Shown in pieces: positions 1 through 51,796 of a DNA stretch of 51,796 bases. Within the stretch, counting starts at the first letter, position 1. Each line of letters begins with the position of its first letter. The notes beneath the pieces were generated by a model. It made no database searches, was not told the origin of the DNA, and worked only from the letters and a program-made list of their open reading frames with translations. Both the position numbers and the translations under genes were made by a program. Source of the stretch: Gammaproteobacteria bacterium RIFCSPHIGHO2_12_FULL_37_14 (GTDB lineage Bacteria > Pseudomonadota > Gammaproteobacteria > DSM-16500); NCBI GenBank assembly GCA_001801485.1, contig MGXV01000073.1:1-51796 (forward strand), given 5' to 3'.

Positions 1-1538
1 ATGTTGGTCTTGATGTGTCCGGTGATAATATCTGCTGTGGGTCGTTGCGTTGATAAAATTAAATGGATGCCACTTTGACGCGCTTTTTGTGCTAAACGTG
101 TGACAGCGGTTTCGACTTCGTTTTTGTGGGTCATGATGAGGTCGCCAAACTCATCGATCAAAACAATTAGTTTTGCAAAAACGTGTGATGGATCATGCTC
201 CATTAATTCGTAACGTCGGTTCATCTCGTCCACACACCAGGTCAAAGCGCTAATCGCAGCGTCGCCATCAGTAACAATGGGATGTAGTAGATGTGGGATA
301 TTTTTCCATTGCGTAAAGGCTAGACGTTTTACATCCACGAGTATAATTTTGAGCTCGGAGGCTGAGAGCTGATAAGTTAAACTCATCAGCATCGATTGCA
401 GCAAATTGGTTTTACCGGACTGGGTGGAACCCGCGACGAGCAAATGTGGCATGTCGTGCAAATCGACGATTTTCACATCAGAGCCAGTCGTATTTTTACC
501 AAGCAACAACGGCAATTGCATATCACTACATTGATCGAGTTTGTATTTTAAATCGGAAAATGAAAAAACTTCGCGTTGGTCGTTTCCAAGCTCGACGCCG
601 ACATATGGCTTGCCAGGAATTACTTCGACAATACGCACATCTTGAACACGCATACTGCGCGCAATTTCTTTGTGTAAATTACACAGCGTTGATGATTTGA
701 TGCCGTTTGCCAAATTAATCTCATAGCGCGTGATAACGGGTCCAACTTCTTTGCCAACAACTGTTGCGCGAATATCAAAATGTTGCAAACAGTCGGTCAG
801 TTGTTTTGCAGTTGAATCCTGTGTGTATTGAAAGCCTGTGTTAAAAATAGGTGTTGGCATGATAACAGTCGGCTCTCGTCTTATTATGTCAGATTGTGTT
901 GATTGATATTGATAAGGTCGGTGAGTTTCAACGGGGTAGTAAACTGCCCTGCTCACTCTGTTTGCAAAAAATTCGGATGCAGCATCACGAACAAAGATAG
1001 CGATATCAAAACAAGATAATTTGGTCATTAAAAAAATGCTGGACAGCAAAATGGTTAAAATCAAAATCCAAGAAAACAAATGCGATAAAGAGACTCCGCA
1101 TTCGCCACATCGAGTGATTGAATCTATCGATAGGAAGAGTAAAAACGCGCCAATAAGTTTTAATATCAACGTGTGTCCGCCTTGACATGTATCCCGCCAA
1201 TGCGAATACAACGCGCATCCAACATAGGCAAACAAAAGCGGTGCAGAATAACTCATTTTTCCAAAACAGAGATTTAGAAAAAAAGCCCAGCCGTATTGCG
1301 CAGCGGGCTTTAATTCAATGAGCGATACCAGTGTCCAAATGGAAACAGCGATCATTACAATCAAAAATACTTCGCGCAGACGAGACAGTGCGTGCAGATC
1401 GTAAAATACACTCTGCTTCGCTTTATAACCATCGTATGTATGATTACCAATAAATGGTTTTGGTTGAATTGACTGCACCGACAGCAGAGGTTGCTGCGAA
1501 GTTGGCTCAATCGGCGAAATTGCGTGATACGTTTCCAT
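1..1538 (-). CDS. ftsK: FtsK/SpoIIIE-like DNA translocase (3' end outside window)
   Basis: Reading the minus strand from the ATG at 1538 gives one open frame to the window edge (about 512 residues, C-terminus missing). The N-terminus has about four hydrophobic segments (EVFLIVMIAVSIW, LLFAYVGCAL, LILKLIGAFLLFL, LFSWILILTILL). A motor domain follows with Walker A GSTQSGKT (residues 370-377), Walker B LIVLIDEFGDL (D462/E463) and the family signature ARQSGIHLILSTQRP. FtsK proteins are membrane-anchored hexameric motors that pump double-stranded DNA to resolve replicon dimers at division. The ATG follows a good AGGAG-type ribosome site. The N-terminal part is shorter than chromosomal FtsK with its long linker, so this is probably a plasmid-borne paralogue. 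The gene runs away from the origin. Confidence 0.88.
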   Translation of the reverse strand, partial: METYHAISPIEPTSQQPLLSVQSIQPKPFIGNHTYDGYKAKQSVFYDLHALSRLREVFLIVMIAVSIWTLVSLIELKPAAQYGWAFFLNLCFGKMSYSAPLLFAYVGCALYSHWRDTCQGGHTLILKLIGAFLLFLSIDSITRCGECGVSLSHLFSWILILTILLSSIFLMTKLSCFDIAIFVRDAASEFFANRVSRAVYYPVETHRPYQYQSTQSDIIRREPTVIMPTPIFNTGFQYTQDSTAKQLTDCLQHFDIRATVVGKEVGPVITRYEINLANGIKSSTLCNLHKEIARSMRVQDVRIVEVIPGKPYVGVELGNDQREVFSFSDLKYKLDQCSDMQLPLLLGKNTTGSDVKIVDLHDMPHLLVAGSTQSGKTNLLQSMLMSLTYQLSASELKIILVDVKRLAFTQWKNIPHLLHPIVTDGDAAISALTWCVDEMNRRYELMEHDPSHVFAKLIVLIDEFGDLIMTHKNEVETAVTRLAQKARQSGIHLILSTQRPTADIITGHIKTN

Positions 1539-1584
1539 TTGACACTCCTGTGACAATAAGCGGCACAATAATTAAAATAATTGT

Positions 1585-1782
1585 TTAGCCCAATACGGTT
1601 TTTGAGCTGTAAAAAAATTGCCGAAAGGCTTTTCGGTTTTTTCTTTCAGATCGATACCGTGTCACAGGATGTTTTGGAGAATCACAATTAAAACTGCAAA
1701 TCGACAAGCGTTCGCTTGCGGAAATTTGGTCATTTAGAAATTGCGATTGAATGGGTTTTTCAGATATATTGCGGTTAGCCAT
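1585..1782 (-). CDS. small hypothetical protein upstream of the FtsK-like gene
   Basis: A 65-residue frame that starts MANRNISEKPIQ and is rich in Ser, Arg and Phe, with no recognisable domain. The ATG has GGAG eight bases upstream. It ends 46 bases before the FtsK-like start on the same strand, so the two could be co-transcribed. No membrane segment or signal peptide is seen. It could be a leader peptide or a spurious frame; the ribosome site is the main support. Confidence 0.35.
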   Translation of the reverse strand: MANRNISEKPIQSQFLNDQISASERLSICSFNCDSPKHPVTRYRSERKNRKAFRQFFYSSKTVLG

Positions 1783-2092
1783 TGCACTTACTCCGTGTAT
1801 GTGTGGTGGTTAGTTGCATAAAATTGCTAGAACAATTTTATGCAACGCTTTAATCAAGAAATTTTGACTTGATATTTTTTATCCTAAAGCGGTTTTCAAT
1901 AAATGTAAATACATTTAATAAATTATTTACTATTATCTTTTAATTTCTTTGAATTCAACTATACATGGTACTTCCCTACCCTATTCCACTCCACTAATTG
2001 CCTTCGGGAGAGTAAAATTTGTGTGCAATAGATTATAGGGAAGTAGTTGTTAGCCACCACAGGATAATTGTCTATGTTCCTCGTGAAACATC

Positions 2093-2101
2093 TTATCCAC
2101 A
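2093..2101 (+). promoter_or_regulatory. DnaA box
   Basis: TTATCCACA is an exact match to the Escherichia coli consensus DnaA box. Its place about 235 bases before the first iteron fits an iteron-type plasmid origin in which host DnaA assists the plasmid Rep protein. Confidence 0.7.
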
Positions 2102-2194
2102 GGCATATTGTTTTTAAAGCTCCTACAAAAATTTAATTTTATAGTGTGATCAAAAATTGATCATTTTTTATTTAAATTTAAAAAATTGTGATTG

Positions 2195-2245
2195 TCCGTT
2201 TTGTTTTGTGAATAACGCATCGCGTTATTCACAAAACAAAACGGA
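2195..2245. repeat. perfect 24-bp inverted repeat, 3-base loop
   Basis: The arms start TCCGTTTTGTTTTGTG and meet at AACGC-atc-GCGTT. All 24 positions of both arms pair. No T-tract follows, so it does not look like an intrinsic terminator. Possible roles are a single-strand or hairpin origin, a recombination site served by the nearby FtsK-like motor, or a protein binding site. Confidence 0.85.
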
Positions 2246-2335
2246 TAACTATAGGTATTTATATTTATATAGGTAATATAGGTACTACAGGCACCGCTGA
2301 GAAAATATTAAATATCAATGTATTATATATGTTTC

Positions 2336-3789
2336 GGTCGACCAATCATACGCAAAATGTCGACCAATCATACGCAAAACGCCGACCAAATGTACGCATT
2401 TTTTCGATATTTTGGTCGACCAAACGTACGCGAATAACTATTGTAATTAACAGGGTTATCAACAGCCTGATTAATTTAAATATGTTATTTAAATTAATTA
2501 ATTTATGAATATGAGTTTTTAATGCTTTTCGCATATCAGGTCGACCAAACATACGCATCAATTTGGCGTAACCACTAGTATTCTTATTGATTTTAATTTA
2601 AATAACATATTTAAATTATTAAAGTTAAATAAATTAAATAGTCAAAATGTATTGTTTTTGTTTTATTGCATAGATGATTATGATTGTTAGTGATGTTTGA
2701 TGGTATTTGAACCAAATAATATGCTTTGCCCAATATTGCGCTTCCCACTACTTTTCTGCATCGCATCAGGAAAGTGAATCAAAAGGTCGACCAAACATAC
2801 GTATTAATTATAAGTAACTACTAGAATTTTAATCTTATTTAACTTTAATAATTTATTTAAATTATTAAAGTTAAATACTTTTATTGTCATATATGCAATT
2901 TAGATATTATTATGTTTACCTGCTATTAATATTATTTACATTAAATAATATATTTAAATTAATACAATTATTTACTATTTCTGATTCCATCGGCAAAATG
3001 AATCAAAAGGTCGACCAATCATACGCAGAATTTCTTTGGTCGGCTTTTGTGTTAAATAAATTAAATAATATATTTAAATTACAAAATATACATAACTTAA
3101 TGATAATTTTCCGCATCAGATCTGAAAAAATAACACAAACGTCGACCAAACGTACGCATTAACCGATGTAAATTATGATGTATGGTGAACCCTAATTGAA
3201 ATATGATGGTTAACTTAATTCCACAGATTATGCCCCACTCTACTTTTTCCGCATCGCATCAGGAAAATGAGTAAAAAGGTCGACCAAACATACGCAGACT
3301 CGTCTCTAACTAGTTTTTATAACTTTATGATAGTTTTAGCATTAGAGCCCGAAAATTCAGTGCAGCGGTCGACCAAAGGTACGCAGATTTGCTTATATTT
3401 ACTGGTATTTTAATCGCCAATCCAGTTAATAATATGTTATTTAAATTAATTAATTTATGCAGATATATTTTTTGACGCATTTTACATATTTGGTCGACCA
3501 AACATACGCATTCTTCGAGCATAGGTATTAGTATCCGTAATAAATTTTAATTGTAATAATATATTTAAGTTATTTAATTTAAATAACCTATTATATTAAA
3601 GTGCGTTATTTTATTAATTTAAGCAAGCAAAGCTAAACCAAACAGTAATTTCCGTGGTTAGTTACTTTTAATATGTTGTTTACATTAAATAGCATATTTA
3701 AATTTATTAATTTATTTAACTTAATTGTATTACTAGATATTGCGCATCATACGAGAAAGCCGCATTAAAAGGTCGACCAATCATACGCA
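2336..3789 (+). repeat. iteron array of the plasmid replication origin (12 copies)
   Basis: Twelve same-direction 19-bp copies of GGTCGACCAAACATACGCA or close variants start at 2336, 2358, 2380, 2414, 2539, 2785, 3009, 3140, 3278, 3367, 3492 and 3771. The first three are exactly 22 bp apart (two helical turns), which is typical of Rep-binding iterons. Several copies share an upstream extension like GCATCAGGAAAATGAATCAA (before 2785, 3009, 3278). Between iterons lie repeated AT-rich palindromic blocks built on TTAAATAATATATTTAAATT; one 28-bp block is exactly repeated at 2480-2507 and 3432-3459. Together these suggest Rep binding sites mixed with easily melted DNA. The adjacent repA and HU-like gene support an oriV. 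Confidence 0.9.
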
Positions 3790-4114
3790 TCATTTCTGTG
3801 ATCTGCTTTTAATAAATAAGTTAAATAATATATTTATCATAATAAAAATACATAATTTACTTAAAATAAATATTTTTAATATTATTAAATTTAATAATTT
3901 ATTTAAATTAACAAACATATTTAATTTACATAAAACAAAACCAATAAGTTGATTTATAAAGAATTCTGGTCATTTTTTAGCTTTTCTGTCACAATGGCGT
4001 ATTGACATAGCAATTAATTTAAATTTACATTTTATAAATCCCAGCTATTATCGAACATTTAAAATATATAAATAGTATTTAATTTAAATAATTTATTAAT
4101 TTTATTGAGATTTT

Positions 4115-4393
4115 ATGAATAAAAAAGAATTTATACTGAATTTAGAAAAATATGGCGACTTTAAAAATGAGGTAGCGAGCGGGGTGTATAAAGTGTTTGT
4201 TGAAGCCTTAAAATCATCCTTGCTGTCAGTTAATGATAAGTTGCACTTGCCAGAAATTGGAAAATTTGAGGTTAAAAAAAGAAAACAAAGAAATGGTGTT
4301 AACCCAAAAACAGGCGAGACGATTGTCATACCGGAAAAAATAACCATAAAATTTACACCATCTAAAGAAATCATGGATTCATTAAATAAATAA
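4115..4393 (+). CDS. HU/IHF-family DNA-binding protein
   Basis: The 92-residue protein has the HU fold layout: N-terminal helices (MNKKEFILNLEKYGDFKNEVASGVYKV), the GKFEVKKRKQRNGVNPKTGE region that forms the DNA-gripping beta arm with its conserved NPKTG, and a C-terminal KITIKFTPSKEI segment. HU and IHF bend DNA and help iteron origins open. Its position between the iterons and repA suggests a role in replication or in folding this AT-rich region. It stands alone on the plus strand. Whether it is a homodimeric HU or an IHF-like subunit cannot be told. Confidence 0.9.
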   Translation: MNKKEFILNLEKYGDFKNEVASGVYKVFVEALKSSLLSVNDKLHLPEIGKFEVKKRKQRNGVNPKTGETIVIPEKITIKFTPSKEIMDSLNK

Positions 4394-4492
4394 AATAAAT
4401 TTATTAATATATATAAATTATGTAACATTATTATTGATGAGTGGTATTGGAAGTTGTAAAAAACAAGATTCTATCGAGAAAATATATTTTTT

Positions 4493-4511
4493 TGTCGACC
4501 AGAAGTACGCA
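4493..4511 (+). repeat. solitary thirteenth iteron beside the repA 3' end
   Basis: TGTCGACCAGAAGTACGCA differs from the iteron consensus at only a few positions. It sits 10 bases past the repA stop codon, about 700 bases from the main array. Such outlying iterons can take part in Rep-mediated handcuffing. Confidence 0.7.
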
Positions 4512-4521
4512 TTAAATCTAA

Positions 4522-5484
4522 CTAGCTTACTGGGCTTTCAATCTTTTTTGGTGATGCCGCATATGTTGCGCCAGGTAATTTTTTAATGTGCGTTTTTGAA
4601 GGGAGTAGGGTGAGCCCATTCTCGTTTTTTTGAATATTTGCATCCGGGTATAACGCAAGAACCTTGACCATTTGCTCTGAAAATTTTTTCTTAAACGCAA
4701 ATCTTCCTGACTTGTCCTGCGCGTAATTAGACCCGAATTGATTGTGCAGGGATTCCCATGAGATTTTTGTCATTTTTGAAAGATAGCTCATTCGGTATGT
4801 TAGCCAAGAATAAATATCTAAAGCTAAACTCGAATTCTTGAGTTTTTTAATGACATTCATGTCGATTGGTACTGGGCTATTTATAATTTCATTAAAAAAG
4901 TCTGTATCCAGCAACAATACGGATTCATTTGTTTTTGATGTGCCATCCTTTTGAGGCGCCCAAGTTAGACTTGCTCTTTTTACGGTTTTAACATTTTCTA
5001 TTTGCCATGTATCACCATCATCATAAGTGCATGAGATTGAGCATGAAAACAATCTTTTAATTTGATCTTTAAAGCGTTCAATATAGGCGCCTGTTCGTGG
5101 TATACCAAGTTCAGACATAAAAGAACTTAAGCTGTGGTTTAAAACAAGCTCACGTGATTTTTTTCGAACCGCTTCTGTTGTAATCCATATCATTATGAGT
5201 CGTGGTATTGATCCGTAAGGTATACCCACATCTGGATTTGCTGTTATCACCAATGAATAGTTGCCATTTTTTCTTTTAAAAGAGGGTGATTTCACTGTTT
5301 TGTGCGGCATAGACGCTTGCACAAGGGCTCTTGCCATATAACCAAACGAACCATTTCTATCGATATCGTCATTTTCAGATGCTATGGATTCAGCAATTAA
5401 TTTTGAGATTTTATAATCGATAACTGGAGTAATTATTCCAGCGCGATCTTGAAAACTGAGTCCTTTTTTTTGCTCATTATCCAT
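4522..5484 (-). CDS. repA: plasmid replication initiator RepA (RepA_C family)
   Basis: The protein matches the 'plasmid encoded RepA' family. The core is PYGSIPRLIMIWITTEAVRK, then SRELVLNHSLSSFMSELGIPRTG, then a helix ending KRLFSCS, followed by a region with LDIYSWLTYRM that resembles the second winged-helix half. Such proteins bind iterons and start replication. I chose the ATG at 5484 because GGAA lies seven bases upstream. A longer frame from a TTG at 5517 (11 more residues) or an ATG at 5490 is possible. The gene faces away from parA and toward the iterons. An AT-rich region with an inverted repeat lies upstream and may be its operator. Confidence 0.9.
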   Translation of the reverse strand: MDNEQKKGLSFQDRAGIITPVIDYKISKLIAESIASENDDIDRNGSFGYMARALVQASMPHKTVKSPSFKRKNGNYSLVITANPDVGIPYGSIPRLIMIWITTEAVRKKSRELVLNHSLSSFMSELGIPRTGAYIERFKDQIKRLFSCSISCTYDDGDTWQIENVKTVKRASLTWAPQKDGTSKTNESVLLLDTDFFNEIINSPVPIDMNVIKKLKNSSLALDIYSWLTYRMSYLSKMTKISWESLHNQFGSNYAQDKSGRFAFKKKFSEQMVKVLALYPDANIQKNENGLTLLPSKTHIKKLPGATYAASPKKIESPVS

Positions 5485-5568
5485 ATGCATTCCATGTCTA
5501 AAAAAATATATTCTCAAGCCTAGAGTTTCTTGGCAATGAATCTTTATTATTATATATTATACATAAGT

Positions 5569-5610
5569 TATGTAAAGTAAAAAAAGTATTTAACTTATTT
5601 ACTTTACATA
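5569..5610. promoter_or_regulatory. inverted repeat in the repA-parA divergent promoter region
   Basis: TATGTAAAGTAAA (5569-5581) and TTTACTTTACATA (5598-5610) are perfect 13-bp arms with a 16-base spacer, midway between repA and parA. Partition operons of this type are usually autorepressed and often keep parS or the operator upstream of parA, so either role fits. Binding is not shown. Confidence 0.6.
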
Positions 5611-5666
5611 TCTTATTTTTAAGATAATATAGTTTATATGGTTACATATATAACAAGGAGTGAGTG

Positions 5667-6371
5667 ATGCCCGCAAAGATAATTGCAATATTAAACCAGA
5701 AGGGTGGGTCTGGCAAAACAACAGTAACCATGCAAATGGGTGGTACGTTGGCATTAAGAGGGAAAAATGTTTTGGTGATTGATGGAGACAGTCAAAATTC
5801 AGCGGTGGAGTGGGCGTCAATGGCGCCAGAAGGCAATCCATTTCCCGCAAAAGTTTTTAATCTCGCTGCAGCCGGCAGAAAAATTCATCAAGAAATTAAA
5901 AAATATTATGATGACTATGAATATATTCTAATTGATTGCCCCCCAGCTGCTGACTCAGGTATTTCTAAGAGTGTTTTACTTGTTGCGGATTTAGCGCTGA
6001 TACCATTTATTCCAGATGGATTAAATATGGCAGCGGCTGTAAAAATTAGAGACACGATTGAAGACGCTCAAGTTATGAATGAAAATTTAAGAAGCCTGCT
6101 TGTTCTTAATAGAGTTGAATCAAAAACAATTTTAACAAATGAAGTGATCGATCTTCTGCCTGACTTCAATATGCCGCAAGCAGAAACGCGTTTACACAAA
6201 CGAACACATTATCCAGAAACATTTTTAACAGGCTCAACAGTGCATTCGCTTAAGAAAAAAGCTGAATCTGCTATTGATGAGATAGAGCGCTTAACAGACG
6301 AAGTCATCGCATTTTTACAAAAACCGTTAGTTGAATCACGATTAAAAGAAAAGGAAGAAGTCCATGGGTAA
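5667..6371 (+). CDS. parA: ParA-family partition ATPase
   Basis: The 234-residue protein starts MPAKIIAILNQKGGSGKTTV with a deviant Walker A motif (KGGSGKTT, residues 12-19) and has YILIDCPPAADSG as the second nucleotide motif. Its short length and lack of an N-terminal DNA-binding domain make it a ParF-like type Ib partition ATPase, which forms gradients on nucleoid DNA to position plasmid copies. The ATG at 5667 has AAGGAG six bases upstream; an in-frame GTG at 5664 is less likely. It overlaps the next gene by eight bases. Confidence 0.92.
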   Translation: MPAKIIAILNQKGGSGKTTVTMQMGGTLALRGKNVLVIDGDSQNSAVEWASMAPEGNPFPAKVFNLAAAGRKIHQEIKKYYDDYEYILIDCPPAADSGISKSVLLVADLALIPFIPDGLNMAAAVKIRDTIEDAQVMNENLRSLLVLNRVESKTILTNEVIDLLPDFNMPQAETRLHKRTHYPETFLTGSTVHSLKKKAESAIDEIERLTDEVIAFLQKPLVESRLKEKEEVHG

Positions 6372-6762
6372 ATATGATATGTCAGGTTTTAAAAATAAAA
6401 TTGCGCCGAGAGATAAAGCGGAAATTGAAGAAAAAGCATCTGATAGATTTAACATGGCTGACCAAACGCTTGGTGTTGTTGCAAAACAAACAGAAGCGGT
6501 TGTTCAATCTGTTTCTGAAGCTACTCAAATTTCATTTGCCCGTGTTATTAGAAAAACGTTTTCTATGCCAGAATCCGAGCTTTCGCTTATTGAGCAGGTA
6601 AAAAATAAGGCGCTTAATCGAAGAGTTGTTTTGGGAGAAGGCGAAGTTTTGAGAATCGGCTTGATGATGGTGTCCGAATTATCTGATGATGAGCTTGAAA
6701 AAGTATCAGGTAGACTTGAAAAAATGCCACTTGGAAGACCGCCAAAAATAAGATTAAGTTAA
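6364..6762 (+). CDS. putative partition partner of ParA (ParB/ParG-like role)
   Basis: A 132-residue, charged, helix-rich protein that starts MGKYDMSGFKNKIAPRDK, overlapping the parA end. I see no classic ParB domain. The small size, a disordered basic N-terminus and a compact C-terminal half (RVVLGEGEVLRIGLMMVSELSDDELEKV) resemble the small centromere-binding partners of type Ib ParA proteins. It would bind parS and stimulate the ATPase. Its function is inferred from position. Confidence 0.6.
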   Translation: MGKYDMSGFKNKIAPRDKAEIEEKASDRFNMADQTLGVVAKQTEAVVQSVSEATQISFARVIRKTFSMPESELSLIEQVKNKALNRRVVLGEGEVLRIGLMMVSELSDDELEKVSGRLEKMPLGRPPKIRLS

Positions 6763-6767
6763 ATAAA

Positions 6768-6801
6768 GTAATAACATTATGTAACTTATTAATGTTATTA
6801 C
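6768..6801. repeat. inverted repeat after the partition operon
   Basis: GTAATAACATTA (6768-6779) and TAATGTTATTAC (6790-6801) are perfect 12-bp arms with a 10-base loop, starting six bases after the stop of the ParA partner. It is AT-only apart from the ends and lacks a T-run, so it could be a weak terminator or a parS-like site. Confidence 0.5.
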
Positions 6802-6820
6802 GTTTGAATTATTGGGATAT

Positions 6821-6908
6821 GTAGCAAAAATCTGTGTGGAGTACAGGGCGAAATGTAGCAACTTCGTGGCGCTGTATATGAAAAGTAGCAGATGTCGCAA
6901 ATGTAGCA
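6821..6908 (+). repeat. GTAGCA repeat cluster
   Basis: GTAGCA occurs at 6821, 6855, 6885 and 6903, with a variant GTCGCA at 6894; the last three are 9 bp apart. The cluster fills the gap between the partition operon and the SGNH hydrolase gene. A similar cluster in the opposite orientation lies at 41050-41080, right behind the integrase gene. Confidence 0.6.
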
Positions 6909-6950
6909 AAGCGTGCAATTCGATTATTGTAAGTTATGAAGAAATAAAAA

Positions 6951-7619
6951 ATGACCAAAACAATCTTGTGCTATGGCGATTCAAACACCTGGGGTTATAT
7001 TGCTGGCAAATTTAATTTGCAGACGCAGTACATGGAGCGATATCCCAGGGATATTCGTTGGACGGGACGTCTGCAAAAATTATTGGGCGATGATTATTAT
7101 GTTATTGAAGAAGGGTTGAATGGTCGAACAACCAATGTTGATTCAGACATCCCACCAGAGCGTAATGGTAAAAATTATTTGTTGCCGTGTTTGTATACGC
7201 ATTCTCCGCTGGATTTAGTTGTGCTAATGCTTGGCGGGAATGATCTAAAAAAAATCTTTAATCGTTCGGTTGATGATATTGTGAATGGATTGTCGGAATT
7301 AACTCATATGATTCAGTCCACAAAATATGGAAGAGGAATGCAATCACCGCCGAAAATTTTATTGGTTGGTTATCCGACATTAACACATGATAACGCGGGT
7401 GAATTTTACGGCGATAAAAATATGTTTGAAAATGGCGTAAAAAGATCAAAAGAATTTGATGCGCATATTTCCAAAATGGCAAAGCAGAACGACTGTTATT
7501 ATTTTAATATGGCACCCTACGTTGAGTTTAGTGAAGTTGATGGACTTCATTTTGATGAAGAAGGGCATAAGATTTTTGCAGAAAAAATAGCGCCAGAAAT
7601 AACGAAAATTATTGGATGA
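6951..7619 (+). CDS. SGNH/GDSL-family hydrolase
   Basis: This 222-residue esterase-like protein shows all SGNH blocks: GDSN with the nucleophile Ser11 near the N-terminus, a Gly in the GLNGRT block, GGND (Asn97), and DGLH (Asp197/His200) close to the C-terminus. Family members cleave esters of lipids or sugars, such as arylesterases and lysophospholipases; the substrate is not predictable. There is no signal peptide, so it acts in the cytoplasm. It stands three bases ahead of the GFA-family gene and probably shares its transcript. Confidence 0.85.
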   Translation: MTKTILCYGDSNTWGYIAGKFNLQTQYMERYPRDIRWTGRLQKLLGDDYYVIEEGLNGRTTNVDSDIPPERNGKNYLLPCLYTHSPLDLVVLMLGGNDLKKIFNRSVDDIVNGLSELTHMIQSTKYGRGMQSPPKILLVGYPTLTHDNAGEFYGDKNMFENGVKRSKEFDAHISKMAKQNDCYYFNMAPYVEFSEVDGLHFDEEGHKIFAEKIAPEITKIIG

Positions 7620-7622
7620 AAT

Positions 7623-8018
7623 ATGTCAGAACAAAGAATTTTAAAATGTCATTGTGGCGCAATTGAAGTCGCTGTTCAGTTTGATAATGGATTGGAAAAT
7701 ATCCGTCGCTGTGATTGTTCGCTTTGTAAGCGTAAAGGCGCTGTGATGGCAATGGTTCCTGTCACTCATTTGAAGGTTACTAAAGGTCAGGATAATTTAA
7801 CACTGTATCAGTGGAATACCAAAGTCGCTGAACATTATTTTTGTAAAACATGCGGTATTTATACGCATCACAAACGCAGAAGTAATCCAAATCAATATGG
7901 TATCAATATCGCCTGTATCGAAGGTGTGAACCCCTATTCATACGGTGACATACCCATTGGTAACGCGAATTTAAATGCGCCGCTGCCACCGATATCAAAT
8001 AACGAATTGAGTAATTAA
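7623..8018 (+). CDS. GFA-family zinc-binding protein
   Basis: A 131-residue protein with the cysteine pattern of the glutathione-dependent formaldehyde-activating (GFA, Mss4-like) fold: CHCG (9-12), CDCSLC (30-35) and CKTCG (74-78), followed by the typical N-x-x-CIEGVNP ending. Characterised GFA proteins bind zinc and may conjugate formaldehyde to glutathione, though most homologues have unknown substrates. It is packed between the SGNH and alpha/beta hydrolase genes, and its stop directly abuts the next start. Confidence 0.85.
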   Translation: MSEQRILKCHCGAIEVAVQFDNGLENIRRCDCSLCKRKGAVMAMVPVTHLKVTKGQDNLTLYQWNTKVAEHYFCKTCGIYTHHKRRSNPNQYGINIACIEGVNPYSYGDIPIGNANLNAPLPPISNNELSN

Positions 8019-8813
8019 ATGACGAAAGCACTTTTTAAATGCTATTTACTTTTTATAGCATTATTTTTTTCGTCGGTTAATTTTGCAAGTCCAATTCCAT
8101 TTGGAAAATATTATCATATTAATAATGCGTCGATTTATGCAGTGTCTTATGGTAAAGGTCCTACGGTTGTTTTTGAATCAGGCTTAGGTAATGGGGTTAA
8201 TGTTTGGTCAAAAGTAGCGCCATTTATCGCAAAACATGCAACCGTTGTTTTATACGATCGCGCCGGTACAGAAAAAAGTAAATTTTTAAAAAACACAACT
8301 CAGGCACAAACTGCACAAATTGTTGTTAGTAATTTAAAGGAATTACTGCAAAAAATGCATTTAAATCCGCCTTACATTTTAGTTGGGCATTCAGTTGGTG
8401 GTTTGTATGTTCAGCTCTTTGCACGCGAATATCCAAAAGAAGTGAGCGGTGTCGTATTGGTAGATTCCATGAGTCCTAATCAAAATCTTAATGATCCATT
8501 ACCAAGCAAAAGGGCTTATTATTATCTCGATGCATTAGGAATTCCCGCAAGCGAAAATGAAGTCAAAAAAGCACCGGTTTTTCCGAATACTCCATTGATT
8601 GTTTTATCGGCAACAATTCATGGAAAGCTAAGCAGCATATACAATTCTAAAGCCAATAAAATACAGTGGGCAAAGTGGCAAGCAGAATTGGCAGCAATGT
8701 CTAATAAATCACAGTATATTACCGCAAATAAAACAGATCATTATATTCAAAAAGAAAAGTCATGGCTCGTAATTTCCGCAATTAATGAAATATTAGACGT
8801 AAATAATAGTTAA
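8019..8813 (+). CDS. secreted alpha/beta-fold hydrolase
   Basis: The 264-residue protein begins with a signal peptide (LFKCYLLFIALFFSSVNFA). It then follows the alpha/beta hydrolase order: an oxyanion strand FESGLG, the nucleophile elbow GHSVGG (Ser125), an acid candidate in VLVDS (Asp149) and His241 in KTDHYIQ. It would act in the periplasm or outside on an ester or similar bond; the substrate is unknown. It is the third gene of a tightly packed trio of small-molecule enzymes that look like cargo. Confidence 0.85.
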   Translation: MTKALFKCYLLFIALFFSSVNFASPIPFGKYYHINNASIYAVSYGKGPTVVFESGLGNGVNVWSKVAPFIAKHATVVLYDRAGTEKSKFLKNTTQAQTAQIVVSNLKELLQKMHLNPPYILVGHSVGGLYVQLFAREYPKEVSGVVLVDSMSPNQNLNDPLPSKRAYYYLDALGIPASENEVKKAPVFPNTPLIVLSATIHGKLSSIYNSKANKIQWAKWQAELAAMSNKSQYITANKTDHYIQKEKSWLVISAINEILDVNNS

Positions 8814-8841
8814 AACAGATTAAAAAACATTGCCTAATATA

Positions 8842-9316
8842 CTATTTTAATATTTCTGTTTCAGTCATATGAAGATTACAAAAATTTGGATAAGTATAAA
8901 TATCCAAAACATTTATCTCAAGTTGCGTTTCTGGATGATTTGCTATTTTAAATCCATTTTTTAAATAAATTTTTCTTGCTTCTTCTGAGGTTCGCAATGA
9001 CTATGTTTTTAAGCCTTGTAAATCAGGATGTGACATTATTTCTTTTATTAGTTGATTGCCAATCCTTTTTTCGCTGTAAAACATCAATCACGACATCGCA
9101 AATATAGGCATAGGTTGTGTAGTCAGAAATAACACGACCAAAGCAAATTAAGTCATTATCACTTTTTTGATAGACACCAAAACACAGCGAAAATTTAATG
9201 AATCTCAATACATATTCAATAGGAATATTTTTTGATCAAAAACAATCGCTGAGCAAACGCCAAATTTTTTCTTTGTTTAAAAGAAGTTTGTCTGTTGAGA
9301 TATAATAGAGACTCAT
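8842..9316 (-). pseudogene. decayed GNAT-family acetyltransferase
   Basis: The minus strand from the ATG at 9316 reads MSLYYISTDKLLLNKEKIWR, then hits an in-frame TGA, continues SKNIPIEYVLRFIKFSLCFG and VISDYTTYAYICDVVIDV, then changes frame to GIGNQLIKEIMSHPDLQGLK, meets a TAG, and resumes as EEARKIYLKNGFKI. This order matches the small GNAT family with 'AYICDVxVxxxYRGKGLG' and 'LYxKxGF' motifs. At least two stops and one frameshift separate the parts, so the gene is dead. It abuts the end of the methyltransferase gene on the same strand, suggesting a former operon. Confidence 0.8.
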
Positions 9317-9319
9317 TTG

Positions 9320-10141
9320 TTAACGCCCAAGAATATGCAGTTTATACGGAGGAACCTCAGCTTCAGCGCACCAAGCAATTTTATCATCCGGTTTACCAGT
9401 TGGTTTATGAGTTTCCAAAAGTTTCAGGCCAGCAGCAGTATAAGTTCTTCTATAGGCTGATCCTGAATGAAAATAATCGAAAAATGTAAAACTTTGATCG
9501 CTACCTGCTGAAGCAAATACTTGCATTTTGACCGGTTGGTCTTCGATGTATCTTAACTTTTCGCTCCCCTCTTTTTTTCTGGTGGGCACATTTTCCGTGA
9601 ATTGATTATTGAAAGTAAACCAGTGATTTTCAGGTCGATACGCTCTCCCGGTCGGGTTCGTAACAATTAGGATGCCATTTTCTGATAAAATATTTTTTAA
9701 TGCTTCCAATACAAGAAGCATTTGCGCTTCTTTCATTTCCACTAAAACGAAATTACAAGTAATGAGATCAAATTTTTCTGTTTGATCAAATCCGCTTTGT
9801 GGTGATATACGTTTGAATGCAACTTGTGGCAGTTTTTCTTTGGCTAACAAAAGATTAGCTTCGTTAATATCAACCCCAGTAACCTCAATATCATAATTAG
9901 GATTTTTTTTAAGATGATGTAATATTATTTGCGTGCTTAATCCAACACCGCATCCATAATCTAAAAATTTGAGTTTGCCACTCGGAAGTTTTGAGAAGAG
10001 GTGACGCTCGATTAACACACCAACATCCCTATAGGCTAAATATAACGTTGAATTTAAACTAAGCGAATCATGTTCTTTAGCATTTACGCTATAACTTTCT
10101 TGATTTTTACCGTCATGAGTATCACCTTGACTTGCTCTCAT
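9320..10141 (-). CDS. class I SAM-dependent methyltransferase
   Basis: A 273-residue protein with methyltransferase motif I FLDYGCGVGLST, an acidic strand end VTGVDINEAN, the motif FDLITCNFVLVEM and GILIVTNPTG, i.e. the Rossmann-like fold that binds S-adenosylmethionine. The C-terminal part (YFHSGSAYRRTYTAAGLKLLE) looks like the substrate-side cap of small-molecule methyltransferases. The substrate cannot be predicted. It begins 58 bases from the queC stop on the same strand. Confidence 0.82.
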   Translation of the reverse strand: MRASQGDTHDGKNQESYSVNAKEHDSLSLNSTLYLAYRDVGVLIERHLFSKLPSGKLKFLDYGCGVGLSTQIILHHLKKNPNYDIEVTGVDINEANLLLAKEKLPQVAFKRISPQSGFDQTEKFDLITCNFVLVEMKEAQMLLVLEALKNILSENGILIVTNPTGRAYRPENHWFTFNNQFTENVPTRKKEGSEKLRYIEDQPVKMQVFASAGSDQSFTFFDYFHSGSAYRRTYTAAGLKLLETHKPTGKPDDKIAWCAEAEVPPYKLHILGR

Positions 10142-10199
10142 ATGAAAATCCTTAATTTGTTTATAAAACTTTTTTAATTTAATTTTTGACTAGAAAATA

Positions 10200-10895
10200 T
10201 TAATTGATGCACGCTTGATATTTTGTTTGATCTGCAATCATTGCATCTAAAAATCCTTTTTTACGAAGAAAGCAGCTATCGCATTCACCACAGGCTTCTC
10301 CATCAGTATTTGCTTTATAACATGAAACAGTAAATGAATAGTCAATGTTGAGTTCATGCCCAGCTTGAATAATTTCAGCTTTACTCAGTTTAATCAAAGG
10401 GGCTTCGATTTTAATTTGCTGACCTTCTACACCTACTTTTGTCGCCAAATTGGCAAGATTTTGAAATGCAGCTATATACTCTGGTCTGCAGTCCGGATAT
10501 CCAGAATAATCAACTGCAGTAACGCCTATGAAGATTGCTTCTGCCTCCAATATTTCTGCCCAACCTAATGCAATTGATAAAAACACCGTATTTCTAGCTG
10601 GAACATAAGTTACTGGAATTTCATTTGAAGACATATAATTTGGGACGTCGATTGATTTATCTGTTAGTGCTGATCCTCCCAGAGAGCCAATAGATAAAGA
10701 AACAATTTCATGTCTTTCAGCATGAAATTTTCTCGCAATGTTTCTTGCAGCTTCTAGTTCTGCGCGATGTTTTTGACCATAATCGAAGCTTAGTGCGTAG
10801 CAAGAATAACCTTGATTTTTCGCTATCGCCAAACATGTTGTTGAATCTAATCCGCCTGACAATAATACAACTGCTTTTTTCATATATTTACCCAT
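10200..10895 (-). CDS. queC: 7-cyano-7-deazaguanine synthase QueC
   Basis: QueC converts 7-carboxy-7-deazaguanine to preQ0 with ATP and ammonia, in the route to queuosine in tRNA and to 7-deazaguanine DNA marks. The PP-loop motif SGGLDSTT is at the N-terminus, followed by [29 protein letters not shown] and the zinc-binding cysteines of [18 protein letters not shown]. Length is normal. The ATG at 10895 overlaps the stop of the transporter gene (TAATG); the second Met at 10883 (MKKAVVLLS) matches the usual family start. No queD, queE or queF is in the window. Confidence 0.95.
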
Positions 10896-11629
10896 TATTT
10901 ATATTTATTATTTTCTGAACTATAAGATGCTTCTAAACTCACAGGATTGAAATTTGTATCGTAATCATAAATATCAAGTTTCTCGCTTTTTTTGAGAAAC
11001 TTTGCTAACCGAATTGAAAACGGTAATCCTAAAATTTCAATAACAGTTTTGGTTACCCATATATCAAAAATTATTTTCATAATATCGTGCATTGAATAGA
11101 TTTTGCAAAAAGCAATCGATGCGAATACAACACTGTCTATGGCTGATGCAGCAATTGTTGATGATACAAATCGAATTCCAATATACTTACCTTTATGTTT
11201 ATTTTTTAATTTAGCTAATATAAATGAATTCATTGGTTCAGAAATAATGTAGCTTGAAAATGATCCTAGAATAATAAATATATTTGCAGCTATTAATTTA
11301 TTAAAAACTGCATTATCAGTTGCAAAGCTTGGGTTGGGTAAATGTATTAGAATTTGCCCATATCCAACAAAAATCACATTAAACAAAAATGCAGACCAAA
11401 TCGCTCTTCTTGCGTGCTTATATCCATAAACTTCTGTGATCATATCTGACAATAGAAATGTTATTGGAAAAATCAAAGTCCCTGGCGAAATTACCATTTT
11501 AAATATTTCAATCAATCTGGCATCAAACCAATTTGATATCGCTATTATCATCGAATAAGAAAGTATCAAAAACCATAAATACTTCGGGTGGTTTTCTATA
11601 ATGGATGATTTAGAGGAACTTTTAGTCAC
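10895..11629 (-). CDS. yhhQ: queuosine precursor transporter (YhhQ/DUF165 family)
   Basis: A 244-residue membrane protein with about six hydrophobic segments and family motifs such as [23 protein letters not shown] and, later, [19 protein letters not shown]. YhhQ-type proteins import preQ0/preQ1. Coupling to queC by an overlapping stop-start strengthens the call: one gene imports the precursor the other makes. It has a charged C-terminal tail ([20 protein letters not shown]). A second, broken copy lies at 42747-43452. Confidence 0.9.
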
Positions 11630-11934
11630 TATGAATCTCTTTTCACTATTTTTGTTTTTTCGAAAGAAATAACAAGATTTTTGGCAATTGCTTTTCCAAT
11701 TGCCAAACCAAGCTTAGTGCAATCTTCTGGAGGTGTGTTTTTAATAGAGGAGTCTAAAAATTTTTCCCATGATTCCTTTACTCTGTGGCGCTTATAGGAA
11801 TATGTATTTGTAATGACAACCTTATCAAGAACAACTTGAACTGTAGCGGGGTGCGCCTCTTCTTTTTCTATACCAAGGTAAAAGGACAACACCCTTTCAA
11901 TTTTAGTTAACAGTCCATTTAACATTTTTTTCAC
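11629..11934 (-). CDS. hypothetical protein in the queuosine operon
   Basis: A 101-residue protein starting MKKMLNGLLTKIERVLSFYLG, with no motif I recognise and no clear membrane segment. It overlaps the transporter start by one base (ATGA type) and lies ten bases after the repressor gene on the same strand, so all four leftward genes likely form one operon. Its hydrophobic C-terminal helix (KLGLAIGKAIAKNLVISF) may be a protein contact. Confidence 0.6.
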   Translation of the reverse strand: MKKMLNGLLTKIERVLSFYLGIEKEEAHPATVQVVLDKVVITNTYSYKRHRVKESWEKFLDSSIKNTPPEDCTKLGLAIGKAIAKNLVISFEKTKIVKRDS

Positions 11935-11944
11935 CTAAAAAATT

Positions 11945-12628
11945 TTATGTTTTAGCATTTACTTGAACTACTACACCAATAAATCGATATTTTTCTTTTT
12001 TTGTTAATTCAATCGGTAAAATATTTTCATCATATGACGCAAGTATCTTCTTATTTTTTTTAATATAAAATTTTCGTATTAGTATTCTGTTGTAATCATC
12101 AAGCTCAACAGCAACCAAGGTGTCGTTTTCAGGGGTTGCAAGGGTGTCAACTATAAAAATAGAGCCTTTTTTAAACATAGGCTTGATATCTTCATCTGAT
12201 AGAAGCGCAATAAAATTACCAGAGGAAGATGTTAGTTTTGTTTCAATTGTTCCGATATTGTTTTTAATACCAGCACTAATCTGATAAATCGGAATAGATT
12301 TTATTTCTGAAAATGCATTGGCTGATTGACTTGGGACATCAATAATAGGATTTGATTTAATTCCTGAGAGTAGATCATCAATAGCAATATCAAAACCATC
12401 GTTTCTAAAAAAATCAATTATTTTTGAAAGTGTATCAATTCTTGGGTTGCATACACGTTTAGTTGGGTCAGCATGCATTAACTTCACAAGTATCGAGTGG
12501 GGGACATTAATTGCTTTTGCTAATTGATAAATCGTGAAGTTTTTCTGATCCCTTTTTGTTTTCCGATCAATCAAATCACGAAGCACTAAGTGGATATTAT
12601 TGTGATATGTCTGTGTAGCTGAGCTCAT
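11945..12628 (-). CDS. phage-type repressor: HTH plus S24-like domain, catalytic Ser replaced
   Basis: The N-terminal third holds a helix-turn-helix (IYQLAKAINVPHSILVKLM). The C-terminal half follows the LexA/CI peptidase fold (IPIYQISAGIK, KPMFKKGSIFIVDTLATPEN, LIRKFYIKK). Aligning DEDIKPMF with the GDSMEPTF consensus puts Asp where the catalytic Ser belongs, while the Lys of IRKF is kept, so self-cleavage is unlikely. The ATG at 12628 has AGGA eight bases before it; a start at 12655 is possible. By position it corresponds to LvrR in Legionella elements (from memory). It probably represses the conjugation operon through the palindromes at 12709-12755. Confidence 0.82.
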   Translation of the reverse strand: MSSATQTYHNNIHLVLRDLIDRKTKRDQKNFTIYQLAKAINVPHSILVKLMHADPTKRVCNPRIDTLSKIIDFFRNDGFDIAIDDLLSGIKSNPIIDVPSQSANAFSEIKSIPIYQISAGIKNNIGTIETKLTSSSGNFIALLSDEDIKPMFKKGSIFIVDTLATPENDTLVAVELDDYNRILIRKFYIKKNKKILASYDENILPIELTKKEKYRFIGVVVQVNAKT

Positions 12629-12704
12629 TTTTTTATTCCTGTCAAAATAAAGCATTCTACCAACATATGTACATTTCTCAGACTAAAAATAATAATAAAA
12701 ATCG

Positions 12705-12755
12705 TTGACTATGTTCCTTAAAGAACATAGCATTGTGTGTGTTCTTTAAAGCACA
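12705..12755 (+). promoter_or_regulatory. conjugation-operon promoter with two palindromic operators
   Basis: A near-perfect 22-bp palindrome (CTATGTTCCTTAAAGAACAT and on, 12709-12730) and a second site TGTTCTTTAAAGCACA (12740-12755) share the core TGTTCTTTAAAGAACA, with centres 28 bp apart. A -35-like TTGACT (12705-12710) and a -10-like TAGCAT (12728-12733), 17 bp apart, overlap the first operator and point toward the long rightward operon. The site lies between the repressor and its likely target, as in phage immunity regions. Confidence 0.75.
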
Positions 12756-12866
12756 GTTTATATGTGTTTATAAAAAAATAAAGAAAAAATTTACTTATTT
12801 TTTCATGTACATATAAGCACATTTTAATGAATATTTTTGAACAAACTTAAATGGACGTAGGTAGAA

Positions 12867-14102
12867 ATGAACTACAATCTCAACAACACGTTGGAAAGCG
12901 TCCGCCAGCTCAATCTCACTGGCAACATCATCCCGCATACCTGGTATTCCAAAATCACCTTCAAAAATGGTGCGCCTGATCTGCTCGGTATAGTAATACT
13001 GGCAGATATTGTTTATTGGTATCGACCTATTGAAATCAAAGATGAAAAAACGGGTCGATTGATCGGTTATAAAAAGAAATTCAGAGCTGACATGCTTCAA
13101 AGAAGCCTTTCAGCATTTTCACAACAGTTTGGTTATAACAAACGGCAAATTGCTGACGCATTAAAGCGTTTGGAAGATGCCGAATTGATTATCAAAAGGC
13201 TCAAAACGATAGACACCGCAATGGGTGTCATGAACAACGTACTTTTTGTTGCACCTATTCCATCAGCAATAGCAGCGCTTGATCACAATACGGATCAGCA
13301 AGATTATTCAGCAGAAATCACTGAATCTGATGATGATTTTGCAAGTAATGAGGAAGCTACTGTGCTGATTTCATCCAACGTACCACCTACTACGATAGAA
13401 CGTAGTAGGGGGTACGATAGGACGTATGAGGGGGTACATTCTAACGTAGTAGGTGATGCGATAGAACGTAGTACATATACAGAGAATACAACAAAGATTA
13501 CTACAAATAATTCTACAAAGATTACAGCAGCAGGCGAAGGCGATTTTCAAAACGCATTGTCAGATTGTGAACAATTAAAATCTGCTGCTGCTGTTTTTTC
13601 AAAAAAATTAAATCTTGAAGAATCTGATGCTGTTATTGGCGAAACATTAACACGAATGCAGGTTGCTGTAATTCAAAACACTGCTGCTGAGCTTTGCAAT
13701 TTCGCTGGCATCGATTTAGCGCAATTGTCGCAAGAAATTCAATACGTGATTTTATCAAGCGCATCGTTTTCATATGCAGGTCGCGATTTTGCAAAAAAAC
13801 TCAACACGATCAAAAAAACGATCAAAGAACGTGGATGGAATACACCTGTTGGCATGATTGAAATCAAAGAAACACAGGAAAAAAATGAAATCGATCAGAT
13901 TCGTCAAGAAGCAAATGAGGCGGAGCTTGATTGCGCTCATTGGCAAAAAATGGTGGCTTGGGCGCTTGAAAAAGGCAACAAAAGTGAAGCAGAAAATTTT
14001 AATGCCATTTTACAAGAAGCCAAAAAAAAGCTCGCAAAAATAAGATCACCCTTTACCAATATCTACGACATTAATCAAAAAAAACAGGTGGATGGGAATT
14101 AG
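12867..14102 (+). CDS. winged-helix DNA-binding protein (LvrA/replication-initiator-like)
   Basis: 411 residues. The N-terminal 110 or so form a DNA-binding-like region (GNIIPHTWYSKITFKNGAPD, LGIVILADIVYWYRP, FSQQFGYNKRQIADALKRLEDAELI), whose last part is a clear winged helix. A polar linker (about 135-215) follows, then a helical C-terminal half. It is the first gene after the operator region and directly precedes the conjugation genes. In Legionella islands this place is held by LvrA, as I recall. Tandem 22-bp repeats inside the linker-coding DNA suggest it may bind its own gene, as phage lambda O does. The function is inferred. Confidence 0.65.
   Translation: MNYNLNNTLESVRQLNLTGNIIPHTWYSKITFKNGAPDLLGIVILADIVYWYRPIEIKDEKTGRLIGYKKKFRADMLQRSLSAFSQQFGYNKRQIADALKRLEDAELIIKRLKTIDTAMGVMNNVLFVAPIPSAIAALDHNTDQQDYSAEITESDDDFASNEEATVLISSNVPPTTIERSRGYDRTYEGVHSNVVGDAIERSTYTENTTKITTNNSTKITAAGEGDFQNALSDCEQLKSAAAVFSKKLNLEESDAVIGETLTRMQVAVIQNTAAELCNFAGIDLAQLSQEIQYVILSSASFSYAGRDFAKKLNTIKKTIKERGWNTPVGMIEIKETQEKNEIDQIRQEANEAELDCAHWQKMVAWALEKGNKSEAENFNAILQEAKKKLAKIRSPFTNIYDINQKKQVDGN
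13369..13478 (+). repeat. 22-bp iteron-like tandem repeats inside the coding sequence
   Basis: Units start at 13391, 13413, 13435 and 13457, with a degenerate one at 13369, on an exact 22-bp period. The consensus begins TACGATAGAACGTAGTAGGG; the AACGTA block is kept in four of five units and GACGTA in the other. Because 22 is not a multiple of three, the protein is not repetitive here, so the constraint acts on DNA. An AT-rich stretch with ACAAAGATTAC twice follows (13490-13525). Confidence 0.8.
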
Positions 14103-14108
14103 GAAAAT

Positions 14109-14660
14109 ATGAAAATTAAACTGTTAATTATGGCTGCATCGATAGTGATTTTATCCGGCTGTTCATCGCCTGCATTAATTGATCATAAAACACAGCCAAA
14201 AAATAAACCTTTGCAAGTCGATACAATAAAAACAGTCAACAATGACTTTTCAAATTCAGACGCAAGCATAAACACACAAGATACCAACACAAGCGTGCAA
14301 ATGAGCCGTTATGTCACAGAAAAAGACACACCAACTAATGCAGAGATTAATCCATTATTAGCAGTTTCAACGTTTATTTTTCAAGAGTCGGTTGTAACGG
14401 TAGGGGATGCTGTTAATCAAGTGCTGGTAACCAGTGGTTACCAATTAGCGCCACACTTGAATCACACAGTCAAAGCGACATTGCAGCAGCCCCTGCCGAT
14501 TACAGATAGAAAATTAGGACCAATGCCAATTCAATCGGCATTAGAAGTATTAATGGGTGAGCAAGTATATCGGCTTGAACAAGACCCGTTGCATCGCCTT
14601 GTTAACTTCAAGGTAAGAGCATCTATCAAGCAAGCATTAGGAGAGAATTTAAATGCGTGA
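14109..14660 (+). CDS. PilL-like conjugation lipoprotein (TIGR03748-type)
   Basis: The signal peptide ends in a lipobox (VILSGC), so the 183-residue protein is an outer- or inner-membrane lipoprotein. The C-terminal domain (STFIFQESVVTVGDAVNQVL, YQLAP, QQPLPITDRKLGPMPIQSALEVLMG, YRLEQDPLHRLVNF) matches the PilL C-terminal family of GI-type conjugation systems, which looks like a secretin N-domain partner. It begins six bases after the preceding gene and overlaps the next by eight. Confidence 0.8.
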   Translation: MKIKLLIMAASIVILSGCSSPALIDHKTQPKNKPLQVDTIKTVNNDFSNSDASINTQDTNTSVQMSRYVTEKDTPTNAEINPLLAVSTFIFQESVVTVGDAVNQVLVTSGYQLAPHLNHTVKATLQQPLPITDRKLGPMPIQSALEVLMGEQVYRLEQDPLHRLVNFKVRASIKQALGENLNA

Positions 14661-15378
14661 AGAAAATGAAAATACAATAAACGAAGCATCCACCACAGAA
14701 AATACAGTAGGTGTTTATTCTAAAATAAAAATATCATCACGGAATATTAAAATAATAATTATTGCAGTTGTAATTTTGGCACTTGCTATTTTCGTTTTAA
14801 AATTACCCGTTAATAAAAAAGAAATTAATAACGCTAATATGATCATTAAGAATAACGCAGCAGTTGTGACTGCGTCTAAAAACATGATGCAGAATCAGCT
14901 AAACGATATCTCAGATAAATTAGCCAATATCGAATCGTCACTTTCAAAAAAAGATGCTTATGTTGATATTGATACTATTAAATCAACGGTCGCGTCATTG
15001 ATTACGCAAATTAATCAGATTACACAAAAAGATGACAATGCGATTACAGCACAAATTACACAAGGTAATGATCAATTAAACACACAATTAAAAACGATTA
15101 AAAATACGCTTTCTGAGATTAAACAACAAAATGTGCATCACACGGTGATTCCGGCGTCAAACTTGCCATTTCAAGTAATGAGCATCGATAACATTCAAGA
15201 AAACGATATTGTGACGATTAACTATGAAAATCACATAGCCCCGTTAGAGATCAACGAATCTCTGGCGGGATGGAGGTTAGTAAAAGCAAATACGAATGAT
15301 CAAAAAGCAACATTTGAAAACAAGGCAAAAAATTACGTCAAAATTGATTTGAATAACGTACCAGGTTCCAAGGACTAA
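14653..15378 (+). CDS. single-pass inner-membrane conjugation protein
   Basis: 241 residues: a cytosolic N-terminus, one membrane span (IKIIIIAVVILALAIFVLKL), a long coiled-coil region (about 60-165) and a small C-terminal domain (LPFQVMSIDNIQENDIVTIN through AGWRLVKA) resembling the GspC/PilP homology-region fold. Such proteins link the inner-membrane machine to outer-membrane parts. The exact family is uncertain; its place inside the operon supports a structural role. Confidence 0.6.
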   Translation: MREENENTINEASTTENTVGVYSKIKISSRNIKIIIIAVVILALAIFVLKLPVNKKEINNANMIIKNNAAVVTASKNMMQNQLNDISDKLANIESSLSKKDAYVDIDTIKSTVASLITQINQITQKDDNAITAQITQGNDQLNTQLKTIKNTLSEIKQQNVHHTVIPASNLPFQVMSIDNIQENDIVTINYENHIAPLEINESLAGWRLVKANTNDQKATFENKAKNYVKIDLNNVPGSKD

Positions 15379-15382
15379 AAAG

Positions 15383-15586
15383 ATGTGGGGATTAATTATT
15401 ATATTGGCTGTAATGATTGGTGGATTGACTGCGCATGCGACGCATAAAGAGCAACATTTAATAAAAGAGAATAGAGCACTCAAAGAACGTGTTGCAGTAC
15501 TTAAGGATAATCAAGTGCGCCGTGTAAAAAAATTAGATGGCGTTGTAATTACTAACCTTGATAGCGATAAAGGATATTATCAATAA
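15383..15586 (+). CDS. small membrane protein in the conjugation operon
   Basis: 67 residues with one N-terminal hydrophobic helix (MWGLIIILAVMIGGLTAHA) that could be a signal anchor, followed by a charged coiled-coil-like helix (EQHLIKENRALKERVAVLKD). It starts four bases after the previous stop. I do not recognise a family. Confidence 0.55.
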   Translation: MWGLIIILAVMIGGLTAHATHKEQHLIKENRALKERVAVLKDNQVRRVKKLDGVVITNLDSDKGYYQ

Positions 15587-15605
15587 AATAAGTGGAATTC
15601 ATGAG

Positions 15606-16502
15606 ATGAGTAAGGTTCAATTTTTCAAAAAAACAGCATTGCTTATATGTATTTTGATAGGTGCTCAAAATGCTGATGCCAGTAGTTTAGGCTGGCTATT
15701 TAGTCCTGGTAAAGCTGATCCAAACAGTGAATTTCACAACAGACTGCCAGAACATTTTCAGGACGATATCACCAGTGATCAAAATCCTGATGCAATTAAA
15801 TTAACGCCTGCAGAGCAGCATCAAGCATTGGTGTGGGGTTTATCGGACTCTGAAGAAAAAAGATATTTGTCATTGATGCAAAATCAAAGTGGGTATTTTT
15901 ATGGAACTGAGTCAGTTCAAAGTCCATTGGGCGGTGAAATTGTCTACGCCAAAAAAGCAACCCCGGTTGAAATATTAGGATTTAATGCAAGAAGTGATGC
16001 GACACGCAATAAATATGCGCAGCTGGATGCGCAACAGCAGATTCAATACATGTCAAAATATTTGGCGTATGTCACTGCGTACAATAGGGCGGCAGTTGTA
16101 TTAAAAGAAAAATTAAAATTGCCTATCGTTAGAAAATTCAATGAGCAAAAATTCTCACCATACAATTACAAGCCAGTTGTATTGCAATCTGGCGATAAAT
16201 TAATGTTTTTTATTCATCCTGATGATGAGGTCAGACCCATTATCGCATCGCTTCTGGGATCGCTTCAAAAAAATAAAGATGTGTCACTGAATGTGTTTTT
16301 TATTGGCAATAAAATAACAAAATCAAATCTTGAAATGTGGGCGCGCGATCAAAACATACCACCTGAATTGGTTAAATCACAAAAAATTACGCTAAATTTT
16401 GGCAATGATCAATTTCAATTATTAAAAACAAATCACGCATTACCGCTTTTAATTTTGGTGCGTGATGGCAATAGCCGTTTTGTAAGCACGAGTAGGTTTT
16501 AA
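15606..16502 (+). CDS. integrating conjugative element protein (TIGR03759/PFL_4693 family)
   Basis: The protein starts with a signal peptide (FFKKTALLICILIGAQNADA) and shows the family pattern: LTPAEQHQALVWGLSDSEEKRYLSLMQ, TPVEILGFNARSDATRNKYAQL and a C-terminal thioredoxin-like half with KLMFFIHPDD. It is periplasmic and of unknown detailed role in GI-type conjugation. I chose the ATG at 15606 because GGA lies nine bases upstream and the signal peptide follows at once; a longer frame begins at 15558. Confidence 0.82.
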   Translation: MSKVQFFKKTALLICILIGAQNADASSLGWLFSPGKADPNSEFHNRLPEHFQDDITSDQNPDAIKLTPAEQHQALVWGLSDSEEKRYLSLMQNQSGYFYGTESVQSPLGGEIVYAKKATPVEILGFNARSDATRNKYAQLDAQQQIQYMSKYLAYVTAYNRAAVVLKEKLKLPIVRKFNEQKFSPYNYKPVVLQSGDKLMFFIHPDDEVRPIIASLLGSLQKNKDVSLNVFFIGNKITKSNLEMWARDQNIPPELVKSQKITLNFGNDQFQLLKTNHALPLLILVRDGNSRFVSTSRF

Positions 16503-16504
16503 CG

Positions 16505-17044
16505 ATGAAACAGACAATGACGCTTTGCACAATTTGTACCCTGCTTACGATTGGCGTTTGTTGCACTGCAACTGCTGAGTTGATTGTGATTAAAGATACA
16601 GGAAATACAGTGCTATCAGACAGATATTTAAAAAATGTTCATGTTCCAAATACGGAGAAGATTATGAATTTAATCAGCGATCAAAAACAAAAATTGGATC
16701 AGAAAACCATTAGCGCAAATGATGTTGGATATCCTGATAACAGCGTATTTACACCAGGTGTTGTCGTAAAACATCAAATTAAAAAAGGTTTCTTTGATAC
16801 GGTGCCATTATTTGTCATTGGTGATGATCAACAGTCACTTCGCTGGGCATCGACCAACAAAGAATATTTAAAGAATATTGATGCAATCGGCATTATTACT
16901 AATGTTCAAAACAAAGAACAAACACAAGCGGTTGAAAGCAGATTAGGTATAAAGCTTATTGCAACTGATTTGAAAGGCTTGGATCGGATTATTGGTACGA
17001 CACATTACCCGTTTTTAATTAGAAATGGCTGGGTCGAACAATGA
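16505..17044 (+). CDS. integrating conjugative element protein (TIGR03765/PFL_4695 family)
   Basis: 179 residues with a signal peptide (CTICTLLTIGVCCTATA) followed by ELIVIKDTGNTVLSDRYL, a FTPGVVVKHQI block and the conserved ending RIIGTTHYPFLIRNGWVEQ. It is a periplasmic partner of the preceding TIGR03759-type protein in GI-type systems. It starts two bases after that gene and overlaps the next by four bases. Confidence 0.85.
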   Translation: MKQTMTLCTICTLLTIGVCCTATAELIVIKDTGNTVLSDRYLKNVHVPNTEKIMNLISDQKQKLDQKTISANDVGYPDNSVFTPGVVVKHQIKKGFFDTVPLFVIGDDQQSLRWASTNKEYLKNIDAIGIITNVQNKEQTQAVESRLGIKLIATDLKGLDRIIGTTHYPFLIRNGWVEQ

Positions 17045-17787
17045 CACGTCGATCAGAAAATCCTTATGAAAAACATAAAAACACCGCTGTCGCAGGTCAT
17101 GAAGGTGCGGTTACAAAGTTTACTTTTGGAATGATAAACGCTGTATTTTTTGGATTTATTACTATGGTATGTGTTAACGCTTATGTGTGGGATAGGCAAG
17201 GGTATCAAACATTGATCTACACCCTTGACTACCAATATCAATTACAAATTCAAAATATTTTTAATAGAGATAAGGGCGCATTGTCTGAATATGATGCGCT
17301 TTCAAATATTGATACTCGTGAAATTTACATTGAAAAAAATAATATTCACAAAATAATTAAAAATAACCCGTTTAATTTTTCAACCTATTTTACTAATCAT
17401 AAATTGAACATTTCAATTGAAAACAAAGTGCATTTGATAAAGAAATTTATTACTAAAATAGAAGTCATCTCAGTGGATACAATAAAAATTATTTTTGCAA
17501 AACTGACGAGTGTTTTTGCATCAACACTTGTCTTTATGGCTTTTATTATTTTAGGAACAAGTGATGGTTTAGTGTCTCGTTATATTCGAACAAGCGAAGG
17601 TGGGCGCGAGTCTACACTGATGTTTCATAAAGTGTCTGATAAGTTAATTCAAGCATCAAGCATCATTATTTTTTTATATTTAATATGCCCGATTTTTATT
17701 AGTCCAGAATGGGTTGTGGTTTTATTGAGCGTTTTATTACTAATGTATTGCCGCAGTGCAACATCAAATTTAAAAAAATATTTATAA
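17041..17787 (+). CDS. conjugative element membrane protein (TIGR03747/PFL_4697 family)
   Basis: 248 residues with four likely membrane spans: near 28-45 (MINAVFFGFITMVCVNAYVW), 160-180 (LTSVFASTLVFMAFIILG), 212-225 (SIIIFLYLICPIFI) and 227-240. The central DGLVSRYIRTSEGGRESTLMFHKV is the family hallmark, with the RESxxxFHR-type motif. It lies between the coupling-protein-associated genes in GI clusters and may assist TraD. Confidence 0.8.
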   Translation: MTRRSENPYEKHKNTAVAGHEGAVTKFTFGMINAVFFGFITMVCVNAYVWDRQGYQTLIYTLDYQYQLQIQNIFNRDKGALSEYDALSNIDTREIYIEKNNIHKIIKNNPFNFSTYFTNHKLNISIENKVHLIKKFITKIEVISVDTIKIIFAKLTSVFASTLVFMAFIILGTSDGLVSRYIRTSEGGRESTLMFHKVSDKLIQASSIIIFLYLICPIFISPEWVVVLLSVLLLMYCRSATSNLKKYL

Positions 17788-17797
17788 CGAGGAATTT

Positions 17798-18211
17798 ATG
17801 AGACAGATTTTTATTATATTGATGGTATTGATGACTACATACTGTAGCGCCAGTTTTGCGGATAGTGAACAAATGAAACAAACATTAGCGCAAATCGCAG
17901 AGCAATTAGAAGCAATACGACCACTGATCAATCAAGCACAGCAAGAACAGTCTGAAAATCCCAGGGTAAAAATACATTTTAATAGCTGGACAGATGCAAA
18001 TGGTGTTACACATGCGGGTTTAAGCGATGACATTAAATCAATACAATATGCGGTGGTTGCAGCCATTAACAGAACTCCAGTCGATCCCCGTACAATCAAA
18101 CCATTGAGCAATGATTTTGTAGATTCTAGCAATACACAAAATGTAACAAGTGGAACTAATCAGATTAGTAAAGCTAACACAAATAACACAACCAATTTAG
18201 CGGACGATTAA
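17798..18211 (+). CDS. RAQPRD-family conjugation protein (TIGR01690)
   Basis: 137 residues with a signal peptide (IILMVLMTTYCSASFA) and a helical QMKQTLAQIAEQLEAIRPLI stretch, ending in NRTPVDPRTIKPL, which corresponds to the RAQPRD signature that names the family. It is a small periplasmic protein of GI-type conjugation clusters. This copy carries an extra Asn/Thr-rich tail. Confidence 0.75.
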   Translation: MRQIFIILMVLMTTYCSASFADSEQMKQTLAQIAEQLEAIRPLINQAQQEQSENPRVKIHFNSWTDANGVTHAGLSDDIKSIQYAVVAAINRTPVDPRTIKPLSNDFVDSSNTQNVTSGTNQISKANTNNTTNLADD

Positions 18212-18213
18212 GT

Positions 18214-18453
18214 ATGTTTGAGATGAGTGATAGTCAATCACAAGCTTTTAGCGCGGCAACCAATGGCATGTCAGCAACATCTTTCTGCCATTGTGTTTTA
18301 TTTCTAATTGGCGTGACAACAACCATTTGGTTATTGCTGATTTTTATTGGAACGATCAAGAGTAAAAAACGGTCTTTGTATGAGTCCATGGTCGAGTTTT
18401 CAATCGCTGTTTGTGTTTATGTTTCAATTGGCGTTGTTATTTACTACACATGA
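18214..18453 (+). CDS. small conjugation membrane protein (TIGR03758/PFL_4701 family)
   Basis: 79 residues with two membrane spans (FCHCVLFLIGVTTTIWLLLIF and FSIAVCVYVSIGVVIYYT) and the N-terminal QSQAFSAATNGMS pattern of the family. Its place directly before the TIGR03745-type gene is the usual order in GI-type clusters. A second Met at 18223 is an alternative start. Confidence 0.72.
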   Translation: MFEMSDSQSQAFSAATNGMSATSFCHCVLFLIGVTTTIWLLLIFIGTIKSKKRSLYESMVEFSIAVCVYVSIGVVIYYT

Positions 18454-18487
18454 TTTTGGCTATATGGAATATTTTTGGGAGAATAAA

Positions 18488-18883
18488 ATGAGACGTATAA
18501 AAAAAATAAAAAAAGTAAAAAAATGCATAACGATGCTCTATTCAAAAATAATGTCAGTGCTATTTTTAGTGCTTGCATCACAAGCAAGTTTTGCAGACCC
18601 GATTATCCCCGTTTCAACCAATGATCAAACATCCTCTGGGAGCAGTTATGCACAAACAATATTGACAATTTTTCAGCAAGAAATAATTCCGATAGTGCTG
18701 ATATTTGGAGCTATAACCATTTTGTGGATCAGTATTTCATCTGTTGTGAGTGGCGTGAAAGAAGCAAGAGAGCTTAGAAAATTTGAGCCATTAAAAGAAG
18801 CGATTATTATTTCAGCAACAGCGATTGTTGTCGGTGGATCAATTCTTTATTTATTAAACCAAGTACGTACTTACTCGTTCTAA
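18488..18883 (+). CDS. conjugation membrane protein, VirB2/TraA-like candidate (TIGR03745)
   Basis: 131 residues: a basic N-terminus and signal peptide (MSVLFLVLASQASFA), then two membrane spans (IIPIVLIFGAITILWISIS and AIIISATAIVVGGSILYLL) separated by a short charged loop KEARELRKFEP. This is the shape of a pilin subunit, and the family is suspected to be the pilin of GI-type systems. The ATG at 18488 has GGGAG upstream; the frame is open further 5' but without a signal. Confidence 0.78.
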   Translation: MRRIKKIKKVKKCITMLYSKIMSVLFLVLASQASFADPIIPVSTNDQTSSGSSYAQTILTIFQQEIIPIVLIFGAITILWISISSVVSGVKEARELRKFEPLKEAIIISATAIVVGGSILYLLNQVRTYSF

Positions 18884-18901
18884 TTTTAGGATGTAAACGA
18901 T

Positions 18902-19288
18902 ATGTCACAGTATCAAGACAATGCCAGCTCTAAATATTTAACGCATAAAAACGCATCTTTTTATGGGTGCACATTGGAAGAAATGGGCATTATTTTGTGT
19001 AGCTATGCAGCTATTGAAATTCCGATCATTTGCGTTATTGCTGCTATTACATCTAAGTATTTAGGTGGTTTTGTTGGCGCGTTTTTATTGCTGTTTTTAT
19101 TATGTTGCTTACTGACATTTTTTGTATTTATAAAAAGAACTGCCAGTTACATCGGAAAGTTAAGACAAGACAGAGCGCCTGGATTTTTAAAATTACGTTT
19201 CAAACAAGTACTGCATGAACAATTTGGAATAAACATACCATACGTTGTTCGAGAAGGCACTTGGATAACCAGGAGAAGTACAAAATGA
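18902..19288 (+). CDS. conjugation protein, TraL-like (TIGR03750)
   Basis: 128 residues with the pattern of TIGR03750: a cytosolic start (YLTHKNASFYGCTLEEMGII), two hydrophobic spans (IPIICVIAAITSKYLG, FLLLFLLCCLLTFFVF) and a basic cytosolic tail with RTASYIGKLRQDRAPGFL. The layout resembles F-plasmid TraL/VirB3. It overlaps the next gene by four bases. Confidence 0.8.
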   Translation: MSQYQDNASSKYLTHKNASFYGCTLEEMGIILCSYAAIEIPIICVIAAITSKYLGGFVGAFLLLFLLCCLLTFFVFIKRTASYIGKLRQDRAPGFLKLRFKQVLHEQFGINIPYVVREGTWITRRSTK

Positions 19289-19908
19289 TATTTAATTCCT
19301 GGAAAATCTTAGATCAAAAAAACACGTCGATAAAATATTTATGGGCTTTTATCGCACTTTTAATTGTGATGAATTTATTTTTAGCGATTGGATTAATGAG
19401 TGCGCCCAATCGACTCCGTGTTTATGTTCCACCTGATTTATCGCATGGTGCAATGATTAATCCAGAGCATATTCCAAAATCAGTTGTGTATGCCTTTGCT
19501 TTTCAAATTTTTACATCAATTAACAGCTGGAGTAATGCAGGCAGCACACAATATGAAAAAAACATTAATTCATATCGCAATTACTTGTCAGCCTCTTTCT
19601 ATCAAGAGCTTCAAAAAGACAATACTGATCGTGCTGCCAACGGAGAGTTATCACGAGATCGCATTATGTCTGGAGCATCTGGCATGGGATACAAACCATC
19701 CGATGTGACGGTATTAGGTGACGGAACTTGGCTAGTTAATATGCATTTACAAATTGTTGAAACGCTCGAAGGCTCTGTGATTAAGAATGTTATTATGGAC
19801 TATCCCATGTTGGTGTCGCGTGTGAATGCATCCATTTCCGTCAATCCATGGAGTTTAGTGATCAGTGGGTTTAATCAACAACCTTACCGGATTAAAACGA
19901 TTATTTAG
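19285..19908 (+). CDS. conjugation protein, TraE/VirB8-like (TIGR03746/PFL_4703)
   Basis: A 207-residue protein with one N-terminal membrane span (WAFIALLIVMNLFLAIGLM) and a periplasmic domain with the family pattern LRVYVPPDLSHGA, VYAFAFQIFTSINSW and a C-terminal YPMLVSRVNASISVNPWSLV. By layout it plays the VirB8/TraE role of an inner-membrane scaffold. The ATG at 19285 has AGGAG seven bases upstream. Confidence 0.82.
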   Translation: MIFNSWKILDQKNTSIKYLWAFIALLIVMNLFLAIGLMSAPNRLRVYVPPDLSHGAMINPEHIPKSVVYAFAFQIFTSINSWSNAGSTQYEKNINSYRNYLSASFYQELQKDNTDRAANGELSRDRIMSGASGMGYKPSDVTVLGDGTWLVNMHLQIVETLEGSVIKNVIMDYPMLVSRVNASISVNPWSLVISGFNQQPYRIKTII

Positions 19909-19920
19909 GCAGTTAGGTAA

Positions 19921-20784
19921 ATGACAATGAAAAAATTTTTTATAAAACTTACATTGCTATTTTTATTATTTTGCATCATTGGTTTTAATGCATTTGCATT
20001 AGATGTATCACCCTCATCTAATATGGTGGTAAATGATGTGCAATATGATCATGTTGTGTGGGACGGTATACCGATTGCGTTTTCAGTTCCTGTTGGTCAA
20101 GAACGTATTCTTAAATTTCCAGGGTCAGTCACGCTTAATAATTCGAATGCTCGCTTAACAACGGATAAAGTTTCGATTCAAAATAATGCTGGATTTTTAT
20201 ATATCAAAGCTAAAAAAGAATTCAGATCTATTCGCCTTGATTTTACACTTTCAAGCACTGGGCAAGTTATTTTGGTGGATTTATCAGCTCAAGGTAGTGT
20301 CAGTGATACGCCTGTTTCAGTGGTGCTTTCTGATAATAAAAGCCAAAACACAGTCTCAACGAATGCTAATCAAGATCAAAACAATATTCAATCCGTCAAT
20401 GATGTGACATTGATGCGTTATGCGATACAGCATCTGTATGCGCCACAACGTTTAATTTCTCATAACAATTCAATAACGCGAGTGCCAATGGAAACACAGC
20501 AGAGTGTCGATTTATTTGATGATAAGAGTGTCATGGCGATGCCGCTTATTTCTTGGAATGCGGGCAATTTATATGTTACAGCTGTTTTATTAAAAAATAA
20601 CTGGGATGAAAAAATATTACTTAATCCCAGAAATATCAATGGTAATTTTATTGCTGCAAGTTTTTATCCGAGTCGAATTATCAATCCAAAGGGTGGCAAT
20701 AACGATAGAAGTACTGTTTTTTTGGTTTCAAATGAACCATTTAACGATGCGCTAAATCAAATGAAAGAGTACACAGATGATTAA
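19921..20784 (+). CDS. conjugation protein, TraK-like (TIGR03749/PFL_4704)
   Basis: 287 residues with a signal peptide (LTLLFLLFCIIGFNAFA) and a beta-rich N-terminal domain (YDHVVWDGIPIAFSVPVGQE), which is the secretin-N/TraK-like part; the C-terminal half contains LMRYAIQHLYAPQRL. It would form part of the outer-membrane core with the TraB- and TraV-like neighbours. It overlaps the next gene by eight bases. Confidence 0.82.
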   Translation: MTMKKFFIKLTLLFLLFCIIGFNAFALDVSPSSNMVVNDVQYDHVVWDGIPIAFSVPVGQERILKFPGSVTLNNSNARLTTDKVSIQNNAGFLYIKAKKEFRSIRLDFTLSSTGQVILVDLSAQGSVSDTPVSVVLSDNKSQNTVSTNANQDQNNIQSVNDVTLMRYAIQHLYAPQRLISHNNSITRVPMETQQSVDLFDDKSVMAMPLISWNAGNLYVTAVLLKNNWDEKILLNPRNINGNFIAASFYPSRIINPKGGNNDRSTVFLVSNEPFNDALNQMKEYTDD

Positions 20785-22177
20785 AATACAGGGTAACAAA
20801 AAATTAATCGTTATTTTTAGTGTTATTGGTGCAATGCTATTTATCGGTTTTACAAGAATGGCAGATCACCCAAGCAACGCAGACAGTAATAAAAATAACA
20901 ATACTAATGCAACAACGCATCAAGCATTTGATGTGGCATCGGGTGACACTAACAATGAAGTGTTAAAAAGCATCGTTGCAAGACAGCAAGCGGAAGATCA
21001 AAGCGAAAAAAAGCTGATTGATGAAAATAAGCAATTAGAATCAGAAAATAAAACATTACAACAAAAGGAAATGAAAAATCTAAAGCAATATGTATCACAA
21101 CTGATCGATGATAAAAAACCAGATACCAATGCAAAGAATATAAATAATACAGATGCGTCTCAATCTCCCCAAAAGTTAGAGTATCCTGTAAATGGGAAAA
21201 TCGGTGATTCAGCAGTTGAGAGTAAAACAGCTGCAAGTGTGATGATCACTACGATTTCTGACTTGTCATCCAGTAATGATAGTGCGCAAGCATTAAAAAA
21301 CATTCATTCAAAAAATATTTCATCACATAATTCATCACAAATATCAGAATTGCCAAGTGATCAAAACAATAAAAAAAGTAGCAAAATCCCGTACTACACG
21401 ATTCCTGATGGTGCAACCGCTGCAAATGTTTCGCTTTTAAGTCCATTGGTAGGTGAGGTGCCTGTCAATGGTCAGTTGTTATCACCTGCTTTTCCCTTCA
21501 AGGCAATCATCAGTTACAAAGACACTAAAGATATGTTTGCAGCCAACGGTATTCCGCTACCAGCTGGAATATCAGGCACTGTCATTCAAGGATATTCTGT
21601 CGGCGATATGTCGCTGGGATGTGCGCGTGCTTATGCGATGAAAATTTTATTTGTGTTTCGTGACGGTCATTACGTTGTATTTCCAAATGACCCAGAAACA
21701 CGCAATGGTAAAAATGCAACAGAAGTTTACCCTGATAATTCGATCGGGTATTTAAGCGATCCTTATAACAATGCTTGTATCACTGGAAAATATATCACCG
21801 ATGCACCCAAGGTTATTGCAAGTCTTGCTGTATTCGGTGGGGCGGCGGGGGCTGGGAGTGCGGTTGCCCAATCTCAAACACAAACGATCAGTAATATTAC
21901 AACAGGCACAGCAGGCACAATTTTTGATGGTGATTTAGCAAAATATGCTGGCGGAATAGCATTAAGTGAAGGCTCAAAAGCAGCCCTTGCGTGGTATCAG
22001 GCAAGAGTGAACGACATCGTCGATGTTGTATTTGTGAAATCAACATTAAACCATCAGCCTCGCCAATTAATTTTTAATATTACAAAAACTATACCCATTG
22101 ATTTAAACCAAACTGGAAGGACATTGCGTCATGAAAGTAAAAATGCATTTTCTGCTCGGGATCGTTCTCTGCAGTAG
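20777..22177 (+). CDS. conjugation protein, TraB/VirB10-like (TIGR03752/PFL_4705)
   Basis: 466 residues: a membrane anchor near the N-terminus (LIVIFSVIGAMLFIGF), a coiled coil (VARQQAEDQSEKKLIDENKQ, then more), a Ser/Asn-rich linker and a C-terminal domain (YYTIPDGATAANVSLLSPLV to RARV) with the TraB/VirB10 pattern VQGYSVGDMSLGCARAY-type. It spans the envelope and links the inner-membrane complex to the outer-membrane core. Its 3' end overlaps the lipoprotein gene by 47 bases. Confidence 0.82.
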   Translation: MIKIQGNKKLIVIFSVIGAMLFIGFTRMADHPSNADSNKNNNTNATTHQAFDVASGDTNNEVLKSIVARQQAEDQSEKKLIDENKQLESENKTLQQKEMKNLKQYVSQLIDDKKPDTNAKNINNTDASQSPQKLEYPVNGKIGDSAVESKTAASVMITTISDLSSSNDSAQALKNIHSKNISSHNSSQISELPSDQNNKKSSKIPYYTIPDGATAANVSLLSPLVGEVPVNGQLLSPAFPFKAIISYKDTKDMFAANGIPLPAGISGTVIQGYSVGDMSLGCARAYAMKILFVFRDGHYVVFPNDPETRNGKNATEVYPDNSIGYLSDPYNNACITGKYITDAPKVIASLAVFGGAAGAGSAVAQSQTQTISNITTGTAGTIFDGDLAKYAGGIALSEGSKAALAWYQARVNDIVDVVFVKSTLNHQPRQLIFNITKTIPIDLNQTGRTLRHESKNAFSARDRSLQ

Positions 22178-22562
22178 TTTGTTGATGTTAGGTGGATGTA
22201 CATCACCTGGTAAAAATATGATTCCACAAGGTGGCTCGATGACGATGTCACAAATCTATCAGGATGAAACGGGCAGTGGATCAATGGGTACGAATAATAC
22301 AAACGCAAATCTGGCGAATAATCAAAGCAATATTCGAGCGCGCTTGCAGAATGTGAGTCAAATAAATGATAGCGCTTATGTATCAATGGGTTCAGATAAA
22401 GTGAATACGGAATTTAAACGCTTACCTGATCCTGAAGTGCCAATTTACATTTATCCACATTTTGTGCGTTTAAATGGACAATCGTACCCAAAGCCTGGCA
22501 TGACAACGGAGTTTTTTTTGTATAAGCGAAATCATTTTGCACTGCCTAATGAAATTTATTAA
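22131..22562 (+). CDS. conjugation lipoprotein, TraV-like (TIGR03751)
   Basis: 143 residues with lipobox LMLGGC after a signal peptide and the family core FKRLPDPEVPIYIYPHFVRL followed by PGMTTEFFLYKRNHFALP. It matches the TIGR03751 lipoprotein, which by position fills the TraV/VirB7 role in the outer-membrane core. Its start lies inside the end of the TraB-like gene in another frame. Confidence 0.85.
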   Translation: MKVKMHFLLGIVLCSSLLMLGGCTSPGKNMIPQGGSMTMSQIYQDETGSGSMGTNNTNANLANNQSNIRARLQNVSQINDSAYVSMGSDKVNTEFKRLPDPEVPIYIYPHFVRLNGQSYPKPGMTTEFFLYKRNHFALPNEIY

Positions 22563-22577
22563 TAGTCAAATCCGGGG

Positions 22578-25433
22578 ATGGATGTGAAAATTTTTGAAAA
22601 AAAATTAATTAAAAACATTAAAAACATTAAAAACATTAAAAACATTAAAAACATTAAAAATGTTAAAAAAAGTGATATTGAAAAACAATATCAAGTGTTG
22701 CCGTCCATTTCGGATTATCTACCATGGCTAGAATTTTCTGATGAAAAAAATTTAGTACTTTTAGAAGATGGTAAATCAGTCGGTGCGTTATATGAAATAA
22801 AATCAGTGCCAACAGAAGCAAGACCGGAAGAGCAAATTACATCATTACATGAAAAAATCACGCGTCTTTTATCAGCGCTATTGCCGCTTGAAAATGATAA
22901 TCCGTGGGTGATGCAAATATTTGTACAAGATGATCTAACGCTGCAACCGATTTACAAAGCACTTGAAAAATACATTGAAAAACATGATCAAGCAGATGAT
23001 CCTTTTGCGCAAAAGTATCTTGAAATTATGCAGGATCATTTTAAAAAATTGACATCAGCCGATGGGATTTTTGTTGACCCAATGTCTGATCTAAAATTTC
23101 GAGGAAAAATCAGACGTATTCGCATCTGTATTTATAGAAGATATAACAACGTTGATAAAAAATTTAATGCCAATGTTGTTAATGAAATTGAAACTATCTG
23201 TCAGAAATTTGAAACACAGATCAGACAAATAGGTATACGAATAAAGCGGTTAAATGGCGCACATTTTTATGATTGGTTGGTGCGATGGTTTAATCCAAAT
23301 CCTTCCACTACAAATGGTGATATCGATGTGCTGTTGCAAAAATATCCTTACCCAAATAATGAAAAACCTTATGGTTGGAGCCCGTCGCAAAATATTTTTT
23401 TTGGAAATGTTGAATCTTATGATAATGGTTGGATTTTCGATGGGATTAAACACAAAGTGATGGTGTTTAAAGATTTAGATGGACTGATACCCATTGGTGC
23501 TATTTCACGTGAAATGAACATGGGTCAAACACAAAAATATGCTATTTTTGATAAATTCCCTCCTGGCGCTATTTATACCATTCAAATGACATTTGAATCA
23601 AAGCTTGCAGTTAATGTCCATTTAGATGGCATTGAAAGTGCGGCAATCGGTAAAAGCACTGTGATTAAAGATATTCATGACAATATACAGCGTGCGCGTT
23701 ATGAAATGGATGTTGGCAATTTACTCATTCGCAGCACAGAAGCAATTTATTTTTGTGCTGAGAGCGATGCTGAGCTAAACAAAATTGAGAATAATTTAAA
23801 ATCAGCATTGGATACCGTGCAGCTTAAAGTGACCAATACACAACAGGAAATTTATCCTAAGGATTTATATTTAAGGTTCCTGCCATTTAATTTTAATTAT
23901 GATTTCGATAAAAAAGAAAATTTTAGATCAAGTTATAAATATGGAAGTGACATTGCAAAATTAATTCCGCTTTATGGTCGATCCCTTGGTGATGGTCAAA
24001 ATCCGCTGCATATTTATTACAATCGCGGCGGAGAAGTTTTTATGTTTGATGAATTAAGTCCAGAATTTAAAATGGCAAACAGCCATATGGCTATCGTAGG
24101 AACGACGGGATCAGGAAAATCCGTTACTTTAAATAACATGATTTTAACGCTTGCTGCAGTGCGAAATCCGAGAATTATCGCCATGGAAGTGGGGGGTTCA
24201 TTTGACTTGTCTTCGCAATATCTAGAGAAATACGGTAAAAACGTTAAAGTCATTAAATTTGATCGCATGAGTCCCATTGCAATTAATCCTTATTCAGAAG
24301 CTTATCGCGCGCTAGCCATTATTGAAATGGAAGAAGCTGCCGTTTTAACGGCTCAAAATAGTGCTGTTATCGAAGAAATTGTCTTAGATGATCGATCTGA
24401 AAAATTAATAAAAGAACTCCATTCAACTAATGCAGATGCAACTGATGTTGAAATTGAGTGTATTGAAGATCGAGATATTTTAAATGAAATGGTTATTGCA
24501 ACACGCTTGATGATTACGCAAGGAAAAACACAAGAAGAAAAAAAGATTGATCCAACAGATTTGTCTTTGATTACAAAATCACTTATTCATGCAATGAAGA
24601 CATGCCGTAAAAATCATGTTCCTCAAATGCTATTAACACATGTTATTGAAAGCATGAATACCTTATCACTTTCATCAAATAGTGATGATATCACCGATAG
24701 ACTTAAAAAATTTGCAACAAGGCTTGAGTATTACAAATCAGGTATTCGAGGACAGTTTATCAATACACCGTCTGAACCTTTAACAGATTTTGATTTTTTA
24801 CATATTGATTTTGGATTTATGCAAAGTGAATCCTATGCGGATTTAATGAATATTGTTTGTGTGTCACTGCTTGCAAAAATATTGGCGCTTGCAGAAGCCA
24901 ATAAATCTAGTGGTCGTCCTACGAAATTATTTATGGATGAAGCGCACGTACTTTTTAAATCAGATTTGGTTGCCGCTTTTGTTATTTTGATGGCAAAAGT
25001 TGCGCGAAAAATAGGACTTTGGTTAACGCCTTGTACACAAAATATTGAAGATTTCACTGGTATTGAATCTAAAAAATTACTGTCGATGATGGAAACATGG
25101 CTTTGCTTGTCACTAGAGCCTGATGAAATTGATTTGGTCAGTAAATTTAAGCCAATTTCAACAGAGATGCGATCACTCATTTTAGATATCAGAAAATATC
25201 AAGGGATTTATTCCGAGAGCGTTTTAATTGGCAAACGATTTTCCGGACTGTTTAGAAATATCCCACCGAGCATTGCGTTAGCTCTTGCGATGACAGAGCA
25301 AACAGAAAGAGCGTATAGAAAAAAAGTGCAAAAGAAATTTGGTGTGAGTGAATTGGAAGCAGTTGAATATATTGCAGGGCAGATGAGAAGCAAAACAAAT
25401 GAGATCAGTGATGAAAAATTCTTTTTTTATTGA
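22578..25433 (+). CDS. conjugation ATPase TraC/VirB4 (TIGR03744/PFL_4706)
   Basis: The 951-residue ATPase powers assembly of the conjugation channel on the cytosolic side. The N-terminus has SISDYLPWLEFSDEKNLVLL and VGALYEI, typical of the family. Walker A GTTGSGKS is at 508-515 and Walker B LFMDEAH at D787/E788. The start lies in a run of 9-base repeats that encode KNI triplets. GGGG directly precedes the ATG, so the GTG at 22584, with six bases of spacing, could be the real start. Confidence 0.9.
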   Translation: MDVKIFEKKLIKNIKNIKNIKNIKNIKNVKKSDIEKQYQVLPSISDYLPWLEFSDEKNLVLLEDGKSVGALYEIKSVPTEARPEEQITSLHEKITRLLSALLPLENDNPWVMQIFVQDDLTLQPIYKALEKYIEKHDQADDPFAQKYLEIMQDHFKKLTSADGIFVDPMSDLKFRGKIRRIRICIYRRYNNVDKKFNANVVNEIETICQKFETQIRQIGIRIKRLNGAHFYDWLVRWFNPNPSTTNGDIDVLLQKYPYPNNEKPYGWSPSQNIFFGNVESYDNGWIFDGIKHKVMVFKDLDGLIPIGAISREMNMGQTQKYAIFDKFPPGAIYTIQMTFESKLAVNVHLDGIESAAIGKSTVIKDIHDNIQRARYEMDVGNLLIRSTEAIYFCAESDAELNKIENNLKSALDTVQLKVTNTQQEIYPKDLYLRFLPFNFNYDFDKKENFRSSYKYGSDIAKLIPLYGRSLGDGQNPLHIYYNRGGEVFMFDELSPEFKMANSHMAIVGTTGSGKSVTLNNMILTLAAVRNPRIIAMEVGGSFDLSSQYLEKYGKNVKVIKFDRMSPIAINPYSEAYRALAIIEMEEAAVLTAQNSAVIEEIVLDDRSEKLIKELHSTNADATDVEIECIEDRDILNEMVIATRLMITQGKTQEEKKIDPTDLSLITKSLIHAMKTCRKNHVPQMLLTHVIESMNTLSLSSNSDDITDRLKKFATRLEYYKSGIRGQFINTPSEPLTDFDFLHIDFGFMQSESYADLMNIVCVSLLAKILALAEANKSSGRPTKLFMDEAHVLFKSDLVAAFVILMAKVARKIGLWLTPCTQNIEDFTGIESKKLLSMMETWLCLSLEPDEIDLVSKFKPISTEMRSLILDIRKYQGIYSESVLIGKRFSGLFRNIPPSIALALAMTEQTERAYRKKVQKKFGVSELEAVEYIAGQMRSKTNEISDEKFFFY
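22611..22664 (+). repeat. 9-bp tandem repeat in the TraC/VirB4 N-terminal coding region
   Basis: Five perfect copies of AAAAACATT and one variant AAAAATGTT in tandem encode repeated Lys-Asn-Ile. A change in copy number would stay in frame and only lengthen or shorten a basic N-terminal tail. Confidence 0.85.
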
Positions 25434-25845
25434 GCACAAGCTAATAGCTGTTTTTATGTTGATAAGTTATAGCATATTGACATTTGGTTATTTTACCGTT
25501 GCCAATGCAAATAGTATTCAAGCCTATGGTGTTTCAAGCAGTCCATTCGTCAATACAGGTAATGTGATGCCTTGTTATTTAGATATTGCTAGCAGTGATA
25601 TCAATAAAATAAATAGTGATATTCAAAATCAGCAAAACATCAATGTAGATAGTTTAAAAACAAAATATACGGATCAATTTAAGGCGATATCACAATCGAC
25701 GATTTGTCAGTTTCAAGCAAAAGAAACTGGTATCAAGCAATTACCAGCGATTATTTTTAATAACCGTTATGTGATCTACGGTGTTCATAATATACAGCGC
25801 GCAAAATTATTGTTTGAAAGTTACCAGGAAGAGAATAACCAATGA
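25411..25845 (+). CDS. conjugation protein, thioredoxin-like (TIGR03757/PFL_4709)
   Basis: 144 residues with a signal-like N-terminus and the family core IQAYGVSSSPFVNTGNVMPC, then ICQFQAKETGIKQLPAIIFN, NRYVIYGVHNIQRA. The fold resembles TrbC/thioredoxin-type periplasmic proteins of F-like systems. The start overlaps the TraC end; ATG codons at 25399 and 25411 are both possible. Confidence 0.8.
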   Translation: MKNSFFIEHKLIAVFMLISYSILTFGYFTVANANSIQAYGVSSSPFVNTGNVMPCYLDIASSDINKINSDIQNQQNINVDSLKTKYTDQFKAISQSTICQFQAKETGIKQLPAIIFNNRYVIYGVHNIQRAKLLFESYQEENNQ

Positions 25846-26858
25846 GATTATTCATCCTAATTTTCACATTTCTATTTTTGTCATCATCTCAAACTACCTT
25901 TGCAGATGATTCGCCACCAAGTTCATTGAATACTTTTAGTATGGCAATGACTGTCGGTTCTGATTATACGACTTATTTGCACTTAAAAATGATCGGTGTA
26001 TGTGCATGGCTTCACATGACCCTATTAGGTCCGAAAATATCCATGAAACCAGAGTGGGATGAATATTTGCCAGATTTAATTGTCACAGTTTATAACGAAA
26101 CGGGTGATGATCCCTGGGATATTGCTAATGACACACTAGATAAAGCATCTTTTTCAGCTGGAAATGCTGCTATGCATGGTGTCACTGGTGATGAGCTAAC
26201 CGATGGTAGAAATGCATCTACAGAAAGTCGGGAAAACTCAGATTCTGAAATCACAAAGAGTGTTGATGTGATTGGTGATCCTCTTGATGCGATTTCCATT
26301 CCTTATTTTATTTTAAAATCTGATGCACAAAGCTTTATGCCTTATTATCAATCTGATTTGGACTCGGTTCCTTCTCGGATGGGACTTGCCGAAGGTTTCC
26401 GCCCTGAAACATTTAATCCATTTAGTCATTACATCGGCAATAGTTTTATGAATCATTGGGCGTATGAATTTCCACGCACGATGTCAGTTAATAGCAATAA
26501 TGATTACAAAGCATCTGTCTCAATTGCTCTGCGCGCAGTAGACATAGTCACTAATAGAAATTTATTACATGTCGTCAATTCTACTAATGACACGTGCGGT
26601 AAAAATTGCAGTGTCTCCAACGTTATCGAAGAGACTCATCACGACCATGAAATCTGGCAAGAAATTTATCCTAACAATCATCAAATTCAATTGGGTCAAA
26701 GTGATCTAACCTCAATAACACCGCTATACCAAGACGACATTAATGCTGGACATGGTAATTATGTCTTTGTCGTGTGGAGACGATATCGCGGATGCGTGCA
26801 AGGGCAGGGTACTTTTTTATGGGCATCTACAACGATTAAGCCTACACAAAAAAGATAA
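25842..26858 (+). CDS. conjugation protein, TraU-like (TIGR03756/PFL_4710)
   Basis: 338 residues with a signal peptide (FILIFTFLFLSSSQTTFA) and the family signature KMIGVCAWLHMT, which keeps the TraU-type Cys-x-W motif, plus RPETFNPFSHYIGN and several further Cys residues near the C-terminus. It is a periplasmic protein needed for DNA transfer rather than pilus growth in F-like systems. It overlaps the upstream gene by four bases. Confidence 0.85.
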   Translation: MRLFILIFTFLFLSSSQTTFADDSPPSSLNTFSMAMTVGSDYTTYLHLKMIGVCAWLHMTLLGPKISMKPEWDEYLPDLIVTVYNETGDDPWDIANDTLDKASFSAGNAAMHGVTGDELTDGRNASTESRENSDSEITKSVDVIGDPLDAISIPYFILKSDAQSFMPYYQSDLDSVPSRMGLAEGFRPETFNPFSHYIGNSFMNHWAYEFPRTMSVNSNNDYKASVSIALRAVDIVTNRNLLHVVNSTNDTCGKNCSVSNVIEETHHDHEIWQEIYPNNHQIQLGQSDLTSITPLYQDDINAGHGNYVFVVWRRYRGCVQGQGTFLWASTTIKPTQKR

Positions 26859-26885
26859 AAAAATATTGAAATGGGAATCATTGTA

Positions 26886-28295
26886 ATGAAAAAAAATCAT
26901 CAAAAAAACATAATCTCATCTATTGTGTTGGTCACTGCAATGACATGCACGCAAAGCACGCTTGCATTAGATATTATTCCCGCAAACTCGCATTATTATT
27001 ATCAATTAGGCGGTGGTTCTGTTATTAGTGTACCGCCCGTTACAAATCAAACTGTCATTGTCATTGGCGGTGATTCAAATACAAATTTAGATTACAGCTG
27101 CTCTGGTTTTAATCCTTCTGTTTCCATCGCCAATACATTAAATAATATCGAAGGCTCACTGCAAGGCATTTCAGGTACGATTATTAGCTCACTCACGGGT
27201 GCCGTTATCTCATTGCCTATGTATTTATTATCAAAATCCAATAAAGATTTATATAATTTAATTGAAAATACGATGTCCGGTGCTGAGGATGCTTTTCGTT
27301 TTTCAACAAAATCCTGTCAGGATGCGCTCAATTCAGTGCGTGATGGAAAATCCCCCTATCAAAACTGGTTCGCTATTTCAGATTCTCAAGGTTGGTTAAA
27401 TAGTGCGAAGCAAGCACAGCAGGGACAGTCTGTTGATATTAATACAGTGCGAACACAGATCGCAAAAAACCCTGAACAATACGGTGTGCCGTGGGTACAC
27501 AAAGGGCAAAATTCTGCGGGCACAGTCGGAAATCAAGTGCCGATTAAAGTAATTTACGATGTGGTTGTTGCAGGATTTAATGTCACCGTTGATCCAACGC
27601 TTCCATTGGATTCAAAGACAACGCAAGCACCAACCAGTAGTGGTTTATCGCGTTATTGGAGTAACGCCGATGCTGCAGGAAAATGGGCGCGCCTTGTGTT
27701 GGGTGATATCACGATTTCTGCAAACACAGATAATCAGCAAACGGATCGTGGCATGGGTCTGATGACTGTTGTGCAAACATGTCCTGATTCAGCTGATAAT
27801 AATCTCACATGTGCAAAAACAATCGCACAAAATTTAGAAAATATCGTGCAAGAATCTTCCTCGCCAACTGCATCTGAACTTCAATCGGTAAGCTCCAGTG
27901 AATTAATGGCAACACCCGCATTAATCGATGGTATTCGAAATAAAGATACGCAAGATCAGGCAATTGCTATTAGCAAATGGAGTCAGGATGTTGCTATTCA
28001 AAATATTGTTGATGAAAGCTTGACGCTCAGACGATTATTAATTGCAGGTTCACAAACACAAAGCGTGCAAAATTTAAAACCCGCATTAACTGCTGTGAAC
28101 CACGCAGAAAATGAATTAAATCAAGATATTCAAAATATTTTATTTCAATTCAAAGTGCGTCAAACACTCATGACTAATACTGCAGAAACAATTTTAAATG
28201 ACCAATCACAATCAGAATTAAGTGCTGTGTCGCAGCAAAATAAAACACAATCTCCAGCTATGGTGAATGGTTCTGTTTATACCAAGGATCAATAA
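26886..28295 (+). CDS. conjugation protein, TraH-like (TIGR03755/PFL_4711)
   Basis: About 470 residues with a signal peptide (SSIVLVTAMTCTQSTLA) and family blocks YYYQLGGGSVISVPP, GRLYSCSGFNPSVSI-type and CSGFNPSVSIANTLNNIEGS, then YRISAGAEDAF-like CQDALN. It is a periplasmic pilus-assembly protein of GI-type systems. I place the start at 26886 (GGGA nine bases before); an upstream ATG at 26871 adds five residues. Confidence 0.78.
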   Translation: MKKNHQKNIISSIVLVTAMTCTQSTLALDIIPANSHYYYQLGGGSVISVPPVTNQTVIVIGGDSNTNLDYSCSGFNPSVSIANTLNNIEGSLQGISGTIISSLTGAVISLPMYLLSKSNKDLYNLIENTMSGAEDAFRFSTKSCQDALNSVRDGKSPYQNWFAISDSQGWLNSAKQAQQGQSVDINTVRTQIAKNPEQYGVPWVHKGQNSAGTVGNQVPIKVIYDVVVAGFNVTVDPTLPLDSKTTQAPTSSGLSRYWSNADAAGKWARLVLGDITISANTDNQQTDRGMGLMTVVQTCPDSADNNLTCAKTIAQNLENIVQESSSPTASELQSVSSSELMATPALIDGIRNKDTQDQAIAISKWSQDVAIQNIVDESLTLRRLLIAGSQTQSVQNLKPALTAVNHAENELNQDIQNILFQFKVRQTLMTNTAETILNDQSQSELSAVSQQNKTQSPAMVNGSVYTKDQ

Positions 28296-28297
28296 TT

Positions 28298-29866
28298 ATG
28301 ATGGTAAATGGACCGCTTGAAATATATGGTACTGTAATCGGTATAAAATTGTTCGATGCACTTTTTAATATTTTAGCGTCGATGGGCGTTATTTTTATAC
28401 CACTGCTTATTCTGATTTTTGAAAACATTACAAAACCATATGAATCAGAAATTGAAAATGGTGCTGCAACATCACTGCGGCGTGTACTTATTCATTTCTT
28501 TTTGTGGGTATTTACGGTGATGTTATTTGTAGCGCCAACCTGGAGTTTAGATGCAACTGCGATTACGTACAAACCAGTTTGTAGCGCTTCCGCTGTTACT
28601 TCCACATTTGGAGACACAGGAACCACTTACGATAATGCATTTGAAAATTTAGATTATTCTGATTTAAGAATCCCAATCATGATGGGATTTGTGCTTGATG
28701 GCATGTCTGGATTTACGAATGCTGCAATCACATCTCTGCCTTGTAAAACAGATGTTGAGCAAATGCAAAATACGATTGATACAACGCGTTTAACGCCTAA
28801 ATTATCCGATCAAATATCTCGCTTTCAAAATGAGTGTTTTGCACCTGCTAAAGCACAGTTTGACAATCAAACACCGGATAAATCCGAGTATAAAAGTGAG
28901 ATGAAAGAATACGGTGGTACAACTGATTTATCATGGATTGGCTCGCATGTATTTCAAACGCTCTATTACGGGCAAATTTACCCAACCAAGCCTGTGCCTG
29001 ATTTTCCTGCTAACTCATTCCCAGGACAGTATCAGGCATATAACGAGCAGCAAGGCGTTGCGCCATCACAATGGGGATACCCTGATTGTGAAACGTGGTG
29101 GACTGATTCACAGGATGGGTTGCAAGCAAAATTAGTAAATTTGGCAAGCAAGCATGATCCGCAAAATCCGCACTTGGGCAATGTGCCATTAACGGACGAA
29201 GTCTCTGCTTATCTTGCCAACGTAAAACGTTTTACACACATGGGATCACAAGTCACCTCGGATGATGTGATATCTCATGACATGCTGTATGACGTTGGCA
29301 GTAACTCGGGTTTTGGTCGTGACTATACTGGATGGATGAAAGATGAAGACACCCCGATTGGCATGGAAAATAGCGGCGCACAACGTGTTGCAGCTAATGT
29401 TGCAGCCAATGTCGGTCAAGCAGTTGATGCTGCGATGTCAGTTGTTAAGCGTGCTGAAATCGCGCAAGAAATACCTATTTTACAAGCTGTTTTAATTTCA
29501 TTGGGATTAGCATTAGGTCCGATGATTATTATTGTCGGCATGATGACGGGTCGATCCATCAGTGTAATTTTTACCTATTATTTTTTAATCGGCAGCCTGT
29601 TGTTTATGACCTTTATTGAAAAATTTATTCATTATCTTGAGCTATCCCTTCATGCCAGTCAAAACAACGGTATTTATGCGATGGGAAATAATTTGGTGAT
29701 GTATAACGTTTTTACAAAATTATATTTCTATGCGCCGATGTTGTATCTCATGTTGATGTCGATTGCGGGGGTTGGGCTGGGGAATTCTATCGGAAAAGCA
29801 TTTTCCGATAGTAGTTCCGGCAGTTTAAATGGCCTAGCAGACAAAGCAATTGGAAAATTACTTTAA
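28298..29866 (+). CDS. traG: conjugation protein TraG (N-terminal domain family)
   Basis: 522 residues with membrane spans at the N-terminus (DALFNILASMGVIFIPLLILIF, LIHFFLWVFTVMLFVAPTW) and near the C-terminus (ILQAVLISLGLALGPMIIIVG, SVIFTYYFLIGSLLFM, MLYLMLMSIAGVGLGNSIGK). Several Cys residues in the middle (PVCSAS, LPCKTD, NECFAP, YPDCETWW) are typical. This is the short GI-type form without the long C-terminal entry-exclusion domain of F TraG. It has roles in pilus assembly and mating-pair stabilisation. Confidence 0.85.
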   Translation: MMVNGPLEIYGTVIGIKLFDALFNILASMGVIFIPLLILIFENITKPYESEIENGAATSLRRVLIHFFLWVFTVMLFVAPTWSLDATAITYKPVCSASAVTSTFGDTGTTYDNAFENLDYSDLRIPIMMGFVLDGMSGFTNAAITSLPCKTDVEQMQNTIDTTRLTPKLSDQISRFQNECFAPAKAQFDNQTPDKSEYKSEMKEYGGTTDLSWIGSHVFQTLYYGQIYPTKPVPDFPANSFPGQYQAYNEQQGVAPSQWGYPDCETWWTDSQDGLQAKLVNLASKHDPQNPHLGNVPLTDEVSAYLANVKRFTHMGSQVTSDDVISHDMLYDVGSNSGFGRDYTGWMKDEDTPIGMENSGAQRVAANVAANVGQAVDAAMSVVKRAEIAQEIPILQAVLISLGLALGPMIIIVGMMTGRSISVIFTYYFLIGSLLFMTFIEKFIHYLELSLHASQNNGIYAMGNNLVMYNVFTKLYFYAPMLYLMLMSIAGVGLGNSIGKAFSDSSSGSLNGLADKAIGKLL

Positions 29867-30083
29867 AGGTGAAACAAACATATGTGCAAAATATTCAATT
29901 TTCAGTATCGCCATGAATCGGGCACGCAAGAATCAATTCTATCGGACGTACTTTCTTTTTTTAAACTGAAAATAAAGCATCCGAGGATAAAACACAGATA
30001 TAAGGCATAGAAAAAATAAAATAAAACAAACTTTGTAACCTTAAATGCTGTTATAAAAATTTTTTTAGACATGAGCTTCTCGA
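29867..30083. other. gap in the conjugation operon with two overlapping small frames
   Basis: This is the only sizeable gap in the operon before 33872. The plus strand has a 42-codon frame (29882-30010, MCKIFNFQYRHESG, AAAGGTG upstream). The minus strand has a 56-codon frame (30072 down to 29902, MSKKIFITAFKVTK) with one strong hydrophobic helix (FVLFYFFYALYLCFILGCFI) and a poor AGAAG site. Either could be real, not likely both. I annotate neither as a gene. Confidence 0.4.
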
Positions 30084-30443
30084 ATGAAAGAAAACGATAA
30101 AAAAAATAGCAATCAGCACGATTTTAAATATCGTCTGTTATCCATAACAGTTATATTTTCAATAGTGCTGATTCTATTTTTTATCACAATCAATATTTCA
30201 GATTTCGCTGGCATTCATCATCTGATTTTTGATCTTAATGATTTTATTAAAAATCATCAGCTTGCTTTTTTATTGTGGCATATTTTGATCATTATCACAA
30301 TTTATGCGGGATGGGGATTTAAAGTTAACAAAGATGCCAAAAAATTTAATCTATCAAATGCACAAACAAAAAAAGCAAAGCAATTTCGGTATTGGATGAT
30401 CGCATTTATTGTGATTTTTGATTTATTAACGCACTTATATTGA
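30084..30443 (+). CDS. small three-span membrane protein in the conjugation operon
   Basis: 119 residues with hydrophobic spans at about 20-40 (ITVIFSIVLILFFITINIS), 60-78 (LAFLLWHILIIITIYAGWG) and 103-117 (YWMIAFIVIFDLLTHL). It lies ten bases before traD. I do not recognise the family; it may be a membrane partner of the coupling protein. Confidence 0.6.
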   Translation: MKENDKKNSNQHDFKYRLLSITVIFSIVLILFFITINISDFAGIHHLIFDLNDFIKNHQLAFLLWHILIIITIYAGWGFKVNKDAKKFNLSNAQTKKAKQFRYWMIAFIVIFDLLTHLY

Positions 30444-30453
30444 GAGAAAGGCA

Positions 30454-32454
30454 ATGAGATCAAAGCATGCATTTGAAAATTACTTAAGAACACCTTATGA
30501 ATTTTTAATCTCACTATGTGCTTTTACTTTCTCGATTATTTTTTTGATTAATTGGAACTTTTTAGTGCTTGATGAGCACTTTTCAAAAGCCATTGCACTG
30601 GCATTTTTTGTCTTTGGCATTATTCGCGCTTATCAAGGCATGCAAATTTTTCTGTTTAAAAAAAGGTTGCTGGTATTAAAGCCATTTTCAATGCAAACAA
30701 CTGATGTCCCTCTTTCTAAAAAATATTTATATATCGGCAGGGGCTTTAAATGGCTTCCAATGCATCGTCAGCGATTAAATTTATTATCTTTGGCGCAAAA
30801 TCAGCGCTTTCTGCAAAAAAGTTTTGCCTATCGATTTATGCAGCAACGTGAACGTGAAAATCAAAACGGTATTGCATCGATGCTTTGCAAAATACCATTT
30901 TCACCATTTAAAGCATTGCCTGATATAGGTGGAAAGCCTTGGATACATGGCGTTGGATCAAAGTCTGAGCGAGCAGTTTTTTTAAATCAATCCAATCGTA
31001 ATGCACACGAATGCATTTTTGGCATGACGCGTGTTGGTAAAACACGTTATTTATCCATTAAAGTCAATCAAGATATTAGAAATGGTGAATCCATTTTAGT
31101 GATCGATCCTAAAGGCGATTTTGAAGTAATACAAGATATGTATTGTGCGGCAAAAGCCGCTGGCAGATTAGATGATTTCATTATTTCGCATTTTGGATTT
31201 CCTGACATTTGCGCTAGATACAATCCGCTCTCATCATTTACAAATGTGAGCGAGGTTGCAAGTCGTGTAACCAGTGCTATTTCTCAAACAGGAGAAGGGA
31301 AGGTTTTTAAAGATTTTGCCTGGCAATATGTAAACGTGGTCGCAAAATGTCTGCATGAATTATTTGAGCCTATCAACTACAAAACAATCTCGTTTTATAT
31401 CAAGCGACCCGAGATTTTACTTAGTTTATATGTCGATAAAATATTTCCAGAAATTGAGCCTGATTTTTTAGATAAAGTTCAGGAAATAATTGACGAAAAT
31501 GATAGTCGCATTGATCGTCAAGGTAATCCGCTTGAACCCTTGGCGAGATCAGTTGCCATTAAACGTTATTTAGAGGGTTATATTGAATCGCATATTGGTA
31601 AAGATTTCGAAAAATTATTGGATAGCATTATCGTACCGCTTTATAACGCCGCCACATTGGATAAAACCTATTACGATAAAATTACTGCTAGTATCGGTCC
31701 AGTGCTTGATAAAATCAATCAAACCTCTGCGCAAGGCGTTTTCTCATTTGACGATAATCAAGAATTACCTATCATTCATTTGGAAAATATCATCGCTAAA
31801 AAGCAAATTGTGTATATCGGACTTGATTCACTTACCAATCAAGATATGGCAGAAGCCGTTGGGCAAGCCATCATTGCTGATTTGGTATCACTCTGCGGCA
31901 GAATTTATACGCGAGGCGGCGCCAATCAAAGCTCGCTGTGCCTTCACTGCGATGAATTTAGCAATATTGTGCGTGATGAATTCGTCAACCTATTAAATAA
32001 AGCCGGTGGTGCGGGCATTAAAGTATCAGCTTACACACAAACAATTAATGATCTGGGTGCTGCTTTTAGTGGAAATGCCGATAAAGCAAAAATGCTCATG
32101 GGAAATTTTGGAACATTGACCATGTTGCGTGTTAGTAATGAGGATACTGCCTCATTATTTACCAAATGTGTTGAGCAAATAAAAACGCGATCCAAAGTGC
32201 CATTTACCATGTCAAATGATAAATCGGAAAGTCAAAATGGTGAGCTTTTTACAACCAACAACTCAGACCAAATATCAGAAGAAAAAGTCAGTATTGTTGA
32301 GGTTAATGATTTGTTTTCCCTCCCAAAAGGGCAGGCGTTTGTGATGACCAATGGTGGTGAGATTTACAAGATACGCATTCCACTTCCCAAAAACGATGGC
32401 AGTGCACCAACATCATTTGAATCTATTTTAAGACAGGTGAACAAATGCGAATAA
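30454..32454 (+). CDS. traD: type IV coupling protein TraD (TIGR03743, SXT/TOL type)
   Basis: The 666-residue ATPase recruits the relaxase-DNA complex to the conjugation channel. Two N-terminal spans (FLISLCAFTFSIIFLINW, AIALAFFVFGIIRAY) anchor it. Walker A GMTRVGKT is at 190-197, the strand ILVIDPKGDFEV follows, and Walker B LCLHCDEF comes later. The segment ARYNPLSSFTNVSEVASRV matches the SXT-type family. It overlaps the Dsb-like gene by ten bases. No relaxase gene is found nearby. Confidence 0.92.
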   Translation: MRSKHAFENYLRTPYEFLISLCAFTFSIIFLINWNFLVLDEHFSKAIALAFFVFGIIRAYQGMQIFLFKKRLLVLKPFSMQTTDVPLSKKYLYIGRGFKWLPMHRQRLNLLSLAQNQRFLQKSFAYRFMQQRERENQNGIASMLCKIPFSPFKALPDIGGKPWIHGVGSKSERAVFLNQSNRNAHECIFGMTRVGKTRYLSIKVNQDIRNGESILVIDPKGDFEVIQDMYCAAKAAGRLDDFIISHFGFPDICARYNPLSSFTNVSEVASRVTSAISQTGEGKVFKDFAWQYVNVVAKCLHELFEPINYKTISFYIKRPEILLSLYVDKIFPEIEPDFLDKVQEIIDENDSRIDRQGNPLEPLARSVAIKRYLEGYIESHIGKDFEKLLDSIIVPLYNAATLDKTYYDKITASIGPVLDKINQTSAQGVFSFDDNQELPIIHLENIIAKKQIVYIGLDSLTNQDMAEAVGQAIIADLVSLCGRIYTRGGANQSSLCLHCDEFSNIVRDEFVNLLNKAGGAGIKVSAYTQTINDLGAAFSGNADKAKMLMGNFGTLTMLRVSNEDTASLFTKCVEQIKTRSKVPFTMSNDKSESQNGELFTTNNSDQISEEKVSIVEVNDLFSLPKGQAFVMTNGGEIYKIRIPLPKNDGSAPTSFESILRQVNKCE

Positions 32455-33005
32455 TTTTATTGTTTATTTTTCTCGGTATTTCAGTAAATGCTTTTTCTGC
32501 CGTTATTGAAGGCAATCCAACTGGAAAAGTCACGATGATCGAGATATTCGACTATCAATGCATTTATTGTCACAACGCCTATCCAAAAGTATTAAAACTC
32601 ATGGATAAAAACCCTGACTTAAAGATACGACTTATGCCAGTTGCGATTTTAAATCAATTATCGTTGTATGAAGCGGCTGCGGCAATTACTGCTGCACGTT
32701 ATCCGAGTAAATTTCAGGAATATACGGATATGGCAATGATGGCAAATCCATTAAATAAAAATGAGATCACAACAGATTTAAACAATTTGCATTTGAATTC
32801 ACCTGATTTTAAAAAACAAATGCATTCGCAAGACGTTGAAAATCAATTAATGCAAGGATTGCAATTTTTACGCCTTGAAAAGGCAAGCACGCCTTTATTT
32901 ATCATATACCCAAGCAATAATCCTAAAATATCGGCTGTTTTGAAAGGCGATCAGAGGCTGTCAACGCTGCAAAAAGCAATCAGTGAAGCAGGAGAGAGCG
33001 CATGA
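32445..33005 (+). CDS. periplasmic thiol-disulfide protein, DsbA/DsbC-like
   Basis: 186 residues with a signal peptide (LLFIFLGISVNAFS), then IEIFDYQCIYCHNAYPKVLK with a CIYC redox motif and a cis-proline block ASTPLFIIYP, i.e. a DsbA-type thioredoxin fold. It probably forms or isomerises disulfides in the Cys-rich TraU-, TraH- and TraG-like proteins of the same operon. Confidence 0.88.
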   Translation: MRIILLFIFLGISVNAFSAVIEGNPTGKVTMIEIFDYQCIYCHNAYPKVLKLMDKNPDLKIRLMPVAILNQLSLYEAAAAITAARYPSKFQEYTDMAMMANPLNKNEITTDLNNLHLNSPDFKKQMHSQDVENQLMQGLQFLRLEKASTPLFIIYPSNNPKISAVLKGDQRLSTLQKAISEAGESA

Positions 33006-33520
33006 AACAGATTTTTATGTTTATACCCAAAAGCAATAAAACACTTTGGATTTTTAAATCTAAAATTAATGATAAGACACGCATAAGCATTTGTCTTAAA
33101 AAATTGGATAAATTACATAGTATTGTTAGAGATTATGATTCATTCGAAGCATTTGGATTAGGGTATTTTCAAGCACAGATTTCACAATCAATATTGTTTT
33201 TTAAACGTGAAAGCGATCGCATGAAAAAGCTCATCAAAGCCAAAACAAAATCGGATGTAACTTATGTCGGTGATTGTGGCGTGCAATATGATCTATCCAT
33301 TAACAGCACATTATCAACATCATTTTATGAATTACTACAATTATTTGATGATTTGATGTGTCTTTCAAAAACCTGTTTTGATTTAAAGATATTTGAAGAA
33401 AAAAAACTAATGTACGGAAAAATTGAGCATTATAAAAAATGTATCAAGATGATTATTCATAATGTTTGTCAATATAAAATATCAACTAACACAAAAACAA
33501 AAGAGGTTGCGCATGTTTAA
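33002..33520 (+). CDS. hypothetical conjugation-operon protein
   Basis: 172 residues, basic and helical, with no signal peptide. The part DVTYVGDCGVQYDLSINSTL and the following helices vaguely recall the TIGR03761/DUF1845 (AcaB-like) proteins of conjugative elements, but I am not sure. It overlaps the Dsb-like gene by four bases (ATGA) and the Sel1-like gene by eight. Confidence 0.5.
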   Translation: MKQIFMFIPKSNKTLWIFKSKINDKTRISICLKKLDKLHSIVRDYDSFEAFGLGYFQAQISQSILFFKRESDRMKKLIKAKTKSDVTYVGDCGVQYDLSINSTLSTSFYELLQLFDDLMCLSKTCFDLKIFEEKKLMYGKIEHYKKCIKMIIHNVCQYKISTNTKTKEVAHV

Positions 33521-33872
33521 GAAAATTGTAAAAAATATTTCAAAAAATATGGAACATAAGGCAAATAAAAAAGAGTATTTTTTAGCAAGCCGATATGCCG
33601 AATTGGGTAATAAAACCTGGCAGTTTTTGCTGGCAAAAATGTATGAGACTGGAACGACAGTTGTGACAAAAGACATACTTACTGCTTATGTCTGGTATTA
33701 TTTTTCGAATCAAAATGGAATGAAAGAGGCCGAAGAACGATTGATGTTATTAAAATCGCAATTATCAAATGAACAATTGAATGAAGCAAACGATATCATT
33801 TCAAGAAACATGCATTATGTTAACCAAAAAACAAAAAACTTATTAGTTATGATGAAGCGCTTATTTTGTTAA
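33513..33872 (+). CDS. short Sel1-like repeat protein
   Basis: 119 residues containing YFLASRYAELGNKTWQFLLA and MYETGTTVVTKDILTAYVWY, which read as two Sel1-like helical hairpins (the AA..G...Aq..La.mYe.G..v..d...A..W pattern). Such proteins are adaptors for protein contacts. The ATG at 33513 has GAGG seven bases before it and overlaps the previous stop. It is the last gene of the long operon. A fragment of a similar protein is at 36949-37176. Confidence 0.7.
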   Translation: MFKKIVKNISKNMEHKANKKEYFLASRYAELGNKTWQFLLAKMYETGTTVVTKDILTAYVWYYFSNQNGMKEAEERLMLLKSQLSNEQLNEANDIISRNMHYVNQKTKNLLVMMKRLFC

Positions 33873-33900
33873 AAACACTGGTTTTTAAGTGAATTTTTGA

Positions 33901-33906
33901 TATAAT
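33901..33906 (+). promoter_or_regulatory. promoter -10 element ahead of the ribozyme
   Basis: TATAAT, an exact sigma-70 -10 consensus, lies 29 bases after the Sel1-like stop. The predicted start at about 33913 is only six bases before ribozyme helix I, so the ribozyme would be the 5' end of the transcript. The -35 region (around 33878-33883) is weak. Confidence 0.55.
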
Positions 33907-33918
33907 AGGCTGTTATAA

Positions 33919-33984
33919 AAGTAGTACTGATGAGCGTCTGAAATGACGCGAAACGCAATCAAGTCATTGATGCGTCTATTACTT
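33919..33984 (+). ncRNA. hammerhead ribozyme (type I, helix I open)
   Basis: All core bases are present and in order. Helix I is AAGTAGTA (33919-33926) paired with TATTACTT (33977-33984), with one G-T wobble. The core CTGATGA is at 33927-33933. Helix II is GCGTC (33934-33938) and GACGC (33945-33949) with loop TGAAAT. GAAA is at 33950-33953. Helix III is ACGCAATCAA paired with TTGATGCGT (33953-33975), with one bulged A and a GTCA loop. The GUC cleavage triplet is 33974-33976, so self-cleavage is predicted between 33976 and 33977. A possible outer extension pairs 33908-33913 with 33994-33999. Confidence 0.88.
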
Positions 33985-34256
33985 AAATCACGCACAGTCC
34001 AATGCTTCGTGAACCTAACGAAAGTTAGCCTGACTCCTGAAAATTCCATTCAAATAAACTGAATTATTGTTTTTTTAAAAAACAGTGGCTGTGAATGGCG
34101 TTTTCATCAATTTAATTTGTTTTAAAATTTAACATCTATTTTTGATGTTTTCGTTCTTTAAAAATTTAGCTTGTGCGTCTTAAGTTATCTTAGCATGCCT
34201 ATTGGGGAAATTTGATTTTCCCTGATGGGTAAATCTTATTTTTCTTTTGGGTTTTA
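33985..34256 (+). other. non-coding stretch after the ribozyme
   Basis: No gene is seen. It carries a stable small hairpin CTAAC-GAAA-GTTAG (about 34016-34029) with a GNRA loop, a T7 tract near 34070, distant CCATTCA/TGAATGG arms around it, and an AACATC/GATGTT hairpin followed by T-rich sequence. It then grades into the leader of the next gene, which contains a GGGAAA...TTTTCCC-type hairpin near 34204-34222. It may be the cleaved, stable 3' product of the ribozyme transcript or a long 5' leader. Confidence 0.45.
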
Positions 34257-34276
34257 TTAACTAAAAAGGAGAAATA
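34257..34276 (+). promoter_or_regulatory. duplicated leader element, copy 1
   Basis: TTAACTAAAAAGGAGAAATA, holding a strong AGGAG ribosome site, precedes the GTG start by two bases. Almost the same element (one mismatch) precedes the next gene at 34772-34791, and both have GGGA/TCCC-type hairpins upstream. The shared leader suggests common post-transcriptional control of the two genes. Confidence 0.65.
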
Positions 34277-34278
34277 AG

Positions 34279-34692
34279 GTGAGTGCTTATATACTGGATA
34301 AAAAATCATTTGATGCTTTAGTATATGCTGCTACAGATGGATATTGTGATAGATATACACCAAAGCGAAAATTTGTTTTTGCTCATCGCAATATTAGAGT
34401 CGAATTGACAGAAAATGAACTTGGGCAACTTCTTGTCGATCAAAATTATGAGTCTTTTAATTATCGTTATAGTAAGTCTCAAAAACCTTATCTATACAAA
34501 TATGAATATGATTCTGTTTTTGAAACGTTTAAACCAGTTGATTTTTTTAAACTATGCGATTGTTATGAGTATCAAAGTTGTGAAACAAATGAGTATGCTA
34601 ATTCAGTTGCGGATCGCGCAATTTTTTCATTACGAAAGCAATTGATACGCGCATTGCCTGGTTATGAAGATGCGGCGTGGGGTCTTTGTTAA
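34279..34692 (+). CDS. conserved hypothetical protein with YEYQSCE motif
   Basis: 137 residues with a GTG start behind a strong ribosome site. I recall a widespread uncharacterised plasmid/phage family with a central CYEYQSCE motif and a C-terminal ALPGYEDAAW motif, both seen here (near 95-102 and 127-136). Its function is unknown. It precedes a second small accessory gene that has the same leader. Confidence 0.7.
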   Translation: MSAYILDKKSFDALVYAATDGYCDRYTPKRKFVFAHRNIRVELTENELGQLLVDQNYESFNYRYSKSQKPYLYKYEYDSVFETFKPVDFFKLCDCYEYQSCETNEYANSVADRAIFSLRKQLIRALPGYEDAAWGLC

Positions 34693-34771
34693 ATTTGTGA
34701 GTTGTTTTTCTAACCCAATAAGGGAATTGGATATCCCTCTTGCGGGAATTTCTTTTTCCCCTTTTATTTTT

Positions 34772-34791
34772 TTAACTAAACAGGAGAAATA
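34772..34791 (+). promoter_or_regulatory. duplicated leader element, copy 2
   Basis: TTAACTAAACAGGAGAAATA lies three bases before the ATG of the next gene. Upstream are two small hairpins (GGGAATTGGATATCCC region at 34722-34737 and GGGAA/TTCCC at 34744-34760), mirroring the arrangement of copy 1. Confidence 0.65.
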
Positions 34792-34794
34792 GTA

Positions 34795-35193
34795 ATGCGG
34801 ACTATAAATGAACAAATCTACGAAAAATTAATTCGACTGATACCAGACTTGTTGAATATGGAATCTGGTGATTACATGAAAAGCATATCGAAAGGATATA
34901 TGGATTTAAGCCTGGATATGTTGAGTAGTAATGATGACCAAATCATTATTGCGTTAGCTCATAATTACGTTTCAAACGGTGATATCGTTCCTGATCCTGA
35001 TATGGAGATTCGCATATTTAAAAATAGTAAATCTGCGGAAGCATTAACATATCAAGATATTCGGACATATGATTGTGTTTATGATGATGAAAATAATGCT
35101 GACCAAAAACTTCAGAATAGTTTGAATTCATTTTTAAACACATGGCTTAAAAACTGTATAGGTCAACAGCATAAATTGATTCGTACAAGCTAA
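34795..35193 (+). CDS. hypothetical protein, DUF6908/DUF1249-like
   Basis: 132 residues. The middle part AHNYVSNGDIVPDPDMEIRI followed by AEALTYQDIRTYDCVY recalls small uncharacterised families (DUF1249, DUF6908) found on plasmids and phages. No catalytic motif is seen. A strong terminator follows the stop directly, so the transcript ends here. Confidence 0.6.
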   Translation: MRTINEQIYEKLIRLIPDLLNMESGDYMKSISKGYMDLSLDMLSSNDDQIIIALAHNYVSNGDIVPDPDMEIRIFKNSKSAEALTYQDIRTYDCVYDDENNADQKLQNSLNSFLNTWLKNCIGQQHKLIRTS

Positions 35194-35197
35194 ATAA

Positions 35198-35224
35198 AAA
35201 AAGGCGGAGTTTATCCGCCTTTTT
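35198..35224. terminator. bidirectional intrinsic terminator
   Basis: AAAAAGGCGGA and TCCGCCTTTTT form an 11-bp stem with a five-base loop, with A-tract and T-tract on the two sides. It serves the rightward gene ending at 35193 and the leftward gene ending at 35239. Confidence 0.92.
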
Positions 35225-35238
35225 ATAAATTTTTTTAA

Positions 35239-35448
35239 TTACTGTTTGATTGACCGAGCAAATAGCTTTTTAAAGTGTGGCGAAACGAATACTCTAAATG
35301 AAAAAAATCCTGCCCAATAAAGCAAACATGTTAAAAACAAAAGATCTGAATTTCCACCAATAAATTGACGACCAAATATTGCAAATAAACATCCGGTTAA
35401 AAATAGCCCCTCTGGCTTCAAAAAGTAGCAAAATATTTTTTCTATCAT
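35239..35448 (-). CDS. small membrane protein
   Basis: 69 residues starting MIEKIFCYFLKPEGLFLTGC with two hydrophobic spans (GLFLTGCLFAIFG, LLFLTCLLYWAGFFSFRVFV) and a basic tail. The ATG at 35448 has GGAG eight bases upstream; a longer frame from 35478 lacks one. Its function is unknown. It is transcribed divergently from the toxin-antitoxin operon. Confidence 0.6.
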   Translation of the reverse strand: MIEKIFCYFLKPEGLFLTGCLFAIFGRQFIGGNSDLLFLTCLLYWAGFFSFRVFVSPHFKKLFARSIKQ

Positions 35449-35535
35449 GTTATAACTCCGTCTAAATTCTATTGCCAATATAGCATCTTTCTCAAAGTAG
35501 TTGGAGCAAAAGATGCTTCTGTAAGCGCTAGATTA

Positions 35536-35570
35536 TTGGGGTAGATTGTTGGGGTTGATATTTACCCCAA
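35536..35570. promoter_or_regulatory. toxin-antitoxin operator repeats
   Basis: TTGGGGT occurs at 35536 and 35549, with its inverted copy ACCCCAA at 35564-35570. The 35549/35564 pair makes a 7-bp inverted repeat. These sites lie 35-70 bases before higB, where the HigA antitoxin would be expected to autorepress. Confidence 0.6.
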
Positions 35571-35603
35571 ATTAGGGTATATTTACACTATAAAGGGGAA
35601 TTT

Positions 35604-35885
35604 ATGAGATGCTCTGTTGATATTACAGAAGATGCTACGGAGGACTTGAAGAAGGTTCCAGTCCATATTGCATCAAAGCTCGAGTACTGGGTAAATGCAG
35701 TTGAAAAATATGGGATCGAGGTTGTCAGAAAGGTCCGTGGTTATCATGATGAGTCATTAAAAGGCGACAGGAAAGGGCAGCGATCTATTCGATTAAATAG
35801 AGCCTATAGAGCAATTTATGTTGAAACAAAAACACACGAAGTTAGATTAATCTCAATTGTAGAGGTAAACAAACATGACTATTAA
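35604..35885 (+). CDS. higB: HigB-like toxin (RelE/ParE superfamily)
   Basis: 93 residues with the RelE fold pattern: an N-terminal helix region TEDATEDLKKVPVHIASKLE, then GYHDESLKGDRKGQRSIRLN, RAYRAIYVE and a final VRLISIVEVNKHDY, the typical HigB-type end. HigB toxins cleave mRNA on the ribosome. The ATG has AGGGGA upstream. The toxin-first order and an 11-base overlap with the antitoxin gene fit HigBA. Confidence 0.87.
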   Translation: MRCSVDITEDATEDLKKVPVHIASKLEYWVNAVEKYGIEVVRKVRGYHDESLKGDRKGQRSIRLNRAYRAIYVETKTHEVRLISIVEVNKHDY

Positions 35886-36180
35886 AGCGGCTTTAGCGCT
35901 ACAAAAGATTACCAAGAAAAAATTAACACTCGGTGGTTTGCTTTGGTCAATTCGCATGTGCGATGAAAAAAGTCAAACTGCATTTGCGAAGGAATTAGAT
36001 GTTTCCAGTCAATATCTGTGTGATGTTGAAAATGGTCGGCGAACAGTGAGTCCATCTGCTGCGAAAAAATTCGCTGAAAAATTAGGGTATTTACCAGAAC
36101 AATTTGTTGAGCTTGCTATTCAAGATATGCTTGACCATGAAAAGATAAAAATGAAAGTACATATCGAGAAGGCGGCGTAA
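35875..36180 (+). CDS. higA: HigA-like antitoxin (XRE family)
   Basis: 101 residues with a helix-turn-helix (SQTAFAKELDVSSQYLCDVE, NGRRTVSPSAAKKFAEKLGY). It neutralises the upstream toxin and should bind the TTGGGGT repeats. Its stop overlaps the start of a third gene (TAATG). Confidence 0.87.
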   Translation: MTIKAALALQKITKKKLTLGGLLWSIRMCDEKSQTAFAKELDVSSQYLCDVENGRRTVSPSAAKKFAEKLGYLPEQFVELAIQDMLDHEKIKMKVHIEKAA

Positions 36181-36962
36181 TGAGTACATATGGTGGCGTA
36201 ACTAACATAATCGCATATCTCGGCGCGGCCGCTTGGATACCACAAATTATCACATGGGTATGCAATTTTTTTTCTAAGCCAGTTATAGCAATTATTCCAG
36301 AAAAAATAGCCTGTATCGGTTATACAATATATGGACCAATTTTTAATTTACGTTTATCGATTAATACAAAGAAAAAGGATTCTATAATTGATTTTATGAG
36401 TGTTGAACTTTGTCACGAAAATGGCTCAAAGCATAACTTTGAATGGGCTGGAATGGCGGAGTTTTTTAGTGAGGTAAAAAACAACAAAGGTGAAAATCAA
36501 ATTATACAACGTGACATTATTCCTATTGCCATTAAATTAAATACTTTATCGTTAGTTGAGAGATTTTTTAGATTTCAGGATTCTGCATTTATAAAAAAAA
36601 TCAGAGTTCAATCAGAAAAATTTGTGGAAATGATGCAATATATGAAAAAGAAAAATGAAAATTATCCTGCCGATTTTATAGCAAGCAAAGATTTTGAAGA
36701 TCATATGAAATTTATGAGAGAAAACTTCTACTGGCAACCAGGTAGCTATACAGTAAAATTTCGTATTCGATCTCCAGAAAAAATTAAAATTAATGAAAAA
36801 ACCTATAATTTTGAACTGACGCAAGAAAATATTGATGCACTAAGAAGCAATTTAGAAGAAGTAGGAACATTTATTCAAGCAGTCTGTAAAAGCCAACCCG
36901 CGGATCAGAATACTCAGCCAAACAATTTTCGATGGGTTAATACAGTACTTGAGTCAGTATGA
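36180..36962 (+). CDS. hypothetical third gene of the HigBA operon
   Basis: 260 residues. One hydrophobic segment near the N-terminus (GGVTNIIAYLGAAAWIPQII) probably anchors it to the membrane. The rest is soluble, with a beta-rich early part (PEKIACIGYTIYGPIFNLRL) and helices. I do not recognise the family. Start-stop overlap with higA means translational coupling, so it may act with the toxin-antitoxin pair or be separate cargo. Confidence 0.6.
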   Translation: MSTYGGVTNIIAYLGAAAWIPQIITWVCNFFSKPVIAIIPEKIACIGYTIYGPIFNLRLSINTKKKDSIIDFMSVELCHENGSKHNFEWAGMAEFFSEVKNNKGENQIIQRDIIPIAIKLNTLSLVERFFRFQDSAFIKKIRVQSEKFVEMMQYMKKKNENYPADFIASKDFEDHMKFMRENFYWQPGSYTVKFRIRSPEKIKINEKTYNFELTQENIDALRSNLEEVGTFIQAVCKSQPADQNTQPNNFRWVNTVLESV

Positions 36963-37176
36963 GAATACACCGAAAAAACGCAACATGAATATTTTGTGTT
37001 TAAATTTTCGAAAAGTACGAAACGTGTATACCGATGTAATAAATAAACACGATATCGTAGCATTCGCATGGTATTATTTCTCGCATCAAAATGAATTTAC
37101 AGTGAATATGGAAAAATTTTCACTCACGACAGTTACCAAAGAATTAAAGGTGATCAATGATGACAAAACAAAATAA
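36949..37176 (+). pseudogene. Sel1-like gene remnant
   Basis: The 75-codon frame contains HDIVAFAWYYFSHQNEF, which mirrors KDILTAYVWYYFSNQNGM of the Sel1-like protein at 33513-33872, but the first half of the repeat is missing. It overlaps the end of the 36180 gene and the start of the transposase remnant. It is probably debris from a duplication or recombination. Confidence 0.5.
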
Positions 37177-37549
37177 TCTGTCTAATGACAGTACTCAACA
37201 GTATGATGAAATTAAATATGCTCATTTTTGTGATGCACTTGAAAAACAATATAAGAATGCAAAAGAAGAGGGGCTATTTGAAGTATTAAAAGTATTGGAG
37301 TTAGATAAAGAGCATTCAGACGTCCAATTAGTTCATGCTGTTAATTATTTTAATGAGAAAGACGGTATTGTAGAAAAAGATGCGCCTATCGATTTTTTGA
37401 CTGAACGCGAAAAAAGAATCGTTAATCGAGATGGGAAATTTCGCCCCAATCTTTATTGTATGCTTTTATCATCAAAATTCGCTGAAGCCATCCAGAACAA
37501 ATCAGCATTTATACAAGACTCATTCAGATATGCATTTGATAGTCAATAA
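37157..37549 (+). pseudogene. Tn3-family transposase fragment
   Basis: The frame encodes AVNYFNEKDGIVEKDAPIDF, LTEREKRIVNRDGKFRPNLY and LLSSKFAEAIQNKSAFIQDS, which matches the middle region of Tn3-type TnpA as I recall it (xxAIxHFxExDG...DGKFRxxLYkvlLf..vadAIksg.l). Only about 130 of some 1000 residues remain, and the catalytic DDE part is absent. No terminal inverted repeat is recognised nearby. Confidence 0.75.
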
Positions 37550-37640
37550 ATCCAGATATTAATTTTATCGAAATTACCTGAGGAATTTATTAATTTGATC
37601 GGCAAAAAATTTCCTAATTGAAATAATTTATAGAGGCATT

Positions 37641-37895
37641 ATGCAATATACCATCCATGAAAAAAACACGTTAGAAAAAGTCAATGAAATCGGTATGCAA
37701 ATAGATACGCTACCTGAAGAAAATTTTATTTTCGTAGTTTTATCGCCTTATTTGGATCAATTAATGTCGTTACTCAAACGATTAAAGCCGATGGAAATCC
37801 AAATGCTTTTTATGCAATATGAAGGCATGATGAAAGTGATGCGTATGGTAGAAGAGGGTGCACAGGCGATGGAAAAGGAACTAGGCTTGAAATAA
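37641..37895 (+). CDS. small hypothetical protein
   Basis: 84 residues, acidic and helical (NTLEKVNEIGMQIDTL, LDQLMSLLKRLKPMEIQMLF), Met-rich in its second half. AGAGG lies upstream of the ATG. No family is recognised; the amphipathic helices suggest a protein-binding or regulatory role. Confidence 0.5.
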   Translation: MQYTIHEKNTLEKVNEIGMQIDTLPEENFIFVVLSPYLDQLMSLLKRLKPMEIQMLFMQYEGMMKVMRMVEEGAQAMEKELGLK

Positions 37896-38012
37896 TAACT
37901 TTGAAAATTATATTTCTAGCAGCCTATCCTAATCCCCGATAGTGTTTACTATAAGGCGCTATATTTTAAATAAAAATCATGCTACAATTATCGAATATTT
38001 ACTAAATTTTTG

Positions 38013-38039
38013 AATTGCGCCACAGCTTGTGGCGCAATT
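38013..38039. repeat. 12-bp-arm inverted repeat
   Basis: AATTGCGCCACA and TGTGGCGCAATT with a three-base loop form a GC-containing hairpin in an otherwise AT-rich gap. No T-run follows at once. It is one of two strong palindromes before the AlbA_2 gene. Confidence 0.8.
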
Positions 38040-38090
38040 GTATTTAGCGTATATTTCCGTGATGTAAAAAACAGTACATTGTTTACCAAA

Positions 38091-38118
38091 AGATTTTGGC
38101 GACGCGTCGCCAAAATCT
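38091..38118. repeat. perfect 28-bp palindrome
   Basis: The sequence from 38091 (AGATTTTGGCGACG) is fully self-complementary, centred between 38104 and 38105. With no loop, it looks more like a dimeric protein binding or recombination site than an RNA hairpin. It ends 20 bases before the GTG start of the next gene, so it could also act as an operator. Confidence 0.85.
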
Positions 38119-38138
38119 ATTTAAATAAGGGTAATTCC

Positions 38139-39560
38139 GTGGATTTTGATAAAATATTATCGCTCATAAAACATGGCGAACAAAGAACAATCGAATACAA
38201 AAAAACGATTGCAGAAATAGAAAAACTGGGGAAATCCTTGTGCGGGATGCTCAATGTGAAGGGTGGTTATGGATTTATTGGCATTTCTGATTCTAAAAAA
38301 ATCATCGGCACTGAAGTCACTGATTCGACCAGAAAGAAATTAACAGAATTTTGCAACAGCTTTGATCCTTATCCACAAATTGAAATTCATTATGTTGAAA
38401 TACCGGATTCAGATAAATTTATCATTGTTTTCTCCTGCAAGGCATCAAAAGAAGATGCGCCCTATACATTTAGAAGCAGACCGTATCTTAAAACAGAATC
38501 TGGCGTACGCCCTATGCCACCTGAAAAATATCAGCATTTACTGTTGGAACATGTTGGATTGTCAAAAGCATGGGAATCCATGAGTGCTAATGGATTTACT
38601 GTTGACGATCTTGACTCAACTGAAATGCTTAGAACAATGAAAGCAGGTCTTGCAAAAGGCAGTATTCCACAAGAAGAATACACTGAAAATGTCCATGAAA
38701 TTTTAACGCAATTTGATCTTATCCAGGATCATAAATTGAATAATGCAGCAATGGTATTATTCGCTAAAAAAATGCCTGCAGATTATTCACAATGTTTTAT
38801 TCGCATGGGTCGATTTGTTGATGACACAATGGATGTGACATTAGACAGCAAGCAAATGCGTGGAAACGCGTTTCAAATATTATCTGCTGCAGAAGATTTT
38901 GTTAGGCGTCACATCCCTATTTCAGCACATTTTGATCCCAATCAATTTGAACGTGTTGAAAAAACAGCACTGCCATTGGTGGCTGTTCGTGAAGCGATTA
39001 TCAATGCCATTATTCATCGAGATTATTCAAAACCATCGGGTGATATCGCGTTGATGATTTTTAATGATGCATTAGAAATTCATAATGTCGGTCATCTCTA
39101 TGGCGGATTAACCATCGATCAGTTGAGTGTTAGACACCCTTCTCGCAGAAGAAATGAACGCATATCACAAGTATTTTACGGGCGCGGATTGATTGAACGT
39201 TGGGGCGGTGGTACGCGTCGTATTCTAAAATTATGCCTGGATGAAAATTTACCTGAACCCGCTTTTTCAGAAGAAACGGATGGATTTTTGGTACGATTCA
39301 CTTTTAAAGAACCTATCGGTGCAACACTACACGAGCCATCCACTCTACCCCATGGATTAAAAGAACGAGAAGTTGAAATCTTAAAGATATTAGGTGAATC
39401 AGCTCAACCGTTATCTATACGTGAAATTGCGCAGCGCTTACAAAATCCGCCTGCTGATAGAACACTACAAGATAATTTTATGCATCTAAAAACACTTGGG
39501 TTAGTAACCCTCGAAGGAATAAAAAGAAGTGCTAAATGGCGATTAGCTGACAAAAAATAA
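38139..39560 (+). CDS. AlbA_2 (Schlafen-like) domain and GHKL ATPase-like protein
   Basis: 473 residues from a GTG at 38139 (AAGGG before it). The N-terminus has the AlbA_2 divergent AAA pattern: E in TIEYKKT, GKSLCGMLNVKGGYGFIGIS. The middle carries AVREAIINAIIHRDYS and GGGTRRI, the ATP-binding C4 helicase-like block of COG2865. A winged-helix end (LSIREIAQRLQNPPADRTLQ) follows. Such proteins are often called transcriptional regulators or defence-associated proteins; the exact role is unknown. Confidence 0.82.
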   Translation: MDFDKILSLIKHGEQRTIEYKKTIAEIEKLGKSLCGMLNVKGGYGFIGISDSKKIIGTEVTDSTRKKLTEFCNSFDPYPQIEIHYVEIPDSDKFIIVFSCKASKEDAPYTFRSRPYLKTESGVRPMPPEKYQHLLLEHVGLSKAWESMSANGFTVDDLDSTEMLRTMKAGLAKGSIPQEEYTENVHEILTQFDLIQDHKLNNAAMVLFAKKMPADYSQCFIRMGRFVDDTMDVTLDSKQMRGNAFQILSAAEDFVRRHIPISAHFDPNQFERVEKTALPLVAVREAIINAIIHRDYSKPSGDIALMIFNDALEIHNVGHLYGGLTIDQLSVRHPSRRRNERISQVFYGRGLIERWGGGTRRILKLCLDENLPEPAFSEETDGFLVRFTFKEPIGATLHEPSTLPHGLKEREVEILKILGESAQPLSIREIAQRLQNPPADRTLQDNFMHLKTLGLVTLEGIKRSAKWRLADKK

Positions 39561-39613
39561 TTACGCGGCTTTTACGCGGTCTTTACGCGGTCTTTACGCG
39601 GTCTTTACGCGGC
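39561..39613 (+). repeat. tandem 11-bp repeats upstream of the integrase
   Basis: Four contiguous units of CTTTACGCGGT (one starting T, the last ending C) lie at 39570-39613, preceded by a partial unit TTACGCGGC. Related ACGCGGAACC occurs at 39719-39728. They begin at the stop of the AlbA_2 gene and precede the recombinase, where arm-type sites or a regulator could bind. Confidence 0.8.
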
Positions 39614-39657
39614 GAATGGGGCGGAACAACAATAATACATTATAAATCAATAAGTTA

Positions 39658-39686
39658 CAATTTTGCAGGCAGTGTCTGCAAAATTG
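39658..39686. repeat. inverted repeat, 11-bp arms
   Basis: CAATTTTGCAG (39658-39668) and CTGCAAAATTG (39676-39686) with a seven-base loop. It lies between the tandem 11-mers and the integrase start. Confidence 0.75.
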
Positions 39687-39729
39687 ACGAAATTGACTTA
39701 AGTTGTTATGCGGAACCTACGCGGAACCG

Positions 39730-39756
39730 CTTCGGCAGTCTTCGGAACTGCCGAAG
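39730..39756. repeat. inverted repeat, 10-bp arms
   Basis: CTTCGGCAGT and ACTGCCGAAG with loop CTTCGGA; an alternative pairing GTCTTCGG/CCGAAGAC overlaps it. It ends 36 bases before the integrase ATG, so it may be a recombination core or autoregulatory site. Confidence 0.75.
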
Positions 39757-39792
39757 ACTCTGGCAATCTCATATTTATTATCAAAGGTTTTT

Positions 39793-41022
39793 ATGAATTC
39801 AAAACAGTCATACACACCACAAGCCATCTTCGATAACGCCGAATTTTTAAAATCTGACACTCCCCCACTCCATCTGTCTGAAAAATTTAGCCATGACTTC
39901 AAATACGCCAAACAGTTCCTATTAAGCTACAAAAGTAATGAAGCAACGTTTAATAGCTTCAGACGCGAGATCGAGCGCTTTGCGCAATACTGTTGGTTTG
40001 TTGGGAAAAAAAACATGCGCGATATGAAACGTGAAGGTATTGAAGAATATTTGTTGTTTTGCCAAAATCCGCCGATATCATGGATTAGCAATCAAAATGT
40101 GCCGCGTTTTATTATGGATAAAGAGGGATTGCGAATATCCAATAAAAAATGGCGACCATTTTTAATAAGAGTTTCAAAATCAGAAAACAAAGAAGGTAAA
40201 TCACCGAATCGCCGCGACTATCAATTATCCGAAAAAGCCTTCCGCGAAATTTTTACCATTTTAAATTGCTATTTTAATTTTTTAATCCAAGAAGAGATAG
40301 CGCAGATTAATCCTATTGTGCAAATCAAACAAAAAAATCGTTTTTACCGTTCACATCAAACAAAAACTAAAATTCGTCGCATATCAGAATTTCAGTGGAA
40401 AACGGTAATTGAAACTGCGGAAAGAATGGCAAAAGATGATCCGGATAAATACGAGCGCACATTATTTATTATTTCTATTTTATACGGCATGTATTTACGT
40501 ATCTCTGAATTGACAGCCAATGAGCGCTGGACACCAACCATGAATGATTTTGCAAAAGATCATAATAATCATTGGTGGTTTACAACCGTAGGTAAGGGAA
40601 ATAAAGAACGGCAAATTGCGGTAAGTCCTCCAATACTTGCTGCACTCAAACGCTGGCGCGCACATTTAGAGCTTTCACCTTCCCTGCCCTTACCGAATGA
40701 CAATTCACCATTAATTCCAAAAATGCGCGGTAATAATGCAATGACTGACACTAGCCACGTCAGAAAAATTGTTCAAGATTGTTTTGATGAAGCTATTTTT
40801 GTGTTGCGAAAAAAGAAATGTGAAGAGGACGCGCAAGAATTATCGCAAGCAACGGTTCATTGGTTGCGTCATACCGGTATTTCAGAGGACGTCAAAATTC
40901 GCCCGCGTGAACACGTGCGCGATGATGCGGGACACAGCTCAAGCAGCATTACAGATAAATATATTGACATTAATTTGAACGAACGACATGTCTCTGCGAA
41001 GAAAAAAACTTTGAAACCGTAG
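39793..41022 (+). CDS. tyrosine recombinase/integrase
   Basis: 409 residues: a SAM-like N-terminal core-binding domain (about 35-165) and a catalytic domain with the complete active set Arg236 (YLRISEL), Lys268 (VGKGNKER), His356 and Arg359 (HWLRHTG), His381 (GHSS) and the nucleophile Tyr390 (DKYIDI). The protein should be active. Some family members integrate mobile elements; others resolve plasmid dimers. The start at 39793 was chosen because the N-terminus before it reads as non-coding repeats. A GTAGCA-type cluster follows 27 bases after the stop. Confidence 0.9.
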   Translation: MNSKQSYTPQAIFDNAEFLKSDTPPLHLSEKFSHDFKYAKQFLLSYKSNEATFNSFRREIERFAQYCWFVGKKNMRDMKREGIEEYLLFCQNPPISWISNQNVPRFIMDKEGLRISNKKWRPFLIRVSKSENKEGKSPNRRDYQLSEKAFREIFTILNCYFNFLIQEEIAQINPIVQIKQKNRFYRSHQTKTKIRRISEFQWKTVIETAERMAKDDPDKYERTLFIISILYGMYLRISELTANERWTPTMNDFAKDHNNHWWFTTVGKGNKERQIAVSPPILAALKRWRAHLELSPSLPLPNDNSPLIPKMRGNNAMTDTSHVRKIVQDCFDEAIFVLRKKKCEEDAQELSQATVHWLRHTGISEDVKIRPREHVRDDAGHSSSSITDKYIDINLNERHVSAKKKTLKP

Positions 41023-41049
41023 TAAAATTAAAATTTTCAATAGTGTGGT

Positions 41050-41080
41050 TGCTACACTGCTACTTCTGCTACATTGCTAC
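41050..41080 (-). repeat. GTAGCA repeat cluster, inverted relative to the 6.8 kb one
   Basis: TGCTAC (GTAGCA on the minus strand) at 41050, 41058, 41067 and 41075, with 8-9 bp spacing. The rest of the gap to 41201 shows no gene. Confidence 0.7.
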
Positions 41081-41201
41081 AAGCAAGCAGAATCCAGTTT
41101 CACAGCAATTTTCTTGTTTTCTTTTTGTCAGCTGCTCTCGCTAAGATAAAAGTGCAAATACGCCGGAAACTGTCATATTCTCACCTAAATTCCCTTCTCA
41201 A

Positions 41202-42572
41202 TTACTGAGGTGGAATAAAACATGAATCTTCTGGATAAAAACCATATATATCGCGCGTTATTCCAGCAGCTCTTGTCATTCTAGATATTTCTGAATATTG
41301 ACAGGTGTTATTAGTAGAATCGTATTCCGCAACAAACTCCCCAGATTTTAAGTTTTTATTATCAATTAATTGAATCTTATTTGAAGGGTCTGGTGCGCAA
41401 GAGACAATGCCTTCGTCGCTGGATTGAATAGAGTAGCTTTTCACAAATTCACCCTGCTGTAATTTAAACACATCATAATCTAATGGCGGTACACCGACTG
41501 TTCTTTTGTTAGTTTTGATAATAATTCTATTAAGAGTTTGGTCGTTCATATCGCGCGGAAGTTCACCAATAAAATATATGCCTGAATGAGAATCTAAAAC
41601 TGCAGGGTCATTTTTTCTTGCGCAGCTCATCAAGGTTTCTTTTGTTACGGGCGCTTCATCAAGTAAGACTTTATGCCAGAAACAAGCATACGTTTCAGGA
41701 GAGCCAAAAATTAAAAGTTCGCTGCTGCCAGCTGTATAAACGGCAGGTGGGTGCTTCATACTAGTAATTAATGGACAAAAACCATTATTGACTTGATCAA
41801 ATGCGCGGCATGTATCAAATGAAATCACTTTTCCCGAAAAATTAAGCTCTGGGTTTTTTGCAAAGTAACTGGCATCAAAATCTCCGTCATACAGAAAGAA
41901 AGATTCACCATCAACATCTTCACCTCCGATATGTTGGAAATATTTTAAATTCGGGCAAGCTAATATATTTTCATAATTTTTAATCGTTGCATTGCCGTCT
42001 AATAATTGCACCAATTGATATTGATGTGTTTTTAAAACATCACGACTAATACGGTTGACAGCCTGATAAGTGCTCGAATTTGAATTATCATCTTCATTAG
42101 CTGCACCGTAATTGGGTGTGCCAATCACAAATAGAGGTTTGCCAGTGTTATATTGGGATGGACATGTGGGTTTTGTGTCACCCAAACTGATAGATTGTGC
42201 TGCATAGTCTACATTATTTAAATGATAGTCTTTGATAACGGGGTAAATAACAGAACCGTCATTACTTAAATTAATGCGTATAATTTCATACGATAAGAAA
42301 TAACGAGACATTAAATGTACTAAAATATATTGCGAATTATTGTCAGAATCTTTTATCACTTCAATTTTAGCTGACGAATATTGTGAATGTCTGCCAATAT
42401 TTATATTTGACTGTTTCAGGGCAGATTCCACAGTATGAATAATTGCAGCGTTATTCACTTTTTGCTTTAACTGATTGGACATTACTGTAAAAGGAATTTC
42501 GCCGTAAGATAAACCTACCCAGCATAAAGACAGAAAAAAAGTAGTGGTAATAAAAGCACGATTAAATTTCAC
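41202..42572 (-). CDS. secreted protein with caspase-like (clan CD) candidate dyad
   Basis: 456 residues with a signal peptide (FITTTFFLSLCWVGLSYG). The middle reads KPLFVIGTPNYG, a helix, LLDGNATIKNYENIL, KYFQHIGGED with His214, then KVISFDTCRAF with Cys255, PAVYTAGSSELLIFG. A His-Gly motif followed after about 40 residues by hydrophobic-Asp-x-Cys is the layout of clan CD cysteine peptidases (caspase, gingipain, CHAT). I infer a secreted protease or pseudo-protease. Family membership is not certain. Confidence 0.55.
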   Translation of the reverse strand: MKFNRAFITTTFFLSLCWVGLSYGEIPFTVMSNQLKQKVNNAAIIHTVESALKQSNINIGRHSQYSSAKIEVIKDSDNNSQYILVHLMSRYFLSYEIIRINLSNDGSVIYPVIKDYHLNNVDYAAQSISLGDTKPTCPSQYNTGKPLFVIGTPNYGAANEDDNSNSSTYQAVNRISRDVLKTHQYQLVQLLDGNATIKNYENILACPNLKYFQHIGGEDVDGESFFLYDGDFDASYFAKNPELNFSGKVISFDTCRAFDQVNNGFCPLITSMKHPPAVYTAGSSELLIFGSPETYACFWHKVLLDEAPVTKETLMSCARKNDPAVLDSHSGIYFIGELPRDMNDQTLNRIIIKTNKRTVGVPPLDYDVFKLQQGEFVKSYSIQSSDEGIVSCAPDPSNKIQLIDNKNLKSGEFVAEYDSTNNTCQYSEISRMTRAAGITRDIYGFYPEDSCFIPPQ

Positions 42573-42746
42573 TCAAGAAACCTCATTCAATTTATTGATC
42601 GGCATCCTATCATACCTACTGCCAAAAATGGAACAATTTTGAACACAGCAAGGACAGTCAATATGGCCGAAAAGTACACTTTACTCCCGCTATTTTCTTG
42701 AATGCGTTTTTAAATGTGGACGGCATACCTACATCTATTACTTTGC

Positions 42747-43452
42747 TTAAGCACTTTTTATTGTAAATGGGTTGTAGTTATTCACAACCTCAAAATAATT
42801 TCCACCGTCAATTTGAATCAGACGTTTTTTAATGCCTGCGGCAAGAAAAGACGAAAACAAAGTAAACATTATTTTTATCGTTAACGATACCAGAATCATT
42901 TCAATAATCGCGTGCGCACCTGATATACCAATCTGAACCAGAGTCACGGTAACGCCAGTAAAAATAAGTTCCCCAAGCGCAGAAGATACGATGCTGCGTA
43001 GATAAAAAAATCGACCATTCAGTTTTATTTTCCATTTCACGAGAAAATAAGCATTAATAAACATCCCAAGAAGGATTCCAGCAAGATTAGAAAAATAAAT
43101 TCGCAGCATGCGGATCAAATATAAAGTGATAATGCTGTGTATATAACTGGTACTTTGAACTCACGGGAAGATGAACCAATCCATCAAGTAATAAACTTAA
43201 AATGAAAAGACAGGATAACATTTTCCAAATTGTGGCACGCATTGCTGAATAGCCATATAATTCACTGATAATATCTGAAATTGCGTACGTTATTGGAATT
43301 ACAAAAACAGAACCAACTGTCAAAACACCGGCAATATTTACAAAACGATATGAAAGCAAAAGCGAAGCGGACATAAACGTTAAATACAGCATGCTCAAAA
43401 AAACATAGCAGGTATTTTTGTGATCAACTTTCTGAGGATTAATAACCGCCAT
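42747..43452 (-). pseudogene. frameshifted queuosine precursor transporter (second yhhQ-like copy)
   Basis: The first part reads FVIPITYAISDIISELYGYS and onward to HAANLFF, then stops. The other frame continues SNLAGILLGMFINAYF and LGELIFTGVTVTLVQIGISG, which completes the DUF165 family. Joining the two at a run of five T (minus strand; A5 at 43091-43095) restores one protein, so a single-base indel broke the gene. It is a separate paralogue of the intact copy at 10895-11629, not a close duplicate. Confidence 0.82.
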
Positions 43453-43474
43453 CACTTTATTCGCCTTGTCATTA

Positions 43475-44002
43475 TTAGAGTTTAGATCGATAAGCAGTAT
43501 TGCTATTTTCATCATGTAAAATGAGCTTATCCATTTCAGATTTTTCTAAACGCATTTGCACTAAATCTTTTTTTTGTGTTGCGTCTAATGATTTATAAAA
43601 AGTACATGCTGACGTATTCCACGTAAAAACATGCCATTCCACCCGGCAACAAGAATTTTCATTTGCAATTTTTGCAAGCATTGACATTAGCTGTTTACCA
43701 GCACCTTCTTTTCGATAAGGTTCACGAACAAGTAAATCTTCCAAATATAAGATACGTGCGCCAATGGTAGCAGAATAAGTGAAAAAATATAATACATAAC
43801 CTATCGGTTGATTATTGTGTTCTGCAATCAATACATGAAAACGTGGCGTTTCTGAAAATGCATCAGCGATTATTTTTTCTGGCGTCAATTTCACACCAGA
43901 TAATTTCTTTTTTTCATAAATCGCTAACTCTTGAATTAAAGAAAATAACGATGCGGCATCATTTTTTGCGCCTGATCGAATAGTAAAATTTCTCACGAAC
44001 AC
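43475..44002 (-). CDS. GNAT acetyltransferase, diamine/SSAT-like
   Basis: 175 residues with the pattern of the spermidine/thialysine N-acetyltransferase group: LIQELAIYEKKKL, GYVLYFFTYSATIGARILYL, EDLLVREPYRKEGAGKQLM (acetyl-CoA binding) and WHVFTWNTSACTFYKSL. It probably acetylates a polyamine or an amino-group substrate. It runs in the same direction as the broken transporter gene downstream. Confidence 0.85.
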   Translation of the reverse strand: MFVRNFTIRSGAKNDAASLFSLIQELAIYEKKKLSGVKLTPEKIIADAFSETPRFHVLIAEHNNQPIGYVLYFFTYSATIGARILYLEDLLVREPYRKEGAGKQLMSMLAKIANENSCCRVEWHVFTWNTSACTFYKSLDATQKKDLVQMRLEKSEMDKLILHDENSNTAYRSKL

Positions 44003-44103
44003 TTTTTCCTGATTATTTTATGATTTTTTTTGACGAGGCATTTTGCATGAAAATCTCTGTGATGAATAGGGTAGAAATACGTATAGATGGAAATAAAATA
44101 AAT

Positions 44104-44130
44104 TTGACTACCCCCCCCTAATGATAAAAT
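44104..44130 (+). promoter_or_regulatory. promoter-like element with a C8 tract in its spacer
   Basis: TTGACT (44104-44109) and TAAAAT (44125-44130) are 15 bases apart, and eight C residues (44111-44118) fill most of the spacer. A near-palindrome around CGGCCG (44124-44142) overlaps the -10. It lies about 170 bases before the secreted-protein gene at 44299. The rest of 44003-44298 holds no gene but has related GGTAGAAATAC sequences near 44070 and 44195. Confidence 0.55.
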
Positions 44131-44298
44131 CGGCCGTTTTATATGGTAAAAATCGATAGTCAGACGTCTGTTCTGTACATAAATTAATAATACGGTAGAA
44201 ATACCCTATTTTATCAAATGAAACCCTGCTATTTTCTCGCATGGAATTTTTTATACGGAAACAAGACTAACGCTGTACATAATTATAGGAACAAAATA

Positions 44299-44829
44299 AT
44301 GAAAAGCCCTTTAAAATCACTCATGATAATTTTAACAAGCACAGTCATTTTGTCTGTAACACCACAACTGGCAAGTGCCGCTATTTTTTCAACTGTATCA
44401 CACGGTGTATCAACCACTTCAGACGATTCAACTTGTAATCCTTCGCAGGATTGGTGTGTTGATGTTCGCCCAGATAACACAATTCACGATTGGACCACGG
44501 GTGTTAGCGCGATAGTTTATGGCGATACGGTAGGACATGGCACATTCAATAATCCCTATGGCACCGATCTTGAGCATAGCGCTTTACCGTTTTACAATGG
44601 AGTATGGTTAACGCCCGCTAATGCAAAAAAATATTCTGTGACAAAAATTGGCATTGTGCTCAATCAAATTACTAGGGATAAAAGTGGGAAGACTTATCCG
44701 TTAACTAATTGTGACGTTTCTACATCACTTTCAAATTATAAAATTCTTCAACCTGGCATTGTTCGTGTATTAATCTCAAAAATAGCGCCAGGTAACTATC
44801 GTTGTACTATTACCCCTAATGCGGGATAA
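44299..44829 (+). CDS. secreted hypothetical protein
   Basis: 176 residues with a signal peptide (SLMIILTSTVILSVTPQLASA). The mature part has four Cys residues that may pair (TCNPSQDWC, NCDVS, YRCTI) and is predicted beta-rich. No family is recognised. The ATG at 44299 follows AGGA and starts right at the signal peptide. Confidence 0.65.
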   Translation: MKSPLKSLMIILTSTVILSVTPQLASAAIFSTVSHGVSTTSDDSTCNPSQDWCVDVRPDNTIHDWTTGVSAIVYGDTVGHGTFNNPYGTDLEHSALPFYNGVWLTPANAKKYSVTKIGIVLNQITRDKSGKTYPLTNCDVSTSLSNYKILQPGIVRVLISKIAPGNYRCTITPNAG

Positions 44830-44900
44830 CAGCATTGCGCAAATTTAAATTTTTTGGAATTCTTTAGCACGGAAGCTTCAATTTATATTGGGGTTTTTAT

Positions 44901-45566
44901 ATGAAAAAAGTAATTGTTGGTTTCGTTGGTGCAACTGCATTGGCAGCGTTTTCTGTAGCTATGGCAGGTGAAATGACAAACATCCCCGCTTCTGATCAAC
45001 CATCGTCTAATAACAACGACGCAGGATTTTTTATCAGCGGTAATTTAGGTTATGACAAATTTGATTTTGCAAAACCAACAACAGCGCCTATTTCTCAAGA
45101 CAGCATAACAAACACAGGTTTTGCGTGGAATGGTAATGTTGGCTATCAATTTAATTCCTACTTTGCACTTGAAAGTGGTTACACACAATTTGCTGATGTA
45201 CTCGCTAATTCGCCTATTCCAGGTATTTCAAGCGGTATGCTTGCTGTTGAGAATAAAGATAATTACGGTATTGATTTATTAGCAAAAGGTATTTTACCGA
45301 TTAATCAGAAATTCAATGTGTTTGCAAAAGCGGGCGTGATGCGATTGCATACAACGCAAGTGACCTCACGCTTGGGGGTTTTCCCTGATTCTTCAACCAC
45401 CTTAGCATCGGTTCGTTACGTTCCTGAATTTGGCGTTGGCGCTTCTTACAACTTAACCCACAACGTAGCGTTGACACTGCAAGGTATTACAACACTGAAA
45501 TCTAATAACAATATTCCTGCAACGTATGCTGGTTATGCAGGTTTGAGTTATAAATTTAACGCTTAA
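44901..45566 (+). CDS. small outer-membrane beta-barrel protein
   Basis: 221 residues with a signal peptide (GFVGATALAAFSVAMA) and alternating amphipathic strands: FFISGNLGYDKF, FAWNGNVGYQFNSYFALESG, FNVFAKAGVMRLHTT, VPEFGVGASYNLTHNVALTL and AGYAGLSYKFNA, with a C-terminal aromatic-rich strand. This matches an eight-stranded OmpA/OmpW-like barrel (OMP_b-brl). Possible roles are surface adhesion, serum contact or porin-like activity. Confidence 0.85.
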   Translation: MKKVIVGFVGATALAAFSVAMAGEMTNIPASDQPSSNNNDAGFFISGNLGYDKFDFAKPTTAPISQDSITNTGFAWNGNVGYQFNSYFALESGYTQFADVLANSPIPGISSGMLAVENKDNYGIDLLAKGILPINQKFNVFAKAGVMRLHTTQVTSRLGVFPDSSTTLASVRYVPEFGVGASYNLTHNVALTLQGITTLKSNNNIPATYAGYAGLSYKFNA

Positions 45567-45584
45567 AAAAGAGATGGGGATAAA

Positions 45585-45965
45585 ATGAATAAATTAATTA
45601 CAGCGCTGTCAGTGATTTTTAGTCTAATTTTTTTCTCATCTGCAATGGCTAATAATCCAACCCCAAATCATGGGGTTGTATTTCAAGTGATTCAAAGCCA
45701 AATAATATTTGATCAGTCAACTATTCAATCTGCTCATTTAACAAAATCTGCAACCGGCGTGCATGTAATATTAAAACCAGCTGCCGCCAAACAATTTTCT
45801 AATCTTACAAAAAATCCTATTGGAAAAATTGCAAACATAGTGATAAACGGAAAAATTATTAATTCTGCAACAATAAACTCCGCACTTGGCAAGGACATGG
45901 TCATCGAATTACCAAATAAAGTGCAGGCGGAAGAATTTATTAAAGGTTTGAAATTAAAAAAATAA
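45585..45965 (+). CDS. secreted protein with a SecD P1-like subdomain
   Basis: 126 residues with a signal peptide (ALSVIFSLIFFSSAMA). The mature part HVILKPAAAKQFSNLTKNPI, GKIANIVINGKIINSATIN and ELPNKVQAEEFIKGLK has the pattern of the SecD periplasmic P1 head (F..lT....Gk.iaivlng.i.saP.I). A stand-alone secreted P1-like protein is unusual; it may bind unfolded proteins. It starts 19 bases after the barrel gene. Confidence 0.65.
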   Translation: MNKLITALSVIFSLIFFSSAMANNPTPNHGVVFQVIQSQIIFDQSTIQSAHLTKSATGVHVILKPAAAKQFSNLTKNPIGKIANIVINGKIINSATINSALGKDMVIELPNKVQAEEFIKGLKLKK

Positions 45966-46016
45966 TTATTGTCATTCCCGCCACACTCATTATCTTATAA
46001 CATTTGAGATTGATTT

Positions 46017-49000
46017 ATGCGACCACAAGAAGAAAAAGAACAATCGCAGCAACAACCAGTTGCAGAAGAAACAGCAGAAATTTTCCACACTGCTGGCAAT
46101 GCAGCAAAGACTGTTGAAGCATACGCACTCAAAACCGCTAAAAATCACCTATTTCATGGCGCTGAAAAAGCAGAGGTTATATGTGAGGTTGCCACAGGAA
46201 TTTGTAAAAGCGTTGGCGCAGAAGACAAAACAAAAGTGGTCGTTAATACGGCTATGGATGTAACACTGGGTATTGTCGGTGGCGCTGCAGGAATAACCGT
46301 TGGCAGTGTCGCTGGACCACTCGGAAGTGCGGCTGGTTATTCTGTTGGTAGTTATGCTGCTGTTAAAGCCAATCACCTATTACGCGATATACTGGAAGAT
46401 ACTCCATTTGAATCTGACTACACGCCACTATCAATTCCAGATGATCAACAGTATTTGGATTCATTGATGCAAAATATTGCGCCAGATATGCCGCGAATCA
46501 ATAACTTTAGACGCACGTTAGATGCTGCGCTACATCAAGAAAGTCCTTCAAATATTCTTTTGGACAAAATGCAAAAGATGATGGCGGAACCAAACAATCT
46601 TTCATTATTAGCACTTGAAAAATTAAATACTGATTTACCAGAGGCAATGCAATCTGCTGCGATCACGTTAACACCACAACAACAAGAATCACTTTCGTCT
46701 CTTCATCAAGAAATACAGGTAATCGCTGCGGATATTCATCAGTTACAAGACAATGCAAAAAATAATGCGCAAGCATCAGCAACACTTCAAACAAACATAG
46801 ATTTAAAAATTGCACGCGCATCACAATTAATCACAGATTGTAAAAGAAAATTTGGCGTCATCCATCATGATCAAGACAAATTAACGCAAATGATGGAAGT
46901 AATATTTGATGCAAGTACGAAAGTCGATATCTCACGTGTGTCCGATATGACACACATACGTCAACTGGATAGTGAACTAAAAGAATTAAAAGCGCGTCAT
47001 CATAATGGCGAACTATTGATTGACGCCATTACGCAAAAATCACGTGAATTAGAGCATGAAGCAACCAAAGAATTATCAAAGCGAGTTGAATTTTCAGACG
47101 CTATTTATAGTGCATCGCAAACTGTTTCAAGTGCTGCGAAATTATTATTTTTATTTGGCGATGAAGAAACTAAAAAAGTCGCGCAAGATTTAGCAACGGT
47201 TGGATTATCAACATTGGATGCAATCGAACAAGGCGCGGCATTATTTGGCCACGGTCTTCTTGCTGCATCGGTTAACCCTGCTGTTGCAGTTGTTTCCATT
47301 GCTGAAGCGGTGATGAATATCAAAGGATTATTTAATAAACCCAAATCAACACCCCATCCAAATGAAGCTGTTCTTAAAGCGATTGGAAAATTATTTAATT
47401 TAATCGATCAGATGCGTCAAGAGATGCATCAAGAATTTAATGCGTTAAAAGAAAAAATAGACGCGCAGACGTGGCTGTTTTTAGAAAAATTTTACGCACT
47501 ACAAAAAACAAACAGTGATATTTTGATTGTATTAAATACGCTATATCACGATGTGCATGATGGTTTTGAAAAACAAGAAGAACGACTTTCTCATATCGCC
47601 AATCATTTATTGACACTCGATCAACAGATCAGCGCAACACCCTATCGAGAAGATGTAGAATATTTGAAAGAAGCGATTCATTTTATTATTCAAAATACGC
47701 TATTTACTGATTATAACGATCGCATTAATAAAATTGATTTTAGAGCGCGGGAAAATGGTATTCATCATCAATTAAAAACTGTCTTAGATTTGCAAGAAGG
47801 TTCAACAGGCGTTAATTATTTTCAGGTGAGTGCTTATCTGGCGCTGCAGCTACAATCACCACTCAAACAAAGTCCATTATTATTGCTCTATGGTGCTGTT
47901 GCCAATTTATTATTGGTGATGAAAAAACATCCCGTGCCCAATGCGGAATATGTGAGTCAACGCCTCACTACAAAAGATTTTGAAAGGCTCATCTCTTATC
48001 AACGCTCATTTGATCAAATTGCAGAATTGATTCAAAATGCACGAAATCCAGAGAAATTAAAACAATTTATTGATGCGTATCAAACTGCTGTTACGCAATT
48101 AATGCATGTAATCGATGGCGAAACAAAAAATTTCGAAGTGCGTTTTGTCAGCGATAAACGACGCGACAGAGAAGTCGCATCAACGCATCAACGCGCTCAA
48201 GAGTGGGATCGATTTAACCAGGAAATTAAAGTCCATACTGGAAAATGGTATACTGGAAATCACATGCACGAATCACGCAGCTATCCAGGATACTGGGTGT
48301 GGACAAACACCAACAAAGAATATACTGACACAGCCCAACTGCAAGCGTTTGTTTCCAGCGAAACGGAAAAACGACGAAGACAAAGAACTGATTTTCGAAT
48401 CACTTATGAAAATCGTTTAACGCAATCACAAACGGATCAATTATCTTTATTTGGCGCATCAAATCTAACGCCATTGCATCAAGGATTATTTTTTTCTCCT
48501 CTGGGATCCATGCATTTTCTGCCTCTGCCAATCCCCGATCCTTTATTTACTACGCATAGCACTGGTACAGCAGTAATGCGTATTTTAAAAGAAGCACAAA
48601 CATTGGGATTGGGTACACTTTTATTTTCCTATCAATTATTGGCAGAGTCAGACCATTATCACCAAGTTACTTATAGTGTTCAATTTGCACCAAATCATGC
48701 GCAACCAGAAACCATTCTTTCCATCGTTTTACCTTTCACATACAGACCGCATGGCATCGTCGAATCTGTTTGGAATGATTATATGGGTGGATTAATGCGG
48801 GTGAATGCTGAAGGTATTAAACAACCACCCAGACGCGTTGGAATAACAGGCGCACAAGCAATGGCTGGCAGTGGTAATGGTCATCGAAGCGGTTGTTTTG
48901 AGGCAGATGAATACACTCTGGTTACACCGCCACCGGAAGTTGATCAGCCTGGAAAAATAAAACAGTTTGACAATCCAACGTCACTGACAGTCTTCGAGCC

Positions 49001-49943
49001 CGCATTGGATCGCGTCAAAACAAAAATTGAAGAAGGCTATCATGCATTTAGAACACAATATCGAAAAACACTGGAAAAACAGTTAGATTTGACACAATCG
49101 GATGCGCTTGGAAATGCTGTGAAAGCGTTTGAGCAATCCTATCGACTATTGGAAGGTGTATTGACGTTAGCGTATTTTGATGACATGCAAAATCCCAATA
49201 GCCCGATCAGAAAAATTCTGTTTGATCATGCGATTAATTTAAAACAATTAAAATCACTGTCAGTTGAAACAAATCTTAAAGAAAGATTGCAGCACATTTC
49301 TCAAATATTGCCTGATATGTTTAAAAAACTATCGATGTTGTCAACGTCCGATTTTAATTTTAAATTATTTGAAGATGCACGCGCATCACTCAATCAATTA
49401 TTGCCTTTGTATCAACCCTATCTTGTTGATCACAGTCCAGATTTTCCAGAGCTAGATCAATCTGAAAAAATTATTCAGCTACAGACCAAAATTATTGTCG
49501 GCATTGTGAGTGGGATTTTATCTGAAATGCCTTCGCTAGCGGCGAATATTGAGCGTATTGTGCAAGACCAATTAAAAGATGTACCACCATTGATTGCTGA
49601 AGAAATCGCATTACGTGCTAACAACGAATTAAAGTTACAACATAAAGCGTTGCCGTTTGTCGTCGCGGTGCCGCAATTGATGGCAAGCAATGATGATGAA
49701 AAAGAAGCATTGGCAGATGAGTGCAATCCGATTTTTGATGAACTACCAAAAAATGAAGAGCAATTGTGCCAGGCTATTTTTGGAGAAAAACCGCAAAGAC
49801 TGCAGGCTCAATCTCTTTGTACACAAGCAACTAATGTTAATCCTCAATCTTTATTTGGAAGACTCTGCAGTTGGGTAGCGGGATCAACACAGTCACAAGG
49901 ATTATCGCAAAGTGATAGCGTTCATTCACGTGGGTTGATGTAG
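46017..49943 (+). CDS. giant protein of unknown function (1308 aa)
   Basis: No signal peptide. Visible parts: a Gln/Glu-rich start, a small-residue hydrophobic segment (about 80-118, GGAAGITVGSVAGPLGSAAG), coiled coil (about 225-360), a second hydrophobic segment (about 405-435, HGLLAASVNPAVAVVSIAEA), helices around 455-560, a region rich in Tyr/Trp near 745-790 (WYTGNHMHESRSYPGYWVWT) and a helical C-terminal third. This shape, soluble with internal membrane-active segments and long helices, is seen in pore-forming toxins and effectors, but I recognise no family. It pairs with the next gene, one base away. Confidence 0.65.
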   Translation: MRPQEEKEQSQQQPVAEETAEIFHTAGNAAKTVEAYALKTAKNHLFHGAEKAEVICEVATGICKSVGAEDKTKVVVNTAMDVTLGIVGGAAGITVGSVAGPLGSAAGYSVGSYAAVKANHLLRDILEDTPFESDYTPLSIPDDQQYLDSLMQNIAPDMPRINNFRRTLDAALHQESPSNILLDKMQKMMAEPNNLSLLALEKLNTDLPEAMQSAAITLTPQQQESLSSLHQEIQVIAADIHQLQDNAKNNAQASATLQTNIDLKIARASQLITDCKRKFGVIHHDQDKLTQMMEVIFDASTKVDISRVSDMTHIRQLDSELKELKARHHNGELLIDAITQKSRELEHEATKELSKRVEFSDAIYSASQTVSSAAKLLFLFGDEETKKVAQDLATVGLSTLDAIEQGAALFGHGLLAASVNPAVAVVSIAEAVMNIKGLFNKPKSTPHPNEAVLKAIGKLFNLIDQMRQEMHQEFNALKEKIDAQTWLFLEKFYALQKTNSDILIVLNTLYHDVHDGFEKQEERLSHIANHLLTLDQQISATPYREDVEYLKEAIHFIIQNTLFTDYNDRINKIDFRARENGIHHQLKTVLDLQEGSTGVNYFQVSAYLALQLQSPLKQSPLLLLYGAVANLLLVMKKHPVPNAEYVSQRLTTKDFERLISYQRSFDQIAELIQNARNPEKLKQFIDAYQTAVTQLMHVIDGETKNFEVRFVSDKRRDREVASTHQRAQEWDRFNQEIKVHTGKWYTGNHMHESRSYPGYWVWTNTNKEYTDTAQLQAFVSSETEKRRRQRTDFRITYENRLTQSQTDQLSLFGASNLTPLHQGLFFSPLGSMHFLPLPIPDPLFTTHSTGTAVMRILKEAQTLGLGTLLFSYQLLAESDHYHQVTYSVQFAPNHAQPETILSIVLPFTYRPHGIVESVWNDYMGGLMRVNAEGIKQPPRRVGITGAQAMAGSGNGHRSGCFEADEYTLVTPPPEVDQPGKIKQFDNPTSLTVFEPALDRVKTKIEEGYHAFRTQYRKTLEKQLDLTQSDALGNAVKAFEQSYRLLEGVLTLAYFDDMQNPNSPIRKILFDHAINLKQLKSLSVETNLKERLQHISQILPDMFKKLSMLSTSDFNFKLFEDARASLNQLLPLYQPYLVDHSPDFPELDQSEKIIQLQTKIIVGIVSGILSEMPSLAANIERIVQDQLKDVPPLIAEEIALRANNELKLQHKALPFVVAVPQLMASNDDEKEALADECNPIFDELPKNEEQLCQAIFGEKPQRLQAQSLCTQATNVNPQSLFGRLCSWVAGSTQSQGLSQSDSVHSRGLM

Positions 49944-49944
49944 C

Positions 49945-51270
49945 ATGCGACCAGAAACATACATACAGCGTCAAATGGTTGCGCAATATCAATCTATTTT
50001 TATGCAGCCGTTACTATCAGAAGAAAAATTACTGACATTGATGGAAAACATTGATTGTCTTTATAAAAAGGATGCGAAACCAACATTTAAAATTGATGAT
50101 CGCAATCATTTAATTATTTTATTGCCATTAAATGCAGCGATATCGGAAGATTTAAATGTAAAGCTCTTGCAATGGTTTCAACGTTCTACAACTCCTGTCG
50201 CCATTTATGTGATTCGCCAAAATCAACATCGTTTCGATTCTGTTTGCATTCACGTACGATCAGAAAAAAATAAAATTTATTTTGATGAAAAAATAATTGT
50301 CTCTGGTCAATTATTATCTTGGGCAACCCTCAGTATTTTTTTAAAAATTGTATCGTCACAAACACAAAAAAATAGCCATCCTGCATTAGACGCACTTTCT
50401 GTCATCTCTTATGTGCACGCGCCATTATTTTATGCCGAGCAGGGTTTAAATATAGTAACTATGCGCTACCTTCAATCACAAAAAACTAACATTCAAACAG
50501 CGATGAGAATCCTTGCATTAGGATATTTACTTTGTACTGAAAATTTCAGTGAATTAGGTCTGATGACATTAAACGTCGCGCTGTTGACGGCAGGGAAAAA
50601 ACTCATACAAAAAACACCGGGCGATAAAACAAAAATAGCATTATTTTATGGATTTCAAATCATGCTTTTTTCAGCAAAATGTGGTTATCAGCTTTATCAG
50701 TCAACACCGACATCATCTGATGATTTTGCATTAACGGCGCCCTGGTACGCTTTTCAATGGATGCAACAAATCAGCCAAAAAGCGCTCGAATTCACATTGC
50801 GATTACCCATACAGTTGTTTTGTTTGTGGTTGTTAACAATGCGTTGCGGTGAAAATACACTGCAAAATCCCTATCAACAATCGGGTTTTATGGCGATCGC
50901 TGTTTTAGCGGTTGATTTGTTATTTTATTTTATGCAATCGTTCCTATGGCGATACGATCAGTGGCATACGCCACAACAAGCAGAACAGTCTATTTTAAGC
51001 TTTATAAAACGGGGAATGGGTGCGTTTAAAATTAACACGCCGCTTATAAGACGCGTATTTCAACAAGCATTTTTCAATGAACAACAACTTGTCATTGAAA
51101 CCCCGACGAGTCACTGTGACGTTATGATTCAGAGAAATGGCAGCTGTTATAATACGGACTTATCATGCCGACTTTTTTCATCAAACTCCGATCAAACAAA
51201 AATGTTTTCTTTGGTAGAAAAAACACGGCAGAAAAAATTCAATTTTACTTACTGTCAGGATTTTAATTAG
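49945..51270 (+). CDS. hypothetical membrane protein paired with the giant protein
   Basis: 441 residues starting MRPETYIQRQM, with the same first three residues as the upstream protein. The N-terminal 150 residues are soluble; the middle has hydrophobic stretches (LIQTAMRILALGYLLC-type, LTLNVALLTAGKK, LPIQLFCLWLLTM, FMAIAVLAVDLLFYFMQSF). No family is recognised. The tight pairing suggests they act together, for example as a toxin and its partner or an effector and a transporter. Confidence 0.6.
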   Translation: MRPETYIQRQMVAQYQSIFMQPLLSEEKLLTLMENIDCLYKKDAKPTFKIDDRNHLIILLPLNAAISEDLNVKLLQWFQRSTTPVAIYVIRQNQHRFDSVCIHVRSEKNKIYFDEKIIVSGQLLSWATLSIFLKIVSSQTQKNSHPALDALSVISYVHAPLFYAEQGLNIVTMRYLQSQKTNIQTAMRILALGYLLCTENFSELGLMTLNVALLTAGKKLIQKTPGDKTKIALFYGFQIMLFSAKCGYQLYQSTPTSSDDFALTAPWYAFQWMQQISQKALEFTLRLPIQLFCLWLLTMRCGENTLQNPYQQSGFMAIAVLAVDLLFYFMQSFLWRYDQWHTPQQAEQSILSFIKRGMGAFKINTPLIRRVFQQAFFNEQQLVIETPTSHCDVMIQRNGSCYNTDLSCRLFSSNSDQTKMFSLVEKTRQKKFNFTYCQDFN

Positions 51271-51409
51271 CCTAATTATTTTTGTTCATTTGTACCAAAT
51301 GTACATTTAATATTCACTTAATGCTGCGGTGATAATATACACCCTACATAAAATTTTATAGATGAAATTGGTTGAATTTGCACACATTTCAATAACACGA
51401 GACGAAATT

Positions 51410-51772
51410 ATGAAACGTATTTGACAAAACATATTCATCATATTATTTTTTACGATAACACCATCTGCTTTCGCAATAACCACTCAACCAAATCCAATAT
51501 TGAAACATTGGGTTACTTTTGGTAATGCTAATTTCGGATCAGATGCAGACGAGAATGCCTTTGTGATTAATGCATCTCATACTGCATACGACATTTTTTA
51601 CTCAAACCTCAATTCACTAAACGCAATGGAGTTGATAAAAAGCCAGTGGACTGCTGTAGGACAACCCATTATTCCATCCACAACAATTGCAGGACCAGTT
51701 TGGGCAGGAATGCCCACACCCTCGAAAATGCACAATGTCATCTATAACAGTTTGAAAAACAAAGAATTTTAG
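51410..51772 (+). pseudogene. secreted protein gene with a stop in the signal peptide
   Basis: From the ATG at 51410 the frame reads MKRI, then TGA (51422-51424), then QNIFIILFFTITPSAFA, a normal signal-peptide core, and a mature part ITTQPNPILKHWVTFGNANF onward to the TAG at 51770. One base change (CGA or TGG to TGA) would restore a 120-residue secreted protein. A TTG at 51500 could only start the mature part. Its function is unknown. Confidence 0.6.
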
Positions 51773-51796
51773 AATTTTCTAAAATACAAAATCGCT

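What the first reader, a model, noticed from the sequence alone, without database searches (positions are those of the whole stretch)
33901..33984. Hammerhead ribozyme at the 5' end of a transcript in the conjugative plasmid
Every conserved hammerhead base is present (CTGATGA, GAAA, GTC cleavage triplet) with three matching helices. A TATAAT box places the predicted start six bases before helix I. Cleavage at 33976/33977 would trim the RNA to a 5'-hydroxyl end, changing stability of a downstream RNA or mRNA leader. Bacterial hammerheads are known but few have a defined role, and one between a conjugation operon and accessory genes is a good candidate for new biology.
Basis: partly seen in the sequence, partly recalled or inferred. 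Interest (0 to 1): 0.88.

Follow-up and report, generated by a model that had tools for sequence, protein, structure and literature searches.

The report
Hammerhead ribozyme heading a plasmid transcript
A conjugative plasmid carries a small RNA motif that should cut itself near the start of a transcript; the motif is a new member of a known ribozyme family, and Legionella plasmids show a similar arrangement, in one case ahead of a gene that helps a plasmid evade restriction in a new cell.

Summary
Window 33919-33984 is a complete type I hammerhead: core CUGAUGA...GAAA, three helices, GUC triplet, cleavage C33976/U33977. No type I hit arose in 400 shuffles of the window. Rfam's gathering cut-offs are not met (best 26.2 bits), but a covariance model of 84 viral-contig hammerheads, window left out, scores it 44.5 bits, E 4.8e-11.

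Six copies (window, L. adelaidensis plasmid x2, L. fallonii plasmid, one viral contig x2) covary in all three stems: 29 double-change cells.

The four plasmid copies have an extended -10-like element 7-14 nt upstream; random positions about 3%, viral copies 3 of 162. Viral copies mostly sit between genes.

The window's next two genes have related leaders. The same pattern occurs in the held L. adelaidensis stretch only before the two genes after its second hammerhead: a small ORF and ardA.

Best reading: a promoter-proximal ribozyme trims the mRNA of plasmid accessory genes, leaving a 5'-OH end. Cleavage is untested. Hammerhead-ardA in Legionella was reported in 2011: a new member of a known kind. 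It is not general: 0 of 20 other T4SS-flanking stretches.

The parts
33898..33906 (+). extended -10-like element TGATATAAT (candidate promoter; no good -35)
   Evidence: read; TG(N)1-2TANNNT ends 7-14 nt before the 6-bp stem I in 4 of 4 plasmid hammerheads, background 2.5-3.2% of random positions, 3 of 162 viral type I copies (pattern chosen after seeing the loci); not listed by the generic promoter scan
33919..33984 (+). type I hammerhead ribozyme (whole)
   Evidence: descriptor, MFE, R2 44.5 bits E 4.8e-11, 0 of 400 shuffles, covariation with 5 other copies
33919..33926 (+). helix I, 5' strand AAGUAGUA
   Evidence: all six modelled helix-I pairs show double changes among 6 sequences
33927..33933 (+). 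catalytic core CUGAUGA
33934..33949 (+). helix II GCGUC/GACGC, loop UGAAAU
33950..33953 (+). catalytic core GAAA
33954..33974 (+). helix III CGC(A)AUCAA/UUGAUGCG, one A bulged, loop GUCA
33976..33977 (+). predicted cleavage site C33976^U33977 (GUC triplet 33974-33976)
   Evidence: position from the hammerhead consensus; cleavage not tested
33977..33984 (+). helix I, 3' strand UAUUACUU; would become the 5'-OH end
33985..34185 (+). structured untranslated stretch between ribozyme and leader (no RAGATH-32 match found in it)
   Evidence: 33977-34192 z -3.81, 0 of 200 shuffles; Rfam E-value scan of 33700-34800
34198..34278 (+). leader 1: hairpin CCUAUUGGGGAAA/UUUUCCCUGAUGGG, then a hairpin that pairs the Shine-Dalgarno AGGAG
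   Evidence: 34186-34284 z -6.80, 0 of 200 shuffles; leader pattern matches 2 places in the window, 2 in L001, 0 in 100 window shuffles
34279..34692 (+). first gene after the ribozyme, 137 aa, family MSAYIV...QSCE...LPGYE; relatives in 168 plasmid records
   Evidence: relative in an IncN plasmid near DUF932 and SSB genes; relative in viral contig L117 between two hammerheads
34714..34794 (+). leader 2, 71% alike leader 1 over 65 nt
   Evidence: its fold is not better than shuffles (z -0.94)
34795..35193 (+). second gene, DUF1249/DUF6908 protein
   Evidence: Pfam 4.7e-13 / 3.8e-20
35198..35224 (+). terminator-like hairpin after the second gene (listed on both strands)
30454..33872 (+). end of the conjugation operon upstream: TraD-like coupling protein, DsbA-like protein, two small ORFs
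   Evidence: Pfam; TraD-like 42.8% identical to L. adelaidensis TraD

Best explanation
The segment is a working type I hammerhead at the very 5' end of a plasmid transcript. RNA polymerase starts about 33912 from the extended -10 element, helix I forms at once, and the RNA cuts itself between C33976 and U33977, probably during transcription. This frees a roughly 65-nt 5' piece with a 2',3'-cyclic phosphate. The rest, a long structured leader followed by the 34279 gene and the DUF1249 gene, gains a 5'-hydroxyl end in place of a triphosphate. Such an end should bypass RppH/RNase E 5'-end-dependent decay (recalled general knowledge) and so prolong or even out expression of accessory genes of the kind carried near ardA, DUF932 and SSB genes on other plasmids; the first gene's Shine-Dalgarno is separately masked in its leader. 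Shown here: motif, fold, covariation, promoter-like element, related leaders, shared arrangement with a Legionella plasmid. Inferred: transcription start, cleavage, end chemistry, effect on mRNA life, role in establishment.
For: All core bases and three helices. 0 of 400 shuffles. R2 44.5 bits. Six copies: 97.7% of 86 cells paired, 13 of 15 pairs with double changes, 29 double-change cells, 0 of 500 shuffles as high on any of five measures. Extended -10-like element 7-14 nt before stem I in 4 of 4 plasmid copies (window, L001 x2, L287) against about 3% of random positions and 3 of 162 viral copies. The leader pattern occurs in the 42.7-kb L001 stretch only before the small ORF at 35047 and ardA at 35361, both after its second hammerhead, and in the window only before the two genes after its hammerhead; 0 of 100 window shuffles, mean 0.02 in L001 shuffles. 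A relative of the 34279 gene lies between two hammerheads in L117, and another viral relative, L092, has a type II descriptor hit about 0.75 kb upstream. Cleavage of comparable bacterial hammerheads, including those flanking ardA, was shown by others (PMC3088659, section 6 read).
Against: No cleavage, 5'-RACE or expression data. Helix I lacks an evident internal loop for a loop I-loop II contact, so the rate could be low; not testable here. No -35 for the promoter, and the -10 pattern was chosen after seeing the loci. In fold calculations of the full leader, helix I is displaced by downstream pairing (core-helix probability 0.80-0.96 with 3' ends up to 34180, 0.44 at 34186, 0.0 at 34290); shuffled downstream sequence also does this often (49 of 150 at <=0.1, 98 of 150 at <=0.5), so it is no specific switch, but late cleavage could fail. 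For the L. adelaidensis copy before ardA helix I is weak from the start (0.49, then 0.0). No close relative of the locus itself was found, so conservation of this very copy is unknown. No oriT or relaxase was identified, so 'leading region' is unproven. The leader likeness between window and L001 rests on a pattern I wrote from them; two of the four leaders do not fold better than shuffles. The window lacks the RAGATH-32 RNA of the Legionella loci.
Confidence: 0.6

Rival explanations
1. Operon processing: the ribozyme mainly cuts read-through RNA coming from the conjugation operon, separating tra mRNA (which gains a cyclic-phosphate 3' end) from the accessory mRNA, as proposed for phage hammerheads. 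The promoter-like element is incidental.
For: Same strand as the tra operon, 46 nt between the last stop and helix I, and no terminator-like site listed between them. Viral type I copies sit between genes: of 151 copies away from locus ends, 98 have a same-strand ORF ending within 150 nt upstream (median 1 nt) and 104 an ORF starting within 100 nt downstream (median 22 nt); near-identical contigs counted separately. Perreault et al. proposed processing of long phage transcripts (PMC3088659).
Against: The next gene starts 294 nt away, not about 22. The -10-like element is in 4 of 4 plasmid copies but only 3 of 162 viral copies. In L001 the gene before the first hammerhead is on the other strand (29040-30572 -), so tra read-through is not needed there.
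Confidence: 0.25
2. Regulated ribozyme: a ligand, protein or ongoing transcription or translation controls whether helix I or the competing downstream pairing forms, so that cleavage is a genetic switch for the downstream genes.
For: Helix I probability falls from 0.96 with a 3' end at 34180 to 0.13 at 34200 and 0.0 at 34290, through pairing of the 33981-33996 stretch with 34171-34186.
Against: Shuffled downstream sequence does the same in 49 of 150 cases, so the competition is not more than expected. L287 keeps helix I (0.89) over its whole leader.
Confidence: 0.08
3. A relic or a chance motif: a hammerhead-like sequence without activity.
For: Rfam gathering scores not reached; R1 did not report it; no activity test; displaced helix I in the long fold.
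Against: Intact core and three intact helices; 0 of 400 shuffles; R2 E 4.8e-11; covariation with relatives. A neutral relic would be expected to lose the core.
Confidence: 0.07

Closest known systems
Type I hammerhead ribozyme, bacterial and phage forms (Perreault et al. 2011, PMC3088659; section 6 and passages read)
   Same: Core, GUC triplet, open helix I, near mobile-element genes; a hammerhead-ardA arrangement in Legionella and A. tumefaciens is reported there.
   Different: Here beside a GI-type T4SS operon, behind a promoter-like element, 294 nt before a gene family that is not ardA; viral copies are mostly intercistronic.
Hammerhead + RAGATH-32 + RAGATH-13 module of Legionella plasmids (L001 30791-31150; L287 6320-6696)
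   Same: Promoter-like element, type I hammerhead, then structured RNA; in L001 it follows the same T4SS operon's traD.
   Different: No RAGATH-32 or RAGATH-13 match in the window; core position 7 is A or C in two of the three Legionella copies.
RAGATH-1 hammerhead (RF03152)
   Same: Window aligns to the whole model, including UAUAAAA six bases before CUGAUGAG.
   Different: 26.2 bits against a 56.3 cut-off; the model's upstream hairpin is shortened and one of its pairs is marked non-standard.
Leading-region (anti-defence) genes of conjugative plasmids (PMC11541004, passages read)
   Same: A relative of the 34279 gene lies among DUF932, SSB and TrfB genes on an IncN plasmid and near DUF932, a T4CP and a MobF relaxase in Paraburkholderia.
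   Different: No oriT or relaxase recognised in the window; that paper's main text holds no 'ribozyme' (0 occurrences), and the special control it describes is the ssDNA promoter Frpo.
CUP-type repeated upstream elements of IncN leading-region genes (recalled, not from a call)
   Same: Repeated leader before successive plasmid accessory genes, ardA among them.
   Different: Not compared by sequence here; likeness only.

Membership tests
Hammerhead ribozyme | Conserved core CUGANGA ... GAAA | tested here: met
   CUGAUGA 33927-33933, GAAA 33950-33953
Hammerhead ribozyme | Three helices meeting at the core | tested here: met
   MFE fold; covariation in all three helices across 6 copies, on an alignment fitted to R2
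Hammerhead ribozyme | NUH cleavage triplet | tested here: met
   GUC 33974-33976
Hammerhead ribozyme | Score over Rfam's curated cut-off (practical criterion, not a defining one) | tested here: not met
   0 matches at gathering; 26.2 against 48.5 bits for RF00008
Hammerhead ribozyme | Score under a covariance model of viral-contig type I copies | tested here: met
   R2 44.5 bits, E 4.8e-11; R1, from 3 sequences, did not report it at E<=1
Hammerhead ribozyme | Loop I-loop II tertiary contact | not testable with these tools
   loop II UGAAAU present; helix I has no evident internal loop
Hammerhead ribozyme | Mg2+-dependent self-cleavage | not testable with these tools
   needs in-vitro transcription
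Hammerhead ribozyme, type I | 5' and 3' ends in helix I | tested here: met
   helices II and III closed by loops, helix I open
RAGATH-1 hammerhead (RF03152) | Score over the family's cut-off | tested here: not met
   26.2 of 56.3 bits
RAGATH-32 (RF02922) downstream RNA | Match downstream of the hammerhead | tested here: not met
   none in 33700-34800 at E<=10
Leading-region establishment gene set | First region after oriT, transferred first | tested here: inconclusive
   relatives sit near DUF932, SSB or MobF genes; no relaxase family among the 39 distinct ORFs given to Pfam (of 66 of at least 80 aa); oriT not searched

The most novel reading that the evidence does not exclude
Plasmids of Legionella-like gammaproteobacteria use a standard expression cassette for establishment genes: a promoter, a 5'-terminal hammerhead that replaces the triphosphate by a 5'-OH, then related structured leaders on each gene. 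The cassette would make anti-defence mRNAs independent of RppH/RNase E end sensing in a newly entered host. That would be a defined role for bacterial hammerheads, which have lacked one.
Probability: 0.22. Interest if true: 0.75.

Novelty: new member of a known kind. Interest (0 to 1): 0.5.

Why it matters
Bacterial hammerheads are known but have no settled role. This copy, with three Legionella plasmid copies, places the ribozyme next to a promoter-like element and at the head of plasmid accessory or ardA transcripts, in contrast to the mostly intercistronic viral copies. That turns a vague question (what are bacterial hammerheads for?) into a concrete one: does a self-made 5'-OH end matter for expression of plasmid establishment genes?

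Tried and rejected
BLAST of 33500-34300 against plasmids gave no match; 33900-34060 against phages gave 7 records, E 0.5 or worse, none covering more than 23%. The gene before the ribozyme has 4 entries at E<=0.001 in the protein collection, the window's own included, and no relative in viral contigs, so conservation of this exact locus could not be tested.

Rfam Hammerhead_1 over 398 Pseudomonadota genomes: 0 over cut-off; 17 weak hits (E<=0.1), none with the three-stem descriptor under either core spelling. R2 over the same 398 genomes: 4 with a match at E<=0.001; the descriptor confirms 3 copies in 2 of them (G067 x2, G079), G001's match is a RAGATH-1 copy, G017's is not confirmed.

Is the ribozyme general to GI-type T4SS elements? 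No: 0 of 9 genome stretches downstream of TraD relatives and 0 of 8 shorter coupling-protein loci; 0 of 11 plasmid stretches of 11.6-20 kb downstream of TraC relatives (11 of the 103 records). Over 21 whole plasmid records R2 found 1 (L. fallonii), but with strict filters that also missed both L. adelaidensis copies seen, so that count is a lower bound.

Is it general to the 34279 gene family? No: of 80 viral-contig relatives searched (122 found, best 80 kept), R2 finds strong matches only in L117 (two copies) and weak partial ones in L075 and L076 (E 0.6-0.9); L092 has one type II descriptor hit. Of 4 plasmid carriers fetched (L049, L069, L070, L071) none has an R2 match.

My first descriptor (CTGATGA only) missed L117 and L. 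adelaidensis because core position 7 varies; it was relaxed to CTGANGA. It still does not list the second L. adelaidensis copy, which only R2 shows.

A switch between helix I and the distal UUAAGU looked attractive, but shuffled downstream sequence does it in 49 of 150 cases: rejected as specific. A CsrA gene like that of the L. adelaidensis element was looked for and not found in the window. A first MAFFT alignment of mixed hammerheads was misaligned and not used.

Full report
What is there. Window 33919-33984 (+) has every hammerhead core base, three helices and a GUC triplet, with the open end in helix I (type I). In 400 dinucleotide shuffles of the 51.8-kb window the type I descriptor never occurs. 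Rfam's curated models fall short of their cut-offs, and a first model from three copies of one viral contig did not report the window.

Covariance model. From 60 of these 120 loci, 84 matches to R1 (E<=1e-4) were aligned and made into model R2 without the window. R2 scores the window 44.5 bits, E 4.8e-11, and finds two more in a L. adelaidensis plasmid stretch at 35.9 and 29.0 bits; two further window places score 14.9 and 12.3 bits (E 0.3 and 2.1) and are taken as chance. The training set was selected with core letters the window shares; the helices were not selected.

Covariation. The six copies in the window, L001 (two), L287 (one) and L117 (two) pair in 97.7% of 86 cells; 13 of 15 pairs change on both sides at least once; slid controls pair in 18-49%. 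The alignment was fitted to R2's structure, which leans the count towards it.

Surroundings. The window holds RepA and ParA and a GI-type T4SS. Fifteen of 29 tested L. adelaidensis genes match it, in the same order, 25-50% identical, TraD-like 42.8%. After TraD-like come a DsbA-like and two small ORFs; helix I begins 46 nt after the last stop. The window shows no end overlap, so circularity is not shown. The next gene (34279-34692, GTG start) belongs to an unnamed family with relatives in 168 of 72,556 plasmid records, 128 of them typed conjugative. Its IncN relative sits among DUF932, SSB and TrfB genes; those in Paraburkholderia and P. paraeruginosa also have DUF932 on the same stretch; the Mycolicibacterium one has no such neighbour annotated. 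The second gene is DUF1249/DUF6908.

The Legionella parallel. In L. adelaidensis plasmid NZ_LR134418 a hammerhead (30791-30845) lies after traD and a divergent ORF, followed by RAGATH-32 and RAGATH-13 and then an integrase-like gene. A second (34787-34838) is followed by a weak RAGATH-32-like match (19.3 bits, below cut-off), a small ORF and ardA. L. fallonii plasmid III, which has no T4SS gene among its 11 annotated features, has hammerhead, RAGATH-32 and RAGATH-13 in the same order, and the genes after RAGATH-13 in the two plasmids are 40.7% identical over 263 residues. A third Legionella plasmid with ardA, L. israelensis, shows no hammerhead in the stretch held. A published paper reported hammerheads upstream of ardA in three Legionella strains (PMC3088659, section 6 read); I did not see which strains.

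Promoter-proximal position. TG(N)1-2TANNNT ends 14, 8, 7 and 8 nt before the 6-bp helix I in the four plasmid copies; random positions have it at 2.5-3.2%, and 3 of 162 viral type I copies have it. Viral copies instead mostly abut the preceding stop (median 1 nt among 98 of 151) or precede a start (median 22 nt among 104 of 151); 14 of 151 have neither; near-identical contigs are counted separately. The pattern was chosen after inspection, so the test is suggestive.

Leaders. 34212-34276 and 34727-34791 are 71% alike. The first leader folds far better than shuffles (z -6.80) and hides its Shine-Dalgarno; L001's ardA leader (z -3.44) also pairs its AGGAG; the window's second leader (z -0.94) and L001's other leader (z -1.77) are not clearly more stable than shuffles. 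A pattern written from these leaders matches 11 places in 2.41 Mb of held sequence; four are these leaders, and the other seven, two of them the same DNA held twice, look unrelated by eye.

Mechanism. The most likely working is self-cleavage soon after transcription starts, giving mRNA with a 5'-OH end. That such ends escape RppH and the 5'-end sensing of RNase E is recalled general knowledge, not from a call. Helix I is predicted stable until about 34180 is transcribed and then loses to downstream pairing; shuffled controls show this is commonplace, so only its practical consequence, that cutting should be early, is kept. In L287 helix I stays (0.89); in L001 it is lost at the full leader for both copies, and the copy before ardA is weak from the start.

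Breadth. The arrangement is uncommon: 0 of 9 genome and 0 of 11 plasmid T4SS-flanking stretches, 1 of 80 viral-contig relatives of the 34279 gene with strong matches, and 4 of 398 Pseudomonadota genomes with any R2 match (strict filters, lower bound).

Literature. Searches for hammerhead with RAGATH, integrative conjugative element, conjugative, all domains of life, ardA, conjugation, Legionella, and bacteriophage genomes listed no paper whose title or abstract start describes promoter-proximal hammerheads on conjugative plasmids. The library holds only open-licence papers, lists are capped, and apart from PMC3088659 (section 6 and passages), PMC10085705 (passages) and PMC11541004 (passages) I saw listings only.

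Verdict. A real, probably active type I hammerhead, a new member of a known kind, in an informative setting. The specific role is inference.

Noticed in passing
L001 30840-30949, L287 6368-6475: RAGATH-32's Rfam model starts at GUGGC; between hammerhead and model both Legionella plasmids have GCCAC/GCCAU able to pair with it, and UUCCC able to pair with GGGAA, which would make an H-type pseudoknot outside the curated model (read; not counted).
   Followed up: partly
   Followed up: partly
L117 3302-3357 and 4418-4472: Two hammerheads bracket a two-gene unit that includes a relative of the window's 34279 gene.
   Followed up: partly
L092 3184-3256 (+): Type II hammerhead descriptor hit about 0.75 kb upstream of a relative of the 34279 gene.
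   Followed up: no
L006 2231-2292 (-): Hammerhead at the start of an ORF with a ParA-like sequence (NRKGGVGKTE) in an uncultured bacterium's contig.
   Followed up: no
window 10200-11629 and 42747-43515: QueC and a Vut_1 transporter on the plasmid; a second Vut_1 appears as two overlapping ORFs, each covering about half of the profile.
   Followed up: no
window 35604-36180: RelE/StbE-like toxin with an HTH antitoxin-like neighbour.
   Followed up: no
window 46017-49943: 1308-aa ORF without any Pfam match at E<=0.001, near an OmpA-like and a SecDF-head-like gene.
   Followed up: no
window 38088-38121: 17-nt inverted repeat with no spacer (94% complementary) inside the AlbA_2/Schlafen ORF.
   Followed up: no
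G001 contig C110 (L025, L026): Two RAGATH-1 hammerheads over cut-off near the two ends of one 160.8-kb contig of a Rickettsiales MAG (71.6 and 69.7 bits).
   Followed up: no
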